DNA from: Sphingomicrobium sp.
GTDB lineage: Bacteria > Pseudomonadota > Alphaproteobacteria > Sphingomonadales > Sphingomonadaceae
Reading direction: 5' to 3'
Assembly: GCA_036563485.1 (NCBI GenBank)
Contig: DATCMI010000001.1
Span: forward strand, 1,985,501 to 2,049,500
DNA: 64,000 nucleotides
Part shown: one piece after another, positions 1 to 64,000 of the stretch
Numbering within the stretch: position 1 is the stretch's first letter
Layout: each line of letters starts with the position of its first letter
Notes under the pieces: generated by a model
What the model was told of the DNA's origin: nothing
The model's database searches: none
What the model saw: only the letters and a program-made list of their open reading frames with translations
Translations under genes and position numbers: made by a program

Positions 1-1407
1 ACCGCGCGGCGGGTAATATTCATCGAGCCGGTTGATCAGTTCCGGCACCTTCTTTGCGGCGCGCACCAGGTCGATGATCCGGTCCGCATAATAAGCCTCG
101 GGGCCGAGTTCGTCGCGGATCCAGTCGCGGATGAAGGGCTCGGCCGTCTCCCACATGTTGATGTCCGGATCGAGCGCGCTTGCGACGCCCTCGTTCATCA
201 CCATCGTCTTCTGCAGAAGCAGCAGATGCGGCTGGGTCGGCATGTCGAAATCGCGGGTGATCGAGAAGAGGCTCTCGAGCATCCGGCCGACCGAGATCTC
301 CTTGACCGGAAGCCCGCGGATCGGCTCGCCGGCTGCACGGAGAGCAGTCGCGAACTCTTCGACATTGTGGTGCGCTGGCACATATTGCGCTTCGAAATGG
401 ATTTCGGCGACGCGCCGGTAATTGCCGGTAATCAGGCCGTACAGGATCTCCGCCAGCCAGACGCGGGCGCGGCGGTCGACGCGGCCCATGATTCCGAAGT
501 CGATGGCGGCGATGCGTCCGTCCGGAAGCGCAAACAGGTTTCCGTGGTGGAGATCGGCATGGAAGAAGCCGTCGACCACCGATTGGCGCAGGAAGGCGCG
601 CACGAGGATCTGTGCAAGCGCCGAGCAATCATGACCGGCGGCAATCAGGCCTTCGCGGTCGTTGAGCTTGACCCCGTCGAGCCATTCCAGCGTCAGAACG
701 CGACGCGCGGTGCGGCGCCAGTCAATCGCCGGCACATAATAGCCCGGAATCGCGACCATGTTCTCGCGCAGCTCGGATGCCGACGCGGCTTCGCGCTGCA
801 GGTCGAGCTCGCGAGCGGTCCACTGGCGGAAGTGAGCGACGACGAGGCGCGGGCGCAGCCGCTGCGCTTCGCCGCCATAGCGCTCGACATGCGCCGCTGC
901 CCATTCGTAGGTCTCCAGCGCCTTGGCGAACTCTTCCTCGACGCCGGGCCGCAGCACCTTGACGGCAACCTCGACTCCGTCGGTGGTGACGGCGCGATGG
1001 ACCTGCGCGATCGAGGCTGCGCCGACCGGCACTTCGTCAAAGCTTGCGAACAGCCTCTCGAGCGGCGCGTCGAACGAGCTTTCGATGATTTTGCGGATTT
1101 CGGCAAAGGGCGCAGGGGGCAGGTCGTCCTGGAGCAGCGACAGGTTCGCGGCCGCTTCGGCTCCGACCAGGTCCGGCCGGGTCGACAGCGCCTGGCCCAG
1201 CTTCACCGCCGCCGGGCCGATCGCCACCAGCGCGTCGGCATATTGCGGCGTGTCGCGCCTGCGCGTGCCGATGCTCAGGATTCGCACCAGCCGGCGGACC
1301 TGCGGCGGAGTCATCGGGTCGCGGGCAATGCCGCGCAACGCGCCGTGGCGAGCCAGCGTGCGTCCCCACTTCGCAAGCCGCCAGAGGTGAGTGACGGCGG
1401 TCGTCAA
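1..1407 (-). CDS. ubiB: UbiB, kinase-like ubiquinone biosynthesis protein (partial)
   Basis: Atypical kinase of the UbiB/ABC1/ADCK family, needed for ubiquinone synthesis at the inner membrane. About 469 residues are visible and the C-terminus is cut by the window edge. The KLGQ motif, the Ala-rich segment GAASIAQVH, a VKVLRPG lysine, HADLHHGNL and the metal-binding AIDFG are all present, so the kinase-like fold looks intact. The best start is TTG at 1407. It overlaps the ubiE stop as TTGA, which suggests translational coupling behind ubiE. No ATG or GTG gives a better N-terminus. Confidence 0.9.
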   Translation of the reverse strand, partial: MTTAVTHLWRLAKWGRTLARHGALRGIARDPMTPPQVRRLVRILSIGTRRRDTPQYADALVAIGPAAVKLGQALSTRPDLVGAEAAANLSLLQDDLPPAPFAEIRKIIESSFDAPLERLFASFDEVPVGAASIAQVHRAVTTDGVEVAVKVLRPGVEEEFAKALETYEWAAAHVERYGGEAQRLRPRLVVAHFRQWTARELDLQREAASASELRENMVAIPGYYVPAIDWRRTARRVLTLEWLDGVKLNDREGLIAAGHDCSALAQILVRAFLRQSVVDGFFHADLHHGNLFALPDGRIAAIDFGIMGRVDRRARVWLAEILYGLITGNYRRVAEIHFEAQYVPAHHNVEEFATALRAAGEPIRGLPVKEISVGRMLESLFSITRDFDMPTQPHLLLLQKTMVMNEGVASALDPDINMWETAEPFIRDWIRDELGPEAYYADRIIDLVRAAKKVPELINRLDEYYPPRG

Positions 1408-2135
1408 ATCTTCCAGCCTGAATGGATGGTCACGAGGCCGCCAAGCATCGGCTCGGCATTGGCGCGGACGAAGCCTGCGTCCGTCACCATCGCACGGAAG
1501 GCATTCGGCCGCGGGAAGCGGCGAATGCTTTCGACCAGATAGCGGTAGCTTTCTTCGTCATTGGCAACGGCCTTGCCGATGCGCGGGATCATGGTCGAGG
1601 CCCAGGCATCGTATAGGTCCGAAAAGCCCGGCCAGTCGCTCGACGAAAATTCCATACAGAAGAAACGGCCGCCGCGCTTCAGCACGCGATGCGCTTCCTT
1701 GAGCGCTGCAGGGATGTCGGTCACGTTCCGGATGCCGAAAACGATCGTGTAGGCGTCGAACGCAGCATCATCGAACGTCAGGCTCTCGGCATTCTCCACC
1801 TGCCAATGCACGCCACTCAGCCCGCGCTGCCGTCCTCGCTGCTTGCCGACCTCGAGCATGTCGGCGTTGATGTCGGACACCGTCACCTCGGCGCCGCGCC
1901 TTGCCATGCGGAACGCGACGTCGCCGGTGCCGCCCGCCATATCGAGGATCTGCTCGCCCGCGCGCGGCTTCACCCGATTGACGAAGCGGTCCTTCCACAG
2001 CCGGTGCATGCCGCCCGACATCAGGTCGTTCATCACGTCGTAGCGCCGCGCGACCGAGCTGAAGACCTGGCCGACGCGCCGCGTCTTCTCCTCGGGGCTG
2101 ACGAGCTCGTCGCCGAAATTTACTTTGTCGCTCAT
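1404..2135 (-). CDS. ubiE: Demethylmenaquinone/ubiquinone C-methyltransferase UbiE
   Basis: SAM-dependent methyltransferase of the ubiquinone (and menaquinone) pathway, 243 residues, the usual family length. The SAM-binding motif DMAGGTGD lies around residue 65, after the typical VFSSVARRYDVMNDLMS N-terminus. The FGIRNVTD segment typical of UbiE is present. It is the first gene of a leftward ubiE-ubiB pair with overlapping stop and start, and it is divergent from mutM across about 50 bp. Confidence 0.96.
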   Translation of the reverse strand: MSDKVNFGDELVSPEEKTRRVGQVFSSVARRYDVMNDLMSGGMHRLWKDRFVNRVKPRAGEQILDMAGGTGDVAFRMARRGAEVTVSDINADMLEVGKQRGRQRGLSGVHWQVENAESLTFDDAAFDAYTIVFGIRNVTDIPAALKEAHRVLKRGGRFFCMEFSSSDWPGFSDLYDAWASTMIPRIGKAVANDEESYRYLVESIRRFPRPNAFRAMVTDAGFVRANAEPMLGGLVTIHSGWKI

Positions 2136-2185
2136 TCGCGTGCGGCTCTAGCGGCCTTGAGGAGCCTCCGCCATATCGCTGGTGA

Positions 2186-2992
2186 ATGCCGGAGCTTCCC
2201 GAAGTCGAGACCACCATCCGCGGCCTTTCGCGCGTGCTTAAAGGCCGCCGGGTCGAACGGGTCGAAGCGCGCCGGCCCGACCTGCGTCGAGCTTTGCCTG
2301 AGGGACTTGGCCAGCGGCTGACCGGCTCGACCGTGACGGATCTCAGACGGCGCGCGAAATACGGGCTGATCGACACCGACCGCGGCGACACCCTGGTCTT
2401 CCACCTCGGCATGTCGGGGCGTTGGCGGATCGACCCGGAGGAGATCGGCAAGCACGACCACTTTATCATCGACACGGATGACGGGCACCGCCTCGCGCTC
2501 AACGATCCACGCCGGTTCGGCTCGCTCGACCTCGTACGCACTGAGGAACTGAACGAATTGCCGGCGGTCAAGGCGCTCGGGCCGGAGCCGTTCGAGATCG
2601 ACGCCAGCGAGCTCAAGCGGCGGCTCGCCGGCCGCAAGGCGCCGATCAAGCAGATGCTGCTCGACCAGGGGATCGTGGCCGGCCTTGGCAATATTTACGT
2701 CTGCGAAGCGCTGCATCGCGCTCACATCAGCCCGAAACGGGCGGCCGGTAGCGTGTCCCGGGAGCGCCTCGAGCGCCTTGTCCCGGCCATCAAGGACGTG
2801 CTCGACGAGGCCATAGCGGCGGGCGGATCGACATTGCGCGATTTCGCCGCTCCTTCCGGTGAACTCGGCTACTTCCCGAAGAGCTTCGGCGCCTATGACC
2901 GGGAAGGGGAGCCTTGCGGGTGCGGCGGGACGATCCGCCGCTTCGTCCAGGGCGGCCGCTCGACCTTCTATTGTCCGCGTTGCCAGCGTTGA
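2186..2992 (+). CDS. mutM: Formamidopyrimidine-DNA glycosylase (MutM/Fpg)
   Basis: Bifunctional base-excision repair enzyme that removes 8-oxoguanine and formamidopyrimidines and cuts the abasic site. The N-terminal MPELPEVE supplies the catalytic proline (after Met removal) and glutamate. The conserved QMLLDQ and GLGNIYV segments of the helix-two-turn-helix are present. The C-terminus ends in a zinc finger with two CxC/CxxC pairs (CGCGGT and CPRCQR). Length is 268 residues, typical. Divergent from ubiE. Confidence 0.96.
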   Translation: MPELPEVETTIRGLSRVLKGRRVERVEARRPDLRRALPEGLGQRLTGSTVTDLRRRAKYGLIDTDRGDTLVFHLGMSGRWRIDPEEIGKHDHFIIDTDDGHRLALNDPRRFGSLDLVRTEELNELPAVKALGPEPFEIDASELKRRLAGRKAPIKQMLLDQGIVAGLGNIYVCEALHRAHISPKRAAGSVSRERLERLVPAIKDVLDEAIAAGGSTLRDFAAPSGELGYFPKSFGAYDREGEPCGCGGTIRRFVQGGRSTFYCPRCQR

Positions 2993-3087
2993 CCTGAAGG
3001 GCACTTGCAGCTAGGGGAGCCTCACGTCGGCGCAGCCGTTTGGCTTTGCGCCGCTTTTTCATTGAGCTGAGCACTAAAGAGGATTTC

Positions 3088-3351
3088 ATGGCGAACACGC
3101 CGCAGGCCAAGAAGCGCATCCGTCGCAACGCCAATCGGGCGACGATCAATCATTCGCGCGTCAGCCGCATTCGGACCTTCATCAAGCAGGTCGAATCGGC
3201 GATCGCTTCGGGCAAGAAGGCCGATGCCGCCGAGGCGCTGAAGGCCGTTCAGCCGGAGATCGCTCGCGGCGTCGCCCGTGGAGTTATCCACAAGAACACG
3301 GCCGCCCGGAAGATTTCGCGGCTTTCCAAGCGGGTTGCCTCGCTGGGCTGA
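3088..3351 (+). CDS. rpsT: 30S ribosomal protein S20
   Basis: Small basic 16S-rRNA-binding protein of 87 residues. [16 protein letters not shown] and the conserved [17 protein letters not shown] are characteristic. The ATG at 3088 is preceded by an AAAGAGGA ribosome-binding site. An ATG 48 bases upstream is in frame but would add residues absent from the family. The gene ends just ahead of a strong hairpin. The codons for VIHK happen to contain a perfect DnaA box (3284-3292). Confidence 0.96.
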
Positions 3352-3375
3352 AAACAGTCCTCAACAAGGTTCAAA

Positions 3376-3410
3376 ACGGGCCGTCGGGAAACCGGCGGCC
3401 CGTCTTGTTT
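3376..3410 (+). terminator. Rho-independent terminator after rpsT
   Basis: A 12-bp stem (ACGGGCCGTCGG with CCGGCGGCCCGT, one T-G pair) and a GAAA loop at 3376-3403, followed by CTTGTTTT. It separates rpsT from dnaA transcription. Confidence 0.85.
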
Positions 3411-3721
3411 TGGGACTGACCAAAAAACGTAGCAATTCCCGCGATTCGCGGCCGCGTTAACTTGAAGATAACCAAAAAATTGGCGGTTTTCTGCGGCTTT
3501 CGTTGAGTTTCCCCACCTTTCCTATGTCAAGCGCTTTTATTTCACCTGTGTGAAAAAACGGCCCTTGCATGCCGCCCCCGACAATCACACAAAGACCCTT
3601 CCGGGCGCGAATCCGCGCTGGGGGCAAGAGAGAAAAACAGCTTCGAGCGCGCGACTCGCATCGCGCGCAACGGAGATGCTTTGTCTCGTGGCTGGGGGCT
3701 GAGGAAGGGAGGCACGCGAGA
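3411..3721 (+). other. dnaA upstream region, no gene seen
   Basis: About 310 bp between the rpsT terminator and the chosen dnaA start. It must carry the dnaA promoter, but I see no convincing -35/-10 pair. A CtrA-like TTAA-N7-ATAA sits at 3457-3471 (one mismatch to TTAA-N7-TTAA). No DnaA boxes or AT-rich unwinding element were seen, so nothing here marks an origin. The dnaA frame is open upstream to 3569, but the extra residues are unlike DnaA. Confidence 0.5.
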
Positions 3722-5116
3722 GTGCAGGCGGAGGGAGCGAATTCGATCGTGGGGCGCAGCGAGGCACCGGTTACGGCGCCGCTCGAGGCCGCCTGGGACT
3801 CCATTCGCAACGGACTCCGCCGCGACCTCGGCGCGCGCACATTCGACGGCTGGCTGAAGCCCGCCGAACTGGGATCGTTCGAGCCGGACAGCGGCGCTCT
3901 CGACCTGGTAATGCCGAGCCAGTTCATGGCCGACTGGGTGCGCTCGCATTTCGGCGAGCGGCTGGCCCTCGCATGGAAGACGGTGCTGCCGATCGTCCGT
4001 GAAGTCCGCGTCGTCGCCGCGTCCGACGCACCGCGGCCGGCGCCGCTGCTGATCCTGGACGAAAGCCCCGCGCCGACGGAGCGCGACCCGAGCGCGCCGA
4101 ACTTCGACCCGCGCTATCGTTTCGAGACCTTCGTCGTCGGCAAGGCCAACGAAGTCGCCGCGACGGCCGCCCGTACCCTCGCGACGTCGCCGACGGTCAG
4201 TTTCAACCCGCTGTTCATCCACGGCGGCACCGGGCGCGGGAAGACCCATCTGCTTCACGCCATCGGCCACGCATTTCTTGCGCGGAACCGCGGCGCCCGC
4301 GTGGTGTCGATGTCGGCCGAGAAGTTCATGGTCGAGTTCATTCGCGCGCTGAAGGAAAACGATACAATCGGTTTCAAGCAGCGGCTGCGCAATGCCGACC
4401 TGCTGCTGATCGACGATGTCCAGTTCATCGCCGGCAAGGATTCGACCCAGGAAGAATTCTTCCACACGATGAACGAGATCATCACCGCCGGACGGCGGCT
4501 GGTGATTACTTCCGACCGTGCGCCGCAGGACCTCGACGGCATTGCGCCGCGCATCTTGTCGCGCCTGTCCTGGGGCCTCGTCGCCGATATCAACCAAGCC
4601 GACTATGAGCTGCGCTTTAACATCATCTGCGCGAAGCTCGAGGCGCTGCCGGGTGTCGAAATGCCGCGCCCCGTCATTGACTTCCTCGCGCGGCGCGTGA
4701 CCTCGTCGGTGCGCGAGCTGGAAGGCGCGCTCAACCGCATCGGCGCTTATGCAATGATGACGGGCCGCACGATCGACGTTGCGTTCGTCGAGGAAGTGCT
4801 CGCCAACGTGCTGCGCGCCAACCAGCGGCGGATTTCGATCGACGAGATCCAGACCCAGGTCGCCGAGCATTATCGGATCCGTAAGGCCGAGATGACGTCT
4901 GCCCGCCGTGCCCGCGAAGTCGCCCGGCCGCGGCAGGTCGCCATGTATCTGTCCAAGCAGCTGACGCCCAAGTCATTGCCGGACATTGGCCGGCGCTTTG
5001 GCGGGCGCGATCATACGACCGTGATTCACGCCGTCCGCCAGATCGAAAAGCTGCGCGCGAGCGATGCCGAACTGGATGCCGACATCCGCTTGCTGACGAG
5101 GCAATTGGAGGGCTGA
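3722..5116 (+). CDS. dnaA: Chromosomal replication initiator DnaA
   Basis: AAA+ initiator that binds DnaA boxes and opens oriC. Domain I starts at AAWDSIRNGLRRDLG. Walker A GGTGRGKTH (about residue 170), Walker B LLLIDD (about 230) and the C-terminal box-binding signature GRDHTTVIHA (about 430) are intact. GTG at 3722 is chosen because a strong GGAAGGGAGG lies 9 bases upstream and the length becomes 464 residues. An ATG at 3569 would add 51 non-conserved residues, and GTG 3749 is also possible. Confidence 0.93.
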   Translation: MQAEGANSIVGRSEAPVTAPLEAAWDSIRNGLRRDLGARTFDGWLKPAELGSFEPDSGALDLVMPSQFMADWVRSHFGERLALAWKTVLPIVREVRVVAASDAPRPAPLLILDESPAPTERDPSAPNFDPRYRFETFVVGKANEVAATAARTLATSPTVSFNPLFIHGGTGRGKTHLLHAIGHAFLARNRGARVVSMSAEKFMVEFIRALKENDTIGFKQRLRNADLLLIDDVQFIAGKDSTQEEFFHTMNEIITAGRRLVITSDRAPQDLDGIAPRILSRLSWGLVADINQADYELRFNIICAKLEALPGVEMPRPVIDFLARRVTSSVRELEGALNRIGAYAMMTGRTIDVAFVEEVLANVLRANQRRISIDEIQTQVAEHYRIRKAEMTSARRAREVARPRQVAMYLSKQLTPKSLPDIGRRFGGRDHTTVIHAVRQIEKLRASDAELDADIRLLTRQLEG

Positions 5117-5197
5117 CCCAGCACGCGTCCACTCGGACGCGTGTTGCTTGTCAGCGGGAGGGTGCCTTTCCGGTGCCCCGAAACGCCGGAAAGAAAA

Positions 5198-5230
5198 GGG
5201 CCCGCCGGATCACCTCCGGCGGGCCCGCTT
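5198..5230. terminator. Bidirectional terminator between dnaA and a DUF4136 gene
   Basis: A perfect 12-bp inverted repeat (GGGCCCGCCGGA and its complement, 5-base loop) at 5198-5226. It is followed on the plus strand by GCTTCTTCTC and on the minus strand by CTTTTCTTTCC. The flanking genes converge here. Confidence 0.8.
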
Positions 5231-5254
5231 CTTCTCTACGCCTTGGCCTCCGGC

Positions 5255-5932
5255 TTAGCGGCCGGGCGCGCGGGCCGGGATCGTGATCCGCACCGTCTCA
5301 CCGCTGCGTCCCGGGAAGCCCGTGAACAGCGCATCGACGAGGCTCGGCACCACGACGTCCGGGCGACCCGTGATCGAACGGGCCTGAGCGCGGCCGTCGA
5401 ACAGCGGCTGGTTGGTGCCGGCTGCGCGGATATGGAGATCGACCTGGCTCTGATATTCGACATAGCTGTCGACGCCACGGCCGTACCAGAACGGGTCGTT
5501 CCAACCCATATAGTAAGGCGAGCCGTAGCCGAACCGCGGGTAGAACGGATTGTAATAGCCGCGCGAGAACGGGCTGTAGCCGAAGCCGCCGAAACGATAG
5601 CGATCATAATAGAAGGGATCGCTGACGACGCGAACCTGGCCCGGTCCGACATTATAGCCGAACTGGACGACCATGTTGGCGCTCTGGGCATTGGCTGCCG
5701 GCGTGTAGCCGCGCGCCTGAAGCTGCTGAGCGACGATGCCCGCATACCTCTGGAACTCGAGCCCGCCATTCGCGGCCATTCCGCTGCCCGGCGTGATGTA
5801 GAAGGTCTGGCCCTGCGGCGCCGGCATGGCCTGATAGCGCGACACGGTTGTGTTGAGAGTTTGCGCGCAAGCCGAGAGGCCAAGCGCGGCAACGCCGAGC
5901 ATCGCGGCGGAAGCGAGTTTCGAGATACGCAT
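5255..5932 (-). CDS. DUF4136-type lipoprotein
   Basis: Predicted envelope lipoprotein of 225 residues. It starts MRISKLASAAMLG and has a lipobox LSAC with the lipidated cysteine at residue 22. The middle is rich in Tyr, Phe and Gly, and the C-terminal segment resembles DUF4136, a family of unknown function common in sphingomonads. The ATG at 5932 is chosen over an ATG 13 codons upstream because it gives a clean signal peptide. It lies downstream of trpS on the same strand with a gap of about 120 bp. Confidence 0.75.
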   Translation of the reverse strand: MRISKLASAAMLGVAALGLSACAQTLNTTVSRYQAMPAPQGQTFYITPGSGMAANGGLEFQRYAGIVAQQLQARGYTPAANAQSANMVVQFGYNVGPGQVRVVSDPFYYDRYRFGGFGYSPFSRGYYNPFYPRFGYGSPYYMGWNDPFWYGRGVDSYVEYQSQVDLHIRAAGTNQPLFDGRAQARSITGRPDVVVPSLVDALFTGFPGRSGETVRITIPARAPGR

Positions 5933-6050
5933 GTTACACCCTTCGATTCGGAAAAATCGCGTTAGGACCATGGCTATAGCGCGAAAGTGCGTGAACCGTC
6001 GATGAAGCGTGCTGACCGGGCGGTGAAGCGTCGGGAATCCGACGGAGACT

Positions 6051-7067
6051 TCAGTCGCTGAGGCCTACGGCAACCTTGGCCTGAGCCAGCACCGGCCCGG
6101 CAATCGCCTGCGCCCGATCTGCGCCTTCTGCCAGGATGCGGTCGAGCTCGCCGGTGTCGCGGCGCAGCTCTTCGAGCCGGCGGCGGATCGGCGCAATCAG
6201 CGACACCAAGACGTCGGCAAGCTCCGGCTTTAACGAGCCGAAGCCTTGGCCGGCGAACCGCGCCAGCACATCCTCGACGCTCTCGCCTGTAACCGCGCCG
6301 TAAACGCCGACGAGGTTCTTGGCTTCGGGCCTGCCTTCGAGACCGGCAGGATCATCCGGCAATGGCTCCGGATCGGTCTTCGCCTTCCGGATTTTCTGCG
6401 CAATGGTCTCGTCGCTGTCCGTCAGGTGGATGCGGCTCATTTCCGACGGGTCCGACTTCGACATCTTCGAGTTGCCGTCGCGAAGGCTCATCACCCGCGC
6501 GGCCGTGCCGCCGCCGATGAACGGCTCGGGCACCACGAACAGCTCGACGTCGAAATCATTGTTGAACTTGAGGGCGATGTCGCGGGTCAGCTCGACATGC
6601 TGCTTCTGGTCTTCCCCGACCGGTACGTGCGTTGCCTGGTAGAGCAGGATGTCGGCGGCCTGGAGCACCGGATAGTCGAACAAAGCGACGGACGCGCCTT
6701 CCTTGTTCTTGCCGGCCTTGTCCTTCCACTGCGTCATGCGGTTGAGCCAGCCCATCCGCGCCGTGCCGTTGAGGATCCAGCACAGCTCGGCATGGGCCGG
6801 GACCGCGCTTTGCCGGAACAGCGCCGACTTCGCGGGATCGATGCCGCTGGCGATCAGCGCCGCGGCCATTTCCCGCACGTTGGAGCGAAGCTGCGTTGGG
6901 TCGACCTCGATCGTCAGCGCATGAAGGTCGGCCAGGAAGAACAGGCATTCCGCCTCGTCCTGCATGCGGACCCAACGAAGGATGGCGCCCAGCAGGTTGC
7001 CGAGGTGCAGGTCGCCTGTCGGCTGGATGCCGGAAAGGACGCGCATCGGGCGAGGATCAGCCGGCAT
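6051..7067 (-). CDS. trpS: Tryptophanyl-tRNA synthetase
   Basis: Class I aminoacyl-tRNA synthetase charging tRNA-Trp. The N-terminus has [13 protein letters not shown], the HIGH-like element. The KMSKS loop appears as [10 protein letters not shown], and [10 protein letters not shown] is also typical. ATG 7067 gives 338 residues, has AAGAGG upstream and overlaps murJ by 11 bases. ATG 7046 (MRVLSG, 331 residues) is an equally family-like start. Likely co-transcribed behind murJ. Confidence 0.93.
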
Positions 7068-8616
7068 CGGACACGGGCCTCTTGCGGCGGAGCAATGCCT
7101 TGAAGGCTTCCTTGTCCACGCCCCCGAGGAGCCAGACCACAGGGAAATAGATGGCCATGCCAACACCCACGAGCGCAGCGACCCCGACGAGACGATGACC
7201 AACGCCGCCCGTGAACCAGTCGCCAAGGACGAGCCGGACACCGTAGAGCGCTGCCGCCATCGCACCGGCGGCAATCAGCTGGCGGATTACGCGGCTCGCC
7301 AGCCAGCCCTCGATCCGGAAGTGACCGCGCCGGTGCAGGATGACGTAGAGGATCAGGCAGTTCAGCCAGCTGGCAATTGCGATTGCCGCAGCAAGGCCCG
7401 CGATGCCGAACGGCGGAATCAGGAGGAAGTTGAGCGCGATGTTGGCGACAAGCACGAAGGCGGCCGTCTTGACCGGCGTCGCCGTGTCGTGCCGTGCGTA
7501 GAAGCCGGGCGTAAGCACCTTCACGAGCACATAAGCGGGGAGGCCGAGCACGATCAGGCTGAGCACGGTCGCCGTCGTGGCTGCGTCGCTGGCGTTGAAT
7601 TCGCCGCCCTGGAACAAGGCGCCGATCAACGGTCCGGAAGCGACCGCAAGCGCGACCGTGGCAGGGAGGCACAGCAGCATGGCCAAGTCGGCCGCATCGC
7701 CCTGTACCCGCGCAGCCTTCGCCGCATCGCCGGCGCCGACGAAGCGGCTGACTTGCGGCAGGATGGCAGTGCCGAGCGCGGCGCCGATCACCCCAAGAGG
7801 GAGCTGGTTCAGTCGGTCGGCATAATTGAAGATCGCCGGCGCGCCTTCGCTGATCCGGGCAAGGAAGAAGGTGTCGATGAAGGCGCTGATCTGGTAGACG
7901 CCGGCCCCTAGCGTCGCGGGGATCACGACCCGGACGAACTGGCGAACCCCGGGGGTCATTCGCGGCCGGCGAAGCTTCAAATAGATGCCGGCGCGCTTCG
8001 TGGCGGCAATCAGGAGGGCAAGCTGGAGGACGCCGCCCAGCGTGACGCCGATCGACAATGCTACCGCCGAAGGCTCGCCGCCGTCACGGACCAGCAGCAA
8101 AGCTGCAAGCATCGCCAGGTTGAGAAGCGCCGGCGCGAAGGCGGCGGCCGTGAACCGCGCCAGCGAATTGAGGATCCCCGAGAACAGCGAAACCAAGCTG
8201 ATCAGCAGCAAATAGGGAAAGGTGATCCGCGTCAGGAAGGTGGTCAGCGCCAGCTGCTCTCCCCGGTAGCCGGAAAGCGCCGCGACGAAGAGCGGCATGA
8301 TGATTTCGAAGATCAAAGTGAAGATGAGTAGCGTCGGCAGGAAAACCGCGAGCACTTCTTCACTGAACTTGCGCGCGTCCTCTTCGCCGCCTTTGCCGTG
8401 CAGGCGCTGGCTGAACAAAGGCACGAAGCCTGCCGAGAAAGCGCCTTCGCCAAACAGGCGGCGGAAGGTGTTCGGAAGCCGGAAGGCTATCACGAATGCC
8501 GAAGCCTCGGCGCTCGCGCCAAGGATCCGGCTCATCAGCATCTCGCGAGCAAAGCCCGCGACGCGGCTGACCATCGTCAATCCGCCGATCGTGCCGGTGG
8601 CTTTTACGAGGTTCAT
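7057..8616 (-). CDS. murJ: Lipid II flippase MurJ
   Basis: Polytopic inner-membrane protein of the MOP/MATE-like MurJ family that moves lipid II to the periplasm for peptidoglycan synthesis. 519 residues with many hydrophobic segments. The N-terminal [11 protein letters not shown] and [23 protein letters not shown] are diagnostic. The start [12 protein letters not shown] (8616) is chosen over an in-frame ATG 19 codons upstream. It lies between secB and trpS on the same strand. Confidence 0.95.
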
Positions 8617-8647
8617 GGGCGCGCTCGACCCCCGTTCGACGTCGCGC

Positions 8648-9166
8648 TTAGGCGTCGGTCGGACCTTCGGCACCGCCTTGGCCGACGGCGCCCTGCTCCT
8701 GCTGGCCGTGGTACTGGGCCATGTAGGCGCCGGCGAAGTCGATCGGATCGAGCAGCAGCGGCGCGAAGCCGGCGCCGGACACCGCCTCGGAAACCACTTG
8801 GCGCGCGAACGGGAAGATCAGGCGCGGCGCTTCGATCAGCAGGAAGGGCTGAAGTGCTTCTTGCGGCATGTTGCGAAGGCCGAACAGGCCGGCGTAGGTC
8901 AGGTCGACGACGAAGTGGACGCCGTTCTCCGAACGCGCCGACACTTCAATCTTCAGCGCGACCTCGTGGACGTCCTCGGCGGCGGTGTTGACGGCGATGT
9001 TGAACTGCACGTCGAGGGTCGGCTGCGTTTGCCAGGAGAAGACCTGCGGCGCGCTCGGATTTTCGACCGAAAGATCCTTGGTATATTGAGCGAGGATCGA
9101 GAGCTGCGGCTCGTTCGCATTCTCGCCGGAGCCATTCGCACCCGGGGCCGGTTCCTGGTCCGCCAT
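8648..9166 (-). CDS. secB: Protein-export chaperone SecB
   Basis: Cytosolic tetrameric chaperone that keeps preproteins unfolded and hands them to SecA. 172 residues. The core QLSILAQYTKDLSVENP and the C-terminal ending PLLLDPIDFAGAYMAQ are classic. Start MADQEPAPG at 9166; an ATG six codons upstream is possible. First gene of a leftward secB-murJ-trpS run, divergent from the Tim44-like gene. Confidence 0.95.
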   Translation of the reverse strand: MADQEPAPGANGSGENANEPQLSILAQYTKDLSVENPSAPQVFSWQTQPTLDVQFNIAVNTAAEDVHEVALKIEVSARSENGVHFVVDLTYAGLFGLRNMPQEALQPFLLIEAPRLIFPFARQVVSEAVSGAGFAPLLLDPIDFAGAYMAQYHGQQEQGAVGQGGAEGPTDA

Positions 9167-9347
9167 TTTATGCTGTCCTTGCAAGCTGTTGCATCATGTT
9201 GGGAGCGGCCGCGAGCCGCGGCACGTCAGGCGAGAGCGCCTAGCAGGGGCAATTATGAGGCGCAATGCCGCCTTCGTGCGTTTGGCGGTGTTGGAATATT
9301 CAGGCGGCGCGCATTATGTTGGCCGGGTAATCTGATAGGAAGCTTCC

Positions 9348-10001
9348 TTGACCGTCATCGTCATCCTCGCGCTTGTCGCCTTGTTCATCGGCCTTCGCCT
9401 CTACAGCGTGCTGGGCGAACGCACCGGGCATGAGCAGCAGCCGATCCTGAAACCCGCCGATCCGGAAGCCAGGGTCGAGCCGCGCGTCACGACGCCGCCC
9501 GTCGCGGCTCCCGCCGCGGATGCCGGTGCCGACCTCGCCTATGTGCCGCTCGCAGGTCCCGGCGTGCGCGCCATCCTCGCCGCGGATCCGAGCTTCGACG
9601 TCGCGCGCTTCCTCGAAGGGGCCAAGGGCGCCTACCGCATGATTCTCGAGGCGTTCTGGAAGGGCGACGTCGACGCGCTCAAGCCGCATGTCGACGACCA
9701 TGTCTATGAGACGTTCGCCGGCGCGGTCGAGCAGCGCGCGAAGGACGGTCTTAGGCTGGATAACCGTTTGGTCGCGATCGAACAGGCGGTTATTTCCGAA
9801 GCGAATGTCGACCGTTCGGTCGCGGTCGTCACGGTTCGCTTCGAAGCCGACATCGCCGCCGTGACTCGTGACGCCGAAGGCCAGGTGGTCGCCGGTTCGC
9901 TCAGCGACGCCGTGCAGACGCGCGACCTCTGGACGTTCCGCCGTGACCTCTCGTCGCGCGATCCGAACTGGACCTTGATCGAAACCGACGAGGAAGCGTG
10001 A
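9348..10001 (+). CDS. Tim44/TimA-like inner-membrane protein
   Basis: 217 residues: one N-terminal membrane segment (VIVILALVALFIGLRLYSVLG), a Pro/Ala-rich linker, and a C-terminal Tim44-like domain (from about FLEGAKGAYRMILEAFWKGD). In alphaproteobacteria such proteins commonly sit opposite secB. A role in envelope protein handling is inferred from the family. It starts at TTG 9348 with TAGGAAG upstream, and its stop overlaps the mltA start as GTGA. Confidence 0.8.
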   Translation: MTVIVILALVALFIGLRLYSVLGERTGHEQQPILKPADPEARVEPRVTTPPVAAPAADAGADLAYVPLAGPGVRAILAADPSFDVARFLEGAKGAYRMILEAFWKGDVDALKPHVDDHVYETFAGAVEQRAKDGLRLDNRLVAIEQAVISEANVDRSVAVVTVRFEADIAAVTRDAEGQVVAGSLSDAVQTRDLWTFRRDLSSRDPNWTLIETDEEA

Positions 10002-11197
10002 GGCTTCTCGCCCAGGCGGCGCTCGCCGCATCGATCGCTTTGCTGTCCGCTTGCGCCACCCGGCCGATTCCGGAGCCGCAAGTTTCCGCCCCGGTGTCGC
10101 GGCCGACACCGACACCTGCGCCGATCCAGCCGCAGCCGCAGCCGCCCTCTCCTCGGGGCGTGAACGCCGTTGCGACCGGCGTGACGCTGCAGGCGCCGCG
10201 CGTGCTCAAGCAGGATGAAGCGGCGCGCGCCCTCGCGGCGTTCCGCCTCAGCTGCGGCCCAGTCACCCGGCGTACCGACAGGTCCGGGCTGACCATGCCC
10301 GCCGACTGGCAGGGCGTATGCAATCAGGCCCGGTCGCTCGACGCCAGCTACGCGCCGGGCTTCTTCTACCACAATTTCGATTGGGTGCGGGTTGGCGACG
10401 GCCGCGCCTTCGCGACCGGCTATTACGAGCCGGAGATCGAGGGCTCTCGAGTGCCGCTGCCCGGCTATGTGCCCATTCACATGGTACCACGCGACCTCAT
10501 CCGCTGCACCAAGCCGGATGGCAGTTCGGGCCGCGGCCGGATCGACCAGAACGGGACTTGCGTCCTCTATTACACGCGCGGCGAGATCGAGGACGGGGTG
10601 CTCAACGGGCGCGGCCTTGAGATTGCCTGGGCCAAGGACCCCGTCGACCTGTTCTTCCTAGAGATCCAGGGGTCGGGCAGGGTGCGCTTCCCGGACGGCA
10701 CGGTAATGCGCCTCGGCTATGCCGAGCAGAATGGCCGCGAATATGCCGCCATCGGGCGGCTGCTGCGCGAGCGCGGAATCCTGCCGCCGGGCGGCGCCAA
10801 CATGGAAGCGATCAAGGCTTGGATCCGCGCCAATCCGGAGCAGGGCAAGGCGCTGATGCGCGAAAACCTGTCCTACATCTTCTTCAAGGAGCTCACCGGT
10901 CCGGGGCCGCTCGGTGCGTTGAACGTGCCGGTGACCCCGCGCGGAACGGTCGCGGCCGACCCGAACTATGTGCCGCTTGGTGCGCCCATCTACCTCGAGA
11001 ATGCCGACCGCAGAGAAGTGCTCGGCCTGTGGGTGGCGCAGGATACGGGCGGCGCGATCAAGGGGCCGAACCGCTTCGACACTTTCTGGGGCGCTGGCCC
11101 GGAGGCGACAGTGCTTGCGGGCGGCATGTCGGCAAACGGTCAGGCGCTGATCCTCATCCCCAAGGGCACGGCCGCCCGTGCGCTCGCTCAGCCCTGA
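9998..11197 (+). CDS. mltA: Membrane-bound lytic murein transglycosylase A
   Basis: Outer-membrane lipoprotein that cleaves peptidoglycan with 1,6-anhydro product formation. 399 residues; lipobox LSAC with Cys19, then a Pro-rich linker. The MltA domain contains FATGYYEPEIEGS, and the C-terminal 3D domain has WVAQDTGGAIKG and DTFWGAGPEA with its catalytic aspartates. Starts at GTG 9998 coupled to the Tim44-like gene and overlaps the Smr gene by 20 bases. Confidence 0.93.
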   Translation: MRLLAQAALAASIALLSACATRPIPEPQVSAPVSRPTPTPAPIQPQPQPPSPRGVNAVATGVTLQAPRVLKQDEAARALAAFRLSCGPVTRRTDRSGLTMPADWQGVCNQARSLDASYAPGFFYHNFDWVRVGDGRAFATGYYEPEIEGSRVPLPGYVPIHMVPRDLIRCTKPDGSSGRGRIDQNGTCVLYYTRGEIEDGVLNGRGLEIAWAKDPVDLFFLEIQGSGRVRFPDGTVMRLGYAEQNGREYAAIGRLLRERGILPPGGANMEAIKAWIRANPEQGKALMRENLSYIFFKELTGPGPLGALNVPVTPRGTVAADPNYVPLGAPIYLENADRREVLGLWVAQDTGGAIKGPNRFDTFWGAGPEATVLAGGMSANGQALILIPKGTAARALAQP

Positions 11198-11714
11198 AGA
11201 AACGGAGCTGTGGGCGAAGGTCGCAGCGACCATTCGCCCGCTTTCCCGGGAGAAGCCTGACCTCAAGGGCGTCGCCGCGGCTGCCGAGCCGGCGCCGGTA
11301 ACAAAGCCACGGCCGCGCCCGGCGGCTGCGCCAAAGATCGCTGCACCGCCTTCTCGGCCCGTCCCTGGAACGACGCTCGACGGCAGCTGGGATCGGCGTC
11401 TTGCTACCGGCGCGGTCGAGCCCGACCGGATCGTCGACCTCCATGGCATGAGCCTCGATCGTGCCTGGCATGCGATCGACCGAGCGCTCGAGGAAGCGAT
11501 CGGGCGCGGGTCGCGGCTCGTCCTGCTGATCACCGGCCATCACCGCCCCGGCGAGCCGCCGATCAAGCGCGGCGCCATCCGCGCCGCAGTCCACGACTGG
11601 CTTGCTGCTTCGCGGCATGCTGGCGACATTGCGGCGGTGAGGGGCGCCCACCGGCGCCACGGCGGTGGCGGGAGCCTCTATATCGTCCTGCGCCGCCAAT
11701 CCCGCGCCCGCTGA
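11178..11714 (+). CDS. Smr/MutS2-type domain protein
   Basis: 178 residues. The N-terminal half is a Pro/Ala linker; the C-terminal Smr domain has the hallmark VDLHGM (residues 86-91) and LLITGHH in place of the usual ITGKG loop. Smr domains are often nicking nucleases on nucleic acid, and DxH is the catalytic motif. The start is GTG 11178, inside the end of mltA. Third gene of the Tim44-like/mltA/Smr operon. Confidence 0.85.
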   Translation: MRSLSPEETELWAKVAATIRPLSREKPDLKGVAAAAEPAPVTKPRPRPAAAPKIAAPPSRPVPGTTLDGSWDRRLATGAVEPDRIVDLHGMSLDRAWHAIDRALEEAIGRGSRLVLLITGHHRPGEPPIKRGAIRAAVHDWLAASRHAGDIAAVRGAHRRHGGGGSLYIVLRRQSRAR

Positions 11715-11784
11715 CAATTTCTTAACCCTGCTTCTTTAACGCGTGCGCAGAGGCGGGCGACCCGCTGCGAGGCGCACATCCACC

Positions 11785-13467
11785 ATGAAAGCTGGCACTG
11801 CCCAGAAGATCAGCAACGCGATCCTGTCGTGCGCTGCCGGCTTCGCGTCCTTCCTCTTCTCGCTGACGGCGCTTCTCTACATCACCGAATTCGACACCAA
11901 GATCATCGCCGCCCTCGCGGCTGGCGCCTTCTGCCTGCTGGTCAGCTATGTCGCTTCCGAACGGCCGAACAGCGAAAGCGCCCGCGCGCTCGCAGCGCTC
12001 GCCGAGCGGCTTCTCGCCGTCGAGAAGGGTGACTTGATCTCGCCGGCACCTGAGTCGGTGCGCCGTGCCATGCCGAAGGTTGCATCGGCGGTGGACAGCC
12101 TGTTCGCCGAGGTCCGGTCGTCGATCGAGAACGCCCACGCGCTCGGCATGTACGACCCGGTGACGTCGCTCCCGAACCGGCTGCACTTCCGGTCGGAAGC
12201 CGACAAGCTCCTGAGCGAGGTTCCCGCGGGCACGTCGTCGGCGATGCTGTTCGTGGATCTCGACCGGTTCAAGATGGTCAACGACAGCCTCGGCCATGCT
12301 CGTGGCGACCAGCTGCTCGTGATGGTGGCGAACCGCCTGCGTGTGGTCGTGAACGCTGAATTCACCGGCAAGGCGATGTCTCGTCCGCTGCTTGCTCGGC
12401 TGGCCGGCGACGAATTCACCTTGTTCTTCCCGGAGGCGAAATCAGCCGAGGAGATCGAGCGGGTCGCGCGCCGCATCGTGCTCGCCATCTCCGAATGCTT
12501 CGAGCTCGACTCGCACAGCATCGACATCGGCGCCTCGGTAGGAATTGCCATGTCGCCCGACCATGGATCGACGGTCGAGGCGATGATGCGCGCCGCCGAC
12601 ATCGCCATGTATCGCGCAAAGTCGAACGGCGGCGGTCAATATTGCCTGTTTAACGCCGGCCTCGCGTCCGAGCACCAGCAGCGCATGGAGACGGAAAAAG
12701 CGCTCGCCGAGGCCGTGCAGCGCGGCGAGTTCGTCCTCGCTTTCCAGCCGCAGATGAGCCTCGTCACCGGGGAGTTGCGCGGGGCTGAGGCGCTCCTGCG
12801 CTGGAACCACCCGCGCGAAGGGCTGCGGCTGCCATCGACCTTCGTGCCGATCGCGGAGCGCACCGGGATCGTCACAGAGATCGGCGAGTGGGTGATGGGC
12901 GAAGTCGCGGCGACTCTCGGGATGTGGCGGCGGAAGGGCTTTGCCGGCCGCTTGTCATTCAACATCAGCCCGCGTCAGGTCGAGCGTCCGGATTTCTTCG
13001 CGAAGTTGCGCCAGAGCTTTGTCGATGCCGATGTCCCGCTGTCGATGGTCGAACTGGAGTTCAACGAGAGCGCGGCCATGGAAATCGGCGGCCAGGTGCT
13101 GGAGGAAATGGCGGCGCTGCGCAGCGACGGGGCGCGCATCGCCATGGACGACTTCGGCACCGGCTTTTCGAACATCGCGCGCCTGCGTTCGATGCCGCTC
13201 GACCTCGTCAAGCTCGACCCCTCGCTAATCGCGGACATCCAGACGAGCGAGACTGCCCGTGTCGTCGTACAGGCCGTCATCCACCTGGTGAAAGGCGTCG
13301 GCTGCGAAGTAGTCGCCGAAGCCGTCGAGACCGTCGAGCAGGCCGACATCCTGCGCGCCATGGGCTGCGACATCGTCCAGGGATTCATCTTCGCTCCGGC
13401 GATGTTCGAGCAGGACTTCCTCGCGTGGACGGCAAGCAGCCGCGGTTCGGCGCGCTCGGTCGCCTAG
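11785..13467 (+). CDS. GGDEF-EAL cyclic-di-GMP enzyme, membrane anchored
   Basis: 560 residues: two N-terminal membrane helices, a short linker, then GGDEF and EAL domains. The GGDEF motif is AGDEF (about residue 207), a functional variant in other proteins. In the EAL half the catalytic set is present: EALLRW (about 335), NISPRQ, DDFGTGF, VKLD, AEAVE and QGF. It could be bifunctional or mainly a phosphodiesterase. Start at ATG 11785. The stop overlaps the dapE stop in a shared CTAG. Confidence 0.9.
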   Translation: MKAGTAQKISNAILSCAAGFASFLFSLTALLYITEFDTKIIAALAAGAFCLLVSYVASERPNSESARALAALAERLLAVEKGDLISPAPESVRRAMPKVASAVDSLFAEVRSSIENAHALGMYDPVTSLPNRLHFRSEADKLLSEVPAGTSSAMLFVDLDRFKMVNDSLGHARGDQLLVMVANRLRVVVNAEFTGKAMSRPLLARLAGDEFTLFFPEAKSAEEIERVARRIVLAISECFELDSHSIDIGASVGIAMSPDHGSTVEAMMRAADIAMYRAKSNGGGQYCLFNAGLASEHQQRMETEKALAEAVQRGEFVLAFQPQMSLVTGELRGAEALLRWNHPREGLRLPSTFVPIAERTGIVTEIGEWVMGEVAATLGMWRRKGFAGRLSFNISPRQVERPDFFAKLRQSFVDADVPLSMVELEFNESAAMEIGGQVLEEMAALRSDGARIAMDDFGTGFSNIARLRSMPLDLVKLDPSLIADIQTSETARVVVQAVIHLVKGVGCEVVAEAVETVEQADILRAMGCDIVQGFIFAPAMFEQDFLAWTASSRGSARSVA

Positions 13468-14594
13468 CTGAGCACTTTTCCGAGCACACGCTCGTAGATG
13501 TTCGCCAGCGTGCGGATGTCCTCAACCGCCGCGCATTCCCCCACCTTGTGCATCGTTGCGTTCGGCAGGCCGAAATCGACCACCGGGCAGAGCTGGATAA
13601 GAAAACGGCCGTCGGAGGTGCCGCCGCTGGTCGACAGCTCCGGCGCGACACCGGTCTCCTCCTCGATCGCCGAGACGATGACGTCGTAAAGCTCTCCGGG
13701 CGGCGTTATGAACGCCTCGCCCGAAATGCGGGCGCGGACCTTGGCACCAGGCGCCTCCCGGTCAGCGATCTCCTCGACCAGCTTCACCAGATCTTCCCCG
13801 CGCTGGAGGTTGTTGAACCGGACGTTGAGCTGCGCCGTCGCGCTCCCGGGAATGACGTTGCTGGCCTGGGTCGGCGTGGACACCGATGTGAACTCGAGGT
13901 TCGAGGGCGGGAATTGCTCGGTCCCGTCGTCGAGGTGGACGGCGTCAAGCGCCGCAATCACTCGGGCGAGCGGACCCACCGGGTTCTTGGTGCGATGAGG
14001 GTAAGCGACGTGACCCTGCACACCCGGCACGTCGATCCACATGTTCACCGAACCGCGACGCCCAATCTTCACCGTGTCGCCGATCCGGTCGACCGATGTA
14101 GGCTCGCCGATCAGGATCATGTCGGGGCGGATGTTCCGCTCGTTCAGCCAGTCGATGATCCGTGGCGTCCCGTACGTCGCATAGCCTTCCTCGTCGCCGG
14201 TAATCAGGAAGGAGAGGGTGCCGCGCTGCTGCTCGAACCGCGAGACCGCCGCGACGAACGCAGCGATGGCGCTCTTCATGTCGTTGGCGCCCCGGCCGAT
14301 CAGCAGGCCGTCCTCAACAACCGCCGCGTACGGATCTGAATTCCAGCCCTCGCCCGCAGGCACGACATCGAGGTGGCCGGCAAATCCGAAGTGCGGAGCG
14401 CCGCTGCCGCGGATCGCCACCATATTCTCGGTCGGCCCGTCGGGCGCTTCGCCCATCACCCAGCGGTGAACATCGAAGCCAAGCGCCTCGAGCGCGCTCC
14501 CGAGGATATCGAACACCTCGCCGCTGGCCGGCGTCACGCTTGGGCAGCGGATCAGGTCGGCGGCGAAGGCAACTGGGTCGATCGATTGCTGCAT
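13464..14594 (-). CDS. dapE: Succinyl-diaminopimelate desuccinylase
   Basis: Zinc M20-family enzyme hydrolysing N-succinyl-LL-diaminopimelate in lysine and peptidoglycan-precursor synthesis. 376 residues. GHLDVVP (metal His/Asp), GRGANDMK, TGDEEG and the C-terminal SGGTSDGRF are present. ATG 14594 (MQQSIDPVAFAADLIRCPSVTP) is preferred to the longer ATG 14642. It converges with the GGDEF-EAL gene. Confidence 0.95.
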   Translation of the reverse strand: MQQSIDPVAFAADLIRCPSVTPASGEVFDILGSALEALGFDVHRWVMGEAPDGPTENMVAIRGSGAPHFGFAGHLDVVPAGEGWNSDPYAAVVEDGLLIGRGANDMKSAIAAFVAAVSRFEQQRGTLSFLITGDEEGYATYGTPRIIDWLNERNIRPDMILIGEPTSVDRIGDTVKIGRRGSVNMWIDVPGVQGHVAYPHRTKNPVGPLARVIAALDAVHLDDGTEQFPPSNLEFTSVSTPTQASNVIPGSATAQLNVRFNNLQRGEDLVKLVEEIADREAPGAKVRARISGEAFITPPGELYDVIVSAIEEETGVAPELSTSGGTSDGRFLIQLCPVVDFGLPNATMHKVGECAAVEDIRTLANIYERVLGKVLS

Positions 14595-14707
14595 CCGAGC
14601 CGAAGTAACGCAGCGCACAGGACACGCAAGCGACGGCCACAAACCGAGCGATGAACGGCCGTTTGTCGGTTCGTCGAAACTTTCGCCGAAAAAGGACTTG
14701 CGCGTCC

Positions 14708-14739
14708 GCTACAAATGTAGCACGCTACAAATGTAGCAC
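14708..14739 (+). promoter_or_regulatory. Tandem palindromic operator before a TonB-dependent receptor
   Basis: Two perfect head-to-tail copies of the 16-mer GCTACAAATGTAGCAC (14708-14723 and 14724-14739), 35 bases before the receptor start. Each contains the dyad GCTACA-AA-TGTAGC and matches TACA-NN-TGTA, the box recognised by BlaI/MecI/CopY-family repressors. The regulator identity is inferred; no such gene is in the window. Confidence 0.6.
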
Positions 14740-14773
14740 GCACTTGTGCGTAACAGGGATGAGGGGATTATCG

Positions 14774-16909
14774 ATGTTCGTGTCGCGTTTTTGCCGGGCC
14801 ACGCTTCTGGCCGGCACTGCTCTCTTGGCATCGACCCCCGCACTGGCCCAGACTGCGACCCCGCCGACGACCGACCCCGCCGTGGTGCCGCCGCCGACTG
14901 CGACGACGGTGCCGACTGCCGGCACGAGCAAGAGGGTCTACACGCCGGCTGACTTCGCCCGCTTCGCACCGAAGACTGCCTACGACATGCTGGTGCAGGT
15001 GCCGGGCTTCACCATCCGCACGGACGATAGCGGCGACCGCGGCCTCGGCCAGGCGAAGGAAAATGTGCTCATCAACGGTGAGCGCATCGCCAACAAGAAT
15101 TACAGCGGCGGCAGTGCCGGCGCGGTCGACGAGCTCCAGCGCACCGGCATCGGCAACGTCGAGCGGATCGAGATTGTTGAAGCGGCAAGTCTCGGTATCG
15201 CGGGCCTCTCCGGACAGGTCGCGAACGTCATCATCAAGGCGCAGAAAAAGGCCAGCGGGCAGTTCGAATGGAACCCCGAGTTCCGCGCCCATTTTGCGCC
15301 GGCGCGCGCGTTCGCCGGGAACGCCAGCTATTCGGGCAAAAACGGCCCGGTAGACTGGACGGTGTCGGTGACCAACAACACGGGCCGCGGCGGCTTTGGC
15401 GGCCCGATCGTCCTGCGCGATGCCTCCGGCAATATCTACGAAACTCGCGACGAGATTTTCGGATCTCGCAGTGACCTCGTCACCTTCCAGACGAAGTTCG
15501 GCCTTGACGGTCCGGGATCGTCGGTCGGCCACCTGTCACTGGGTTATACGCCTTATTGGAGCCCCACGTTGGTCCGCGACACGCGCACGCGGGTCGACGG
15601 CAATGACAGCACTCGCCGCACGCACACCGAACTCGACGGCTGGTATTATGACATCAACGCCGACTACGAGTTCGCGTTTGGGCCGGGGCGGCTGAAGCTG
15701 ATCGGGCTTCAGCACTTCGACCACGAGCCGGTGGTCAACACGCAGATCCAGAAGTTCGCCAGCGGTGCTCCGGACTTCGGCGTCAAAGTGCTTCGCGACT
15801 CCGAGATCGTCGAGCGCGTCGGGCGCGGCGAATATCACTGGAAGACCGGGCCCAACGACTGGCAGATCACGTTCGAGCGCGCGTTCAACTCGCTCGACCA
15901 GCGCGGCGGGCTTTTCTTCCTCAACGACGATGGGGAGTTCGAGGAGGAGCCGTTCCCGGAAGGCACGGGCAAGGTGCAGGAGGTCCGCTACGAAAGCATC
16001 GCGACCTTCAGCCGGCCGCTAGCGCCCAACCTGGACCTGCAGATCGCGGCGGGCGGCGAGATTTCGCACCTTGATCGGGTCGACGACCCGGAGCCCGCGC
16101 GGAAGTTCTTCCGCCCAAAGGGGAGCCTCAACCTCGGGTGGCGTCCGGCGAAGGGCTGGGACGCGAGCCTGAAGATCGCGCGCCGGGTCGGGCAGATCAG
16201 CTTCTACGACTTCCTCGACCAGCTGAACCTGCAATCCGACACGGAAAATGCCGGCAATCCCGACCTCGTGCCGCCGCAGAGCTGGGAAGCCGATGTGGAA
16301 GTCGGCCACGAGATGGGCGCGTGGGGCAAGACCCGGCTGCGGGTCTACGGACGCCGCATCGAGGACATTATCGACGTCATTCCGATCGGCGCCACGGGGC
16401 AGGGCATCGGCAACCTTCCGCGCGCGACCCGTTACGGGTTCGAGAGCACCAGCACGATCCAGTTCGACCCGATCGGCTGGACCGGTGCCAAGCTGGACCT
16501 GAACTTCGGCATCGAGCGCAGCCGCGTGCGCGATCCGTTGACTGGCGAGAGGCGGCCGATCAGCGGCAATCGCCAGCGCTGGATCTCGATGGAGTTGCGC
16601 CACGACATTCCGGGCACGGATTTGGCCTGGGGCGCGGACGCTAGCTACAGCCGCTATGGCCTTCGCTACCGGCTCAACGAGCTTTCGATCAACAACGAAG
16701 GCCCGTGGTGGATCGGCGCATTCGTCGAGCACAAGGATATCATGGGGCTGACGGTGCGCGCGCAAGTGAGCAATATCTTCAACGCTCGCCACCGCGTGTT
16801 CCGGACCTTCTACGGCGGTTTCCGCAACACCAGCCCGATCACCGGAACCCAGGAGCACAACCAGCTGATCGGCCCGATCTTCAGCTTCACCGTGAAGGGC
16901 AACTTTTAG
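14774..16909 (+). CDS. TonB-dependent outer-membrane receptor
   Basis: 711 residues. A signal peptide ends ASTPALAQ, a Pro/Thr linker follows, then a plug domain (AYDMLVQVPGFTIR, NVLINGERI, GNVERIEIVEAAS) and a beta-barrel ending SFTVKGNF, a typical outer-membrane C-terminus. The substrate cannot be told. ATG 14774 is chosen for the signal peptide and GAGGGG upstream, over an open frame from 14651. The tandem operator just upstream predicts specific repression. Confidence 0.87.
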   Translation: MFVSRFCRATLLAGTALLASTPALAQTATPPTTDPAVVPPPTATTVPTAGTSKRVYTPADFARFAPKTAYDMLVQVPGFTIRTDDSGDRGLGQAKENVLINGERIANKNYSGGSAGAVDELQRTGIGNVERIEIVEAASLGIAGLSGQVANVIIKAQKKASGQFEWNPEFRAHFAPARAFAGNASYSGKNGPVDWTVSVTNNTGRGGFGGPIVLRDASGNIYETRDEIFGSRSDLVTFQTKFGLDGPGSSVGHLSLGYTPYWSPTLVRDTRTRVDGNDSTRRTHTELDGWYYDINADYEFAFGPGRLKLIGLQHFDHEPVVNTQIQKFASGAPDFGVKVLRDSEIVERVGRGEYHWKTGPNDWQITFERAFNSLDQRGGLFFLNDDGEFEEEPFPEGTGKVQEVRYESIATFSRPLAPNLDLQIAAGGEISHLDRVDDPEPARKFFRPKGSLNLGWRPAKGWDASLKIARRVGQISFYDFLDQLNLQSDTENAGNPDLVPPQSWEADVEVGHEMGAWGKTRLRVYGRRIEDIIDVIPIGATGQGIGNLPRATRYGFESTSTIQFDPIGWTGAKLDLNFGIERSRVRDPLTGERRPISGNRQRWISMELRHDIPGTDLAWGADASYSRYGLRYRLNELSINNEGPWWIGAFVEHKDIMGLTVRAQVSNIFNARHRVFRTFYGGFRNTSPITGTQEHNQLIGPIFSFTVKGNF

Positions 16910-16959
16910 CGAATGCTGCACCTCTGCTAGGATCCCCAATCCCTGGCGGAGGTGCAGCA

Positions 16960-17424
16960 GTGCCGAAGATCAACCTGGACGAGATCGAGCAGACGAACCG
17001 TACCGGCTATCCGCCGCCGTTCGACCGGCAAGTCGCCGGCCGCTTCGTTCGGCGGCTCTCGCCCGCGACCGGGCTGACCGATTTTGGGGTCAGCCATGTG
17101 GTCCTGAAACCCGGCGCCTGGTCGTCACAGCGCCACTGGCACGACGGCGAGGACGAGTTCCTGGTCATGATCGAAGGCGAAGCGGTCCTCGTCGAGGATG
17201 AGGGTAAGACCGTCTTGAAGGCTGGCGATTGCGCGGCCTGGCCGAAGGGCACGGGCAACGGCCATCACATCCGCAACGACGGGAATAGCGACTGCGCATT
17301 CATCGTCATGGGCGGGGGCAAGAATGCCGGCGGCGGCTATTCAGACATCGACATGCTGTTCACCGCCGAGGGCACCTACACCCACAAGGACGGAACGCCG
17401 TACGACGCGAAGCGAGCGCCTTAG
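16960..17424 (+). CDS. Cupin-domain protein
   Basis: Small single-domain cupin of 154 residues. The cupin motif 1 is seen as RHWHDGEDEFLVMIEGE (metal His, His, Glu) and motif 2 around GDCAAWPKGTGNGHHI. Substrate unknown. GTG 16960 has GGCGGAGG about 8 bases upstream. The gene follows the receptor by 50 bp and could be co-transcribed. Its stop overlaps the end of the convergent GST gene. Confidence 0.82.
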   Translation: MPKINLDEIEQTNRTGYPPPFDRQVAGRFVRRLSPATGLTDFGVSHVVLKPGAWSSQRHWHDGEDEFLVMIEGEAVLVEDEGKTVLKAGDCAAWPKGTGNGHHIRNDGNSDCAFIVMGGGKNAGGGYSDIDMLFTAEGTYTHKDGTPYDAKRAP

Positions 17425-18080
17425 GCGGCTTCGTACTGCTCGATCACCCAGGGTTCGTCCTGCGCCTTGTCGATCCACTCAATGACGTGCGGGTGCGACA
17501 GCACCGCTTTCATATAAGCGCCGGCAAAGCTCGGCACGGCCACCCCATAAGTGATGAGGCGTGTGACGACCGGCGCATACATCATGTCGGTCGCGCACCA
17601 GGACCCGAACAGGAAGTCGCCGGTGCCGCCAAACCGCGCCCGGGCCTGCGCCCATAGCTGGAGAATGCGGTTGATCTCGCCGGCTACGTCGTCGGTCAGC
17701 TCCTTCGGCGGATAGCTCTTGCGAACGTTCATCGGCAGCTCGCGCCGCAGGTGCGGGAAGCTCGAGTGCATTTCGGCTGCCATGGACCGCGCCATGCCGC
17801 GCGCGCCGCTGTCCTCGGGCCAATATTTCTCGCGGCCCACGCGGTCGGCGAGGAACTCGATGATGGCAAGGCTGTCCCACACGACGCAGTCGCCGTCCCA
17901 CAGGATCGGCACTTTGCCGAGCGAAGGCGCGAACTCGTCGCCCTCACGCCTTTTGTCCCACTCGGCGTCGAACATCGGCACGACGAGCTCCTCGAACTCC
18001 TCGCCCGACTGCTTGCAGGCAAGCCAGCCGCGGAACGACCAGCTTGAATAAGCGCGGTTGCCGATGATCAACTTGAGCAA
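17421..18080 (-). CDS. Glutathione S-transferase family protein
   Basis: 219 residues with an N-terminal thioredoxin-like domain (KLIIGNRAYSSWSFRGWLA, the likely active-site Ser region; GKVPILWDGD with the cis-Pro; DSLAIIEFLADR) and an all-helical C-terminal domain. Resembles the YfcF/maleylacetoacetate-isomerase-like GST group. Substrate unknown. Follows engB on the same strand. Confidence 0.85.
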   Translation of the reverse strand: MLKLIIGNRAYSSWSFRGWLACKQSGEEFEELVVPMFDAEWDKRREGDEFAPSLGKVPILWDGDCVVWDSLAIIEFLADRVGREKYWPEDSGARGMARSMAAEMHSSFPHLRRELPMNVRKSYPPKELTDDVAGEINRILQLWAQARARFGGTGDFLFGSWCATDMMYAPVVTRLITYGVAVPSFAGAYMKAVLSHPHVIEWIDKAQDEPWVIEQYEAA

Positions 18081-18089
18081 GAGCGGCTC

Positions 18090-18734
18090 CTACGTCGTGG
18101 CAGCTTCGAGGATTGCAGTGCGCAACTCGGCGATGCCGCTACCGGTTTCGCTCGACGTCGTGAAGATGTGCGGGTGGGCGGCGGGATGCCGCCTTGCTTC
18201 ACCGGCGACCGCTCCGAGCATCCGCTCCAGCTCCGTCGGTTTCACCTTGTCACCCTTGGTGAGCACGAGGTGATAGCTGACCGCTGCATCGTCGAGCATC
18301 TTCATGACGTCGCGATCGACATCCTTGAGCCCATGCCTGCTGTCGACCAGCACCAGCGCTCGCTTCAGCACCGCCCGTCCGCGCAGGAAATCGTTGATCA
18401 GGAAGCGCCAGCGCTTGACCATGTCCTTCGGCGCTTCGGCAAAGCCGTAGCCCGGCATGTCGACGAGCCGCAGCTGGAGCGGATCGCCCACGTCGAAGAA
18501 ATTGAGCTCCTGCGTGCGGCCCGGCGTGTTCGATGTCCGCGCCAACTTGTTGCGGTTGGTGAGCGCGTTCAGCAGCGAGCTTTTGCCGACGTTCGAACGG
18601 CCCGCAAAAGCGATCTCCGGCACGACCGGATCAGGCAGGAAACGCAGCTCTGGCGCAGACTTCAGGAAGCTGATCGGCCCGGCAAACAGCTTGCGGGCAC
18701 GCTCGGATAGCTCTTCGTCCGCCGCCTCGCTCAT
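18090..18734 (-). CDS. engB: Ribosome biogenesis GTPase EngB (YihA/YsxC)
   Basis: 214-residue GTPase required for large-subunit assembly. P-loop GRSNVGKSSLLNAL, switch TSNTPGRTQ, G3 DMPGYGFA, G4 TKGDK and a final SSETGSGI are all present. Start overlaps the yidC stop by 4 bases; part of the leftward rpmH-rnpA-yidD-yidC-engB run. Confidence 0.95.
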   Translation of the reverse strand: MSEAADEELSERARKLFAGPISFLKSAPELRFLPDPVVPEIAFAGRSNVGKSSLLNALTNRNKLARTSNTPGRTQELNFFDVGDPLQLRLVDMPGYGFAEAPKDMVKRWRFLINDFLRGRAVLKRALVLVDSRHGLKDVDRDVMKMLDDAAVSYHLVLTKGDKVKPTELERMLGAVAGEARRHPAAHPHIFTTSSETGSGIAELRTAILEAATT

Positions 18735-20440
18735 GTCTGGACCGGGTGCGTATCGCTAAGGTGCAGCCCGTACTTGCGGTACAGCCACCATTGTTGGGCG
18801 ATGGTCAGCAGATTGTTGGTCATCCAGTAGAGCTGAAGCCCGGCGGCGAAGGGCGCCATGATGATGACCAGGAACCACGGCATGATTGCGAAGATCTGCG
18901 CCTGCGCCGGATCCATCGGCTGCGGGTTGAGCTTCATCGACGCCCATTGCGTGGCGCCGACGAGGATCGGCAGCACGCCGATCGCCAGGATCGAAGGCGG
19001 CGTGAAGTCGAGCAAGCCGAACAGGTTCACCGGCGTCAGCGGGTCGGGCGCCGACAGGTCCTTGATCCACAAGGCGAAGGGCTGGTGGCGCATTTCAACG
19101 CTGACCAGCAGCACCTTGTAGAGCGCGTAGAAGACCGGGATCTGCAGCAGGATCGGAAGGCAGCCGGCCGCCGGGTTCACCTTTTCGGCCTGGTAAAGCT
19201 TCAGGATTTCCTGCTGCTGGCGCTGCTTGTCGTCCTTGAAGCGCTCCTGCACCGCTTTCATCTTCGGCTGCAGCTTTCGCATCGCGGCCATCGACTGGAA
19301 CTGCTTCTGGGCGATCGGGAACATCAAGGCTCGGACGATGAAGGTCAAAGCGATGATCGCCAGGCCGAAATTCCCGAACGTGTGAAACAGGAACATCAGC
19401 AGGTCGAAGATCGGTCGCATGAAGAATTCGAACCAGCCCCAGTCGATCGACTTTGACAGCTTGGGGACACCCGCATCCTCGTAGCGGTCGAGCCACGCCT
19501 TCTCCTTGGCGCCGGCGAACAGGCGTGCCTGGGTGGTGCGGCCCTGGCCAGGCGCCAGGCTGATCGGCGCAAGGGCATAATCGGCCTGGTAACCGCCACC
19601 CGGGCTGCGCCGGAAATCGCCGGTCACCGCGCCGCTTGGGACCAGCGCCGTCAGCCAATATTTGTCGCTGAAGCCGAGCCAGCCGGAAACGTTGTTGAAG
19701 CTCTCGGCCGAATTCTCGTCGAGGTCCTTCCAGTTGACGTCGTAGTTGGCCTTGCCGTCGAACACGGCGATGGGACCGACGTGGTTGGTCCAGGAATCCG
19801 CATCGACCGACTTGGCCGACCGGCTGACGAGGCCGAGCGGCCGCACGATGATCGGCTTGCCCGACGCGTTGAGGACCGACTGCTGGACGGTGAAGAGGTA
19901 TCCGTCGTCGACCGCGATCTTGATCTGGTACCGCGTCCCGTCCGGCGTCTGCGTGCTGAGCGTGACGGGCTGGCCGGGTACGAGCTGCTGCTTGTCCGCA
20001 GTCCAAACAGTGTCGAAACCGGGTGCCTGGGTCCCTTCGGCGGTCCAGCCGAAGCTCGCGACGTACGCGCCGGGCGCGCCGAGCGGTGAGAGGAGCCGGA
20101 CCGGCCGTGCGTCTTTGGCGAGCGTCTGCTTCTGGTCGACCAGCAGAAGGTCGTCGATCTGGGCGCCCTTGAGGTTGATCGAGCCGGTCAGCGACGGCGT
20201 CCGGATAGCGACGCGCGGGGCAGAGCCCAGCGCTTGCGACACCGACTGCCGCACCTTGGCCGTGGCGGGCGCGCTCGGCTGCGCCTGGGCCGTCGGCGGA
20301 AGCGGCTGCTGCTTGCCGTCCACGATCTTTGTGCTGGGCGGATTGGCCGTCGGGAAGAACGTGTTGGCAGCCCAGCTCCATCCGAGCAGCACGAGCATGC
20401 TCAGCACGACCGCAACGATCAGGTTCTTCGAATCATTCAC
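18731..20440 (-). CDS. yidC: Membrane protein insertase YidC
   Basis: Inner-membrane insertase working with or without SecYEG. 569 residues: N-terminal membrane anchor (LIVAVVLSMLVLLGWSWA), large periplasmic domain, and the conserved C-terminal five-helix core with WGWFEFFMRPIF, GNFGLAII, NPAAGCLPILLQIPVF and YWMTNNLLTIAQQW. Length and arrangement are standard for a Gram-negative YidC. About 10 bp after yidD. Confidence 0.97.
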   Translation of the reverse strand: MNDSKNLIVAVVLSMLVLLGWSWAANTFFPTANPPSTKIVDGKQQPLPPTAQAQPSAPATAKVRQSVSQALGSAPRVAIRTPSLTGSINLKGAQIDDLLLVDQKQTLAKDARPVRLLSPLGAPGAYVASFGWTAEGTQAPGFDTVWTADKQQLVPGQPVTLSTQTPDGTRYQIKIAVDDGYLFTVQQSVLNASGKPIIVRPLGLVSRSAKSVDADSWTNHVGPIAVFDGKANYDVNWKDLDENSAESFNNVSGWLGFSDKYWLTALVPSGAVTGDFRRSPGGGYQADYALAPISLAPGQGRTTQARLFAGAKEKAWLDRYEDAGVPKLSKSIDWGWFEFFMRPIFDLLMFLFHTFGNFGLAIIALTFIVRALMFPIAQKQFQSMAAMRKLQPKMKAVQERFKDDKQRQQQEILKLYQAEKVNPAAGCLPILLQIPVFYALYKVLLVSVEMRHQPFALWIKDLSAPDPLTPVNLFGLLDFTPPSILAIGVLPILVGATQWASMKLNPQPMDPAQAQIFAIMPWFLVIIMAPFAAGLQLYWMTNNLLTIAQQWWLYRKYGLHLSDTHPVQT

Positions 20441-20450
20441 TTGTGGGGCC

Positions 20451-20663
20451 TCACGGTACCGGATCGGGGCCTTGGCCGCCCCAGGGGTTGCAGCGGAGGA
20501 TGCGCTTCAACGCCATCCACCCCCCGCGCAGCGCGCCATAGCGTTCGATTGCGGTGATCGCATAGGCCGAACAGCTGGGCTGGTAGCGGCAGCTGGGCGG
20601 GAGCACCTGGCTCGGGCCCTTTTGCCACGCACGCGCCATTAGGATCATCGCCTTGGCGATCAT
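20451..20663 (-). CDS. yidD: Membrane protein insertion efficiency factor YidD
   Basis: 70-residue membrane-associated protein with the three-cysteine signature [20 protein letters not shown] and [11 protein letters not shown]. Assists YidC-dependent insertion. Start overlaps the rnpA stop (ATGA). Confidence 0.95.
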
Positions 20664-21127
20664 CGCGCACGCAGCCTGTCGAGTGCGCTGCTGAGTTCGC
20701 TGCGAAGCCGGCCGAAGTCGCGCTCGACGCCATTGGCGCGGCCGATCATCACATGGTCGGCGCCTGCAAAGCCCTTTGTCGGCACGATCTCACGGGCAAG
20801 GGCTCGAAAGCGGCGCTTCATGCGGTTGCGCACGACCGCTCCGCCGATCTTCTTGGTCACCGTGAATCCGACGCGCATCTGCGGGTCGTCGTCAGCGCGA
20901 TGGCGGACGAGGAGCACGAAGCCGGGGGTCGAAGCGCGCAGGCCGCCATTCGCGGCCAGGAAGTCGGCGCGCCTTGAAAGCGTGATTAGGCGCTGAGCTT
21001 CTTGCGGCCGCGGGCGCGGCGCGCGTTCAGCACCTTGCGGCCGCCCACCGTCGCCATGCGGCTCCGGAACCCGTGACGCCGCTTGCGGACGAGATTGCTC
21101 GGCTGGAAGGTGCGCTTCATCGCTCAT
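20660..21127 (-). CDS. rnpA: Ribonuclease P protein component, unusual start
   Basis: Basic protein subunit of RNase P. The conserved body is [37 protein letters not shown]. The only conventional start that keeps the conserved N-terminus is ATG 21127, seven bases before the rpmH start, which puts rpmH wholly inside rnpA in another frame. The family N-terminus begins at about residue 47, just after the rpmH stop, where only CTA, ATC or CTT codons occur. The next normal start (GTG in FVLLV) would remove essential sequence. Identity is certain, start is not. Confidence 0.85.
20986..21120 (-). CDS. rpmH: 50S ribosomal protein L34
   Basis: 44-residue ribosomal protein: [20 protein letters not shown], ending GRKKLSA. 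Too short for many gene callers. It lies in a different frame entirely within the longest rnpA frame. Confidence 0.97.
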
Positions 21128-21207
21128 GCCTCAAATATCTAAAGAAAAAGGGCCGCCGTTGAGGCAGCCGCTGTCGTGCGCGCCGATAGTCGAGAGGGGC
21201 GGGCAAG

Positions 21208-21564
21208 TCAACTTCCGGTGCCCGGTCCCGCAACTCCCGAGCGCTGCTCCTGTTGCTGCTGTTCCTGGCTCTTCCGAAGCTGCTCGCGACGTTTGGCGCT
21301 TTGCCGTCGCAGCGCCCAATCGGCGTAGCGCCCGGCCTTCGGCTGCCATCGCTTGAATTTCACATAGCGGCGTTTGGCCCACATGCTGGTCCGAAGCACC
21401 AGCGCCGCCCCAGGGGCGATGAAGAACACGCCGCCAGGTCCCGGCAGCGGCGAGACGATGATGCCGATGATGATCAGGACGACCCCGAGGACCAGAAGCC
21501 CCCATTCGACCCACGGCTGGTCGAAGAATCTCCTGAACCGGTCGCGCGAACTCATCGTCCGCAT
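21208..21564 (-). CDS. Small PGPGW-type membrane protein
   Basis: 118 residues with one long hydrophobic hairpin (VEWGLLVLGVVLIIIGIIVSPLPGPGG then VFFIAPGAALVL) holding the PLPGPG turn of the PGPGW transmembrane family, followed by a basic Gln-rich cytosolic tail. Function unknown. ATG 21555 is an alternative start. Confidence 0.7.
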   Translation of the reverse strand: MRTMSSRDRFRRFFDQPWVEWGLLVLGVVLIIIGIIVSPLPGPGGVFFIAPGAALVLRTSMWAKRRYVKFKRWQPKAGRYADWALRRQSAKRREQLRKSQEQQQQEQRSGVAGPGTGS

Positions 21565-21683
21565 GTGGTCTTGCGGGCGCGCCGCTGCAAGCGCTTGCGG
21601 GAATGCACCCGAACCGACTAGCGTTGAAAAGCCGAGCTAGGGGGAAGTCTGCAAAATGTGAGACGTTCGGGGGACGGGGCCTG

Positions 21684-23192
21684 ATGGCTGCGACCGTCGC
21701 CACCGTCGCATATCTCGGCCTCGAAGCGCGCGGCGTCGAGGTCCAGGTCCAGCTGTCGTCCGGCCTTCCGGCCTTCATCATCGTCGGGCTTCCGGACAAT
21801 GCCGTCCGCGAGAGCCGCGAGCGGGTGAGGGCGGCGCTTGCCGCCATCGGCCTCGCCCTCCCGCCCAAGCGGATCACGATCAATCTGTCGCCCGCTGACC
21901 TGCCGAAGGAAGGGTCGCATTACGACCTGCCGATCGCCTTGTGCCTGCTCGCGGCCATCGGTGCAACCGATGCCGAAGCGTTGTCCCACTATGTCGCCGT
22001 CGGTGAGCTGTGTCTGGATGGGCGCATCACCGCGTCGCCCGGCGTCCTTCTCGCCGCGCTCCACGCCTCCTCAGAGGACAAGGGCCTGATCTGCCCGGCC
22101 GCGCAGGGCAGCGAAGCGAGCTGGGCAGGGCAGCTCGACGTCATCGCCGCGCCGGACCTGCTGGCACTACTCGCGCATCTAAAGGGCACCAGCCTCGTCC
22201 CGCCGCCTCCAGCCGCGGACGCGGAGGCTCCGGACGGCGGACCCGACCTTGCGCAGGTCAAGGGGCAGGAGGTCGCCAAGCGCGCGCTCGAGATCGCCGC
22301 GGCTGGCGGCCACAATCTATTGATGAGCGGGCCGCCGGGCGCCGGCAAGTCGCTGCTTGCTGCCTGCCTGCCCGGCATCCTCCCGCCGTTGCAGCCGAGC
22401 GAGGCGCTGGAAGTCTCGATGGTCGCTTCGGTCGCCGGCGAACTGTCGAACGGCAAGATCCGCCGCCGCCGACCGTTCCGTTCTCCGCACCATAGCGCAT
22501 CGATGCCGGCGCTGGTCGGCGGCGGGCTGCGCGTGCGCCCGGGGGAGATCAGCCTCGCCCACTTGGGCGTGCTGTTCCTCGACGAGCTTCCCGAATTCCA
22601 GCGGCAAGTGCTCGATTCGCTTCGCCAGCCGCTTGAGACCGGCTCGGTCAGCGTCGCGCGAGCGAATACGCACGTGACCTTCCCCGCGCGCGTGCAGCTC
22701 ATCGCGGCGATGAACCCGTGCCGCTGCGGCCATCTTGGCGACCCGGCGCTCGCCTGCAGCCGGGCGCCGCGATGCGCCGCCGACTACCAGGCCCGCGTTT
22801 CCGGGCCGCTGCTCGACCGCATCGACCTGCATGTCGAAGTTCCCGGCGTCTCCGCTGCCGACCTCACGCTGCCGCCACCCGCGGAGGGAAGCGCCGAGGT
22901 CGCTGCCCGGGTCGCCAAAGCCCGAGCGCGCCAGGCGGAGCGCTATAACGGGCACGGGCCGCGCACCAATGCCGAAGCGGACGGCGAGTTGCTCGACCGC
23001 GTGGCGACGCCGGATGAGCCCGGGCGCAAGCTTCTCGCCGACGCCGCCGCGGCGATGCGGCTTTCAGCCCGCGGCTTTCACCGGGTCTTGCGCGTGGCGC
23101 GGACGATTGCCGACCTCGCGGGCTCCGAGCAGGTCGGCCGCATCCACGTCGCCGAAGCGCTCAGCTACCGGCGGCAAGCTCCGCGCAATTGA
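21684..23192 (+). CDS. comM: ComM/YifB family Mg-chelatase-like AAA+ ATPase
   Basis: 502 residues. ComM is a branch-migration helicase that helps integrate transforming DNA. N-terminal domain VATVAYLGLEARGVEVQ to SPADLPKEGSHYDLP, Walker A GPPGAGKS, Walker B VLFLDELPEF and the zinc-like AMNPCRCGHLGD are standard. ATG 21684 is preceded by GGGGGACGGGG. Its last 28 bases lie under the C-terminal extension of the prophage integrase frame on the other strand. Confidence 0.93.
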   Translation: MAATVATVAYLGLEARGVEVQVQLSSGLPAFIIVGLPDNAVRESRERVRAALAAIGLALPPKRITINLSPADLPKEGSHYDLPIALCLLAAIGATDAEALSHYVAVGELCLDGRITASPGVLLAALHASSEDKGLICPAAQGSEASWAGQLDVIAAPDLLALLAHLKGTSLVPPPPAADAEAPDGGPDLAQVKGQEVAKRALEIAAAGGHNLLMSGPPGAGKSLLAACLPGILPPLQPSEALEVSMVASVAGELSNGKIRRRRPFRSPHHSASMPALVGGGLRVRPGEISLAHLGVLFLDELPEFQRQVLDSLRQPLETGSVSVARANTHVTFPARVQLIAAMNPCRCGHLGDPALACSRAPRCAADYQARVSGPLLDRIDLHVEVPGVSAADLTLPPPAEGSAEVAARVAKARARQAERYNGHGPRTNAEADGELLDRVATPDEPGRKLLADAAAAMRLSARGFHRVLRVARTIADLAGSEQVGRIHVAEALSYRRQAPRN

Positions 23193-24892
23193 TTAGGCGC
23201 TCCCGCTCGCCTAGCTAGGCAGCACGCGCAGGGCCCCTGTGGCGGAATGGTAGACGCGCTCGACTCAAAATCGAGTTCCTTGCGGAGTGTCGGTTCGAGT
23301 CCGACCGGGGGTACCAACGGAACAGTACAGTCGGGCAGCTTGCCGCCCGCGACAGCGACCACGCTGGAGAGCAATCCGTGCACCTCGATCGAGGTGCCGA
23401 TCGTGCCTTGCCTGGGTGTGACCACGATGCGATCGATGAGGGCGCGGACGGCTTCGCGGGCGGCGGGCACGTCGTCGGCGGCGAGGGATCCGGTCAGGTC
23501 CGCGATTCGCTTGCGGTAGACGCCGGCGAGGCCGGGGTGGAGCGCGACGACCTTCTCGGCGGCGATCTCCGCCAGCTCGGCGTCGCAGCGGGCACGTTCC
23601 GCCTTGGCCTCGGCCAGCGGTTCGGCAATGTCCGACGCATCGATCCTGCCATCGGCGAGCGCCGCGATCAGGCGCGCGACGCGGGCGTCGGCATCGGCCC
23701 GCTTCCGTTCGATGCGCCCGCGGTCCTTGCGGCCGCGCTTCGCCTCCTCGGCCCAGGCGGCGCGATATTCCTCGACATAAGCGGCGACCAGGTCGGGGTG
23801 CAGAAGGCGCTCCGACAGGCCGGTCAGCACGCGCCGTTCGAACGATGCACGCGTGATCGTCCGCCCGTTGCCGCAGGTCAGGCCGTCGCGATGGTTGCCG
23901 CAGCCCCAGCGATCCTTGCCGACGACGCGCCAGGGGCCACCGCAGGCGCCGCACACGGCCTTCCCCGACAGCAGGTGGCGCGACCGCCGGACCGGCGCCT
24001 TGAGGCCGCCGGCATATCGCCGCAGCTGCGCCTGGGCAGCGTCCCACAAATCGTCGTTGACGATCCGCAGCTCGGGCACATCGACGATCGTCCATTCGCT
24101 TTCCGGGTTGATCCGCAGGGTCTTCCTGCGGCTGACCGGGTGCTGCACCTTGCGGGTGCGGTTGTAGATCAGCTTCCCGCGGTAAAGGTCGTTGCGGAGG
24201 ATGCCGTTGCGGCGCTCGGCATGGCCATGGACGGTGCTGATCCGCCACAGCCCGCCGCTGGGCGATGGCACTCCATGCGCGTTCAGCCCGGCGATCACGG
24301 CGCGAACGCTCCGCCCCTCGCCGATCTCCTCGAAGATGCGGCGCACGATCGCGGCCTGGTCCGGGTGGATTTCGCGAAGGCCGGGCACCGCCTGGCCCCG
24401 CTCGTCGAGGCGCCCGATCTTCCGGTAGCCGTAGGCCATGCCGCCGGGGTTCATGCGAGCAAGCGCTCGGCCGCGCTGACCGCGGCGGATATTGTGGGCG
24501 GTGTCCTTGCGCTGCTGCTCGTCGATCAGCGCCTTGACCGTGCCCTTGAAGCTGTCGAGCTCCCCATCGGCGAGGCTGAACAGGCGGGCACCGTGGAAGG
24601 TGAGCAGCTTGCGCAGGCGGTCGAAGTCGCCGAGGTCGCGAGCGATGCGGCTCGAGGTGTCGGCGAGCACCTGGTCGATGCCGCCGGCCTGGACGCACTG
24701 CAGCAGCGCGGACATGCCGGGCCGTTGCCCCTCGCCGATGCCGGCGCCGCCGCTGATCGCATAATCGGCAAAGACGTCGACGACGGTCCAGCCCTCGCGG
24801 TCGCAGCGGGCGCGGCAGTCGGCGAGCTGGTCGTCGATCGAGCGGTCGTTCTGAAGGTCGCTTGAAAACCTTGCGTAGATCAGGGTGCGCAT
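23165..24892 (-). CDS. Large serine recombinase (phage integrase), frame crosses attL
   Basis: 575 residues as integrated. Resolvase-like N-terminus MRTLIYARFSSDLQND with nucleophile Ser10, recombinase domain (AYGYRKIGRLD to RNDLYRGKL), a zinc ribbon CGACGG...CGNH...CGN, and a long coiled coil of about 90 residues. The frame has no stop before the attachment core, so the last 50 residues read the antisense of tRNA-Leu and end inside comM. In the excised circle the same frame would stop at 63608-63610 after 543 residues. ATG 24892 overlaps the preceding stop as TGATG. Confidence 0.92.
   Translation of the reverse strand: MRTLIYARFSSDLQNDRSIDDQLADCRARCDREGWTVVDVFADYAISGGAGIGEGQRPGMSALLQCVQAGGIDQVLADTSSRIARDLGDFDRLRKLLTFHGARLFSLADGELDSFKGTVKALIDEQQRKDTAHNIRRGQRGRALARMNPGGMAYGYRKIGRLDERGQAVPGLREIHPDQAAIVRRIFEEIGEGRSVRAVIAGLNAHGVPSPSGGLWRISTVHGHAERRNGILRNDLYRGKLIYNRTRKVQHPVSRRKTLRINPESEWTIVDVPELRIVNDDLWDAAQAQLRRYAGGLKAPVRRSRHLLSGKAVCGACGGPWRVVGKDRWGCGNHRDGLTCGNGRTITRASFERRVLTGLSERLLHPDLVAAYVEEYRAAWAEEAKRGRKDRGRIERKRADADARVARLIAALADGRIDASDIAEPLAEAKAERARCDAELAEIAAEKVVALHPGLAGVYRKRIADLTGSLAADDVPAAREAVRALIDRIVVTPRQGTIGTSIEVHGLLSSVVAVAGGKLPDCTVPLVPPVGLEPTLRKELDFESSASTIPPQGPCACCLARRAGAPNQLRGACRR
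23233..23316 (+). tRNA. tRNA-Leu(CAA), prophage attachment site
   Basis: 84 nt. Acceptor GCCCCTG pairs with CGGGGGT (one G-U), discriminator A, encoded CCA. Anticodon stem CTCGA/TCGAG with loop CTCAAAA gives CAA. The variable arm is long, as in a class II tRNA, and the T loop is TTCGAGT. The last 12 bases are within the 13-bp attL core, so integration leaves the gene intact. Confidence 0.95.
23305..23317 (+). repeat. attL core
   Basis: CCGGGGGTACCAA, overlapping the 3' acceptor end and CCA of tRNA-Leu. The identical 13 bases recur at 63652-63664 and flanking bases differ on both sides. Confidence 0.85.
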
Positions 24893-25176
24893 CAGCGCTC
24901 TTCCATGCTGCCGACGATCGGCGTCGAGCGGATCTCGCCGTTGCTTCGGTAGCGCAGGGCGGGCGTGCCGATGCCGACCAGGTCGACCGGCGTGCCAAGC
25001 AGGCTCATGTCGCCGACTGCCGTGAAGGTGTCGCCGGCGTCGATCGGCTGCCGCTCCTCGGCCGCGCGCTTGGTTGCCTCCCACAAATCGTCGGGCAGTT
25101 CCCATTCGACCGGCTCATCGCCGTTGGCGACGAGCATGTGCCAGCATTCGACTAAATCTTCGGGAGTGACCGCCAC
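24892..25176 (-). CDS. Small acidic phage protein of unknown function
   Basis: 94 residues, not recognised. Starts MAVTPEDLVECWHML and includes DEPVEWELPDDLWEATKRAA. No membrane segment. Directly upstream of the integrase with stop and start sharing a base (TGATG), so probably translated in step with it. Confidence 0.65.
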   Translation of the reverse strand: MAVTPEDLVECWHMLVANGDEPVEWELPDDLWEATKRAAEERQPIDAGDTFTAVGDMSLLGTPVDLVGIGTPALRYRSNGEIRSTPIVGSMEER

Positions 25177-25178
25177 GT

Positions 25179-25352
25179 TCAGCCTTTGCGCTGCTGTCCG
25201 GCGGCATAGTCGCGCTTCGCGTCCGCGCGCGCAAGGGCACGCACGAGCGCACGCAGGTGCTCCACCGCCATGTCCGTGCTCGCATGCCCCCCGGGCATGC
25301 TGCGCGCAGCCATGGGCAAGTCCGCGCGGGAGTGGAGCGTCTCGTGTTTCAT
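25179..25352 (-). CDS. Small phage protein, unknown
   Basis: 57 residues, not recognised; the helical C-terminal half (AVEHLRALVRALARADAKRDY) is Ala/Arg rich. Start ATG 25352 overlaps the upstream gene stop (ATGA) and its own stop is 2 bp from the next gene, a spacing typical of this operon. Confidence 0.5.
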   Translation of the reverse strand: MKHETLHSRADLPMAARSMPGGHASTDMAVEHLRALVRALARADAKRDYAAGQQRKG

Positions 25353-25735
25353 GCAGCGAGCAGTCGGGCGGGGGCTTGGCGGCCGTTTTCGGTGCGGATT
25401 TGGACGCCCTGGCGGATCGCGGAGGGGATCAGGAGGCTGCGGATCTGCCTGAGCGCGAACAGGCGATTCCCCTGATCCGGCTTCCCGACCCGGTGCTCGA
25501 CCGCGGCGTGGATGACGGCGAGCAGCTCGGCCCAGGCGATCGCCGGCGTCTCGCCGAGGCACGGCTCGAACGTCGTCTCGCCATGCTCGAGCAGCGCGAC
25601 AATCGCGCGCCATGCGGCGATGCCGCGTCCGGCCTCGTCGGCCGACATGGTGCCGGCGACCACGCGGTCCGGATAATGGGCCTCGCGGGACGCGAGCTCG
25701 GCCTGGGCGTGAGAGGCGAGGTCGCGGCGGGTCAT
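25349..25735 (-). CDS. Phage protein of unknown function
   Basis: 128 residues starting MTRRDLASHAQAELASREAHYP, helical, then FALRQIRSLLIPSAI. Not recognised. ATG 25735 overlaps the previous stop (ATGA), which decides it over ATG 25771. Confidence 0.6.
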   Translation of the reverse strand: MTRRDLASHAQAELASREAHYPDRVVAGTMSADEAGRGIAAWRAIVALLEHGETTFEPCLGETPAIAWAELLAVIHAAVEHRVGKPDQGNRLFALRQIRSLLIPSAIRQGVQIRTENGRQAPARLLAA

Positions 25736-26010
25736 TTTGCCGGCTCGAACCATCGGCCCTGTGGACCGCATGGAAGACGGTCGCGCCGAAACAGCCGATC
25801 AAACAAGCCGCCATGGTCCCGGCGTTCGCTCTCGCACCTCCGCATATTTTCCTGTTGACCGCGAACAGGATCGATCCGCGTCCACCTGGTTCGCTCGCAG
25901 CCGGGCCCACGCAACCCGCCTCGGCAACGATGGCGACAGGCGGCGCAGATGGGAACGTCTTCGTGGCCCTCGCTGTGAGCCTGTCCCCCGGACAGACTCA
26001 CCAGTGCCAC
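25732..26010 (-). CDS. Cys/Arg-rich small phage protein
   Basis: 92 residues, not recognised. ICAACRHRCRGG followed by GPGCERTRW gives four closely spaced cysteines with nearby histidine, compatible with a small metal-binding fold. Coupled by ATGA to the downstream gene and overlapping the upstream one by 13 bases. Composition is odd enough that it could be spurious, but it is the only frame that keeps the operon continuous. Confidence 0.42.
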   Translation of the reverse strand: MALVSLSGGQAHSEGHEDVPICAACRHRCRGGLRGPGCERTRWTRIDPVRGQQENMRRCESERRDHGGLFDRLFRRDRLPCGPQGRWFEPAK

Positions 26011-26189
26011 CCCTTCGAAGCGCTAAGCCAGGCGGCGAGAAGCGCGAGGGCGACGATCACGAACCCGCCGAGGCGGTCCATCAACGACCGGCGCGGGCGG
26101 TGCCAGATGGCGTTGTGGCGGCTGTGGCGGCCGTCGCGGCCATCGTGGACCCACTGGTTGCGGCCCTTGAAGGTAACGCGCGCGTTCAT
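25998..26189 (-). CDS. Small single-span membrane protein
   Basis: 63 residues: basic N-terminal half, then LGGFVIVALALLAAWLSASKG, one membrane helix. Not recognised. Start overlaps the upstream stop (ATGA). Confidence 0.55.
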   Translation of the reverse strand: MNARVTFKGRNQWVHDGRDGRHSRHNAIWHRPRRSLMDRLGGFVIVALALLAAWLSASKGWHW

Positions 26190-26656
26190 GCCACATTCCT
26201 GAGCAGGCCGGTGTCGCGGAGGGTGTCGGCGATGACCTGGCCGGTTGAGCCGCCGCCGCGGCGGAGGCCGCGGGCTTCGGCGGCGTGGAGCTTGCGCAGC
26301 TCGGCCTCGAGCAGGACCGAGGCGACCTGCCGGTTCTTGAGCGCCTCGGCGCGGGCCGCCTGTTCCTTCAGCTTGGGCGAGAGGCGAGTGCGGCCGAACA
26401 GGTGCCGCTGAAGATCGGCAAGCTCGCGCTCCTCATCCTTCGTCAGCGGCGTGCCGTCGATCAGCGTCCATTCGTCGACGATCCGGAAGCTGCTGGCGCC
26501 GACCCGCAGCGGGAAGGCGATTGCAGCTTCACCCGAGGAAGTATCGCGGCGCTGCACGCGGACCAGCTCGGCACGCTGCTGGCTGACCGGCAGCGCCTCG
26601 TCGACGATCAGCGCGTAACTGCCAACCTGCGGGAATGGGGCGGGGACTCTGAGCAT
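26186..26656 (-). CDS. First gene of the leftward phage operon, unknown
   Basis: 156 residues starting MLRVPAPFPQVGSYALIVDEALPVSQQ, a beta-rich N-terminal part (VRVQRRDTSSGEAAIAFPLR) then a helical region rich in Lys/Glu/Ala. Not recognised. ATG 26656 follows AGGTCC and lies about 25 bases after a good promoter carrying an operator. Leads the operon that ends with the integrase. Confidence 0.62.
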   Translation of the reverse strand: MLRVPAPFPQVGSYALIVDEALPVSQQRAELVRVQRRDTSSGEAAIAFPLRVGASSFRIVDEWTLIDGTPLTKDEERELADLQRHLFGRTRLSPKLKEQAARAEALKNRQVASVLLEAELRKLHAAEARGLRRGGGSTGQVIADTLRDTGLLRNVA

Positions 26657-26681
26657 GGGACCTCCGTTCGGTTCGGAGGCC

Positions 26682-26710
26682 CTTATCTGTTGAACAAAAC
26701 AAACAGTCAA
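26682..26710 (-). promoter_or_regulatory. Leftward promoter with operator in the spacer
   Basis: On the minus strand TTGACT (26710-26705), 17-base spacer, GATAAG (26687-26682). The spacer plus one base is operator site 1, TGTT-N10-AACA, at 26688-26705. Occupancy would block the integrase operon, as expected of the prophage repressor. Confidence 0.65.
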
Positions 26711-26717
26711 GCGGCTG

Positions 26718-26757
26718 TGTTCGTTTTCTTCAACAAAGACAGGCGCGGTTCTATGGG
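26718..26757 (+). promoter_or_regulatory. Operator site 2 and possible rightward promoter
   Basis: Operator TGTT-N10-AACA at 26718-26735, centre exactly 30 bp from site 1. A possible rightward promoter TTCAAC (26729-26734), 17 bases, TATGGG (26752-26757) overlaps it and would drive the HIRAN gene. The promoter is weak by consensus. Confidence 0.4.
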
Positions 26758-26789
26758 GGTAAGGTCCTCGCGCTCGGAGAGGAGGGGCG

Positions 26790-27506
26790 ATGGGAACTTA
26801 TCCGATCGGGATCGTCGGTGAGAGCTTCAACAATGAGGACGGGAGCAGCCGGCAAGCCGAGCTAGCCCGCTGCAAAGACGGGGAGTCCGTCAGGCTGGTC
26901 CGGGATCCAGAGAATAGCCACGATGCGAACTGCGTGAAGGTGGTTTCGAAGCGTGGCGTCCAGATCGGCAACATCAGCCGCAGTGATGATTGGATCGCGT
27001 CGCGGATGGATTCCGGCAAGCCGATCACGGCGAAGATACTCAGCGTGGGCACGGGGGAGCGGAACCTGCTCGGCGCCGTGATCGAAGTCAGCACCGAAGA
27101 CGGAGACGTTGTGCACGGCGGTCAGAGGCGAACAGGATGCCTCGGGAGCTCGGCGGCAATCTCCGTCATTTTCATCGTCCTCGCTGCTGCGCAGGTGCAC
27201 GCGCTGCCGCTGCCGGACAAAGCGCCGCCCTTCGACATGAGCCGAATCGGCGAATTGCGGCGTCAACGATGCGCCGCCGAGTATCCAGACAGCTTCACGA
27301 TGCAGCGGCTGTGTCAGCAGGCGGAGATTGACGGCATGCGAAGGTTCCGGGACGCGAGCCAGCGGGTTGGGCGGCCGTTGAACAAGGCCCTTGAGCGTTG
27401 CGTCGAGGAATACACGACCGCCGGGATCCCGAACTTCACGCTCATTGGACTGTGCGCGCAGTCGGAAGCTGATTCCTACTTGGCCTTCAATCCTGAGCGC
27501 GGCTGA
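26790..27506 (+). CDS. HIRAN domain-transmembrane-cysteine-repeat protein
   Basis: 238 residues with three parts. Residues 3-100 resemble a HIRAN domain (IGIVGESFNNEDGSSRQAE, RDPENSHDANCVKV, VQIGNIS), a DNA-end or 3'-end binding fold. A membrane helix spans about 120-138 (SAAISVIFIVLAAAQVHAL). The C-terminal part has paired cysteines C161/C175 and C204/C222 in the pattern C-x3-[YW]-[PT]...C, also found in the gene at 50448-50999. The arrangement suggests a cytosolic N-terminus and an external C-terminus. ATG 26790 follows AGGAGGGG. Function unknown; a lysogen-expressed accessory role is inferred from its place beside the repressor. Confidence 0.72.
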   Translation: MGTYPIGIVGESFNNEDGSSRQAELARCKDGESVRLVRDPENSHDANCVKVVSKRGVQIGNISRSDDWIASRMDSGKPITAKILSVGTGERNLLGAVIEVSTEDGDVVHGGQRRTGCLGSSAAISVIFIVLAAAQVHALPLPDKAPPFDMSRIGELRRQRCAAEYPDSFTMQRLCQQAEIDGMRRFRDASQRVGRPLNKALERCVEEYTTAGIPNFTLIGLCAQSEADSYLAFNPERG

Positions 27507-27512
27507 GTGAGG

Positions 27513-28226
27513 TCAGAGCCGGCCCTTGACCCGGTGAATGCGGCGGACGCGAGCGATCGGCACGCGGAAGGTGCGGTCCGGATTGAACTGCTTCAGTTCG
27601 AGGAATGAGGCGCTCCGCTTCACCAACCGCTTGATCAGCACCATCGTCACGCGCCGTTCGAGATCGCCTTCGGCGTCCGGGTCAGTGAGCTGAACGACCA
27701 CATCGTCACCTGGCCGCACGGCGGCCTTGGGAGAGACGAATGCGTGCTCGCCGGGCTCGAACCGCGGTGCCATGGAGTCGCCGACGATCTCAATCGCGTA
27801 GGCCTCTTCGTCGTTGGCAAGGCTCGGCGGCCGCGCCAGATTGTCGAGCACCTCTGACAGGTTGAGCTCGGTCAGCTCGACGCCTTCCAGCTCTTCCCAG
27901 TCGCCGCCGAATGCGGTTCCGAGAAGTGGCACCGCCTTCGCCTGCGGCATGGACCATGCTGCGCGCGCTTCCTGCGGCGACATGCCGGTTCCGCGGACCT
28001 CGGTTCGAACCGGCGTGCGTCTTTCCTCGAAAGCGGCGCGACTGACGCCGATCGCGTCGAGCAGGCGGTCAATGGTCCTGTCGGTCGGGTTACCGTGTGC
28101 CCTGATGCCGTTGAAGATCGAGCGATGAATACCGGCGCGGGTCGCCCACTCGTTGTTCGACAGACCTGCCGGCCTCACCGCCATCAACGCAGCGTACACC
28201 GGATTGTCAGGTTCTGCCTCTGCCAT
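27513..28226 (-). CDS. LexA/CI-like phage repressor (S24 peptidase fold)
   Basis: 237 residues. N-terminal helix-turn-helix (SNNEWATRAGIHRSIFNGIR), linker, and C-terminal S24 domain with Ser151 in VGDSMAPRFEPGE and Lys199 in VLIKRL. The dyad suggests RecA-stimulated self-cleavage, although the usual Ala-Gly or Cys-Gly cleavage site is not evident. ATG 28226 is chosen; operator site 3 begins on this start codon, implying autoregulation and a very short leader. Divergent from the Cro-like gene. Confidence 0.88.
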   Translation of the reverse strand: MAEAEPDNPVYAALMAVRPAGLSNNEWATRAGIHRSIFNGIRAHGNPTDRTIDRLLDAIGVSRAAFEERRTPVRTEVRGTGMSPQEARAAWSMPQAKAVPLLGTAFGGDWEELEGVELTELNLSEVLDNLARPPSLANDEEAYAIEIVGDSMAPRFEPGEHAFVSPKAAVRPGDDVVVQLTDPDAEGDLERRVTMVLIKRLVKRSASFLELKQFNPDRTFRVPIARVRRIHRVKGRL

Positions 28227-28311
28227 GTTGTGAATATCCAACAAACAGGTCGGCGCGTCGATTGTGGATAAGTTCAACAAAGCCGCTTGACCTTGTTTAT
28301 TTTATGCAACA
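28226..28311. promoter_or_regulatory. Repressor/Cro control region with three operators and a DnaA box
   Basis: TGTT-N10-AACA occurs at 28226-28243 and 28294-28311; the middle site 28262-28279 has TTGT in place of TGTT and contains TGTGGATAA (28263-28271), a perfect DnaA box on the minus strand. TTGACC at 28287-28292 directly before site 5 mirrors the leftward promoter arrangement and is the likely -35 for the Cro-like gene; its -10 is weak. Confidence 0.6.
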
Positions 28312-28323
28312 TCAATCGCGCCC

Positions 28324-28569
28324 ATGGATGTTCCCACCCATGACGAGCTGATCGGCAGGATTGAGCGCTTCTGCGCCAGGCACAACCTTGCGGAGTCGGC
28401 ATTCGGTCGTCTGGCGCTTGGCAACAGCGCCTTCGTCAACGGACTGCGCCGGGACCCGCCGGTGTCGCCGACGCTCGACACCCTCAATCGCGTCGCCGAC
28501 TTCATGGCCGAGCGAGACGCCGAGGCCGAGCTCGCTTGCCGCGAGGAAGCGGCGCGGAGGGTCGCATGA
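28324..28569 (+). CDS. Cro-like helix-turn-helix regulator
   Basis: 81 residues. LIGRIERFCARHNLAES and AFGRLALGNSAFVNGLRRD form a helix-turn-helix of the type found opposite phage repressors in sphingomonad prophages. Starts 12 bases after operator site 5 with no clear ribosome-binding site, so the mRNA may be nearly leaderless. First gene of the rightward early operon; its stop overlaps the next start (ATGA). Confidence 0.7.
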   Translation: MDVPTHDELIGRIERFCARHNLAESAFGRLALGNSAFVNGLRRDPPVSPTLDTLNRVADFMAERDAEAELACREEAARRVA

Positions 28570-28880
28570 TCGGGCTGTTCGCGCACGGTGCCATCGCGCA
28601 TTCCGGCATCGTGCGTGCAGCGCGCGGAGGTGGAAAGGCTTGCCTGTTGGCCGCCACGTTCCGCGCGCTGCGTCGTTTCGCGGGATCGCGCGCCCACGCC
28701 AACAAAGGCGAGCTGTCGCCGAAGCTCAGCGGCATCCTCGTTGGCTCGCCCATCCCGACCAACCGGAGCGAGCAGATGGAGATCAAGAAGGTCGTTGCGT
28801 TGCATCGGGGAGCCGTTTCGCACGGCGACCGCTGCGCGTCGCCCGGTATCGGCGGCGGCTTTACCGGAGGCGATCGGTGA
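28566..28880 (+). CDS. Early phage protein, unknown
   Basis: 104 residues starting MIGLFAHGAIAHSGIVRAARGG, Gly/Ala/Arg rich, with SPIPTNRSEQMEIKKVVALH in the middle. Not recognised. Support is the ATGA overlap with the Cro-like gene and the GTGA overlap with the next gene. Confidence 0.5.
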   Translation: MIGLFAHGAIAHSGIVRAARGGGKACLLAATFRALRRFAGSRAHANKGELSPKLSGILVGSPIPTNRSEQMEIKKVVALHRGAVSHGDRCASPGIGGGFTGGDR

Positions 28881-29380
28881 AGCCGCCCCGGGACGCCACG
28901 CTCGACGAGCCGCGGCTGCGGCTGAAGCTTGCGACGCGCAAGGCGGTGAAGGCGGTGCACGGCACCGCGCTCGCGGCCGAGGTCGCGGGCTGCCGGCAGC
29001 AGCGGATCAGCGATTGCCAGCTGCCCAACACGCCCGACTTCCTGCGGCTCGATGAAGCGCAGGCGATCGAGGAGGCGGGCAGGGGCTCTCCGGACTTTCC
29101 GGCGATCACCCGGGCGATGGCGCGCAACCATGGCTTCGCTTTGCTGCCGCTGCCCGATGCATCGAGCGTCATCGGGACGACCGATTTTCACCGCGCGCTC
29201 GGCGACGTCAGCCGCGAGGCCGGCGAAGTGGTGGCGCGGGTGTGCGCCGCGCTCGCCGACGGCAAGGTCGACGCGCACGAGGTCCGCGACGGCCAGTTCC
29301 GCGACGAGATCGCCCAGGCGATCGCCAGCCTCGCCAAGCTGGATGCGCTGTGCGCGCATGCCGAACGCGGGGAGGGGTGA
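28877..29380 (+). CDS. CII-like phage regulatory protein
   Basis: 167 residues. RLKLATRKAVKAVHGTALAA, then AGCRQQRISDCQLPN and FLRLDEAQAIEEAG, resemble the N-terminal DNA-binding part of phage CII-type regulators; the C-terminal half (FHRALGDVSREAGEVVARV) is helical. Role in lysogeny control is inferred. GTG 28877 overlaps the preceding stop. Confidence 0.55.
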   Translation: MKPPRDATLDEPRLRLKLATRKAVKAVHGTALAAEVAGCRQQRISDCQLPNTPDFLRLDEAQAIEEAGRGSPDFPAITRAMARNHGFALLPLPDASSVIGTTDFHRALGDVSREAGEVVARVCAALADGKVDAHEVRDGQFRDEIAQAIASLAKLDALCAHAERGEG

Positions 29381-29382
29381 GG

Positions 29383-29727
29383 ATGGCGGCCGACCTTCTC
29401 GCGCTCGCGGAGCGCTGCGAACAGGCGACGGGGCCGGATCGCGATCTCGACGCTGAAATCGCCGAGCGGGCTTATGGATGGAGGCCCGCGCCGTGTCCCG
29501 CCGACGGTAAGGGAGAGAACGCTGGCGAAGTTCTTACCCCCGACGGCCAACCGTTCAAGGTCAACGGCGAGCACTGGCGATACCCGCCACTCGGAAAGGT
29601 GCATCGGGCTTATCACTGCCCCGAGTACACCCGCGATTGCCGTGATCCCGCGTTCCCGCGAGACGCGATCCGCCAGCAGACTGCCGCCGCCTTACGCGTA
29701 CGGGCTGCCCAAGCAGGGGAGCGCTGA
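29383..29727 (+). CDS. Small early protein, ABA-sandwich-like
   Basis: 114 residues from ATG 29383. The start LLALAERCEQATGPDRDLDAEIA and a following GWRPAPCP, with CPEYTRD later, resembles the phage ABA-sandwich domain proteins often seen in early operons. Function unknown. Confidence 0.5.
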   Translation: MAADLLALAERCEQATGPDRDLDAEIAERAYGWRPAPCPADGKGENAGEVLTPDGQPFKVNGEHWRYPPLGKVHRAYHCPEYTRDCRDPAFPRDAIRQQTAAALRVRAAQAGER

Positions 29728-29729
29728 CC

Positions 29730-30320
29730 ATGGCCGGGGGGCAGGCTGCACGGCCACACTTCACCGGAATGCAGTCGGTGGCGACGGCTGACGACCTCGA
29801 CGCCTGGGTGCGGCGGGCGAACGCGGGCGAGCAGTTCACATATTGCGAGGCGCCAGAGCTGATCCGCGGCGAGACGTCCATGCGGGTCACCGCGCTCGAG
29901 CGCGAAGGGCTGGTGCGCCCGCACCGGGCGCGGCGCGAAGGCGGGGGCTGGACCTTCTTCGTCGTGCGCACGGCGCGCGGCTGCAAGCGCGAGGCGAGCC
30001 CCGCCGACAAGGCGCTGAGCGAAGGCGCGACCGACCTCATCTTCCGGGCGCTGAAGCGCGCCGCCAACATGGGCCAGCCATGCCCGACCGACGCCGACCT
30101 GGCGCGCGGCGCCGGGCTCGTCCGCCGCCAGGACGCCGCGTGGCGGATCCGCCGCCTGATCGACCTGAAGCTGATCGCGTCGGAAGTCGAATATCGCGCC
30201 GGCGTGCCGTTCCGCGTGGTGACGATCGCGGAAAGCGGGAAGTCGACGCTGCGTCCCAGCGCCACTGCGCTCGGCCGCACACCAACCCTCTCGCGCAGCG
30301 GCGGAAAGGCAGAGAGATGA
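29730..30320 (+). CDS. Early protein with likely winged-helix region
   Basis: 196 residues, not recognised. Two helix-rich stretches (APELIRGETSMRVTALEREGL and DADLARGAGLVRRQD with RIRRLIDLKLIASEVEY) look like winged-helix units, suggesting DNA binding. Two bp after the previous gene and overlapping the next (ATGA). Confidence 0.5.
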   Translation: MAGGQAARPHFTGMQSVATADDLDAWVRRANAGEQFTYCEAPELIRGETSMRVTALEREGLVRPHRARREGGGWTFFVVRTARGCKREASPADKALSEGATDLIFRALKRAANMGQPCPTDADLARGAGLVRRQDAAWRIRRLIDLKLIASEVEYRAGVPFRVVTIAESGKSTLRPSATALGRTPTLSRSGGKAER

Positions 30321-30892
30321 CCGCGACGAAGCCGATCAGCGACGGCGACAATTATTCGAACGCCCAGGAGGGACGCACCGGCAACTGGATGCAGATGTAT
30401 TCGGGCGGGCAGTTCTGGCCGCTCGATCCCCGCGCCGAGGAAGTGCGGATCGAGGACATCGCCCATGCTTTGTCCAACATCTGCCGGTACGGCGGCCATT
30501 GCGAGCGCTTCTACAGCGTCGCCGAGCACAGCGTCCTGGTCAGCTACGCCGTGCCGCCTGAGCATGCGCTGATTGCGCTGCTTCACGATGCGACCGAGGC
30601 GTATGTCGGTGATGTGGTCCGCCCGCTGAAGCGATTACTGTCTGGATATGCGGCGATCGAGCGCCGGGTTTGGGAGGCGATCGCTTCCCGGTTCGGCATG
30701 GCGGTCGAGCTGCCGGACTGCGTCAAAGTCGCGGACAATGCCGTCCTGCTGGCTGAGCAGCAGCAGATCATGAAGCCGGCACCCGCCGACTGGTGCATCG
30801 AGGGCGAGCCGGCGGACTGTGAGATCGACTGCCTTGCGCCGTCCGATGCCGAGGCCGCTTTCCTCTTTCGTTTCTGGCAGCTCACAAAATGA
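30317..30892 (+). CDS. HD-domain phosphohydrolase, YfbR-like
   Basis: 191 residues. The HD metal signature is split as CERFYSVAEHSVLVS (His) and LIALLHDATEAYVGDV (HD), with the late Asp in VKVADNAVLLAE. YfbR relatives are 5'-deoxynucleotidases, so this phage enzyme may adjust nucleotide pools. ATGA overlaps at both ends. Confidence 0.78.
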   Translation: MTATKPISDGDNYSNAQEGRTGNWMQMYSGGQFWPLDPRAEEVRIEDIAHALSNICRYGGHCERFYSVAEHSVLVSYAVPPEHALIALLHDATEAYVGDVVRPLKRLLSGYAAIERRVWEAIASRFGMAVELPDCVKVADNAVLLAEQQQIMKPAPADWCIEGEPADCEIDCLAPSDAEAAFLFRFWQLTK

Positions 30893-32064
30893 GTCCCGAC
30901 AAGAAGCTTTTGCGCCGCATCGCGGCGATTCCGGCGGGCGAGAAGCTGCCGGTTGGCCGCTTCGCGCGCGAGTTCAATTGCTCGCAGTCGGTGATGGTCG
31001 ACATGATCGGCGGCCTCGTCGAGCGCGCGCAGGTCGACGCGATCACGCTGCGGCCGACAGCCGCGTCTGGCCACATCGGAAAGGGGCGCACGGCAAGCGA
31101 CGTCGGCTCCGAGCTGCTGGCGGAAATCGAGCAGTTCCTGAAGCGCACCGGCATGGCCGCGAGCACCTTCTCGAAACGCGCGACGGCAAGCTTTTCGTTT
31201 GTGTCGAAGCTACGCCAAGGCCAGGTTGTGCGCGCAAGGACCGCGGTGCGGGTGCGGCGGTACATGAGCGAATATATGGCAGGGCCGACTCCCGGCGCTG
31301 CCGATTGCGAAGGGACGGACCCGCACGCCAAAGCGACCGTCCCTTCGCCTGGCGCAGTCGACGGCCAGAAGCTGTACGACGAGCTGGTCGCCGCCGCTGC
31401 GGCCGCCGGCATGGGCCTCAAGCGTTTCGCGCAGCCGCTGTGGAATCAGGACTCAGGTTGGAAGCTCGAGCAGCTGCGGATCGCAAAAAGGCCGCAGGCT
31501 GCGACGATCGCGCGAGTGCGGGCGCTGATCGCCGGCGATCCGCTGCCGCCACCGCATAACGCGCCTTCTGCCGACCGCGACGATGACGGTTTGCGCAGGC
31601 CGGACAGCCGCAGCAATCTGGAGGCCGTCAACAGGGATCGCGCGAAAGTGGCGCATCTGCGCGACGTCAATGAGACCCGACATGAGGAACATGCCCGCCG
31701 CCTGCGCGAAGTGACCAGGCGGGAAGCGGCCGAGCGTGCGGCGCGGCGCGGCAAGGCGCACCTGCCGAGCCGGGCCATCGACCTGACGGATGCCGTCGGC
31801 GACGCGCTGGTCGACCAGATCGACACGGCGGCCGACCGGCGCGCACGCGAATATGAGGAGATCGCCTCGCCATCGTCGCTGCTGCGCCGGGCGCAGCGCG
31901 ACTGGCCCGACCAGTGCGTGAAGGTGAAGACGCTGGCCGAGGAGCTCGGCGTCACGCTCGCCGAAGCCTGGCGCCGCGCCATCGCCGCCGGCGTCGACTG
32001 TTTGAGCGAGTGCGAGGACGTCGACTTCGGGGAAGTCGGCCAAACGAGCACTGGGGCGGCGTAA
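30889..32064 (+). CDS. Large early phage protein, unknown
   Basis: 391 residues, not recognised. The N-terminal segment (GRFAREFNCSQSVMVDMIGGLV) and a second block (TGMAASTFSKRATASFSFVSKL) look like helix-turn-helix units, then a charged coiled region rich in Arg/Glu, and a last helical block VKVKTLAEELGVTLAEAWRRA. A multi-HTH DNA-binding protein is plausible. Confidence 0.55.
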   Translation: MSPDKKLLRRIAAIPAGEKLPVGRFAREFNCSQSVMVDMIGGLVERAQVDAITLRPTAASGHIGKGRTASDVGSELLAEIEQFLKRTGMAASTFSKRATASFSFVSKLRQGQVVRARTAVRVRRYMSEYMAGPTPGAADCEGTDPHAKATVPSPGAVDGQKLYDELVAAAAAAGMGLKRFAQPLWNQDSGWKLEQLRIAKRPQAATIARVRALIAGDPLPPPHNAPSADRDDDGLRRPDSRSNLEAVNRDRAKVAHLRDVNETRHEEHARRLREVTRREAAERAARRGKAHLPSRAIDLTDAVGDALVDQIDTAADRRAREYEEIASPSSLLRRAQRDWPDQCVKVKTLAEELGVTLAEAWRRAIAAGVDCLSECEDVDFGEVGQTSTGAA

Positions 32065-32267
32065 TGAACGACAAGCGCTGCTCGGTCGAAATCGCCCGCG
32101 ATGCGACCCGCGTCGAGCGGGAGGCGTGCATCGACTTCATCCGCGACAAGATGGCGGAGGTCGACGGGCTGCAGAAGCGCGGGCGGGTGCGTGCGGAGGA
32201 AGCGACGATGCTCAACCGCCGCCTCGACGCGATCGCCGACGGCATCGCCGCGGGGCTGCACAGATGA
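32064..32267 (+). CDS. Small helical phage protein
   Basis: 67 residues, not recognised; Arg/Glu rich helical throughout (VEREACIDFIRDKMAEVDGL). Start shares bases with the preceding stop (TAATG), stop overlaps the next start (ATGA). Confidence 0.52.
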   Translation: MNDKRCSVEIARDATRVEREACIDFIRDKMAEVDGLQKRGRVRAEEATMLNRRLDAIADGIAAGLHR

Positions 32268-32578
32268 GGGTGTCCGGGGGACAGCCGAAAGCTGTGCAGC
32301 AGGTGAGCGCGGACCGGATCACGGACCGCATGGACGCGGCATTCGAGCGGGCACGCTGGCGCTTCCCGGGTGATCCGCCAAAGGCGATTTACCTGAGCGG
32401 CGCAGAGTGGGCGCAATATGACGACGAGGTTCGCGAGACCTGGCCGTCGGCCGTGCGCTGCTTTGCCTATCGCGACGTGCAGATCCGCAGCGGCAACCGC
32501 TCGCGCCTGGTCACCAAGACCGGCTGCCTAGTGGCGATTCCGAAGCGGTTGAGCGTGCGCGTGAGGGCCGCAGCGTGA
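32264..32578 (+). CDS. Small phage protein, unknown
   Basis: 104 residues. Contains PPKAIYLSGAEWAQYDDEV and VAIPKRLSVRVRAA. Not recognised. Last rightward gene before a gene on the opposite strand; ATGA coupling decides the start. Confidence 0.52.
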   Translation: MRVSGGQPKAVQQVSADRITDRMDAAFERARWRFPGDPPKAIYLSGAEWAQYDDEVRETWPSAVRCFAYRDVQIRSGNRSRLVTKTGCLVAIPKRLSVRVRAAA

Positions 32579-32580
32579 CC

Positions 32581-33150
32581 TTATTTGCGGAGCAGCCCTG
32601 CAATCGTCGACAGGCTGAGGTCCAGCGTCGTCATGTGGGCGGCGATCTCCATCGTCGCCTGTTCGACCCCGGGGCCGAACGGGTCTTCCTCCATCTTCTC
32701 GATCCTGCCGAGCAGCCATTGCTCCTCAAGGTCGAGACGTTCGATCCACGAAAGCGCGTTGACGGCCGACGCGCTGTCGGGCGTGCACCATTTGCGCGAC
32801 TCGCGCAGCCCTTCGAGCTCCATCTTCAGGAAGCCGAGCCTGGTGCGCTTCATCGTCGGCTCGAGGTTGGCGGCCGTGGACCCGTCGCCCTCCTTCAGAA
32901 GCTCGATCGTCCTGCGCATGCGATGGATCTGGTCGAGCAGGAGCCTCTTTCCGCGCCGGGTCGGCGCTGCGATCTGAAGCTCGACAGCGATGAAAGCGCC
33001 CGCGACGGTGACCATTGCGCCGGCCATGGTGCCCGCGAAGGCCATCCAGTCGGACGTTGCGACGCCCGCCGGGCCCGCGCTGATCTTGCCGATGGCGAGG
33101 CCGAGCAGCAGCATGGTGACCATCCCGAACGCTGCCGCGGCGTAACGCAT
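32581..33150 (-). CDS. Two-span membrane protein on the opposite strand (accessory gene)
   Basis: 189 residues. Two N-terminal membrane helices (AFGMVTMLLLGLAIGKISAG and WMAFAGTMAGAMVTVAGAFIAVEL) then a basic, helical cytosolic part (LLLDQIHRMRRTIELLKEG and later LSWIERLDLEEQWLLGRIEKMEED). It is the only minus-strand gene inside the rightward early operon, so it is probably expressed separately, perhaps in the lysogen. Function unknown. Confidence 0.62.
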   Translation of the reverse strand: MRYAAAAFGMVTMLLLGLAIGKISAGPAGVATSDWMAFAGTMAGAMVTVAGAFIAVELQIAAPTRRGKRLLLDQIHRMRRTIELLKEGDGSTAANLEPTMKRTRLGFLKMELEGLRESRKWCTPDSASAVNALSWIERLDLEEQWLLGRIEKMEEDPFGPGVEQATMEIAAHMTTLDLSLSTIAGLLRK

Positions 33151-33164
33151 GCTGAGGTGCTGCC

Positions 33165-34370
33165 ATGAGCCGCGAGCAACCGCAACGGCTCGACGAGGCG
33201 ACGATCGAGCGGGCGCGGTCGGCGGTGCCGCTGGCGTCGCTGGTCGCCAAGCGCGTCAAGCTCAGCCGCATGGGGCGCGAGTGGAAGGGGTTGTGCCCGT
33301 TCCACACCGAGAAAACGCCCAGCTTCAACGTCGTCGAGAGCAAGGGGTTCTACCACTGCTTCGGCTGCGGCGCGCACGGCAGCGCGATCGACTGGCTGAT
33401 GGAGGTTGAAGGCCTGGGCTTCCGCGAGGCCGTGACTTCGCTGCTGGGCGGCGTGCTGCCCGACGGCCGCAAGGCGTTCCATCCGCCCGAGCGCACTCCA
33501 ACAGCCAACCTCGCACGCTCGGGCGGGAGGTTCGACTTCGTCAGCTCGGCGACCGCGGGGCGGTGGATCTTCCGCACCAGCGGACCGGCTCGAGGCGAGA
33601 TCGTCGAGCGCTGGCTCGAGGCGCGGGGGCTCGACCCGGCGTTCGAACCGCTGCCCGGTTTCCCCGCGATCGACCAACTGCGCTTTCATCCGCGCTGCCC
33701 GGCGTCGGTCTGGCGGGTCGACGAGGATCCGCATGCAAGCCGGCTGACGGCCCCGGCGATGGTCGCGCCGATCGGCGATGCCGAGGGCGCGGTGTGGGGC
33801 GTGCATGTGACCTATCTGTCGGCCGACGGGCGGTCGAAGGCGCGCTTTCCGCTGGTGCAGGGGCGCGAGCGGCCGACGCGCAAGATGTTCGGGAAGGTCG
33901 GCGGCAATGGGGTGTTCCTGACGCCGCCTGACGCGATGTGCAGCGAGTCACCGCTGGTCGTTGGCGAGGGGATCGAAACGACATGGGCCTTTGCTCAGTC
34001 GCGGGCGCCGTGCCGGATGGTCGCGACGCTGAGCCTCGAGAATCTGCAGGGCCATGCGGTGAAGCTGCGCGACGGCGCGCTGCCGCTGTGGAAGGTGGAG
34101 GCGGACCCCGATCGGGCGCCGTTCACGCTGCCCGACGCAGGCGAGGTGGTCGTCGCGGTCGATGCCGACATGAAGCCGCTTCGCGACCAGAAGGTGCAGG
34201 TGTCACGCGGGGGCAAGCCAGTCCGGCGCGACCTTTCCGGCCTCGATCGCGCGGAGATCTGCGCGACCCTCGCCGCGCAAGCCTGGCGCCGCGCCGGCGC
34301 GAGCTCGGTCAAGTGCGTCCGCCCGCGCATGGGCATGGATTTCAACGATCAGATCAGGAGCGCGGCATGA
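33165..34370 (+). CDS. CHC2 zinc-finger/Toprim DNA primase
   Basis: 401 residues. DnaG-type zinc finger with C44, H47, C65 and C68 (GLCPFHTEKTPSF, GFYHCFGCG). Toprim-like features follow: LVVGEGIETTWAF (acidic Glu) and VVVAVDADMK (DxD). Makes primers for phage replication. Followed by helicase genes, as expected. Confidence 0.88.
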   Translation: MSREQPQRLDEATIERARSAVPLASLVAKRVKLSRMGREWKGLCPFHTEKTPSFNVVESKGFYHCFGCGAHGSAIDWLMEVEGLGFREAVTSLLGGVLPDGRKAFHPPERTPTANLARSGGRFDFVSSATAGRWIFRTSGPARGEIVERWLEARGLDPAFEPLPGFPAIDQLRFHPRCPASVWRVDEDPHASRLTAPAMVAPIGDAEGAVWGVHVTYLSADGRSKARFPLVQGRERPTRKMFGKVGGNGVFLTPPDAMCSESPLVVGEGIETTWAFAQSRAPCRMVATLSLENLQGHAVKLRDGALPLWKVEADPDRAPFTLPDAGEVVVAVDADMKPLRDQKVQVSRGGKPVRRDLSGLDRAEICATLAAQAWRRAGASSVKCVRPRMGMDFNDQIRSAA

Positions 34371-34672
34371 CATTTATGCGAGACCAGAGGGTCGCGTGCA
34401 CCCGCAAGGAACACCGCTGCGATACCTGTGAGCAGGTCATCCCGATTGGCAGTCCGGCGGTCCATTGGGTCGGCGTCCAGGAAGGGCACCTGCAACGGGC
34501 ATCACACCATGAGGACTGTCGAGAGGCTGAGGTCGCCTTCAATCGCGAGTACGGCCTCTCCGGCGACGACTGGGCGTCCATCGCCTTCGACCGGGAACCG
34601 GAAGACGACGCTTGGCTTCTGAAGAGCTTTCCTGCGGTCGCTGAGCGTCTCGGAATTGTGGCGATCCCGTGA
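34367..34672 (+). CDS. Small zinc-binding phage protein
   Basis: 101 residues. CDTCEQVIPIG and HHEDC give a CxxC...HxxxC-type metal site near the N-terminus, then an acidic tail. Not recognised as a named family. ATGA and GTGA overlaps couple it to the primase and the GapR-like gene. Confidence 0.58.
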   Translation: MTFMRDQRVACTRKEHRCDTCEQVIPIGSPAVHWVGVQEGHLQRASHHEDCREAEVAFNREYGLSGDDWASIAFDREPEDDAWLLKSFPAVAERLGIVAIP

Positions 34673-35136
34673 GCGACGATGTCGAGCAAGTCGAAGGCGT
34701 CGAGGAGCCCGCCGACGGCGGCGTCGGCCACCTGAACCCCGTCTACTTCCGCGCGCTCGTCGCGGCCATCGAGGAGCAGGTCGCGCTTCGCAACGAGGTG
34801 AACCAGCGGATCCGCGACTTTCGCGCGGGTGCCAAGGATCGCGGCATCAACATGAAGGCGCTCTCGGAGCTGCTGAAGCGCCGGGCGATGGATTCGCGCA
34901 CCCGCGACGACTTCGACGAGAGCCTGGCGATTTACGAGGCTGTCGCGGGGCTGACCCCCGGCCTGATCGCCGGCGGCGAATTGCGCGCGCAGCCGCAGCG
35001 GGTGCTGACCGGCGCGACGGGAGCGAAGGGGCGGGCGCTTCAGGAAGCGCTCGCGTGGGCAGGATGTGGGGGGAGCGTGGCGCTTTCCGTGCCGTCCCCA
35101 GCCAACCAACCGGGGGACACTGTTGTCACAGAGTGA
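34669..35136 (+). CDS. GapR/DUF2312-like DNA-binding protein
   Basis: 155 residues. IEEQVALRNEVNQRIRDF and GINMKALSELLKRRAMDSRT follow the GapR pattern (long helix, then KAL...R). GapR binds overtwisted AT-rich DNA ahead of forks in Caulobacter; a phage copy next to primase and helicase suggests a replication or chromatin role. It has an acidic N-terminal extension and a Gly/Ala C-terminal tail. Start GTG 34669. Confidence 0.58.
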   Translation: MSDDVEQVEGVEEPADGGVGHLNPVYFRALVAAIEEQVALRNEVNQRIRDFRAGAKDRGINMKALSELLKRRAMDSRTRDDFDESLAIYEAVAGLTPGLIAGGELRAQPQRVLTGATGAKGRALQEALAWAGCGGSVALSVPSPANQPGDTVVTE

Positions 35137-36763
35137 AGTCATTGACGTGTCGCCGGCGGACCCGGCGCAGCTGGCGTGGAAGGAGCTCAGCGACCTCGGC
35201 AATGCCGAGCGGCTCGAGGCGCGATATCGCGGTCGCCTGGTCCATGTCGAAGGGCGGGGCTGGATGGCCTTTGCCGACACGCACTGGTCGGCCGAGATCG
35301 GTGAAGTGCTGGCGCACAAGGCCGCCCATTCGGTCGCACGCGCCATGCGCGAGGAGATCGCCGCGCTGGCCGAAGCGATCGCCGAGCGGCGGCTGCCCCC
35401 GAACCTGAACGAGGAGATCGCGAAGGAGCGGCTGCTCAACCTGCGCCGCTGGTCGGTGATGAGCGGCAACGCCAACAAGACGGGGGCGATGCTGAACCAG
35501 GCGTCGAACCTGATGTGCGCGCGGCGCGACGAATTCGACAGCGAGCCGCTGGCCATCAACTGCCGCAACTTCACGCTGCGCGCCGTCCAGGACCGGCAGG
35601 GCAAGTGGTCGATCCGCAAGGCGCCGCACGATCCGACTGACATGATCAGCCGCGTTGCCGATGTGGATTACGATCCGGACGCCACCTGTCCCTTGTGGGA
35701 GGAGCGGCTGACGGTCGTTCTGCCCGACCCGGAGGTGCGCAAGTTCTTCCGCCAGTGCGTCGGCTATGCGCTGACCGGGCTGACGCGCGAGCAGTGCATC
35801 TTCCTGCTGCAGGGGCGCGGCGGCGACGGCAAGTCGACGACGATGGACGAGCTGCGCGGGCTGATGGGCGGATATGCCGTCGCCTGCGACGTCCAGACCT
35901 TCATGGCCGGGGCGATGCGCAGCGGCGCGGACGCCTCGCCCGACCTGGCGCGATTGGCTGGCGACGTGCGCCTGGTGTCGACCGGGGAACCGCGGCGCGG
36001 CGGGCAGCTCGACGAAGCGAAGATCAAGTCGATCACCGGCGGGTCGCCGATCGCGGCGCGCGGGCTTCACGAAGATTTGTTCGAATATGTGCCCGGCTTC
36101 AAGCTGTTCCTGGAATGCAATGCCAAGCCGCGGATCAGCGGTGACGACGACGGCATCTGGCGGCGGATCGTCGTCATCATGTTCCCGCATCAATTTGGCG
36201 CTGGAAGCCGCTCGGGCTCGCCGCCGCACACCAACCCTGGCGATCCCGAGCGGGAAGAGGCTGCCCGGCGCTGGGATCGACCGGATAAAGCGATCAAGGA
36301 CAAGCTGGCGGCCGAGCGGCCCGGCATCCTCAACTGGGCGCTTGCCGGCATGCTGGAATGGCTCGAGGCCGGCGAGCTGGTGCCGCCCAAGGCGGTGGTC
36401 GAGGCGGTGGAGGACTACCGGCGTGGTGCCAACCCTTTTGGTGAGTGGATGGCAGAGCGGGTCGACACGTCGGATCCGAATTCGCTCATCCTCGCCGCTG
36501 ATCTGTACGCCGACTACAAAAAGTGGTGCGAAGACCAAGGGGTCGGCGATCGCGACGTGATGACGTCCACGGCGTTCGGTCGTTCGTTGGGTGATCGCCA
36601 AATCCTGAAGGGGCCGCGCGATGGCGCGGGTCGCGTCCGTCGAAGAGGGGCGCGGCTTCGCAACGGGCAAGATCCGCGCAGCAACGGGAATATCGATGTG
36701 GCAGGCGAGATGCTCGAGTCCCGCATCTCCCAACGCTTCGACGGCGATGAGGATGTCCCATGA
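35123..36763 (+). CDS. D5/P4-type replicative helicase-primase
   Basis: 546 residues. N-terminal D5-N-like region, then superfamily 3 helicase with Walker A GRGGDGKST (about 232-240), a Walker B region near ARLAGDVRLVSTGE, and sensor FLECNAKPRISG. The C-terminus (EWMAERVDTS to RRRGARL) is a module also found in the next gene and in the protein at 51516. TTG 35123 has CGGGGGAC 8 bases upstream and overlaps the previous stop; GTG 35147 is another option. Confidence 0.85.
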   Translation: MSQSEVIDVSPADPAQLAWKELSDLGNAERLEARYRGRLVHVEGRGWMAFADTHWSAEIGEVLAHKAAHSVARAMREEIAALAEAIAERRLPPNLNEEIAKERLLNLRRWSVMSGNANKTGAMLNQASNLMCARRDEFDSEPLAINCRNFTLRAVQDRQGKWSIRKAPHDPTDMISRVADVDYDPDATCPLWEERLTVVLPDPEVRKFFRQCVGYALTGLTREQCIFLLQGRGGDGKSTTMDELRGLMGGYAVACDVQTFMAGAMRSGADASPDLARLAGDVRLVSTGEPRRGGQLDEAKIKSITGGSPIAARGLHEDLFEYVPGFKLFLECNAKPRISGDDDGIWRRIVVIMFPHQFGAGSRSGSPPHTNPGDPEREEAARRWDRPDKAIKDKLAAERPGILNWALAGMLEWLEAGELVPPKAVVEAVEDYRRGANPFGEWMAERVDTSDPNSLILAADLYADYKKWCEDQGVGDRDVMTSTAFGRSLGDRQILKGPRDGAGRVRRRGARLRNGQDPRSNGNIDVAGEMLESRISQRFDGDEDVP

Positions 36764-37419
36764 GAAAAGGCCGAGTTTACTTTGTCGGCGCACCCGGCGG
36801 TGAAATTAAGATCGGCTATTCTGTCGATCTGCGCCGGCGGCGCAATGAGCTCCAAGTCGGCTCATCCAAGAAAGTGCAAGTTCTAGCCAGCGTTCCGGGC
36901 GGCAGAGAGGAAGAAGCAGCGATGCACCTCCGCTTCCGGCATCTTCATCTGCGAGGAGACTGGTTCGAGCCTGGGCCCGATTTGCTGGCTTACATCTGGC
37001 AAGTGGCTGGGTGGTCTGCCGCTCCAAGCAGACGGGAAGCGGCGTCGATCGATCGCTCCGTGTACGACTTTCGTGAATGGTCAAAGCAGCGAATTGCTGC
37101 CTCCGCACCCGAAAACTGGGTTCAGTCCAGCTTGCTGTGGCGTGATTACCTGACCTGGTGCGATCTGATGGGAATAGCTCCGCGATTTCGCCTGACGCGT
37201 ACGGGTTTCGGGCGACAGCTTGGTGCGATGGGCTATTTCCCTCGCAAGGATGGCAGAGGGAACATTCGCCGTCACGGCCTAAGTTTCCGTTTGGACGAAC
37301 AGTATCTGAACAGTTCGGCCAAACCATTCGTGCTTTCTGAAGACGACGGTTGCTTATCCACAGAGCGTTTCGTGACGCCACTCCAGAAGTATGAATTTGG
37401 GCCTCTTGGCGCGGGCTGA
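36760..37419 (+). CDS. T5orf172 (GIY-YIG-like) protein with D5-type C-terminal module
   Basis: 219 residues. Residues 4-80 match the T5orf172/MUG113 pattern: VYFVGAPGGEIKIGYS, RRRRNELQV, REEEAAMHLRFRHLHLRGDWFE. Residues about 100-190 (FREWSKQRI, YLTWCDLMGI, TGFGRQLGAMGYF, IRRHGLSFR) match the end of the helicase just upstream. Its 3' part holds two GAACAG iterons and a DnaA box. ATGA overlap with the helicase. Confidence 0.75.
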   Translation: MRKGRVYFVGAPGGEIKIGYSVDLRRRRNELQVGSSKKVQVLASVPGGREEEAAMHLRFRHLHLRGDWFEPGPDLLAYIWQVAGWSAAPSRREAASIDRSVYDFREWSKQRIAASAPENWVQSSLLWRDYLTWCDLMGIAPRFRLTRTGFGRQLGAMGYFPRKDGRGNIRRHGLSFRLDEQYLNSSAKPFVLSEDDGCLSTERFVTPLQKYEFGPLGAG

Positions 37420-37567
37420 TCTGTTCGTCTGTTCAGAAACGGTTCGTGCCAGATCGTGGCGGAAAACAGCCAAAGCCGAACGGTTCGAACAGATTGAACA
37501 GTTGGCTTCGTGTTGCCCTCATGTGCGCGCCCACATGTGCGAAAAATAGGCGACCGTCAGTCTGTTC
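37297..37567. repeat. GAACAG iteron cluster with DnaA box (candidate phage origin)
   Basis: GAACAG or CTGTTC occurs at 37297, 37308, 37421, 37429, 37487, 37496 and 37562, with one pair 11 bp apart. A perfect DnaA box TTATCCACA lies at 37354-37362. The 172-bp gap 37420-37591 has no gene and also holds a repeated ATGTGCG. Position just after the replication genes fits an origin; a late-promoter control region is the alternative. Confidence 0.45.
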
Positions 37568-37591
37568 GTATTTGAAATTGAGGATCGAAGA

Positions 37592-38080
37592 ATGTTGAAG
37601 TGGCAGGAAGTCGAAGAGGAGCTGGTCCAGGCGGTGCGGTTCTACTGGCGATCCGGCCAGCGGGCCGCGGCGGCGCCGAACGGGCGGCCCGGCGGCTTCG
37701 CCACCGATGCGCCCTGGCAGCTGATGACTCGCGAGGGCCGCGCCGACGGCGCCGCGCTCCAGGTGTGGCAGCAGGAGCGCGAGGCCGAGGCGGTTCGCGA
37801 GATGCGCAACCGCCCGCAGGACCTGCCGCTGACCGCCGAGCAGGTGACGTGGATGGAAGGGCGGCTGAGCTGGCTGCTGCTGGTCGGCGACGCGGACCGC
37901 AAGCTGGTCGAGCTGGCGGTGAAGGCGAAGGCCGGGGGTGCGGGGCGCGTCGACTGGGCGCGGATCCGGGCCAAGCTGCCGATCGAGATCGGGCGCGTGG
38001 GGCTGTACCGGCGCTATGTGCGGGCGCTGCAGGGCGTCGCGAAGGCACTGGATCGCTCGCAATGTGCGTGGGCGGCCTGA
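37592..38080 (+). CDS. DUF6362-like phage protein
   Basis: 162 residues. Starts MLKWQEVEEELVQAVRFYWR and has WMEGRLSWLLLVGDADRKLVEL, a pattern I associate with DUF6362-type proteins near packaging genes in alphaproteobacterial phages. A helical, possibly DNA-binding protein (VGLYRRYVRALQGVA). Function unknown. Confidence 0.55.
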   Translation: MLKWQEVEEELVQAVRFYWRSGQRAAAAPNGRPGGFATDAPWQLMTREGRADGAALQVWQQEREAEAVREMRNRPQDLPLTAEQVTWMEGRLSWLLLVGDADRKLVELAVKAKAGGAGRVDWARIRAKLPIEIGRVGLYRRYVRALQGVAKALDRSQCAWAA

Positions 38081-38338
38081 AGAATGGCCGATTTCCGCCA
38101 TGCAAGGTCGTCAAGGTGCAAGATTGCGAAGAGCGAAAATATAGGCTGTTCACCTTGCACCCCCGAAAGTGGCACCAAGTCGATAGGCTTGGCGAAGCTG
38201 TGAGCCGATGATGTCGGCGACCCCTTCGGCTGAGCGGCGGTGCCTAGCATCGCGACGCCGGGCGGAGCTGCCAGGCATGCGGGACGGGCTGCCCTCCACA
38301 TCCGGAAGGCCCGTCCCGCTTTACATTCGGGTGATGCA
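38081..38338 (+). other. Gene-free stretch with inverted repeats
   Basis: 258 bp. Holds an 11-bp inverted repeat GCGGGACGGGC (38279-38289) with its complement at 38309-38319, 19-base loop, followed by TTTACATT: a possible weak terminator before the packaging genes. An 8-bp repeat GGTGCAAG/CTTGCACC lies near 38115 and 38154. No convincing coding frame was seen. Confidence 0.45.
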
Positions 38339-38668
38339 ATGGCGAGGCTGAGCGCTCCGCCGTCGCGGCTAACCGCGCAGCCGTTGCGGTTGCGGCAGCC
38401 GCCGAAGAGTGCGGAGCCTTTCTATTCCTCGGCCGAGTGGCGGCGATTGGTCGCAAGGCGGAAGTTGGATCGCGATTACTTCGAAGCGCTGAGCCGGGCG
38501 AAGTCGGGCGAGCGGTTGATCCTCGACCATGTGCGCGAGCGCAAGGATGGCGGGGCCGACCTCGACCCGGCGAACACCGAGTGGCTCACGTTCAGCGAGC
38601 ACCAAGCGAAGACGGCGAAGGCGAAGGCTCGGCGCGCGCGTGGCCAGGGGGGCGGGTCAAAAGTTTAG
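38339..38668 (+). CDS. HNH endonuclease
   Basis: 109 residues. HNH core: RLILDHVRERKDGG (His with Asp), DPANTEWLTFSEHQAKT (Asn and His). Such HNH enzymes next to terminase assist DNA packaging in HK97-type phages. Start MARLSAPPSRL at 38339, preceding the terminase genes. Confidence 0.82.
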   Translation: MARLSAPPSRLTAQPLRLRQPPKSAEPFYSSAEWRRLVARRKLDRDYFEALSRAKSGERLILDHVRERKDGGADLDPANTEWLTFSEHQAKTAKAKARRARGQGGGSKV

Positions 38669-38718
38669 AACCGTGGGCTTCCCTGCACCGCCGCCCCTCT
38701 CACGCGGAGATTTTTTTC

Positions 38719-39189
38719 GTGGCTGACGGAAATTCGGTGCTGGACCTGTTCGGCGACCCCGTCGAGGAATGCGCCAGAGGCCGCGGGAGGCCCGAACACA
38801 AATGGACCCTTCGAAACTCGAACAAGGTCCTGCTGCTGTTCGCTGCGCGCCGCAGCAAGGCTGACGCCGCCGCGGCGATCGGGGTCTCGGTCCGCACGTT
38901 GGAGAAGCATTATTTTCGCGAGCTGTCGCACCGCCACACGGCGGCGCTGCGGTTCGAGGCCGAGCAGCTGGACCGGCTCAACGAGCAGGCGAAGGCCGGC
39001 AACGTCGGCGCCGAGAAGGAATTGCGAAAGATGCTCGAGCGGTCGGTGCTCGAGCAGCTGCCAAAAAGCATGAAGCCGGCCAAGCCGGAAAAGGTCGGCA
39101 AGAAGCAGCAGCGCAAGATCGACGCGGCCGAACCGCCGAAGTCGAGCTGGGGAGAGCTCCTGGAGGGAAGCGCTGCCGGCAGCGCGTGA
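38719..39189 (+). CDS. Terminase small subunit
   Basis: 156 residues. Helix-turn-helix region KADAAAAIGVSVRTLEKHYF for DNA recognition and a basic helical C-terminal half (LNEQAKAGNVGAEKELRKMLE). GTG 38719 with GGAG 9 bases upstream. Called from the HTH plus its position before the large subunit. Confidence 0.72.
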   Translation: MADGNSVLDLFGDPVEECARGRGRPEHKWTLRNSNKVLLLFAARRSKADAAAAIGVSVRTLEKHYFRELSHRHTAALRFEAEQLDRLNEQAKAGNVGAEKELRKMLERSVLEQLPKSMKPAKPEKVGKKQQRKIDAAEPPKSSWGELLEGSAAGSA

Positions 39190-40918
39190 CGGTTGGGACT
39201 TCGCCTGTCCCGACTGGAAGCAAAGGCTGGAGCGTGGCGACAGCCTGGTCCCCGAGCTGCCGCTTGACGAGAAGGAAGCGGCGCGAGCGATCGCGATTTT
39301 CAACCGGCTGCGGTTGCCGGACGTGCCGGGAAACCCGGCGCTGGCGGATTCAGGCGGTGAATGGGTGCGCGACCTGGTCGCGCCGCTGTTCGGGTCGATC
39401 GACGCCGACGGGGTTCGCCATGTCGGCGAGTTCCTGACGCTGGTCCCGAAGAAGAATATCAAGACGACCGGCGGCGCCGGCATCATGCTGACCGCGCTTC
39501 TGGCCGAGGATCCGAAGCTCAGCCGCAACCAGCAGTTCCACCTCTACGGACCGACGCAGCCAATCGCCGAGCTCGCCTTCTGGCAGGCCGTGGGCATGAT
39601 CCGTGCCGACCCGGAAGGCTATCTGCAGAAGCGGTTTCACATCCGCGAGCATTTGAAGTCGATCAAGGATCTGGCGACCGACAACGAGCTAAAGGTCAAG
39701 ACGTTCGACATGAAGGTGTCGACGGGAACGATCCCGAAGGGCGTGCTGGTCGACGAGCTGCACATCCTCGGCTCGATGCACTACGCCCAGCGGGTGATCG
39801 GCCAGATACGCGGCGGGCTGATCACGCGCAGAGATTCGTTCCTGGGCTTCATCACGACGCAATCGGACGAGCCGCCCGCCGGTGCGTTCCGGGCCGAACT
39901 GATGATGGCGCGGGCGATCCGAGACGGGCGAATGACCGGCAAGGGCGCGCGCATGCTGCCCCTGCTGTACGAATTTCCGGAGGAGGTTCAGACCGGTGAC
40001 GTTTGGCGCGAGCCGCGCATCTGGCACCAGGTCAATCCGAACCTGAACTTCTCGGTGACGCTCGACCGGCTCGAAGCCGATTGGGAGCAGGCGCAGGAAA
40101 AAGGCGAGGAGGAGGTGCGGCGCTGGGCGTCGCAGCACCTCAATGTCGAAGTCGGCCTGGCGCTGCACAGCCAGCGCTGGCGCGGCGCCGATCATTGGCA
40201 GGCGGCGGCCGAGCCGAAGACCTGCGGCACGCTGAAGCAACTGCTCGAGCGGTGCGAGGTCGTGGTGGTGTGCGCCGATGGCGGCGGCCTTGACGACCTG
40301 TTCGGCCTATGCGCCGGCGGCCGCGAAAAGGGCAGCAAGCGCTGGCTGTACTGGCAGCACGCCTGGGCGCTTCGTGATGTGCTGGAGCTGCGCAAGGAAA
40401 TCGCGCCGAAGCTGCTGCGGTTCGAGAAGGACGGCGACCTGACCTTGGTCGACAGTGCCGCCGAGATCATCGCCGGCGTGGTCCGGATCGTCGAGCAGGT
40501 GAAGGCGTCCGGGCTGATGCCAGCGAAGGCGGCCGTCGGGGTCGACCCGTTCGGGATCGGCGCGATCGTCGAGGCGCTGGAGGATATCGGCCTGGAGGTC
40601 GGCGAGCCAAATTACCAGGTCGTCCCGGTCGGCCAGGGCAGCAAGCTGAGCTCGGCCGTGTGGAGCATGGAATGGAAGCTGCGCGACGGGATGCTGGCGC
40701 ATTCCGGGTCGCCGCTGATGAACTGGTGCGTCGGGAACGCGAAAGCCGAGCAGAGGGGTGACGCCGTGCTGATCACCAAGGAAGCTGCCGGCAAGGCGAA
40801 GATCGACCCGCTGATCGCGACCTTCATGGTCACCAAGCTGCTGGAGGCGAACCCGGAGGCCGGAGACGGGGTAGTCAGCGACGAGCAATGGATCGCCAGC
40901 ATGAGAAGTGCGGCGTGA
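39173..40918 (+). CDS. Terminase large subunit, probable CTG start
   Basis: Packaging ATPase/nuclease, 581 residues if begun at CTG 39173. FLTLVPKKNIKTTGGAG is the Walker A region, GVLVDELHI Walker B, and VCADGGGLDDLFG with VGVDPFGIGA supply nuclease acidic residues. The frame is open to 39074 but has no ATG, GTG or TTG until TTG 39314, which would drop the conserved DGWDFACPDWKQRL to RLRLPDVPG segment. CTG 39173 has GGAGGG 5 bases before it. Overlaps the small subunit by 17 bases. Confidence 0.88.
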   Translation: MPAARDGWDFACPDWKQRLERGDSLVPELPLDEKEAARAIAIFNRLRLPDVPGNPALADSGGEWVRDLVAPLFGSIDADGVRHVGEFLTLVPKKNIKTTGGAGIMLTALLAEDPKLSRNQQFHLYGPTQPIAELAFWQAVGMIRADPEGYLQKRFHIREHLKSIKDLATDNELKVKTFDMKVSTGTIPKGVLVDELHILGSMHYAQRVIGQIRGGLITRRDSFLGFITTQSDEPPAGAFRAELMMARAIRDGRMTGKGARMLPLLYEFPEEVQTGDVWREPRIWHQVNPNLNFSVTLDRLEADWEQAQEKGEEEVRRWASQHLNVEVGLALHSQRWRGADHWQAAAEPKTCGTLKQLLERCEVVVVCADGGGLDDLFGLCAGGREKGSKRWLYWQHAWALRDVLELRKEIAPKLLRFEKDGDLTLVDSAAEIIAGVVRIVEQVKASGLMPAKAAVGVDPFGIGAIVEALEDIGLEVGEPNYQVVPVGQGSKLSSAVWSMEWKLRDGMLAHSGSPLMNWCVGNAKAEQRGDAVLITKEAAGKAKIDPLIATFMVTKLLEANPEAGDGVVSDEQWIASMRSAA

Positions 40919-42186
40919 GCAGCACAGCGGACAAGGGCTGGTTGCAGTCCTTGTGGGACAAAGTGAAGCGCGAATGGACGCTGGACGGCGGTCGATCGGG
41001 CGGTAGCGACCGGGACAATTTCGTCACCAATCGCGTCACGGTCGCTGACTATGACGACGCTGCGGCGTACGGGTCCGTCGCCGCAGTTGGACTTACGGCA
41101 ACCTGGGCGTGCGTGACCCTCATCGCCGGCACAATCGCTTCGCTGCCGCTGTTTGTTTACCGAACCGACGCCAAGGGGACGAGAACGGTTGCTCGCGACC
41201 ACTCGCTCTTCGCCCTGCTGCGCGGAAGTCCGAACGCGGACCAGTCGGCGGTCGAATTCTGGGATTTCATGTCGGCTTCCGTCGAGCTGGCGGGGAACGG
41301 ATATGCCCCAATCGATCGGAGCGGCGACCGGATTGTCGCTCTGTCGCCAATCAATCCCGACGGCGTTCGAATTGAGCGGCGCGAGATGGGCCGGCTTTGG
41401 TATCGCTGGTCGGAGGACGGACGGGTTCGCGAGGTTCCGCAGGAGCAGATGCTGCACCTGCGCGGTCCAGGCGGTGGCCCGCTCGGCGGCGCCTCTCCGT
41501 TGGCCAAGTGCCGGCAGGCGTTCAATGCGGCGCTAAGCGCGCAGCATGCCGCAGCGGCGACCTTCAGGAATGGCGTGCGGCCTTCCGGTGTCCTGACGCA
41601 GGAGGCCCGCTTCTCATCGGCCGAGATCCGGGCCGAAGCCGAGGCATTGATCCAGGAGAAGTTCGTCGGATCGATGAACGCGGGGCGGCCGATGCTGCTC
41701 GATGGTGGGCTGAAGTGGGAGCAGCTGTCGATCAACCCGGAGGATGCTCAACTCCTCGAGACGCGGCGCTTTTCGGTGGAGGAGGTCTGCCGCATCTTCG
41801 GCGTGCCGCCACACATGATCGGCCACAACGAGAAGTCCACGAGCTGGGGCAGCGGTCTCGAGCAGCAAACGATAGGCTTCGTCATCTACACGCTGCGGCG
41901 TCGACTGAAGCGGATCGAGGCGGCGCTCGAAAAGCAACTGCTGACGCCCGCAGAGCGAGCTGCAGGCATGACCATCGAGTTCAACCTCGAAGGCTTGCTC
42001 CGCGGCGACAGCAAGGGTCGCGCGGAATTCTACCGCACAATGACCGGCATCGGCGCGATGACGATCAACGAGGTGCGGGCGAAGGAAAACCTTCCGCCGG
42101 TCACCGGCGGCGATGTCCCGCGCCTGCAGATGCAGAACGTGCCGATCAGTGCGGCCGACCAGAACGCCCTCGGCGAGGAAGAGTGA
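40915..42186 (+). CDS. HK97-family portal protein
   Basis: 423 residues forming the dodecameric DNA entry ring. GLTATWACVTLIAGTIASLPL, ELAGNGYAPI and VCRIFGVPPHMIGH are diagnostic. GTG 40915 overlaps the terminase stop as GTGA with GAGAAG upstream; ATG 40888 is an alternative. Confidence 0.92.
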   Translation: MSSTADKGWLQSLWDKVKREWTLDGGRSGGSDRDNFVTNRVTVADYDDAAAYGSVAAVGLTATWACVTLIAGTIASLPLFVYRTDAKGTRTVARDHSLFALLRGSPNADQSAVEFWDFMSASVELAGNGYAPIDRSGDRIVALSPINPDGVRIERREMGRLWYRWSEDGRVREVPQEQMLHLRGPGGGPLGGASPLAKCRQAFNAALSAQHAAAATFRNGVRPSGVLTQEARFSSAEIRAEAEALIQEKFVGSMNAGRPMLLDGGLKWEQLSINPEDAQLLETRRFSVEEVCRIFGVPPHMIGHNEKSTSWGSGLEQQTIGFVIYTLRRRLKRIEAALEKQLLTPAERAAGMTIEFNLEGLLRGDSKGRAEFYRTMTGIGAMTINEVRAKENLPPVTGGDVPRLQMQNVPISAADQNALGEEE

Positions 42187-42188
42187 CC

Positions 42189-42860
42189 ATGCTCCTGACG
42201 AAGAACAGCGCGGCACCGCTCGAGATCAAGGCCGTCGGCGATGCCGGCGAGATCGAGGGCTATGGTTCCATCTTCGGCAACGTCGACAGCTACGGCGAAG
42301 TCGTGATGCCAGGCGCCTTCACGGCGAGCCTTAAAGCGGCGGCGCGGGCAAATCGCACGGTGAAGATGCTGTGGCAGCACTATCCCGATCAGCCGATCGG
42401 CGTCTGGCACTCGCTCGAAGAGGATTCGAAGGGGCTCTATGTCAAAGGGCGGCTTCTGGTGGATGCCAGCGCCCAAGCGCGCGAGACACACGCACTGCTC
42501 AAGGACGGTGCGCTCGAGGGCCTGTCGATCGGATACCGCCTCGAGAAGTATCAGGAAGACCCGGACCGCCAAGGCGTGATCCAGCTGATGAAGCTGGACC
42601 TGCGCGAGGTCAGCGTGGTCACCTTCGCGGCCAACGAGAAGGCGCGCGTCGAAGCGGTCAAGCACGTCCTTGCCGCCGGCGGCGTGCCGACGGTGAGAGA
42701 ATTCGAGGAGCTCCTGCGGGAGGCAGGCTTCTCCAAGTCCCTGGCGACGGCAATCGCCACCAGGGCAGCGCCATGCCTGCGGGGGGATCCCGACGGTGAG
42801 GCGAGCGCAGCTGTGAAGTTCCTCAAAAGGCTCCACGCGGGGCTCGGAATCTCCGGCTGA
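42189..42860 (+). CDS. HK97-family prohead protease
   Basis: 223 residues, serine maturation protease of the capsid. EIEGYGSIFGNVDSYGEVV, MLWQHYPDQPIGVW (catalytic His) and LEGLSIGYR (catalytic Ser) are the family signatures. Directly between portal and capsid. Confidence 0.92.
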   Translation: MLLTKNSAAPLEIKAVGDAGEIEGYGSIFGNVDSYGEVVMPGAFTASLKAAARANRTVKMLWQHYPDQPIGVWHSLEEDSKGLYVKGRLLVDASAQARETHALLKDGALEGLSIGYRLEKYQEDPDRQGVIQLMKLDLREVSVVTFAANEKARVEAVKHVLAAGGVPTVREFEELLREAGFSKSLATAIATRAAPCLRGDPDGEASAAVKFLKRLHAGLGISG

Positions 42861-42907
42861 TCTCGGCGCCGCGGTGGTCGCGGCGTGTCTCTTCGAAAGG
42901 ACTGAAC

Positions 42908-44230
42908 ATGAAGCATCTGATGCTGGTCGCGTCGGCGGCCATGGTTGCGCATACCGCAGGTTTCTCGCTCACCGAAAACGAACGCCGTCTCGGCCGCCTT
43001 ATGCGCGACGCTGGTGGCCACAACGGCACCGGCGACGGTCGCCGCGAGATCGATCCCGAGCAGATCGCCGCCGATATCAAGAAGTCGCTCGAGAAAGCGA
43101 CTGACAGCGTCAAGGCGATCGCCGAGGACGCGCTCGGCAAAGCCAAGTCCGGCGAGACTCTCGGCCAGGACGCGAAGGAAAAGGCCGACGCGGCCCTCAC
43201 CGAGCTCAATGGCCTGAAGGCGCAGCTCGGCGATATCGAGCAGAAGCTCGCCCGCGGTTTCAGCCGCGACGAGCAGGGCCGGACCGCCGGCGAGCGCTTC
43301 ATCGAAGACGAAGCGTTCAAGGCGTTTGCGGCGCAGACGCGGCCGCGCGGGCGCATTGTGGTCGATGTGAAGGACATCTCGTCGCTGACGACCGACGCCG
43401 CCGGCTCGGTCGGTGCGCTGATCCAGCCCCAGCAGGCGTCGGCGCCGCCGCTGCCGCAGCGCCGGATGACCATCCGCGCGCTGCTCGCCTCGGGCAACAC
43501 GAACTCGAACCTGATCGAGTTCGACCGCGAGAAGGTGTTCACCAACAACGCGGACGTGGTCGCCGACGGCGCGACCAAGCCGCAGTCGGAAATCCAGTAC
43601 GAAGATGCGACCGCTCCGGTTCGCACGATCGCCCACTGGATGCGGGTCAACGTGCAGACGCTGGCCGATGCGCCGGCGCTGCGCTCGATCATCGACCAGC
43701 GGCTTCGCTACGGCCTGGCGTACAAGGAAGAGGTGCAGCTGCTGACCGGCTCCGGTTCCGGCCAGAACCTCAACGGCCTCGTCACGCAGGCGACCGCTTA
43801 TGCTGCTGCGGGCGGCCTCACGGCGGCCACGCCGCTGGAGGTTATCCGCCTGATGATCCTCCAGGTCGTGCTCGCCGAATTCCCGGCGAACGGCATCGTC
43901 ATGAACCCGATCGACCTTGCGGCGATCGAGCTCAGCAAGGACGGTGACGGCCGCTACCTGGTCGGCGATCCCCAGGGCACGCTCCAGCGTCGCCTGTGGG
44001 GTCTGCCGGTCGTCGAGACGCAGGCAATGGCCGTCGACAAGGCGCTCGTCGGCGCCTTCGACATGGCTGCGCAGATCTTCGATCGCCAGGACGCGACGGT
44101 CGAGGTTTCGACCGAGGACCAGGACAACTTCATCAAGAACAAGGTGACGATCCGCGCCGAAGAGCGGCTCGCGCTGGCGGTCTACCGTCCGCAGGCGCTG
44201 GTCTACGGCGACCTCGGGCGCGTCGCCTAA
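42908..44230 (+). CDS. HK97-fold major capsid protein
   Basis: 440 residues. A helical N-terminal delta/scaffold segment (EIDPEQIAADIKKSLEKATD to GDIEQKLARG), then the capsid body with VGALIQPQQ, FVLS-like beta segments, WMRVNVQTLADAPALRSII, GSGSGQNLNGL and a C-terminal DNFIKNKVTIRAEERLALAVYRP. The N-terminal MKHLMLVASAAMVAHTAG looks like a signal peptide but should be removed with the scaffold by the protease. Confidence 0.92.
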   Translation: MKHLMLVASAAMVAHTAGFSLTENERRLGRLMRDAGGHNGTGDGRREIDPEQIAADIKKSLEKATDSVKAIAEDALGKAKSGETLGQDAKEKADAALTELNGLKAQLGDIEQKLARGFSRDEQGRTAGERFIEDEAFKAFAAQTRPRGRIVVDVKDISSLTTDAAGSVGALIQPQQASAPPLPQRRMTIRALLASGNTNSNLIEFDREKVFTNNADVVADGATKPQSEIQYEDATAPVRTIAHWMRVNVQTLADAPALRSIIDQRLRYGLAYKEEVQLLTGSGSGQNLNGLVTQATAYAAAGGLTAATPLEVIRLMILQVVLAEFPANGIVMNPIDLAAIELSKDGDGRYLVGDPQGTLQRRLWGLPVVETQAMAVDKALVGAFDMAAQIFDRQDATVEVSTEDQDNFIKNKVTIRAEERLALAVYRPQALVYGDLGRVA

Positions 44231-44249
44231 GCAAGCGGCAGAATTGGGT

Positions 44250-44277
44250 GGGGCGGGCTTCGGTCCGCCCCGCTTCC
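44250..44277 (+). terminator. Hairpin after the capsid gene
   Basis: GGGGCGGGC-TTCG-GTCCGCCCC at 44250-44271, a 9-bp stem (one G-U) with a UUCG loop, followed by GCTTCC. Probably attenuates read-through so capsid exceeds downstream products. Confidence 0.65.
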
Positions 44278-44334
44278 TTTCCCCGACGAGCGGCGCTGCG
44301 GCGCCGTTCCTCCGGCAAAGGAAGGACGAAGCAG

Positions 44335-44571
44335 ATGGCGGACAAGCAGATCAAGGTGCGGCTCTTGCGGCCGCTCGACGGTCGTGAAATCGGCGAAACC
44401 GCGAGTTATCCCGAAACCGATGCGCGTCGGCTGCGCGACGCGGGCGTCGTTGAATATGCGGCCAAGGCGCAAGGCGCTACGCCGCGCAACAAGGCGGAAG
44501 GCGCCAGCCCCAGCAACAAGGCACGCCAGGCGCCGTCGAAAAAGTCGGGCGGCCGCACGCGCCGTCGCTGA
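44335..44571 (+). CDS. Small basic protein after the capsid gene
   Basis: 78 residues: KQIKVRLLRPLDGREIGE, YPETDARRLRDAGVVEY, then a Lys/Arg/Ser tail. Not recognised; position suggests a minor head protein. Start follows AAAGGAAGGA. Confidence 0.6.
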   Translation: MADKQIKVRLLRPLDGREIGETASYPETDARRLRDAGVVEYAAKAQGATPRNKAEGASPSNKARQAPSKKSGGRTRRR

Positions 44572-44629
44572 CGGACAGTTACGGACAGTTCGGCTCAACC
44601 ATGTTTGCTTTTAGAGGAGCGCGGGTCAG

Positions 44630-45043
44630 ATGACGATCCAGTTTGCGCAGTCGACGGCGCATGCCATGCTCGACGCGATCGAGACCGATATCGGCGGCTC
44701 GCCGGTGCTGTACCTGCGTTCCGGCGCGCAACCCGCGACCTGCGGCGCGGCGGACACCGGCACGCTGATTGCGACGATCGCCATGGCAGCGGATGCGTTC
44801 AGCAACGCGACGAGCTGGGCGAAAGCCATCGCCGCCACGATTTCCGACTTGTCCGCCGACAATGCCGGCACGCTCGGCCACTGGCGGATCAAGACCAGCG
44901 GCGGTGTCACCAAGCTGCAGGGATCCATCACCGCGTCCGGCGGTGGTGGCGACATGACCGTCGACAACACCAATGTTACCGCGGGGCAGCAGGTCGACGT
45001 GACCAGCTTCGCGATCAACTTCCCCTCAGCTAATCAGGGATAG
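44630..45043 (+). CDS. Phage structural protein, unknown
   Basis: 137 residues, Ala/Thr/Gly-rich and probably beta-structured (GSPVLYLRSGAQPATCG, GTLGHWRIKTSGG, VTAGQQVDVTSFAINFP). Not recognised; perhaps a head decoration or fibre-base protein. Follows AGAGGAG. Confidence 0.6.
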   Translation: MTIQFAQSTAHAMLDAIETDIGGSPVLYLRSGAQPATCGAADTGTLIATIAMAADAFSNATSWAKAIAATISDLSADNAGTLGHWRIKTSGGVTKLQGSITASGGGGDMTVDNTNVTAGQQVDVTSFAINFPSANQG

Positions 45044-45047
45044 CTGA

Positions 45048-45626
45048 GTGGCTGATACCAAAATCAGCGCACTCACAGCGGTCACATCCCCTGCTGGTAC
45101 GGACGAGCTTGCTGTAAACCAGGCCGGCACGTCGAAGAAAGCGACACTGGCGCAGATCACATCGGTTGTGGGTGGCGCTGTCCAGTATAGCGCAACGGGT
45201 TCGGCTATTGGCCCTGCAATCGCTGATTACTTCACGTCCACCTTGTCGCTCGACGCCTCTAGCACTTACGAGGTTGAGGTTTGGGCCTATTTCGCCAAAA
45301 CTACGGCGGGCGCGGTAACTTGGACGTGGGCGCTTAGCTCGGCCTGCATTGCGCTGCATAGTTCCTACGAAAGCACGCCGGTTACCGGCTTCACGACGAC
45401 GACGATCACGGGCACGCCACTATTCGCGGAAGCGACCAACGAAAGCGCGACGACGATAGCCCATGCGCCTAGCGGCTCGCTGACAACTGCGGTGCGTCAT
45501 TCGTTCAAGTTCTACGTTAAGCTGCGCACGAACGCCGCCACGACGTTGCAACTGCGCGTAACGAACAGTGCGGGCACAGTCACCCCGCAGCAGGGCAGCT
45601 ATATGCGCGCAACTAAAATCATCTAA
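45048..45626 (+). CDS. Fibre-like structural protein
   Basis: 192 residues. The N-terminus DTKISALTAVTSPAGTDELAV is a common attachment segment of phage fibres; the rest is Thr/Ser-rich beta sequence ending GSYMRATKII. Resembles head or tail fibre proteins. GTG start 45048. Unusual place, between capsid and connector genes. Confidence 0.62.
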   Translation: MADTKISALTAVTSPAGTDELAVNQAGTSKKATLAQITSVVGGAVQYSATGSAIGPAIADYFTSTLSLDASSTYEVEVWAYFAKTTAGAVTWTWALSSACIALHSSYESTPVTGFTTTTITGTPLFAEATNESATTIAHAPSGSLTTAVRHSFKFYVKLRTNAATTLQLRVTNSAGTVTPQQGSYMRATKII

Positions 45627-45631
45627 GCCAC

Positions 45632-47305
45632 ATGGCCGACAAATATCTCCTAGAGGACGGCAGCGGCGGCTACACCCTGGAGGATGGTAGCGGCTATTAC
45701 CTGCTTGAAAACGCATTCACCGACAATTTCGATGACAACAGCCGCGACACGTCCAAGTGGAACCTTGGGCTAACCGGCTGGACCGGGATCACCAACAACG
45801 GGATCAGCGAGACCAACGGCAGGGTTGAAGTCCTCCCGCCTGCTGGCACCACGGACGGCGGCGGCGGTTACGAGAGTGTCAATAGCTACGACATAACCGG
45901 CGGCAGCATCTATTTGAACGTGCAGGCGTCGGGCACGCTAAGCATCGGGCAAGAAGTTCATTTTGGCTTCCGTTCCGCGTCAGACGGATATTTCATCTTC
46001 CGCGACAACACGACGCTCTATCTTTATCGCCGTGTTGCCGGTGCGAACACATCGGTCGGATCAGTCGCATATTCCGCCACCACGCACCGCTGGTGGCGTC
46101 TTAGGCACAACAGTGCGGACGATACGGTCCATCTTGAGACCGCGACCAGCACTGCCGCTAACCCACCTGCTTCGGGCGACTGGACAAGCCGCGCCTCGGA
46201 GACGTGGAACGCCAGTGTTCCCAAGACCAACAAGATCAGCTTCGGCAGTTCGAACTGGCAGAATGTCGCCACACCCAGGACAATCTACTTCGACGACTTC
46301 AACACTGCTTTTGCCACTAGCTCTCCAGCAAACATAACAGCGACAGCGAGCCCATCGCTATCAACCTTCCTGAGCACATCAGCCGCAAAAGCTCTTGTCG
46401 AGGGTGTTGGCGCGGGAACGATCAACAGCTTCGGCTCGTCGGGCTTGGGCAAGGCGCGCGTCAAAGCCGCCGCATCTGTGGCTCCGAGGCCGTTCACGGC
46501 ATCCGCCGCGGGCGTGGTCCGGGTCAAGGGTGCTGGTTCGGTATCGTTGTCGCCGTTCATTTCAGCGGCTGCTGCGCGAGCTGTTATCGAGGGCGTCGGG
46601 TCGGGAACGCTCAACACCTTCGGGTTGAGCGCCGCCGGACGAGCTCGGGTCAAGGCCACGGCCGCTCCGGCGCTTGGGGCCCTGGACGGCGCGGCGACCG
46701 CATCGTCGCCGGTGCGGGGAACGGCCAACATTGCGGTCAGCTCCTTCCTCTCCGCGTCGGCGGCGGCGGTCCTGGTCGAAGGCGCGGGCTCAGGAGCGCT
46801 GAACGCGTTCGCCAGCGCGGCGGCGGTCAGGATCAGGATCTCGGCGGCTGCAGCGGCTTCGCTGCAGGCGTTCACGACGACCGGCACCGCGGACGTGGTG
46901 CAGTCGGGAATTTCGGCTTCGGCATCGCCGGTGCTCGCACCATTTGCGAGCGCGGCGGCCATGCGAGCGCTGGTTGAGGGTGTTGGCGGCGGCGCACTCA
47001 ATCCGTTCGCCGCCGCTGCTTCAGCGCGAGTCCGCGCCGGCGCGAATGCGGTGGCGATCCTTGATGGATTTTCCACGGCAGCGAGCGCGCGAGTGCGGAT
47101 CGGCGCCTCGGCCTCGATCGAGATCGGCGAAGTCACCGCCGTGTCGGCGCTCCGCAAGTTGGTGCCGACCCCGGTGCCGGCAAGGCGCGTCGGAATGGCC
47201 GCCGCGGAAGAGCGGGGCGCCCTGGTGGAGGCGGAGAGCCGGGTCGGCGCGGCAGCGCGGGCGGCGCGGTCATTATCAGTTTCACGGGCGAGGAGGGCAG
47301 CATGA
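45632..47305 (+). CDS. Fibre-like protein with 21-residue repeats
   Basis: 557 residues. N-terminus has two LEDGSG units, then a lectin-like beta domain of about 200 residues (FDDNSRDTSKWNLG, VHFGFRSASDGYFIF, WWRLRHNSADDTVHLE), then about thirteen tandem 21-residue repeats from residue 233, and a Arg/Ala-rich end. Likely a surface fibre or carbohydrate-binding appendage; the target is unknown. ATG 45632. Confidence 0.65.
   Translation: MADKYLLEDGSGGYTLEDGSGYYLLENAFTDNFDDNSRDTSKWNLGLTGWTGITNNGISETNGRVEVLPPAGTTDGGGGYESVNSYDITGGSIYLNVQASGTLSIGQEVHFGFRSASDGYFIFRDNTTLYLYRRVAGANTSVGSVAYSATTHRWWRLRHNSADDTVHLETATSTAANPPASGDWTSRASETWNASVPKTNKISFGSSNWQNVATPRTIYFDDFNTAFATSSPANITATASPSLSTFLSTSAAKALVEGVGAGTINSFGSSGLGKARVKAAASVAPRPFTASAAGVVRVKGAGSVSLSPFISAAAARAVIEGVGSGTLNTFGLSAAGRARVKATAAPALGALDGAATASSPVRGTANIAVSSFLSASAAAVLVEGAGSGALNAFASAAAVRIRISAAAAASLQAFTTTGTADVVQSGISASASPVLAPFASAAAMRALVEGVGGGALNPFAAAASARVRAGANAVAILDGFSTAASARVRIGASASIEIGEVTAVSALRKLVPTPVPARRVGMAAAEERGALVEAESRVGAAARAARSLSVSRARRAA
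46328..47153 (+). repeat. Thirteen 63-bp coding repeats
   Basis: Tandem units of 21 residues, e.g. ALVEGVGAGTINSFGSSGLGK and VRVKGAGSVSLSPFISAAAA; consensus roughly [AV]-x-V-x-G-x-G-S-x-x-L-x-x-F-x-S-A-A-A. One unit has a 3-residue insertion. Regular length suggests a repetitive beta or collagen-like shaft. Confidence 0.7.
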
Positions 47306-48096
47306 TCATCTGGCCTCCAAAGGGTCCGGGCGAGGTCGCCGACTTCGCGTTCGACTTTGTGCGGGTCCTGCAAGACGACGAGACGCTTTCGGGCCGCACC
47401 GTCGTGGCCGAGGGCGTGACCCGCGACAGCGACGCGATTGACGCCAGCCAGGTCAAGGTCTGGCTGAGCGGCGGAACGGCGGGGACGGTGGCGAAGGTCG
47501 TCGTTACGGTTACGACCAGCGGCGGGCGGACCTATTCCGAGGTCGCGGTGCTGGAGATCGGCGGCGAGGCGGTGAGCCTTGCCCAGGCCAAAGCCTGGCT
47601 GCGGGTTGAGAGCGAGGATGAAGATGCGCTGATCTCCGGCTTGGTGCGGGCGGCGGTGCGGCATATCGAGAGGGCAACCGGCAAGAAGCTGGTGCAGCGG
47701 ATCGTCAGCCAGGTTGCGGCGGGCTTTCCAAGCCGCGGACTGCGGCTGTGGTACGGGCCCGCTGCCGAGATGCTGAGCGTCGATTATGACGATGGCGCGG
47801 GCGCTGCACAGGTGCTGACGGACTTTCGCCTCGTCGAAGGCGCCGGCGCGCAGCTGCTTCCGGCGTACAATTCGGCGTGGCCTTCGGCTGCCGCCGGTGC
47901 TGGATCGGTTCGGCTGCAATATGTCGCCGGGTACGACCCGACCGAGCTGCCGCCGGAGCTGACCCAGGCGGCGCTGATGCTGGTCGCGCACTGGTACATG
48001 AACCGCGAGGCGGTCAATGTTGGCAACATCACGACCGAGCTGCCGCTGGGCGTCGAGGCGTTGATCGAGCCGTTTCGGCCGATCGGATTGGGTTGA
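47302..48096 (+). CDS. Fibre/tail-adaptor fused to gp6-like head-tail connector
   Basis: 264 residues. The first 90 (IIWPPKGPGEVADFAFDF, TYSEVAVLEIG) form a small beta domain of the fibre-tail adaptor type; the rest is a gp6-like connector: VSLAQAKAWLRVESEDEDALI, AAVRHIERATGK, LTQAALMLVAHWYMNREAV. The fusion matches its place between fibre genes and connector genes. Confidence 0.75.
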   Translation: MIIWPPKGPGEVADFAFDFVRVLQDDETLSGRTVVAEGVTRDSDAIDASQVKVWLSGGTAGTVAKVVVTVTTSGGRTYSEVAVLEIGGEAVSLAQAKAWLRVESEDEDALISGLVRAAVRHIERATGKKLVQRIVSQVAAGFPSRGLRLWYGPAAEMLSVDYDDGAGAAQVLTDFRLVEGAGAQLLPAYNSAWPSAAAGAGSVRLQYVAGYDPTELPPELTQAALMLVAHWYMNREAVNVGNITTELPLGVEALIEPFRPIGLG

Positions 48097-48431
48097 TGCC
48101 GCTGAACCTGAATATCGGCGCTCTGGACCGACGGGTGACCATCGTCCGGGACGGCGCACCGACCGAAGATAGCTGGGGCCAGTCGGTTCCCGGCGCGGCA
48201 AGCGAGGTCACGCGTTGGGCGGCCGTCAAGCCAGCACCGGGCACCGAACGATTCCAGAATGCGGAGAATGCCGCATCGGCGCCGATGCACTTCTTTTTCC
48301 GGTGGAGCGCGGGGCTGGTGGAGCCGACGGACCGGCTCCGCTTCGACGGACACGACTTCGAAGTAGTCACTCCGCCGGAGGAGATCGGGCGCCGTGAATT
48401 CCTCCGGGTCCAGGCTGTGGCGAAGGTCTGA
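48096..48431 (+). CDS. Head-tail joining (head closure) protein
   Basis: 111 residues. GALDRRVTIVRDGAPTEDSWGQ and RLRFDGHDFEVVTPPEEIG match the head-closure/head-tail adaptor family. Start shares a base with the preceding stop (TGATG). Confidence 0.82.
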   Translation: MPLNLNIGALDRRVTIVRDGAPTEDSWGQSVPGAASEVTRWAAVKPAPGTERFQNAENAASAPMHFFFRWSAGLVEPTDRLRFDGHDFEVVTPPEEIGRREFLRVQAVAKV

Positions 48432-48434
48432 ACG

Positions 48435-48977
48435 ATGGCCCGAAAGCGCTTCGGCGGTTCGAACCGCATCCATGTCGGGCGGGCGCAGCTCCAAGGGTTC
48501 GACGAACTGGCGGCCGCCCTCGCGTCCTTGTCGCGGGGTGTCGAACGCAATGTGTTGAAGCGGGCGGGGGTGCGGGCGATGGGCATCGTTGTCGAACGCG
48601 CGCAGTCACTCGTCCCCGTGCGAACGGGCGCCCTTCGCGGCAGCATCATGATCGAAACGAAAACGTTGCGCGACGCCGGTTTTCGGGCGGCCTGGGCGCA
48701 AGCCAAGCGCGAAGGCCGCTCGACCCGAGGCATTCGGGCGGAGAAGGGCGCGAAAGGTTCGGTGCGGGTGCAGGTGGTTGCCGGCGGGCAGGGCGCCCGC
48801 CATGCAACCCTGATCGAATTCGGCACGAGCAAGATGGCGGCCCGACCGTTCCTGCGGCCAGCGTTCGACAACACAAGCAACATGGTGCTGTCGTCGCTTT
48901 ACGACGCGCTGGGAACCGAGATCGACAAAGCGGTGAAGCGGCGGGACCGCCGAGCGGCAGCGAAGTCGCGCGGCTAA
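48435..48977 (+). CDS. HK97 gp10-like tail-completion protein
   Basis: 180 residues. LQGFDELAAALASLSRGV, AQSLVPVRTGALRGSI and HATLIEFGTSKMAARPFLRPAF are the gp10 family signatures. Connects head and tail. Confidence 0.88.
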   Translation: MARKRFGGSNRIHVGRAQLQGFDELAAALASLSRGVERNVLKRAGVRAMGIVVERAQSLVPVRTGALRGSIMIETKTLRDAGFRAAWAQAKREGRSTRGIRAEKGAKGSVRVQVVAGGQGARHATLIEFGTSKMAARPFLRPAFDNTSNMVLSSLYDALGTEIDKAVKRRDRRAAAKSRG

Positions 48978-48978
48978 A

Positions 48979-49392
48979 ATGCACCTTGGCGAGGCCTTGA
49001 TCGCACGGCTGAAGGCCGATGCGGGGGTGCAGGCCCTGGCCGGCAGCCGGATCTTTTGGGTCGCGAGACCGCAGAAGGGTCCGGGCAATCAGCTGCCGGC
49101 AGTGGTCTTGCAAGTCATCAGCGGAGATCGGCCGCAACATCTCGACGGGTTCGAGGACATGGCAACGGCCCAGGTGCAAGCGAACAGCTTCGCCCGCGAA
49201 TATGGGGAGTCGCGGATCCTTGCCGAGGCGGTGAGCGGCGCACTCGTCGATGAAGCCCAGGTCGACGACATCGTCTTCTGGCGCGGCGACGTCGGCGAAC
49301 CGCGCGACCTTGGCGAGCAGACGGACGACGGTTTCATTTTCCACGCCGCCGTCGAGGTGACGGTGCGCTGGGGCCGGGCCGAGGCGGCCTAA
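48979..49392 (+). CDS. DUF3168 tail-terminator protein
   Basis: 137 residues. LGEALIARLKADAGVQALAG, ARPQKGPGNQLPAVVLQVI and the final EVTVRWG match DUF3168, the tail-terminator family that caps the tail tube. Confidence 0.83.
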   Translation: MHLGEALIARLKADAGVQALAGSRIFWVARPQKGPGNQLPAVVLQVISGDRPQHLDGFEDMATAQVQANSFAREYGESRILAEAVSGALVDEAQVDDIVFWRGDVGEPRDLGEQTDDGFIFHAAVEVTVRWGRAEAA

Positions 49393-49407
49393 TCAAAGGA
49401 GAAGGAC

Positions 49408-49848
49408 ATGGCGGACGACCAACTCGCCGGAACCGGCCATCGCGGCCAGTTCTGGCTCGACAATGCAAGCGGAACGCTGACCCGCCTCGGGCAGGTGGTC
49501 AGCTTCAACATCCCGACGGCCGAGCGGGACGAGGTCGAGACGACCCACCTCGACAGCGACGCAAAGGAGTTTGCGCCGGGGCTGATCGACTTCGGGACAT
49601 TCGAAGTCGTGCTGAACTTCCGTCCAGGTTCCGACACGGACGAGCTGCTCGAGGACGCCGCGTCGGATGAAGGCGTGCGCGAATTCAAGGCGGTGGTGCC
49701 GATCCGGGGCGAGCTGGCCAAGGATTATACCGGCACCGGATTCGTCCGCGGCTATGAGCGCGGCGACATCACGCCCGACGGCAAGATGGAAGCGACGGTG
49801 ACCATTCGGGTGACCGGCGCAGTGACGGGCGCTGCCCATGCGGCCTGA
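49408..49848 (+). CDS. Major tail tube protein
   Basis: 146 residues. GQVVSFNIPTAERDEVETTHLDSD, GLIDFGTFEVVLNF and TGFVRGYERGDITPDGKMEATVTI follow the siphovirus tail-tube pattern. Starts after AAAGGAGAAGG, a strong site suited to a high-copy protein. Confidence 0.85.
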   Translation: MADDQLAGTGHRGQFWLDNASGTLTRLGQVVSFNIPTAERDEVETTHLDSDAKEFAPGLIDFGTFEVVLNFRPGSDTDELLEDAASDEGVREFKAVVPIRGELAKDYTGTGFVRGYERGDITPDGKMEATVTIRVTGAVTGAAHAA

Positions 49849-50281
49849 AGCCAAAACCTTCCGGACGAAGGCGGGCAAGGAATATGTCTTCCTGTTTTCG
49901 TTCGCCGGCATCGTTGCAGCGGAGGACGCTGCAAATGCTTCGTTCAGCGACCTGATCGCTGGCGCGGCCAACAGCCGCGTCGGCTATCTGGCGGCACTGA
50001 TCTACGGCGGGCTGAAAGCCTGCCAACCCGAGCTGACGCTGGCCGACGTCTGGGAGCTGATGCAAAGTGAGGACGGCACAGCGCTCGGCGCGGCGATGTG
50101 GCCGGCGATCGAGGCGGCGATGCCGCGCCGGACGGGCGAAAACCCTCAGAAGGCGGGGAGTGGGACTGGTTCGCGCTCCTCGCCGTCTGGTGCGAAGAAG
50201 AGCTCGGGCCGCAGGACTTCTGGCGGGAAAGCCCGCGCAGCTTCGCCGTCATCGTCGAAGCGACAAGGCGAGGAAAGCTAG
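49838..50281 (+). CDS. Tail assembly chaperone (gpG-like)
   Basis: 147 residues. The first 95 (RTKAGKEYVFLFSFAGIVAAEDAA, LIYGGLKACQPELTLADV) resemble GTA-type tail chaperones. After NPQKAGSG the sequence turns into low-complexity Ser/Gly/Lys, while the -1 frame continues with folded sequence, as expected where ribosomes shift frame. Overlaps the tail tube gene by 11 bases. Confidence 0.72.
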   Translation: MRPEAKTFRTKAGKEYVFLFSFAGIVAAEDAANASFSDLIAGAANSRVGYLAALIYGGLKACQPELTLADVWELMQSEDGTALGAAMWPAIEAAMPRRTGENPQKAGSGTGSRSSPSGAKKSSGRRTSGGKARAASPSSSKRQGEES

Positions 50282-50451
50282 AACGGACGATCGTCGCGGC
50301 GCACCAACGCGAGGTGTTCCGGCGCATGGACAAGCTGAAAGGAAGCCCGGAGCCCTATCTCCGCAAGCTCCGCAAGCCGAAACGGCGTTCCGACCAGAGC
50401 CGCGAGTTGGCGAAGATGTTCGACCGAATGATCGAGCGGCAGCGGGGTTAG
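50098..50451 (+). CDS. Tail assembly chaperone extension (gpT-like, -1 frame)
   Basis: Up to 117 residues in the -1 frame of the preceding gene. Folded-looking sequence begins at EWDWFALLAVWCEEELGP and runs to RRMDKLKGSPEPYLRKLRK. Most likely made as a frameshift fusion; a GTG at 50098 also allows separate translation. The stretch GAAAACCC at about 50137-50144 is a candidate slip site but not a textbook heptamer. Confidence 0.6.
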   Translation: MAGDRGGDAAPDGRKPSEGGEWDWFALLAVWCEEELGPQDFWRESPRSFAVIVEATRRGKLERTIVAAHQREVFRRMDKLKGSPEPYLRKLRKPKRRSDQSRELAKMFDRMIERQRG

Positions 50452-50999
50452 GGGGCAGGATGAAGGGCGATCGAGGCCTTCAAGGAACAATTGCCGATAC
50501 CCGCCCAATTTGGCACGCCGTCGCTGGTCCATGTCGCCTGGCACCTGCGGAGATGAGGCTGGATGAGACTCCCCAACCGGCCGGCAAAAATGAATTGCTT
50601 TAGCCCGTTCATTTGGACTTTTTCGCAAGCGACCAACCCTTCCGGCGGGTCAGACGGATACCTCCTCTTGCAGTACAGCTTCATCACTTCGGCCTGTTCT
50701 GCGAGCAAATTGCTGTCGGCGGATCCGTGAAGCTCTCGGTATGAATCTTGTTGGTTCCTCGAACACGCGCCCGCCATCTGATAGTCTGTTTGGCCTCTCG
50801 GGTCGGTGTAGCGCCGTAAGCAAAGACCGAGAGCCCGCCGCAAATCCGGTGGCGCGTCTCGATAGATACGTTGCCAGTCGGCCCGGCCTTCGCGCTGATT
50901 GCGCTCGCATGCCGCTTGCATCTGGAAGTCGTCAGGCCACCGAGAGACGCAGTGCGGGCTTGCCGACACCAATAGTCCGCCGAGAATTACTCCGAACAT
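50448..50999 (-). CDS. Secreted cysteine-repeat protein (accessory gene)
   Basis: 183 residues. A hydrophobic N-terminus MFGVILGGLLVSAS suggests export. Four cysteine pairs (C17/C31, C60/C79, C110/C125, C153/C171) alternate two forms: C-x3-[WY]-P with 13-14 residues between cysteines and C-x3-[WY]-T with 17-18. The same two-repeat unit forms the C-terminal part of the protein at 26790-27506. Function unknown; probably disulphide-stabilised in the periplasm. Confidence 0.68.
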   Translation of the reverse strand: MFGVILGGLLVSASPHCVSRWPDDFQMQAACERNQREGRADWQRIYRDAPPDLRRALGLCLRRYTDPRGQTDYQMAGACSRNQQDSYRELHGSADSNLLAEQAEVMKLYCKRRYPSDPPEGLVACEKVQMNGLKQFIFAGRLGSLIQPHLRRCQATWTSDGVPNWAGIGNCSLKASIALHPAP

Positions 51000-51133
51000 C
51001 GCATACCCTTCCTGACCAAGCGTCGGATGGCCTCGGTTCTTGATGGGATCACGGACTGCTCGCGACGCCAGTCGTCAACGAGACGGAGAAATTCCTCGTC
51101 AACTCGCATGATTAGTCGGCGGTCCTGTGGCAT
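50987..51133 (-). CDS. Small ribbon-helix-helix protein
   Basis: 48 residues: RRLIMRVDEEFLRLVDDWRR then PSRTEAIRRLVRKGM, the strand-helix-helix layout of RHH regulators. Start ATG 51133; an upstream in-frame ATG (51238) adds unrelated residues. Overlaps the cysteine-repeat gene by 13 bases and may regulate the cassette. Confidence 0.62.
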   Translation of the reverse strand: MPQDRRLIMRVDEEFLRLVDDWRREQSVIPSRTEAIRRLVRKGMRCSE

Positions 51134-51159
51134 CGCGACAAAGGGTGAATGCTGGCTTG

Positions 51160-51189
51160 TTGACGCGCAAGGTGCATTGTGCGTACAAA
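51160..51189 (+). promoter_or_regulatory. Rightward promoter of the accessory cassette
   Basis: TTGACG (51160-51165), 18-base spacer, TACAAA (51184-51189), about 60 bases before the next rightward gene. Near-consensus sigma-70 elements in the gap between two divergent genes. Confidence 0.55.
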
Positions 51190-51249
51190 AGACAGGCCGA
51201 AGCGAAGCGGTAACTTCGCCCCGGCCCTGACCCAGCAACGGAGGTTCCC

Positions 51250-51519
51250 GTGTGCCAAGCTGACCAAAGCGATATCATTGCCGCGCAAGCCGCGTCACCC
51301 AGTAAAATCGAGCGAGTTACCGAAACGGCGCTGTACGACGCCGGCTGCGAGCTCGGTCAGATGATCGACCTGATCGACACGATGGTCGACGTGACCGACG
51401 AGGATTGGGTCGATCCGGCCAAGACGCTGCGGCGGATCGGGAGCCTGCTGCGGATCGCGCGCGACCATACGTCGCGGACGCTGGCGACGGTGCTGGCGGC
51501 GGAAGGGGCGCCGGCGTGA
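51250..51519 (+). CDS. Small helical accessory protein
   Basis: 89 residues from GTG 51250 (GGAGG about 8 bases upstream). ALYDAGCELGQMIDLIDTMV and LRRIGSLLRIARDHTSRTLA are amphipathic helices. Not recognised. Coupled by GTGA to the antirepressor gene. Confidence 0.6.
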   Translation: MCQADQSDIIAAQAASPSKIERVTETALYDAGCELGQMIDLIDTMVDVTDEDWVDPAKTLRRIGSLLRIARDHTSRTLATVLAAEGAPA

Positions 51520-52295
51520 GCGCGGTTGCACTCCAGAGCTTCGGCTTCGGCGACCAGCTGGTGCGGGTGGCAGATCGCAACGAGGCGGCGTGGTTCGTCG
51601 CCAACGACGTGTGCGCGGTCCTCGATATTGTGAACAGTCGCCATGCTGTATCCCGCTTGGAGGAAGATGAGCGCGATTGCGTCGTCATTAGCGACGCAAT
51701 GGGCCGCGAGCGCGAGACCACTGTGGTTTCCGAGTCCGGCGTGTTCGCGCTGATCTTCCGGAGCCGCAAACCCGCGGCGCGGGCGTTCCGCAAGTGGGTG
51801 ACGAGCGAAGTGCTGCCGGCGATCCGGCGCACGGGGCGGTTCGAGGCCGAACGGGCGAACGACGAAAGCGGCGAGTGGCCGGCGCTGGCGCAGCTGCCGG
51901 AAGCGCCGGACGAGTTCGAGCGGGTCCGAGTGCGGCTGCAACTGGTGCGGGAAGCGCGGATCGCGTTCGGCACGCGGGCGGCGCGGAAGATGTGGGCATG
52001 GGCCGGGTTGCCTGACCTGTGCGAGCCAAGCCGCATTGCGGCGGCCGAAGTCCTTGGCGAGCGGTACCGGTCGGTGATCGACTGGATGGAAGCCCGCACA
52101 GAGGTTCGCGCCGGAAACCGGATGTCCGCCGCCGGGCTATATGCCGATTATCGACAGTGGCTTCGCAACGAAGGTCGGATCGCCGAGCTGCAAAGCCAGA
52201 CCGGTTTCGGTCGCGCGCTTACCGAGTGCGGCTTCATCGGGGTGAAAATCGCCGGCGGGCGCATGGGGCGGGTCGGGCTGAAGCTGAACGACTGA
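51516..52295 (+). CDS. BRO-N antirepressor with D5-type C-terminal module
   Basis: 259 residues. BRO-N domain in the first 108 (AWFVANDVCAVLDIVNSRHAV, TTVVSESGVFALIFRSRKP, FRKWVTSEVLPAIRRTG). The C-terminal segment VIDWMEARTEV, LYADYRQWL, TGFGRALTECGF, RMGRVGLKL matches the ends of the helicase and T5orf172 proteins. Likely interferes with a repressor. Followed by a terminator. Confidence 0.82.
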   Translation: MSAVALQSFGFGDQLVRVADRNEAAWFVANDVCAVLDIVNSRHAVSRLEEDERDCVVISDAMGRERETTVVSESGVFALIFRSRKPAARAFRKWVTSEVLPAIRRTGRFEAERANDESGEWPALAQLPEAPDEFERVRVRLQLVREARIAFGTRAARKMWAWAGLPDLCEPSRIAAAEVLGERYRSVIDWMEARTEVRAGNRMSAAGLYADYRQWLRNEGRIAELQSQTGFGRALTECGFIGVKIAGGRMGRVGLKLND

Positions 52296-52318
52296 CGAGC
52301 CGCAGCAAGATCGATCGA

Positions 52319-52346
52319 GGGCCGTCCAGAGGGGCGGCCCTTTTCA
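52319..52346 (+). terminator. Rho-independent terminator after the antirepressor
   Basis: GGGCCGTCC-AGAG-GGGCGGCCC (52319-52340, one G-U pair) followed by TTTTCATT. It closes the accessory cassette and lies 14 bases before the tape-measure start, whose ribosome-binding site follows the T-run. Confidence 0.8.
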
Positions 52347-52359
52347 TTTGGAGAGACGG

Positions 52360-54384
52360 ATGCCGACGACGTTGCGCGACCTGGCCGTCAACCTGACGAT
52401 GAATGTCGCGGACTTCACGCGCAACGCCAGCGTGGCCGAGCGCCGGGCGGACGCGATGAAGGCGAAGTTCGACGGCATCGGCAGCAAGATCACGAGCGGG
52501 ATCAAGGGCTCGGTCGTCGGCTTCGCGACCGGCCTGGCCGGCGCCTTCACCATCGACGCAATCGTCGGCCTGGCAAAATCCGGCCTCGAATATGCGAGCT
52601 CGCTCGGCGAAGTGGCGCAGCAGCTGGGCGTCACGTCGACCGAGTTGCAGGAATATCGGTACGCAGCGACGCAGGTCGGCATCGCCCAGGACGAAATGGA
52701 CCAGGGCCTGGCGAAGCTGACGCGATCGCTGGGCGTCGCTTCGAGCGGCACGGGCGCGCAGGCCAAGGTGTTCGCCGAGCTGGGGATCAGCGTCCGCGAC
52801 GCGAACGGCCATGTGAAGACGGCGGGCGCGGTGATGCCCGAGCTGGCCAACGCTTTGGCGAAGATCCCCGATCCGGCGAAACGGGCGGCGATCGAAGTCA
52901 CGCTGTTCGGCAAGTCCGGGCAGAAGCTCGACACGCTGCTTTCAGGCGGGGCGTCGCAGATCAACAATTTGCGAGACGCCGCCCAGAAGCTGGGCGTGGT
53001 GCTGTCTGAAAAACAAATTCAGAAAGCCGACGAAACCGCGGACAAGCTGGCGGCGCTCAAGACGGTGCTGCAGGCACAGATTGCCGGCGTGGTCGCCGAC
53101 AATGCGGACGCGATCATGAAGCTGGCGGATTCGTTCGCCGATTTGGCGACCGAAGCGGTAAAGGCCATGCCGAAGGTCAAGGCCTTCTTCGAGCGGATGC
53201 AATATTATCGGGACTGGCTGGCCAAGAAGCCGCTGGACATCCGCAGCGCCGTCGGGGCGGCGAGTGCCCAGGAGGAAGCCGAGCGCCGGCGGCTCGGCAA
53301 AGCGATGGAGGGCTACGAGAAGTCGCACGGCGGTAGCCCCGTGCGCGTCGATCCGCGCGGCGGCGGCGGGTCGTGGCTGACCGCCAACGACAATGCCGTG
53401 CTCTCCGGGTGGAACGAGACGCTTCGTGCGATCCGCGCCACAGCGTCGGGCATCGGCGAGCTTTCGGCAAAGGCTGAGGCTGGGGCCAAAACCGTGCCGA
53501 CACTTCGTGACGAGATTATCAAGCTGGCGATGCCAACCGAGGACGCCGGGGAGAAAGCGCGGCGCACTGCGGAGGAGTTTCAGCAGCTCACGGAGGAGCT
53601 CAACCCGGACACGGTGCGGGCCGAGCAATACGTTCACCAGTTGGACGTCCTGCGGCAGGGGCTGGAAGCGATCAACGCGCCGGCGGAGAAGCTGAACGAA
53701 CAAATCGGCAAGCTCACGCTTGCGCGCTACCCGGAAGTGATCGAGGCGATTGCCGCCTCGTTTGGTGCGATGAACGGGCAGACCGGCGCGGCCATCGAGG
53801 CCAATGACAATCTGGCGGCGAGTGCAGAGTCAACTCGCGGCCGGGTCGGCTTTGCCTTTCAAGGAATTGCCGAGCAGGCGGCGGGCGCGTTCGGCGACCT
53901 TGTCGCCAATGCCGACTCCCTCAAGGGCTTCTGGCACGGCCTCGTCGACCTGATCGACGACAGCGCGCGGTCGATCATCGCCTCGCTTGTGGAGATGTCG
54001 GTCAAGTTCCTGCTGTTCAAGGCGATCAGCGGGATTTTCGGCGGCGGAAGCATGTCGCCCGGAGGCCCGACCAGCATCGGCGGCGGGCTCGGCGACTGGT
54101 TCGCCGCCCATCCGTTTCCGATTCCGCACGCGCAAGGAGGCCCGGTGGTGCCGGGGCGAACCTACCTGGTGGGCGAGCAGGGGCCAGAATATGTCCGGTT
54201 CGGAAGCCGCGGCTATGTCACGCCGAACCGTAACATGGGACGAGGCGGCGGGATCACGGTCAACCAACATTTCGCGCCGAACTTCGCCGGCAATGCCGCG
54301 ACTCACGAGGACCTCGCGCGAATGGGAATGCTGGCCAAGCATGGGGCCATCCAAGCCATTCGCGAGGAGCGTCGCCGCGCATGA
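52360..54384 (+). CDS. Tail tape-measure protein
   Basis: 674 residues. N-terminal TTLRDLAVNLTMNVADFTRNASVAE, a hydrophobic stretch (GSVVGFATGLAGAFTIDAIVGLA), long helical middle and a Gly-rich C-terminal part (GGGLGDWFAAHPFP, GRTYLVGEQGPEYVRFGS) typical of tape-measure proteins. Short for the family, predicting a tail of roughly 100 nm by the usual residue rule. GGAGAG precedes ATG 52360. Confidence 0.88.
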   Translation: MPTTLRDLAVNLTMNVADFTRNASVAERRADAMKAKFDGIGSKITSGIKGSVVGFATGLAGAFTIDAIVGLAKSGLEYASSLGEVAQQLGVTSTELQEYRYAATQVGIAQDEMDQGLAKLTRSLGVASSGTGAQAKVFAELGISVRDANGHVKTAGAVMPELANALAKIPDPAKRAAIEVTLFGKSGQKLDTLLSGGASQINNLRDAAQKLGVVLSEKQIQKADETADKLAALKTVLQAQIAGVVADNADAIMKLADSFADLATEAVKAMPKVKAFFERMQYYRDWLAKKPLDIRSAVGAASAQEEAERRRLGKAMEGYEKSHGGSPVRVDPRGGGGSWLTANDNAVLSGWNETLRAIRATASGIGELSAKAEAGAKTVPTLRDEIIKLAMPTEDAGEKARRTAEEFQQLTEELNPDTVRAEQYVHQLDVLRQGLEAINAPAEKLNEQIGKLTLARYPEVIEAIAASFGAMNGQTGAAIEANDNLAASAESTRGRVGFAFQGIAEQAAGAFGDLVANADSLKGFWHGLVDLIDDSARSIIASLVEMSVKFLLFKAISGIFGGGSMSPGGPTSIGGGLGDWFAAHPFPIPHAQGGPVVPGRTYLVGEQGPEYVRFGSRGYVTPNRNMGRGGGITVNQHFAPNFAGNAATHEDLARMGMLAKHGAIQAIREERRRA

Positions 54385-55037
54385 GCCGCGACCTTCCGAC
54401 CGCTCTTGTGGACGCGATCGACGAGCCGGTCGTTCGCCCGTTCCAGGCGTTGCGCATCGAGCTGCCCGATCCCCTGTACGTGTGGACGGGTCTCGGTACC
54501 CTCATCTTCGCCGACGCGGACGGCAACACGCGCAACTGGATCGGCGCGGGCGGGCTTGGCTCGATCGATACGACCGGAGAGGCGACGGATGGGAGCGCCA
54601 CCGGCATACGTGCAGCGCTCTATCAGGTGCCAGCGGAATTCCGCGACGACATCGCGCAGCAAGCGGTTCGCGGCGTAGTATTCGAGGTTTATGCCGGCGC
54701 GCTGAACGAGACCTACCAGCAAGTCGAGGCAACCGCGCTCATCTGGAAGGGTCGCCTCGACGAATATAAGATCACCGATGCCGGCGACACGCTGACCGTC
54801 GAGGTTGCGGGTGAGAGCCGCGGCATCGACCAGCGCCGCCCGGCAATCAAGCGGTTCACCGACGAATATCAGCAGCGCAAGCATCCCGGCGACAAGTTCT
54901 TCGAATATGTTTCGCGCATGACGGAGGTGTCGATCCTCTGGGCCAAAGCCGAGCAGACCACGGCGGGAGTTGGCGGTGGCGGTAGAGCGAGCGGCGGAAG
55001 TCCGTCATATCGCGGCGGGCGGGACGGCCTTTTGTGA
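54381..55037 (+). CDS. Distal tail protein
   Basis: 218 residues. PVVRPFQALRIELPDPLYVWTG, TLIFADADGNTRNWIGAG, LIWKGRLDEYKITDAGDTLTVEV and SRGIDQRRPAIKRFTDEYQ match tail proteins found just after tape-measure genes in GTA-like and siphovirus clusters. Ends in a Gly/Ser tail. ATGA coupled. Confidence 0.7.
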   Translation: MSRDLPTALVDAIDEPVVRPFQALRIELPDPLYVWTGLGTLIFADADGNTRNWIGAGGLGSIDTTGEATDGSATGIRAALYQVPAEFRDDIAQQAVRGVVFEVYAGALNETYQQVEATALIWKGRLDEYKITDAGDTLTVEVAGESRGIDQRRPAIKRFTDEYQQRKHPGDKFFEYVSRMTEVSILWAKAEQTTAGVGGGGRASGGSPSYRGGRDGLL

Positions 55038-55381
55038 TCGGCTGGGAGCAGCATTGCGCCGACGTCGCCGCCGCGCATGTGAAGGCTGAAACCGGGCGAG
55101 ACATTTGGGCCGAGCTCGGGGGTGCACCGCGCAATGCTCGCGAGGCCGCCGAGCTGTACCGGAAACTCAAGGCGCGGACGCTCAAGTCGGCAGTCAGCAA
55201 GGCGCTCGGAACGAAAGCGCACAAGCCGCTGATGGCGATGCGTGGCGACCTGGTGCTGGTGAAAAGCGGTGAGCTCTCCGCGCTCGGCATCTGCCGCGGC
55301 GACCTAATCGAGTGCGCTGATAACATGCTCCCGATGTCGCGTGCGGAGTGCTGCTGGAAAGTGAGCCGCTTCCGTGAGTAA
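55034..55381 (+). CDS. DUF6950-like tail protein
   Basis: 115 residues. CADVAAAHVKAETGRDIWAELGG and MRGDLVLVKSGELSALGICRGD match DUF6950, a small protein common between distal-tail and tip genes. May be a degenerate relative of the tail NlpC peptidase. GTG 55034 overlaps the preceding stop. Confidence 0.66.
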   Translation: MIGWEQHCADVAAAHVKAETGRDIWAELGGAPRNAREAAELYRKLKARTLKSAVSKALGTKAHKPLMAMRGDLVLVKSGELSALGICRGDLIECADNMLPMSRAECCWKVSRFRE

Positions 55382-57587
55382 GACCATCGTTTCGATCATC
55401 GGCGTCGCGGCCGCGATTGCGATTGCCTTCGTCGCACCGCCTTTGGGGGCTGCGATCTTCGGAACCGCTGTGTCTGCTTCGGTGGCCACGGCGATCGTCA
55501 CCATCGGCCTTTCGTTTGCCGTCAGTCTGGCGCTGTCCTTCGCGATGAAGAAGCTGGGCTCCGGTGCTCCAAAGGCCGAAGACCAGGTCGGACCCCCGCA
55601 GGTATTCCGCCAGGCGGTGACGAGCAGCTTCATCGTGTACGGGAAACGGCGCGTCGGCGGACTGCTGACCTTTTTCCACTCTCGAGCGTCGGGCGGCCAG
55701 CATTACCGCTATTTCGTCATCGCGGCTGCCGGGCATCGCTGCAAAGGCGTCGTCACTTGGTATCTGAACGACGAAGCCGTGACGGTAGACGGGTCGGGCA
55801 AGGTCACCAGCGGCAAATATGCGAACGCAGCCTGGCTGTGGTTCCAGCGCGGTTTGAGCAGCGAGACGGCGAACGCGACCTTCGTTTCGGAGTGCGGCGG
55901 CAAGTGGACGAGCGCGCACAAGGGCAACGATGTTGCCGCGATTTACGCCAAGTTCCAGATGACGGATGCGGTCGTGCAGGCGGGAATGCCGAACATCACC
56001 GCGGTGATCGAAGGAAAGGATGACATCCTCGATCCTCGCACGGCAGTCGCTGGGTATACCCGGAACGCTGCGCTGATCTTTTACGACTGGATGAAGACTG
56101 CGCGCGAGGAAGGCGGCTTCGGTGCATACGAAGACGAGATCCCCGACGATGCTTGGATAAGCGCGCAGGCGAACGTCTGCGACGAGGTGGTGAACAGCGC
56201 GCCGCGTTATGCGATCGACGCGGTGATCCAGACAGGGGCGTCCCCGGCTGAGGTACGGGACGCACTCGTCGTGAATATGGCTGGCAGCTACACCTTCTCG
56301 GGCGGCAAGCATCTGATGCGCCCAGGCTTTTATGTGCCGGTCAGCGCGACCTTGAGCGAAGGCGACCTGGCCGGGGCCATTCAGGTCTCGCCGTTCATGC
56401 CTTCCGACGTCGGCGCGAACGAAGTCCAGGGCACCTACATCAACCCGAACGAGGGCTATCAGGGCTCACCGTTCCCGACGCAGCGTCTGACCCCCGCTCC
56501 CGACGACGTGAGGCAATCGGATCTCGACCTCGCCTTCACGACAAACCTCGACCAGGCGGTTCGGGTCGCGCGGATCATGCTCAACCGAGCGCAAGCCGAG
56601 AAGACCGTCGTCTGGCCGATGAACATCGTTGGATTGAAGGTGAAAGCGCTCGACACGGTGCAACTGGACACGCCGCGGTACGGGCTCAGCAATTACGCCT
56701 GGACGGTGCTCAACTGGGGCTTGTCCCCGGACTGGGGCGTCGTCGCGTCGCTGCGCGAGGAGAACCCCGAAATCTATGACGAGCCGGTTGCGGCCTCTCC
56801 GGTGACGCCCCCTACCGTGAGTGTTCCGGCTCCGCTGCTGACCTCTTCGGAAACCGCGCAACTGATCGCCAATAGCTATGCGACTGGTCTGACGTTCTCC
56901 GTTAGCTCAGCGGGCGCCGTGACGATATCCGGCCACACGCGCGTCTATTCAGACAAGAATGTCACGGTGAACGGGACTGGCGGAACGCCGATCGCTACTG
57001 GCGCAGCTTCTGGAGCCTTGGTTTACATTTATTATGATGACCCGGATCGCGCTGGCGGCACGGTAACGTACCAAGCGCTCGTTCTTGCCGGCGGCGTCGG
57101 TGATTACAGCAGCGCATTCGCATCCTCTTCGAACCCTTATCGGCATTTCGTCGCGACTAAGGCGGTTCCTGCCAGCGGTTCGACCGGCGGCGGTTCAGGC
57201 GCTGGCAGTGGCGGCGGCGGCTCCGGTGCGTGCGTCGCCACAGACACGCCGGTGCTGCTCGCCGACGGCTCGGTGATCGAGGCGGGGGCGATCGAGCGGT
57301 ACATGCAGCTGCGGACCGTTCACGAGGAAAGCGGCCTCGAGGGCATCTATCACGTCTCGGCCCATCGCATCGTCCCCGATCAGCCAGTGTTCCAGGTCAC
57401 CGCCAGCGGGAAGACTATCCGCGCGACCGCTGGCCATCGCATCCTGATTGATGGCGAGTGGAAGACTGCCGAGGAACTGGGAACGCCCGACGGAACAGCG
57501 GACGTCGTGCAGATGACCGTCGCGGACGCGCACACCTACGTCTCGGGCGGCCTCGTCAGCCACAACATGAAGATTGAAGGGCTCTAG
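55374..57587 (+). CDS. Tail tip (J-like) protein with C-terminal Hint domain
   Basis: 737 residues. Two N-terminal hydrophobic helices, then tip-protein sequence (QVGPPQVFRQAVTSSFIVYGKRRVGG, DLDLAFTTNLDQAVRVARIMLNRAQ). After a Gly/Ser linker, residues 620-731 form a Hint/intein-like domain: C620 in ACVATDTPVLLADGS, TAGHRILIDGEW (block B His), DAHTYVSGGLVSHN ending at Asn731. Only six residues follow (MKIEGL), with Met at +1. Cleavage or ligation activity is inferred. Confidence 0.83.
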   Translation: MSKTIVSIIGVAAAIAIAFVAPPLGAAIFGTAVSASVATAIVTIGLSFAVSLALSFAMKKLGSGAPKAEDQVGPPQVFRQAVTSSFIVYGKRRVGGLLTFFHSRASGGQHYRYFVIAAAGHRCKGVVTWYLNDEAVTVDGSGKVTSGKYANAAWLWFQRGLSSETANATFVSECGGKWTSAHKGNDVAAIYAKFQMTDAVVQAGMPNITAVIEGKDDILDPRTAVAGYTRNAALIFYDWMKTAREEGGFGAYEDEIPDDAWISAQANVCDEVVNSAPRYAIDAVIQTGASPAEVRDALVVNMAGSYTFSGGKHLMRPGFYVPVSATLSEGDLAGAIQVSPFMPSDVGANEVQGTYINPNEGYQGSPFPTQRLTPAPDDVRQSDLDLAFTTNLDQAVRVARIMLNRAQAEKTVVWPMNIVGLKVKALDTVQLDTPRYGLSNYAWTVLNWGLSPDWGVVASLREENPEIYDEPVAASPVTPPTVSVPAPLLTSSETAQLIANSYATGLTFSVSSAGAVTISGHTRVYSDKNVTVNGTGGTPIATGAASGALVYIYYDDPDRAGGTVTYQALVLAGGVGDYSSAFASSSNPYRHFVATKAVPASGSTGGGSGAGSGGGGSGACVATDTPVLLADGSVIEAGAIERYMQLRTVHEESGLEGIYHVSAHRIVPDQPVFQVTASGKTIRATAGHRILIDGEWKTAEELGTPDGTADVVQMTVADAHTYVSGGLVSHNMKIEGL

Positions 57588-57590
57588 CCG

Positions 57591-58283
57591 ATGGCGGATT
57601 ATGCGTGGCCGGAAGACCTCGTTCCGTATGCGGTGGAGTTCTGGCTTCAGCCGCACACTGGAGGCAGCGAAAGCCCCTTCACACGGCAGGGCAAATATTA
57701 CGGTCTCTCAGCGCCCCGTTGGGTGTGTTCGATGTCGTTTCGCGGCGCTGACTCCTACCGAAACTGGGGTACGGGCCCACATGTCACCGGACCGCAGATG
57801 GACGCCTTTCTTGCGAAGATGCAGGGTCGCCTCAACCGGGTCTCTATCTTCGACTTCAGGCGTCGCGAACCGACCGATCCAGATTGGTCACTGTCTGCAA
57901 GCAACTTGGCGGCCGCTGCTGGCTCATCCTCCATCACGATCACAGGATTGACGCCGGGAACAGTCGTTTATGCCGGCGACTACATCGGTGGTGACGGGCG
58001 GCCGCACATCTTCACGTCTTCGGATTTGGGCCGTGTAGCAGGCACCGCCGACGGCACGGGGCAGGCAACAGTCTCGTTTATGCCGCCGCTCGCCGCTGAC
58101 TTGGATGCCGGAGCCGCGACGTTCGCAGATGCCACCGGTATGTTTCGCTTGGTTTCCGACGACGCCGGGCAGAACGGGAGCGAGGTTGGCCAGCTAACCA
58201 CTTACTCGCTGACGTTCCTTGAGGACATGAGCCCCGACTACAGCGTCACGTTCAACGACGACACTGTCACGTACAGCCTCTAA
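57591..58283 (+). CDS. Tail-associated protein, unknown
   Basis: 230 residues. PYAVEFWLQPHTGGSESPF, MSFRGADSYRNWG and VSIFDFRRREPTDPDW are reminiscent of small tail-spike-base proteins in sphingomonad phages; the second half is beta-rich and ends SVTFNDDTVTYSL. Not recognised as a named family. Confidence 0.6.
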   Translation: MADYAWPEDLVPYAVEFWLQPHTGGSESPFTRQGKYYGLSAPRWVCSMSFRGADSYRNWGTGPHVTGPQMDAFLAKMQGRLNRVSIFDFRRREPTDPDWSLSASNLAAAAGSSSITITGLTPGTVVYAGDYIGGDGRPHIFTSSDLGRVAGTADGTGQATVSFMPPLAADLDAGAATFADATGMFRLVSDDAGQNGSEVGQLTTYSLTFLEDMSPDYSVTFNDDTVTYSL

Positions 58284-58297
58284 GCTCCGGAGAGAAG

Positions 58298-59779
58298 ATG
58301 CCTGAGATCCGCGCTGGTGCGGGGATCGCGCTGTCGCGCGACCCAATCACTGACATTCTCACCGTTGAGGCGACCGGCGATGGAGGCGGTGGCGGCAGTG
58401 GTGGTCTCTCAATCGACAATAGCGCGTATGACGCAACGACATGGGACGGCGAGGGAACCATCGCGCCGTCCAAGAATGCATTGCGCGACAAGTTCGTCGC
58501 GATCGACGCTTTGGTCTCGACGGCGCTAAAGAGCGGGGTCGTCGCGCAAGGCGCGTTGCCGGCGGGCACAAATGAATTGTGGTTTAGGCAGGTAAACTTC
58601 ACCGGTGCTGCGGCGAATGCTTCTCGCGCCGATATTGTGAAGCTCTTTAGCCAGCTCAGCGGGACGAACGGCCTGGCTGAGCACCGTCCTTTTGAGATCG
58701 GCTCAGACCTCTACCACACCGGTGGCGACGTTGCCGACAGTCGTTCGATCGTCGCATATAACCGCCTCGGTCTGGCGGGATCAGCGAACTTGGGGACCGC
58801 CGGATTCCTGATTGCTTTCGATGGCCACAACGCCATCGAGGGCAACGGAAACGCCCAGTTCTGCATGGGCTTCAACTGTTCGGCTATCGACCTCGACACC
58901 CCCGGCGCCGGGACCGGTAAAACGCTTGCTGCCTATGGCTTTAGAGCCGACAACCAGGGCCATGCCTCCAAGGTGACTTCGGTCGCCGCGGGCTTCGTCA
59001 GCGAGAACATGACCGCGGGCGCTCCCACCACCATCGGCTTCATCAGCAAAATGACGGCGGGAACTGGAAAGTGGGGGTTTGGCGACGACGGCGGGGCCAA
59101 CAACTACTTCGTCGGCAAGGTGAAGCTCGGGGAGAAGTCGACGCCCAGCGTCGCGCTTGACGTCAAAGGCTACGCGCGTTTTTCGAACGACGGTACTTAT
59201 CCGTCGACGGCGAACACCGTGCATGAGTTCGTGCAGTCGGGGAACACATACGGTCTGCGGGTCCACAACAAGCACGCTTCGGCGCCCAACGGGATCCGGA
59301 TCAGCTACACAGCTTCTCCGAATGCGGCGTCAAATCAGTTCGTTCTCTGCGAGGACGGCACCCAGACCAAGTTTGTTGTTTGGTCGAACGGCAACGCAGT
59401 AAACGCAAACAACAGCTACGGAGCGATCTCGGACGCGAAGCTCAAGACGGGTATTCGCGATGCCACTCCGCAACTGGACGACATCCGCAGGCTGCGCGTC
59501 CGCAAGTACCGACTGAAGGCTGATCCCGACGGTCCGGAGCAGATCGGCCTCATTGCCCAGGAGGTGCAAAAGGTTTCGCCGGGGCTGGTCGCCTCGTCGC
59601 CCGATTACGAGACGTACACCGACAAGAAGGGCAACGAACGCCGGCGCAAGCTGAGAACGACGACGAAGAGCGTCAACTACTCGATCCTCTACATGAAGGC
59701 GGTGAAAGCGCTTCAGGAACTTGCCGAGATCGTCGAGCAGCAGGGCAAGGAGATCGAAGCGCTGAAGGCGAAAGCCTGA
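58298..59779 (+). CDS. Tail fibre with S74 intramolecular chaperone
   Basis: 493 residues. N-terminal GAGIALSRDPITDILTVEATG attachment segment, beta-rich shaft, and a C-terminal peptidase S74 domain with the Ser/Lys motif SDAKLK, RRLRVRKYRLK and EQIGLIAQEVQKVSP, then a coiled coil (ELAEIVEQQGKEIEALK). The chaperone aids trimerisation and is cut off. Probable host-range determinant. Confidence 0.9.
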   Translation: MPEIRAGAGIALSRDPITDILTVEATGDGGGGGSGGLSIDNSAYDATTWDGEGTIAPSKNALRDKFVAIDALVSTALKSGVVAQGALPAGTNELWFRQVNFTGAAANASRADIVKLFSQLSGTNGLAEHRPFEIGSDLYHTGGDVADSRSIVAYNRLGLAGSANLGTAGFLIAFDGHNAIEGNGNAQFCMGFNCSAIDLDTPGAGTGKTLAAYGFRADNQGHASKVTSVAAGFVSENMTAGAPTTIGFISKMTAGTGKWGFGDDGGANNYFVGKVKLGEKSTPSVALDVKGYARFSNDGTYPSTANTVHEFVQSGNTYGLRVHNKHASAPNGIRISYTASPNAASNQFVLCEDGTQTKFVVWSNGNAVNANNSYGAISDAKLKTGIRDATPQLDDIRRLRVRKYRLKADPDGPEQIGLIAQEVQKVSPGLVASSPDYETYTDKKGNERRRKLRTTTKSVNYSILYMKAVKALQELAEIVEQQGKEIEALKAKA

Positions 59780-60105
59780 TGCCCGCAATCGTCACCATCC
59801 TCCAGATCGTCAGCGGCGGGCTCTGGTTCGTCGTTGCGATGCTGTTCGTGCCGGCGGTGACGCGGATATGGCGCTCGCCGCGGCACGGTCCCGCACGCCC
59901 TGACCCGATCGACGTGATCGTCAGCCCGCTCGCCTTCGTCGGCTTCCTTCAAGCCGGCTTCGTCATTCGCTGGCTGATCTTTCCGGACGCCATCGCCGTC
60001 ATGTCCAGCGCCGAACTGGTCGTGTGGGCGGGGCTTTACACCCTCTCAACCCTTGGCGCGCTCGGCGCCGCTGTAGCGTGGCGGATCGCCAGGGGGCTGC
60101 GATGA
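59779..60105 (+). CDS. Three-span membrane protein
   Basis: 108 residues with three hydrophobic helices (ILQIVSGGLWFVVAMLFVPAV, PLAFVGFLQAGFVIRWLIFP, ELVVWAGLYTLSTLGALGAA). Holin-like in size and place, but unrecognised. Start overlaps the fibre stop. Confidence 0.6.
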   Translation: MPAIVTILQIVSGGLWFVVAMLFVPAVTRIWRSPRHGPARPDPIDVIVSPLAFVGFLQAGFVIRWLIFPDAIAVMSSAELVVWAGLYTLSTLGALGAAVAWRIARGLR

Positions 60106-60494
60106 ACGAGTTTGATGTTGCTGCAAAGTTCCTTCCGCTTGCTCCAGGCCTCGGCGTCTGGAGCCTCGTATTCCTGGCCATCATCACCCTGATCAAGGGG
60201 TGGCCTGCGCTCACCAAGCTGAAGAATGAATCCGACGGCTCGCTGCGGCAGGACCTGCTCAAGCGCGTTGCCGAGCTGGAAAGCCAGCAGCGTATCGATC
60301 GGGCCCAGTTCGAGGAAGACATGCGCGCTGAGCGCAAGAGCTGCGACGATCGCCTGAGAGATCAGGAGGATCGTCACAAGCAGGACATCGCCGAGCTCAA
60401 CGGCAAGGTGGACGCGCTGATGCGGACGATTGCCCAGAACAGCCAGTCTCGCGCGCATCTGATCGGCGACCTGCGCCGCGAACGACCGGAGTAG
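60102..60494 (+). CDS. Membrane-anchored coiled-coil protein
   Basis: 130 residues: one N-terminal membrane helix (GVWSLVFLAIITLIKGWPA), then a long charged coiled coil to the end. Lysis-cassette position suggests a holin accessory or antiholin; no family recognised. ATGA overlap upstream. Confidence 0.6.
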   Translation: MNEFDVAAKFLPLAPGLGVWSLVFLAIITLIKGWPALTKLKNESDGSLRQDLLKRVAELESQQRIDRAQFEEDMRAERKSCDDRLRDQEDRHKQDIAELNGKVDALMRTIAQNSQSRAHLIGDLRRERPE

Positions 60495-60497
60495 CCC

Positions 60498-61151
60498 GTG
60501 AACCGACGGCCGATCTTCGACGCGGTGCGGCGGCTCCGCGGGCGGGCCTTCACGCCAAGCGAAGTCGCGCGGCTCGACGCGGCGATCGACGCGGCCGAGC
60601 GCGCGGATCCGCCGTCGAAGGCGGCATCGCCGCTGTCCACCGGCGCGTCGGCGGTGCTCGACAGCAAGAAAGGACCGCTCGCGGCGATCGTCGGGGCCGT
60701 GGCGGCGACGAGCCTGTTCGCGAGCGTGCCCAAGCATGAAGGCACGGAATATCGAGCCTACCGCGACGTCGCCGGCATCTGGACCATTTGCCAGGGCGAC
60801 ACGCGCGGCGTGCGCGCCGGGATGGTCGAGACCCCGGAAGGGTGCCGGCAGCGGCTCGAGGCGCAGCTCGTTGCCCATGCCAGCGGCGTCATGGCCTGCA
60901 CGCCTCGGCTGAAGGAGGAGGGCCGCGACTGGCAACGCGCCGCCGCGACTAGCCTCGCTTACAATATCGGGGTCGGGTCCTGGTGCCGGTCGAGTGCCGA
61001 CAAACGCTTCGACCGCGGCGACTTTCGCGGCGGCTGCGACGCCTTCCTTTCGTGGAACAAGGCGCGGGTGAACGGCCAGCTGCGGGCGGTGCGCGGCCTC
61101 ACCACACGCCGCCAGCAGGAGCGTCAGGTCTGCTTGAAAGGACTGGTATGA
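60498..61151 (+). CDS. GH24 endolysin, SAR type
   Basis: 217 residues. The lysozyme triad fits E-x8-D-x5-T exactly: E81, D90, T96 (KHEGTEYRAYRD, IWTICQGDT). A hydrophobic segment just before it (GPLAAIVGAVAATSLFASV) could act as a signal-anchor-release domain. An N-terminal 50-residue extension (FTPSEVARLDAAIDAAE) also occurs in related sphingomonad endolysins. GTG start. Confidence 0.85.
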   Translation: MNRRPIFDAVRRLRGRAFTPSEVARLDAAIDAAERADPPSKAASPLSTGASAVLDSKKGPLAAIVGAVAATSLFASVPKHEGTEYRAYRDVAGIWTICQGDTRGVRAGMVETPEGCRQRLEAQLVAHASGVMACTPRLKEEGRDWQRAAATSLAYNIGVGSWCRSSADKRFDRGDFRGGCDAFLSWNKARVNGQLRAVRGLTTRRQQERQVCLKGLV

Positions 61152-61462
61152 AATTGCTTCGCGACCTGTTCATGGGCGTCGGCAACGAACATTGGGACAT
61201 CGGGCGCATCGGCGGCGCGCTGTCCGTGCTGGCGATGTTTGGCGGGGCGGGGTGGAATATCTCGCTCGGGCTGCCGATCGAGCTCGGCCCGACGGGATTT
61301 GGCGGCGGACTGGCCGCCGTGCTCGGCGGTGCCGCGGCGTGGATTTACGCCAAGGACCGGGCGCGCGCCGAAAACACGGTCGCGAAGGCGGTCAGCGACT
61401 GCCCGCCCGAGCCGCAACCTGCGGCCAAGGCTCGCCCGGCGAAGGCGCGGTCGCGCCGTTGA
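61148..61462 (+). CDS. Holin candidate
   Basis: 104 residues with two membrane helices (GGALSVLAMFGGAGWNISLG, GGGLAAVLGGAAAWIYA) and a basic Pro/Ala tail, holin-like. Coupled to the endolysin by ATGA. Confidence 0.65.
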   Translation: MKLLRDLFMGVGNEHWDIGRIGGALSVLAMFGGAGWNISLGLPIELGPTGFGGGLAAVLGGAAAWIYAKDRARAENTVAKAVSDCPPEPQPAAKARPAKARSRR

Positions 61463-61755
61463 GCGGTTTCGTCGCGGACCGCAGTTTCGCGGTGCCGGCG
61501 GGCGCGATCGTCAGGACCGGATATGTCGCCGTCGACAAGGTGCGGCTCAAATGCCGGGCGCGGATGGCGATCGGCGACGTCGAAGCCGCCCACCGCCGCC
61601 TGCTGCAACTCGGCTCCGCCTGTTCCTTTCCGCCGCCGAACGGCCGCTGGGACGGCGAGACCTTCGAGATTGCCGACGGCCGCCACGAATATGTCGCCGC
61701 GCTGATGCTCGGCCGAAGCCACATCCTGGTGGCCTGGATGGAGGAACGCCGATGA
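61459..61755 (+). CDS. Small phage protein, unknown
   Basis: 98 residues from TTG 61459, which overlaps the holin stop as TTGA. SFAVPAGAIVRTGYVAVDKV and HEYVAALMLGRSHILVAWM suggest a beta/alpha domain. Not recognised; a rare start choice supported only by the overlap pattern. Confidence 0.5.
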   Translation: MSGFVADRSFAVPAGAIVRTGYVAVDKVRLKCRARMAIGDVEAAHRRLLQLGSACSFPPPNGRWDGETFEIADGRHEYVAALMLGRSHILVAWMEERR

Positions 61756-62120
61756 ACGAGTTGCCGCTGCGCCTGATCGGGATGCTGGCCGCCCTGGTGC
61801 TGCTGATCGCCACTGTCGGGCTGACGGTACGGTCGTGCGACAAGCGCCGATCAGAGGCCGCGCAGAGCCGCCTCGAGCGCGGACAGACCGGCGCGCTGGC
61901 CAACAGCGCCGCCGATGCCGTCGGTACCGTCGCGAGCTCCGGCGAGCGCGAGGCCGCATCCGAGACCCTCACCCGAACCAACGAACAGGAGATCCGCAAT
62001 GCGCCTGGCGCCAACGATCCGGTCAATCCCGCTGCTCGCGATGCTGGCCTGCGCAGCTTGTGCAGGCGCGCCGCCTATCGTGACAGCGAGCGCTGCCGGC
62101 TGCTCCAGCCTCGTCCCTGA
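61752..62120 (+). CDS. Inner-membrane spanin (Rz-like)
   Basis: 122 residues: membrane anchor LIGMLAALVLLIATVGLTV, then a helical periplasmic part (RSEAAQSRLERGQTGALAN) and a Cys-containing C-terminus (NEQEIRNAPGA, LRSLCRRAAYRDSERC). The pattern and the embedded lipoprotein gene identify it as the i-spanin that fuses membranes in the last step of lysis. Confidence 0.75.
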   Translation: MNELPLRLIGMLAALVLLIATVGLTVRSCDKRRSEAAQSRLERGQTGALANSAADAVGTVASSGEREAASETLTRTNEQEIRNAPGANDPVNPAARDAGLRSLCRRAAYRDSERCRLLQPRP

Positions 62121-62331
62121 AAGCTGGAAAGCCGGTGTCCCCGGCACCGAGCTGCCACAGGGCGACAATGTCGGCGACTGGATCGCCTTCGGTGACGCGC
62201 AGACGGGGCGGCTCGACCAGGCCAACGGGCGCACGGCCGACGCGATCGGCATCGTCGAGCGCTGCGAGAAGCGCGACGCGGATGCGGTGAAGAAGGCGAC
62301 GCGCGGGTGGCTGGGGAGGCTGTTCGGATGA
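61999..62331 (+). CDS. Outer-membrane spanin (Rz1-like lipoprotein)
   Basis: 110 residues in a different frame starting inside the Rz-like gene. Signal sequence with lipobox-like LLAMLAC (Cys18), then ASAAGCSSLVPESWKAGVPG. The overlap with the i-spanin by 122 bases is the classical Rz/Rz1 arrangement. Longer than most Rz1 proteins. Confidence 0.72.
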   Translation: MRLAPTIRSIPLLAMLACAACAGAPPIVTASAAGCSSLVPESWKAGVPGTELPQGDNVGDWIAFGDAQTGRLDQANGRTADAIGIVERCEKRDADAVKKATRGWLGRLFG

Positions 62332-62666
62332 AGTTGGCCGAACTGGATCCGCACTGGCTCACCAGAGGCGGGCGGCGGTTTGGGCTGATCTTCCGGTGTC
62401 CGACTGATCACGCGTGGTGGCAGGTCGTGATCGTAGAACCGGCCCCGATCTTTCGGGGTGCTGACAGCCAGTTTGAAGCAATCAAGCGGAGCGGTGCAGC
62501 GACTGACGGAAAGTGGCAGCCGGCCAATGCTGCCGCCCCATGGCGCATCGACAACATCGAGCAAGCGACGTTCGATGATGTGACGGTTTCGCCTTCCATC
62601 GACGGCTCCGCAGGAGGGTTGTGGCACGGCTTTATCACCAACGGTGAGATCGTCGGCGGCCTGTAG
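62328..62666 (+). CDS. DUF6527-like phage protein
   Basis: 112 residues. KLAELDPHWL, FGLIFRCPTDH, DVTVSPSIDGS and LWHGFITNGEIVGG follow the DUF6527 pattern, a small protein common at phage right ends; function unknown. ATGA coupling decides the start. Confidence 0.62.
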   Translation: MKLAELDPHWLTRGGRRFGLIFRCPTDHAWWQVVIVEPAPIFRGADSQFEAIKRSGAATDGKWQPANAAAPWRIDNIEQATFDDVTVSPSIDGSAGGLWHGFITNGEIVGGL

Positions 62667-62704
62667 ATGTTCCCGAATCGTTCCGCTGCGCGTAAGCGGC
62701 GGAC

Positions 62705-62923
62705 GTGTCGAACAAGAACGTCCGCGAAGCCTGCGACCTCATGCGGTTCAACTGCGTGGTGCGGATCGACTGCGCCTGCGGCAACAGCCGGCTGATGGGC
62801 GGGCTCGAGGCGCTCCGCACCTTCGGCAAGACACCGATCAAGAGCTACGCCGAGCGGCTGCGCTGTTCGCGCTGCGGCGGCAAGCGGGCGCGAGTCCAGG
62901 TGGACACCGTCCCGCTGCGCTGA
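62705..62923 (+). CDS. Small zinc-ribbon protein
   Basis: 72 residues. Two CxC/CxxC pairs (CACGN and CSRCGGKRA) make a zinc-ribbon. Start GTG 62705. Last rightward phage gene; role unknown. Confidence 0.6.
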   Translation: MSNKNVREACDLMRFNCVVRIDCACGNSRLMGGLEALRTFGKTPIKSYAERLRCSRCGGKRARVQVDTVPLR

Positions 62924-63036
62924 CGCTGCTGCTCCACCGCCGCAAAATGGGTCGAGGAGGACGCCGCGGCGCATTTTAGCTGTTAGCAAATCTGCAAAGG
63001 TGCGTTACACCCGTGACGCTCGTAGCTTGTTTGGTG

Positions 63037-63110
63037 TGGGCTCGGCAGGATTCGAACCTGCGACCGGGGACCTACGAAGAACCTGCTCTATCCAGCTGAG
63101 CTACGAGCCC
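63037..63110 (-). tRNA. tRNA-like gene, degenerate anticodon arm
   Basis: 74 nt without encoded CCA. Acceptor GGGCTCG/CGAGCCC, D arm GCTC/GAGC, and T arm GCAGG-TTCGAAT-CCTGC are perfect. The anticodon arm is poor: GGTTC-TTCGTAG-GTCCC pairs at only three of five positions and would read CGT (Thr); shifting one base gives TCG (Arg) with mostly wobble pairs. Could be a decayed phage tRNA or a functional odd one. Lies inside the prophage. Confidence 0.6.
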
Positions 63111-63186
63111 CACACCGTCTTCCGGTAAATGCGTGAGTCGGCCCCGACGCAAGCATTGACCCGCCATTATCCCCAAAATTTTCGTC

Positions 63187-63594
63187 TCAGCGGAGGCGAC
63201 AGGCGCGCCGGACGGCGAATCCGTTGTCGTAGTCGGGGATGTATCGGGCGACTCGCTGCTCGATCTGGCGGCAGTTGAGGTTCACCTTGCCGGCCCAGGC
63301 GATCGCCAGCAGTCGGCCGTACCGGTCTCGTCCAGCTCGTTCGAGACGAAGGACTTCGCCCCGCGCGCGCAACGGCCGAATGAGACGCATCAGCGACGCC
63401 TTTCCCGCCTTGGCGAGCCGATCGTCGCAGCGATGGTTGCCGAACCGCTCCCGACACGGCCGCGACGAGCGCCGGTCGGCGGCGTCGATCCCGAGCAGCC
63501 GCACTTCCCCCACATATCCGCCGGGTCCGCGGCAGCGCAGGCTGTCGCCGTCGACCACCCAGGGCGAGAAGCAGGCCACGATTGCGAAAAGCAT
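63187..63594 (-). CDS. SNase-like thermonuclease family protein
   Basis: 135 residues. VVDGDSL (metal Asp), VRLLGIDAAD and RYGRLLAIA (second Arg) match staphylococcal nuclease. The position of the general base Glu (GIDxxE) is Asp here, a change known to slow the model enzyme greatly. N-terminal hydrophobic residues suggest export. In the excised circle it would follow the integrase by 13 bases. Confidence 0.78.
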   Translation of the reverse strand: MLFAIVACFSPWVVDGDSLRCRGPGGYVGEVRLLGIDAADRRSSRPCRERFGNHRCDDRLAKAGKASLMRLIRPLRARGEVLRLERAGRDRYGRLLAIAWAGKVNLNCRQIEQRVARYIPDYDNGFAVRRACRLR

Positions 63595-63651
63595 GGCTCC
63601 CAGTGCCTCAGCAGGCGATCTTCAGCAATGTACTGCTGCGCCCGATCCTCC

Positions 63652-63664
63652 CCGGGGGTACCAA
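63652..63664 (+). repeat. attR core
   Basis: CCGGGGGTACCAA, identical to attL at the tRNA-Leu 3' end. Marks the right edge of the prophage. Confidence 0.85.
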
Positions 63665-63693
63665 GCAGCTAGCGGCGCAGCGGCCGTCGCCCT

Positions 63694-64000
63694 ATGCTGC
63701 TGTTCATGGACGCGCGGACCCGCAGGCAGCTCGACGACACTGAGGATGACGCGCGCGTCATCGCCGAGACGATCACCATCAAGCGCGACCGACTGCTCGC
63801 CTCGCTGACCCTGATCGCCGGCATCGGCCTGATCGTCGTCCTCCCGTTCGCGCTCCGCGGCGGCGCCGAATTCTTCATGCCGGTGACGGCCGCGCTGGTG
63901 GTCGCGATCGCGCTGGTGCCCCTGCTTGAATGGTTCGAGCGGCGGGGCCTTCCGTCGAAGCTCTCAGCGGCGCTGTGCGTCGTCATCTTCCTGCTGCTGG
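63694..64000 (+). CDS. AI-2E/PerM family transporter (partial)
   Basis: First 102 residues, cut by the window edge. Cytosolic N-terminus with Arg/Asp-rich ARTRRQLDDTEDDARVI, then membrane helices (LLASLTLIAGIGLIVVLPFAL, FMPVTAALVVAIALVPLLEWF, LSAALCVVIFLLL) in the pattern of AI-2E/PerM exporters. Starts at ATG 63694 or 63706. Host gene directly right of attR. Confidence 0.68.
   Translation, partial: MLLFMDARTRRQLDDTEDDARVIAETITIKRDRLLASLTLIAGIGLIVVLPFALRGGAEFFMPVTAALVVAIALVPLLEWFERRGLPSKLSAALCVVIFLLL

What the first reader, a model, noticed from the sequence alone, without database searches (positions are those of the whole stretch)
26790..27506. HIRAN domain joined through a membrane helix to an external cysteine-repeat domain
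HIRAN domains normally occur in DNA-repair or remodelling proteins. Here one is tethered to the membrane and linked to a putative periplasmic disulphide domain, encoded beside the prophage repressor and under its own operator. Such an arrangement could sense incoming DNA at the membrane, a possible superinfection-exclusion or defence device.
Basis: partly seen in the sequence, partly recalled or inferred. Interest (0 to 1): 0.66.

Follow-up and report, generated by a model that had tools for sequence, protein, structure and literature searches.

The report
Prophage HIRAN gene paired with repressor
A dormant virus in a bacterial genome carries, tail-to-tail with the switch gene that keeps it dormant and apparently under the same control, a gene whose protein joins a DNA-binding type of domain to a likely membrane segment and an exported domain, a layout that hints at a guard against rival viruses but is not proven to be one.

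Summary
The ORF at 26790-27506 is real: an N-terminal HIRAN domain (Pfam above cut-off; predicted fold matches HLTF HIRAN), one hydrophobic segment, and a four-helix domain with two cysteine pairs whose relatives look exported. The membrane helix rests on hydropathy; the model leaves it disordered, and it could be a signal peptide with its own GTG start. The exact protein was not found elsewhere in the collections searched. Two viral contigs encode HIRAN-TM-exported proteins with another outer domain; others encode HIRAN with a membrane segment.

The firmer new result is gene order. The gene lies tail-to-tail, 6 bp from an S24 repressor, and a 16-bp element upstream recurs at the repressor promoter. 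In 10 of 19 viral loci of one HIRAN group, HIRAN is likewise convergent with an S24 repressor, and in 8 of those both upstream regions share an element; in 6 more it follows a repressor-like gene. The focal HIRAN lies outside that group's convergent clade, and none of 9 other viral loci shows such a repressor. HIRAN looks like a repressor-controlled immunity-region gene in the slot of lambda rexAB. Superinfection exclusion is the best reading, untested; tuning of induction is a close rival.

The parts
26790..27506 (+). HIRAN - hydrophobic segment - cysteine-pair domain protein, 238 aa
   Evidence: ORF with AGGAGG ribosome site; coding-like codon positions throughout
26790..27104 (+). HIRAN domain (residues 1-105)
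   Evidence: Pfam PF08797 E=9.7e-11; beta-barrel model, pLDDT of the ten-residue blocks 68-91 up to residue 100; Foldseek to 4xzg and 3k2y
27111..27113 (+). possible internal GTG start (codon 108) with GGAG 5 nt upstream
   Evidence: 13 of 304 internal in-frame start codons in 15 other genes of the window have such a site; codon 183 of the focal ORF has one too
27135..27200 (+). hydrophobic segment (residues 116-137), membrane anchor or internal signal peptide ending QVHA
   Evidence: Kyte-Doolittle 2.14; 'GC' at its start as in L019, L033, L139, L144, L147 but not L146; not resolved in the model
27237..27488 (+). four-helix domain with two cysteine pairs (residues 150-233)
   Evidence: AlphaFold mean pLDDT 86.3; relatives 50448-50999, L069, L085, L086 start, by eye, with signal-peptide-like segments
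27513..28226 (-). S24-type prophage repressor (likely start ATG 28226), convergent, 6 bp from the focal stop
   Evidence: Peptidase_S24 E=1.7e-8; phrog_4 transcriptional repressor E=2.9e-15
26679..26744 (.). inverted repeat upstream of the focal gene, operator-like
   Evidence: 27-nt arms, 78% complementary; best palindrome not matched in 100 shuffles
26706..26721 (+). 16-bp element shared with the repressor upstream region; overlaps a terminator-like hairpin 26703-26718
   Evidence: Score not reached in 200 and 100 shuffles; in the window only this and 28276 within 3 mismatches of its letters; hairpin, where 2 were found and 2.0 expected
28276..28291 (-). second copy of the 16-bp element, upstream of the repressor (15 of 16 identical)
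26186..26656 (-). divergent gene (likely start ATG 26656), unknown function
   Evidence: Resembles the gene following HIRAN in L133 (E=1e-6 in a single comparison)
28324..28569 (+). small rightward gene in the Cro position
   Evidence: Sequence and position only; no PHROG match at 0.001
50448..50999 (-). second gene of the window with the cysteine-pair domain (four repeats, signal-peptide-like start by eye)
   Evidence: E=3.1e-6 and 1.0e-4 to the focal C-terminus; translation
23165..25105 (-). large serine recombinase, likely integrase, running over tRNA-Leu 23233-23316
   Evidence: Resolvase and Recombinase domains; tRNA

Best explanation
The gene is an immunity-region gene of the prophage. 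It mirrors the repressor: the two genes are convergent, and upstream of each lies the same 16-bp element, whose outward face carries TTGAC, as a -35 box of a leftward and a rightward lytic promoter would. By that symmetry the HIRAN gene is probably made in the lysogen under repressor control, in the slot where lambda keeps rexAB (that slot is recalled). Its product would hold a HIRAN domain in the cytoplasm at the inner membrane and a disulphide-bonded helical domain outside. Most likely it watches for nucleic-acid ends or structures of a superinfecting phage at the membrane and excludes that phage. Shown: the gene, its HIRAN family and predicted fold, gene order, shared element. Inferred: topology, repressor binding, -35 boxes, expression in the lysogen, DNA binding, exclusion.
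For: HIRAN family and fold. Shared 16-bp element. HIRAN convergent with an S24 repressor in 10 of 19 viral loci (S24 confirmed by Pfam in L134, L135, L136, L138, L139, L140, and in L127 and L128, the genomic counterparts of L132 and L131), with a shared element in 8 of those 10. HIRAN directly downstream of a repressor-like gene in 6 more of the 19 (L133, L142, L144, L145, L146, L147) and in L004. In the family sample 8 of 57 HIRAN loci have a repressor-profile hit next to HIRAN, 4 convergent (L010, L011, L018, L060) and 4 upstream on the same strand (L015, L017, L020, L059). Membrane segment in 11 of 28 viral HIRAN proteins; HIRAN-TM-exported domain in L144 and L146; Imm_superinfect-HIRAN in L004. 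Candidate defence models PDC-M03B of PADLOC match the HIRAN part. [quoted passage not shown]
Against: No phenotype, expression or topology data. The membrane helix is not modelled. Of the HLTF residues N90, N91 and Y93 (PMC4666394, passages) the focal protein keeps only N91 (the place of Y72 is not covered). 9 of 10 repressor-convergent viral HIRANs have no membrane segment. The focal HIRAN falls outside the repressor-convergent clade, across a 99/99 branch, and the 9 other viral loci, drawn with queries nearer the focal HIRAN, show no S24 repressor by profile or motif (0 of 9); 49 of 57 family loci show none by profile within the 1.5 kb or less that is mostly held on each side. The 19 loci were drawn with a query that included L127 and L128, so the pairing is enriched by design; without L131 and L132, their counterparts, it is 8 of 17. 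L138 and L139 show no shared element. The focal element is not itself a palindrome, unlike those of the other phages, overlaps a terminator-like hairpin, and with a looser pattern a third copy at 3 mismatches appears, a total reached in 6 of 100 shuffles. A repressor-bound site could equally switch HIRAN off in the lysogen.
Confidence: 0.4

Rival explanations
1. Induction governor: HIRAN binds single-stranded DNA ends and tunes RecA-driven self-cleavage of the partner S24 repressor, so the pair is a lysis-lysogeny control module; the membrane and cysteine parts are add-ons of this phage.
For: The partner is an S24 repressor; most of the convergent viral HIRANs have no membrane segment (9 of 10); HLTF and Rad5 HIRAN bind ssDNA (PMC4666394 and PMC7804152, passages); 434 Hex, from an ORF overlapping that repressor gene, blocks RecA-mediated repressor cleavage (PMC3564112, title and start of abstract in a listing).
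Against: N90 and Y93 of HLTF are changed in the focal protein; does not explain the exported domain or the recurrent membrane segments.
Confidence: 0.27
2. Two products: the GTG at codon 108, or signal-peptidase cleavage after QVHA, yields a free exported cysteine-domain protein, while the HIRAN part acts alone. The gene is a fusion of two neighbouring immunity-region genes.
For: GGAG 5 nt before GTG 27111, the only such site between HIRAN and the hydrophobic stretch; the stretch ends in a signal-peptidase-like QVHA (by eye); standalone exported-looking relatives exist, and L069 starts MHG as the internal start would; in L142 an S24 repressor, a HIRAN gene, an exported-looking protein and a second, weaker HIRAN (23.5 bits, cut-off 24.7) are separate genes in a row.
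Against: Single ORF with a strong main start; a 'GC' boundary is shared with other HIRAN proteins that carry a membrane segment after HIRAN; 13 of 304 other internal starts have such a site, and so has codon 183.
Confidence: 0.18
3. Accidental fusion: a HIRAN gene ran into a secreted-protein gene and the joint protein has no joint function.
For: Among 298 family and 71 genus genomes only the own one carries the full protein; 0 of 50,697 phage and 0 of 72,556 plasmid records cover 80% of it.
Against: Coding-like codon positions to the end; parallel HIRAN-TM-exported proteins in L144 and L146 with two invariant outer cysteines.
Confidence: 0.12

Closest known systems
HIRAN domain (Pfam PF08797; HLTF, Rad5, lp_0118)
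   Same: Family score, predicted beta-barrel, N42 and D45 invariant in 18 aligned HIRANs, at the places of N91 and D94 of HLTF (numbering deduced)
   Different: No helicase or nuclease; membrane-like and exported parts; N90 and Y93 of HLTF changed
Lambda RexAB exclusion system
   Same: Lies between the repressor and the presumed operator on its far side; putative DNA-binding part plus membrane part
   Different: Opposite strand to the repressor; one protein instead of two; no Rex match seen in Pfam or PADLOC, whose holdings of Rex models were not checked
Superinfection immunity protein (PF14373) fused to HIRAN, L004
   Same: HIRAN with membrane segments on a viral contig, next to a Cro/CI-type HTH gene
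   Different: N-terminal membrane segments of a named family; no outer cysteine domain
PADLOC model PDC-M03B (phage defence candidate; the meaning of the name is recalled)
   Same: HIRAN part matches, E=1.1e-5
   Different: Only model positions 136-214 of 232 align
PHROG 27141
   Same: Focal E=3.2e-19; all six repressor-linked HIRAN proteins tested match too
   Different: Family of unknown function; the match covers only the HIRAN part

Membership tests
HIRAN domain PF08797 | Score above the Pfam gathering cut-off | tested here: met
   41.8 bits against 24.7
HIRAN domain PF08797 | HIRAN beta-barrel fold | tested here: met
   Model residues 1-105; Foldseek to 4xzg E=1.9e-6, prob 1.00
HIRAN domain PF08797 | HLTF residues named for DNA stacking or function: Y72, N90, N91, Y93 | tested here: inconclusive
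   N91 kept, N90 and Y93 changed (alignment; residues named in PMC4666394); the place of Y72 is not covered by that alignment
HIRAN domain PF08797 | DNA binding | not testable with these tools
   needs a binding assay
RexAB-type exclusion system | Sequence match to RexA or RexB | tested here: inconclusive
   Pfam lists only HIRAN at E up to 10, PADLOC only PDC-M03B; whether either library holds Rex models was not checked
RexAB-type exclusion system | Gene between the repressor and the operator on its far side (feature recalled) | tested here: met
   Gene order and shared element; that the element is an operator is inferred
RexAB-type exclusion system | Expressed with the repressor in the lysogen | not testable with these tools
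   needs RNA data
Imm_superinfect PF14373 | Pfam match | tested here: not met
   No match in the focal protein at E up to 10
PDC-M03B candidate defence protein | Match over most of the model | tested here: not met
   Only model positions 136-214 of 232 align; the four other window proteins scanned had no match; partner genes were not otherwise sought

The most novel reading that the evidence does not exclude
HIRAN proteins form a widespread class of repressor-controlled immunity-region genes of temperate phages, recruited to the rexAB slot more than once, and the membrane-attached forms with swappable exported domains are one-protein Rex-like exclusion devices that link nucleic-acid sensing inside to a partner outside.
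Probability: 0.3. Interest if true: 0.8.

Novelty: new variant of a known kind. Interest (0 to 1): 0.55.

Why it matters
HIRAN is known from eukaryotic fork remodelling, and the phage families it falls into here are of unknown function. A recurrent pairing with S24 repressors through shared operator-like elements gives it a testable place in the lysogeny switch, and the membrane-attached forms make a specific exclusion hypothesis testable with ordinary plating assays.

Tried and rejected
More relatives of the cysteine domain: two DNA patterns and one protein scan of viral contigs gave nothing; tblastn of phage records gave only chance-level rows. With the profile A5 it was found in 2 of 226 genomes of the order (the own one and G420, whose protein is in the profile) and 1 of 220 of the class (the own one). 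Foldseek of the cysteine domain gave no match at E up to 0.001, and VIA-align rows up to Z 5.0 (a designed repeat protein; then T6SS immunity protein 4noo, Z 4.6, rmsd 4.6, 74 aligned) are no more than helical bundles give; no immunity-protein claim is made.

A repeat that could be the att site was sought and not found: only two 17-bp repeats, of chance look. A HIRAN tree of 41 rows did not place the focal protein; one of 35 rows puts it outside the repressor-convergent clade, though a short insertion shared by the focal side may weigh on that. A scan for more proteins like L144 and L146 returned only those two contigs. Set aside before the count of 57 family HIRAN ORFs (63 rows): the three rows of the own genome, L069 (cysteine domain only), L081 (no HIRAN) and L084 (stop inside). 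Of the 57, 2 have a C-terminal membrane segment (L019, L033) and 4 a basic amphipathic tail (L005, L010, L011, L027); these thresholds (Kyte-Doolittle 1.6; moment 0.6 with charge +2) were set after seeing the table, and start codons were taken as the first in the frame. Signal peptides were judged by eye; no predictor was at hand. Shuffles keep base counts only, those keep dinucleotides.

Literature searches with HIRAN: transmembrane/phage, superinfection, phage/membrane/bacteria, TerB, domain/bacterial/standalone, ssDNA/HLTF, prophage/repressor, lysogen/phage defense. In these listings I saw no title or abstract start about a HIRAN-repressor module or a HIRAN membrane protein; passages of six papers were looked for, one of which held no HIRAN in the stored text (PMC3482391).

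Full report
Observation. The ORF 26790-27506 (+) codes for 238 residues. The first half is a HIRAN domain by Pfam (E=9.7e-11), by PHROG 27141 (E=3.2e-19) and by fold (AlphaFold, nine rows; Foldseek E=1.9e-6 to HLTF HIRAN and 4.4e-6 to lp_0118). One hydrophobic stretch follows (residues 116-137); the model leaves residues 107-148 below pLDDT 50 with no helix. The last third is a compact four-helix domain (mean pLDDT 86.3 from three rows) with two cysteine pairs. The same domain occurs in a second gene of the window, 50448-50999 (-), with four repeats, and in proteins of other genomes: L069 with two repeats, L085 and L086 with more. By eye all of these start with signal-peptide-like segments. 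The domain is rare: 2 of 226 genomes of the order and 1 of 220 of the class at E up to 0.001, each count including the own genome.

Membrane or signal peptide. The stretch TGCLGSSAAISVIFIVLAAAQVHA reads both as a short membrane anchor and as a signal peptide. A GTG at codon 108 has GGAG five bases upstream; 13 of 304 internal in-frame starts in 15 other genes of the window have such a site, and so has codon 183 of the focal ORF, so the internal start is only suggestive. In favour of an anchor, a 'GC' at the start of the segment recurs in L019, L033, L139, L144 and L147, though not in L146; in all six a membrane segment follows HIRAN.

Is the architecture conserved? The exact protein was not found elsewhere: only the own genome carries it among 298 family genomes (40 of 298 had any match) and among 71 genus genomes (2 of 71 had any match); no phage (of 50,697) or plasmid record (of 72,556) covers 80% of it. 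But HIRAN with a membrane segment is recurrent: 11 of 28 viral loci by hydropathy of 1.6 or more (L004, L092-L095 which are near-identical, L096, L139, L144-L147; HIRAN in L096 is below the Pfam cut-off). L144 and L146 are HIRAN-TM-exported proteins with a different outer domain holding two invariant cysteines, the closest parallels. L004 joins HIRAN to the Imm_superinfect family (PF14373 E=1.4e-16). Of 57 HIRAN ORFs from the family sample, 2 have a C-terminal membrane segment, 4 a basic amphipathic tail and 51 neither by my thresholds. Four of these six (L005, L019, L027, L033) form a clade (96/99).

Gene order. The focal gene and the S24 repressor are convergent, 6 bp apart. Nineteen viral loci were drawn with a HIRAN alignment that included L127 and L128, whose HIRANs I had already seen to be convergent with S24 repressors, so this set is enriched by design. 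In 10 of 19, HIRAN is convergent with an S24 repressor (L131, L132, L134-L141; the ORFs overlap by 8-110 bp or lie 1 bp apart); without L131 and L132, the counterparts of L128 and L127, it is 8 of 17. In 6 of 19 HIRAN directly follows a repressor-like gene on the same strand (L133, L142, L144, L145, L146, L147), and in 3 neither was seen (L143, L148, L149). S24 was confirmed by Pfam for L134, L135, L136, L138, L139, L140 and L142 and for L127 and L128; L131, L132, L133, L137 and L141 rest on a home-made profile. The HTH is firm for L142 and L145, weak for L147 (E=0.01) and L144 (PHROG 0.0081), and unmatched for L146. L140 and L141 are 98% alike and L148 and L149 identical over the matched stretch.

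Controls for gene order. The same profile and an S24 motif found nothing in the 9 other viral loci (L004, L089-L096), whose HIRANs were drawn with queries nearer the focal one. In the family sample the profile hits next to HIRAN in 8 of 57 loci: 4 convergent (L010, L011, L018, L060; these four HIRANs form a clade at 100/99) and 4 upstream on the same strand (L015, L017, L020, L059, HIRANs with an acidic tail). Most of these loci hold only about 1.5 kb on each side, so this is a lower bound. Other settings: L089, L091 and the phage record L113 have HIRAN beside a tyrosine integrase, L004 after a Cro/CI-type HTH gene, L092 after an Arc-type gene.

Shared elements. Upstream of the focal gene, 26706-26721 matches 28276-28291 upstream of the repressor at 15 of 16 positions, in inverse orientation; no shuffle reached the score (0 of 200; 0 of 100), and no other place in the 64 kb is within 3 mismatches of its letters. 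With one position left open a third place at 3 mismatches appears, and 6 of 100 shuffles hold as many as three. In 8 of the 10 convergent viral loci a similarly strong element is shared by the two upstream regions (0-2 of 100 shuffles each; L131, L132, L134-L137, L140, L141); L138 and L139 show none (80 and 98 of 100 shuffles). By eye these eight are palindromic, such as GTGTGATACATCACAC; the sequence varies between phages (several share a GTGTG core) while both copies within a phage agree, as expected of operators. Copies elsewhere in those loci are few, and each lies about 60 bp from a repressor-side copy (L134, L135, L140, L141). In L127 and L128 the motif GTGTGN5TCACAC lies at the two upstream regions and nowhere else in 10 kb at up to 2 mismatches. 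The focal element is the weakest case: it is not a palindrome by itself, though it lies inside one, and it overlaps a terminator-like hairpin of a kind expected by chance.

Reading. The outward face of the focal element carries TTGAC on both sides, as for a leftward and a rightward lytic promoter; the HIRAN gene is then the mirror image of the repressor, in the slot of lambda rexAB (recalled), although on the other strand. [quoted passage not shown] I therefore favour a lysogen-expressed exclusion protein (0.4), with an induction governor next (0.27). The -35 boxes and the direction of control are inference; the promoter scan found no sigma-70-like site in 26100-28500. The focal HIRAN is not in the repressor-convergent clade, so either the slot was filled twice or the tree is misled by the insertion that the focal side shares. 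DNA binding is doubtful on residues: of N90, N91 and Y93 of HLTF (PMC4666394, passages) only N91 is kept, and the place of Y72 is not covered.

Known relatives. HIRAN membership is met by score and fold. No sequence match to Rex was seen, but whether those libraries hold Rex models was not checked. PADLOC's PDC-M03B models align over their HIRAN part only (E=1.1e-5). One phage paper places its HIRAN protein in a replication and repair module and calls its function unknown (PMC6469090, passages).

Verdict. A real gene with a rare but not isolated architecture; the strongest new evidence is the repressor-HIRAN pairing with shared elements. Function untested.

Noticed in passing
window 50448-50999 (-): A second gene of the window with the rare cysteine-pair domain, on the opposite strand upstream of the tape-measure gene, so probably expressed on its own.
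   Followed up: partly
L142:2824-5336: S24 repressor, HIRAN, exported-looking protein and a second, weaker HIRAN in a row, like an unfused version of the focal gene.
   Followed up: partly
L124:5276-7371 and L126:3810-9137: In two genomes a HIRAN gene with an amphipathic basic tail sits by a carboxyl-transferase gene, in L126 also an acyl-CoA dehydrogenase gene: a leucine-degradation-like setting. Only these three neighbours were scanned.
   Followed up: no
L092:4734-5993 and L093-L095: 419-aa proteins with N-terminal membrane segments, HIRAN and a weak TerB-like end (Pfam E=0.067, L092), right after an Arc-type gene in what looks by eye like a phage structural region.
   Followed up: no
L009, L012, L017, L056-L059 and others of the family sample: Many standalone HIRAN proteins end in an acidic tail of the type FWPDYIPPDD, which may mimic DNA or bind a partner.
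   Followed up: no
L015, L017, L020, L059: HIRAN genes of the acidic-tail group follow an S24-type gene on the same strand, a second HIRAN group next to repressors.
   Followed up: partly
L076, L077: HIRAN proteins preceded by a twin-arginine-like segment (by eye), suggesting exported HIRAN domains.
   Followed up: no
window 26186-26656 (-) and L133:5791-6060: The gene divergent from the focal one has a relative beside HIRAN in a viral contig; function unknown.
   Followed up: partly
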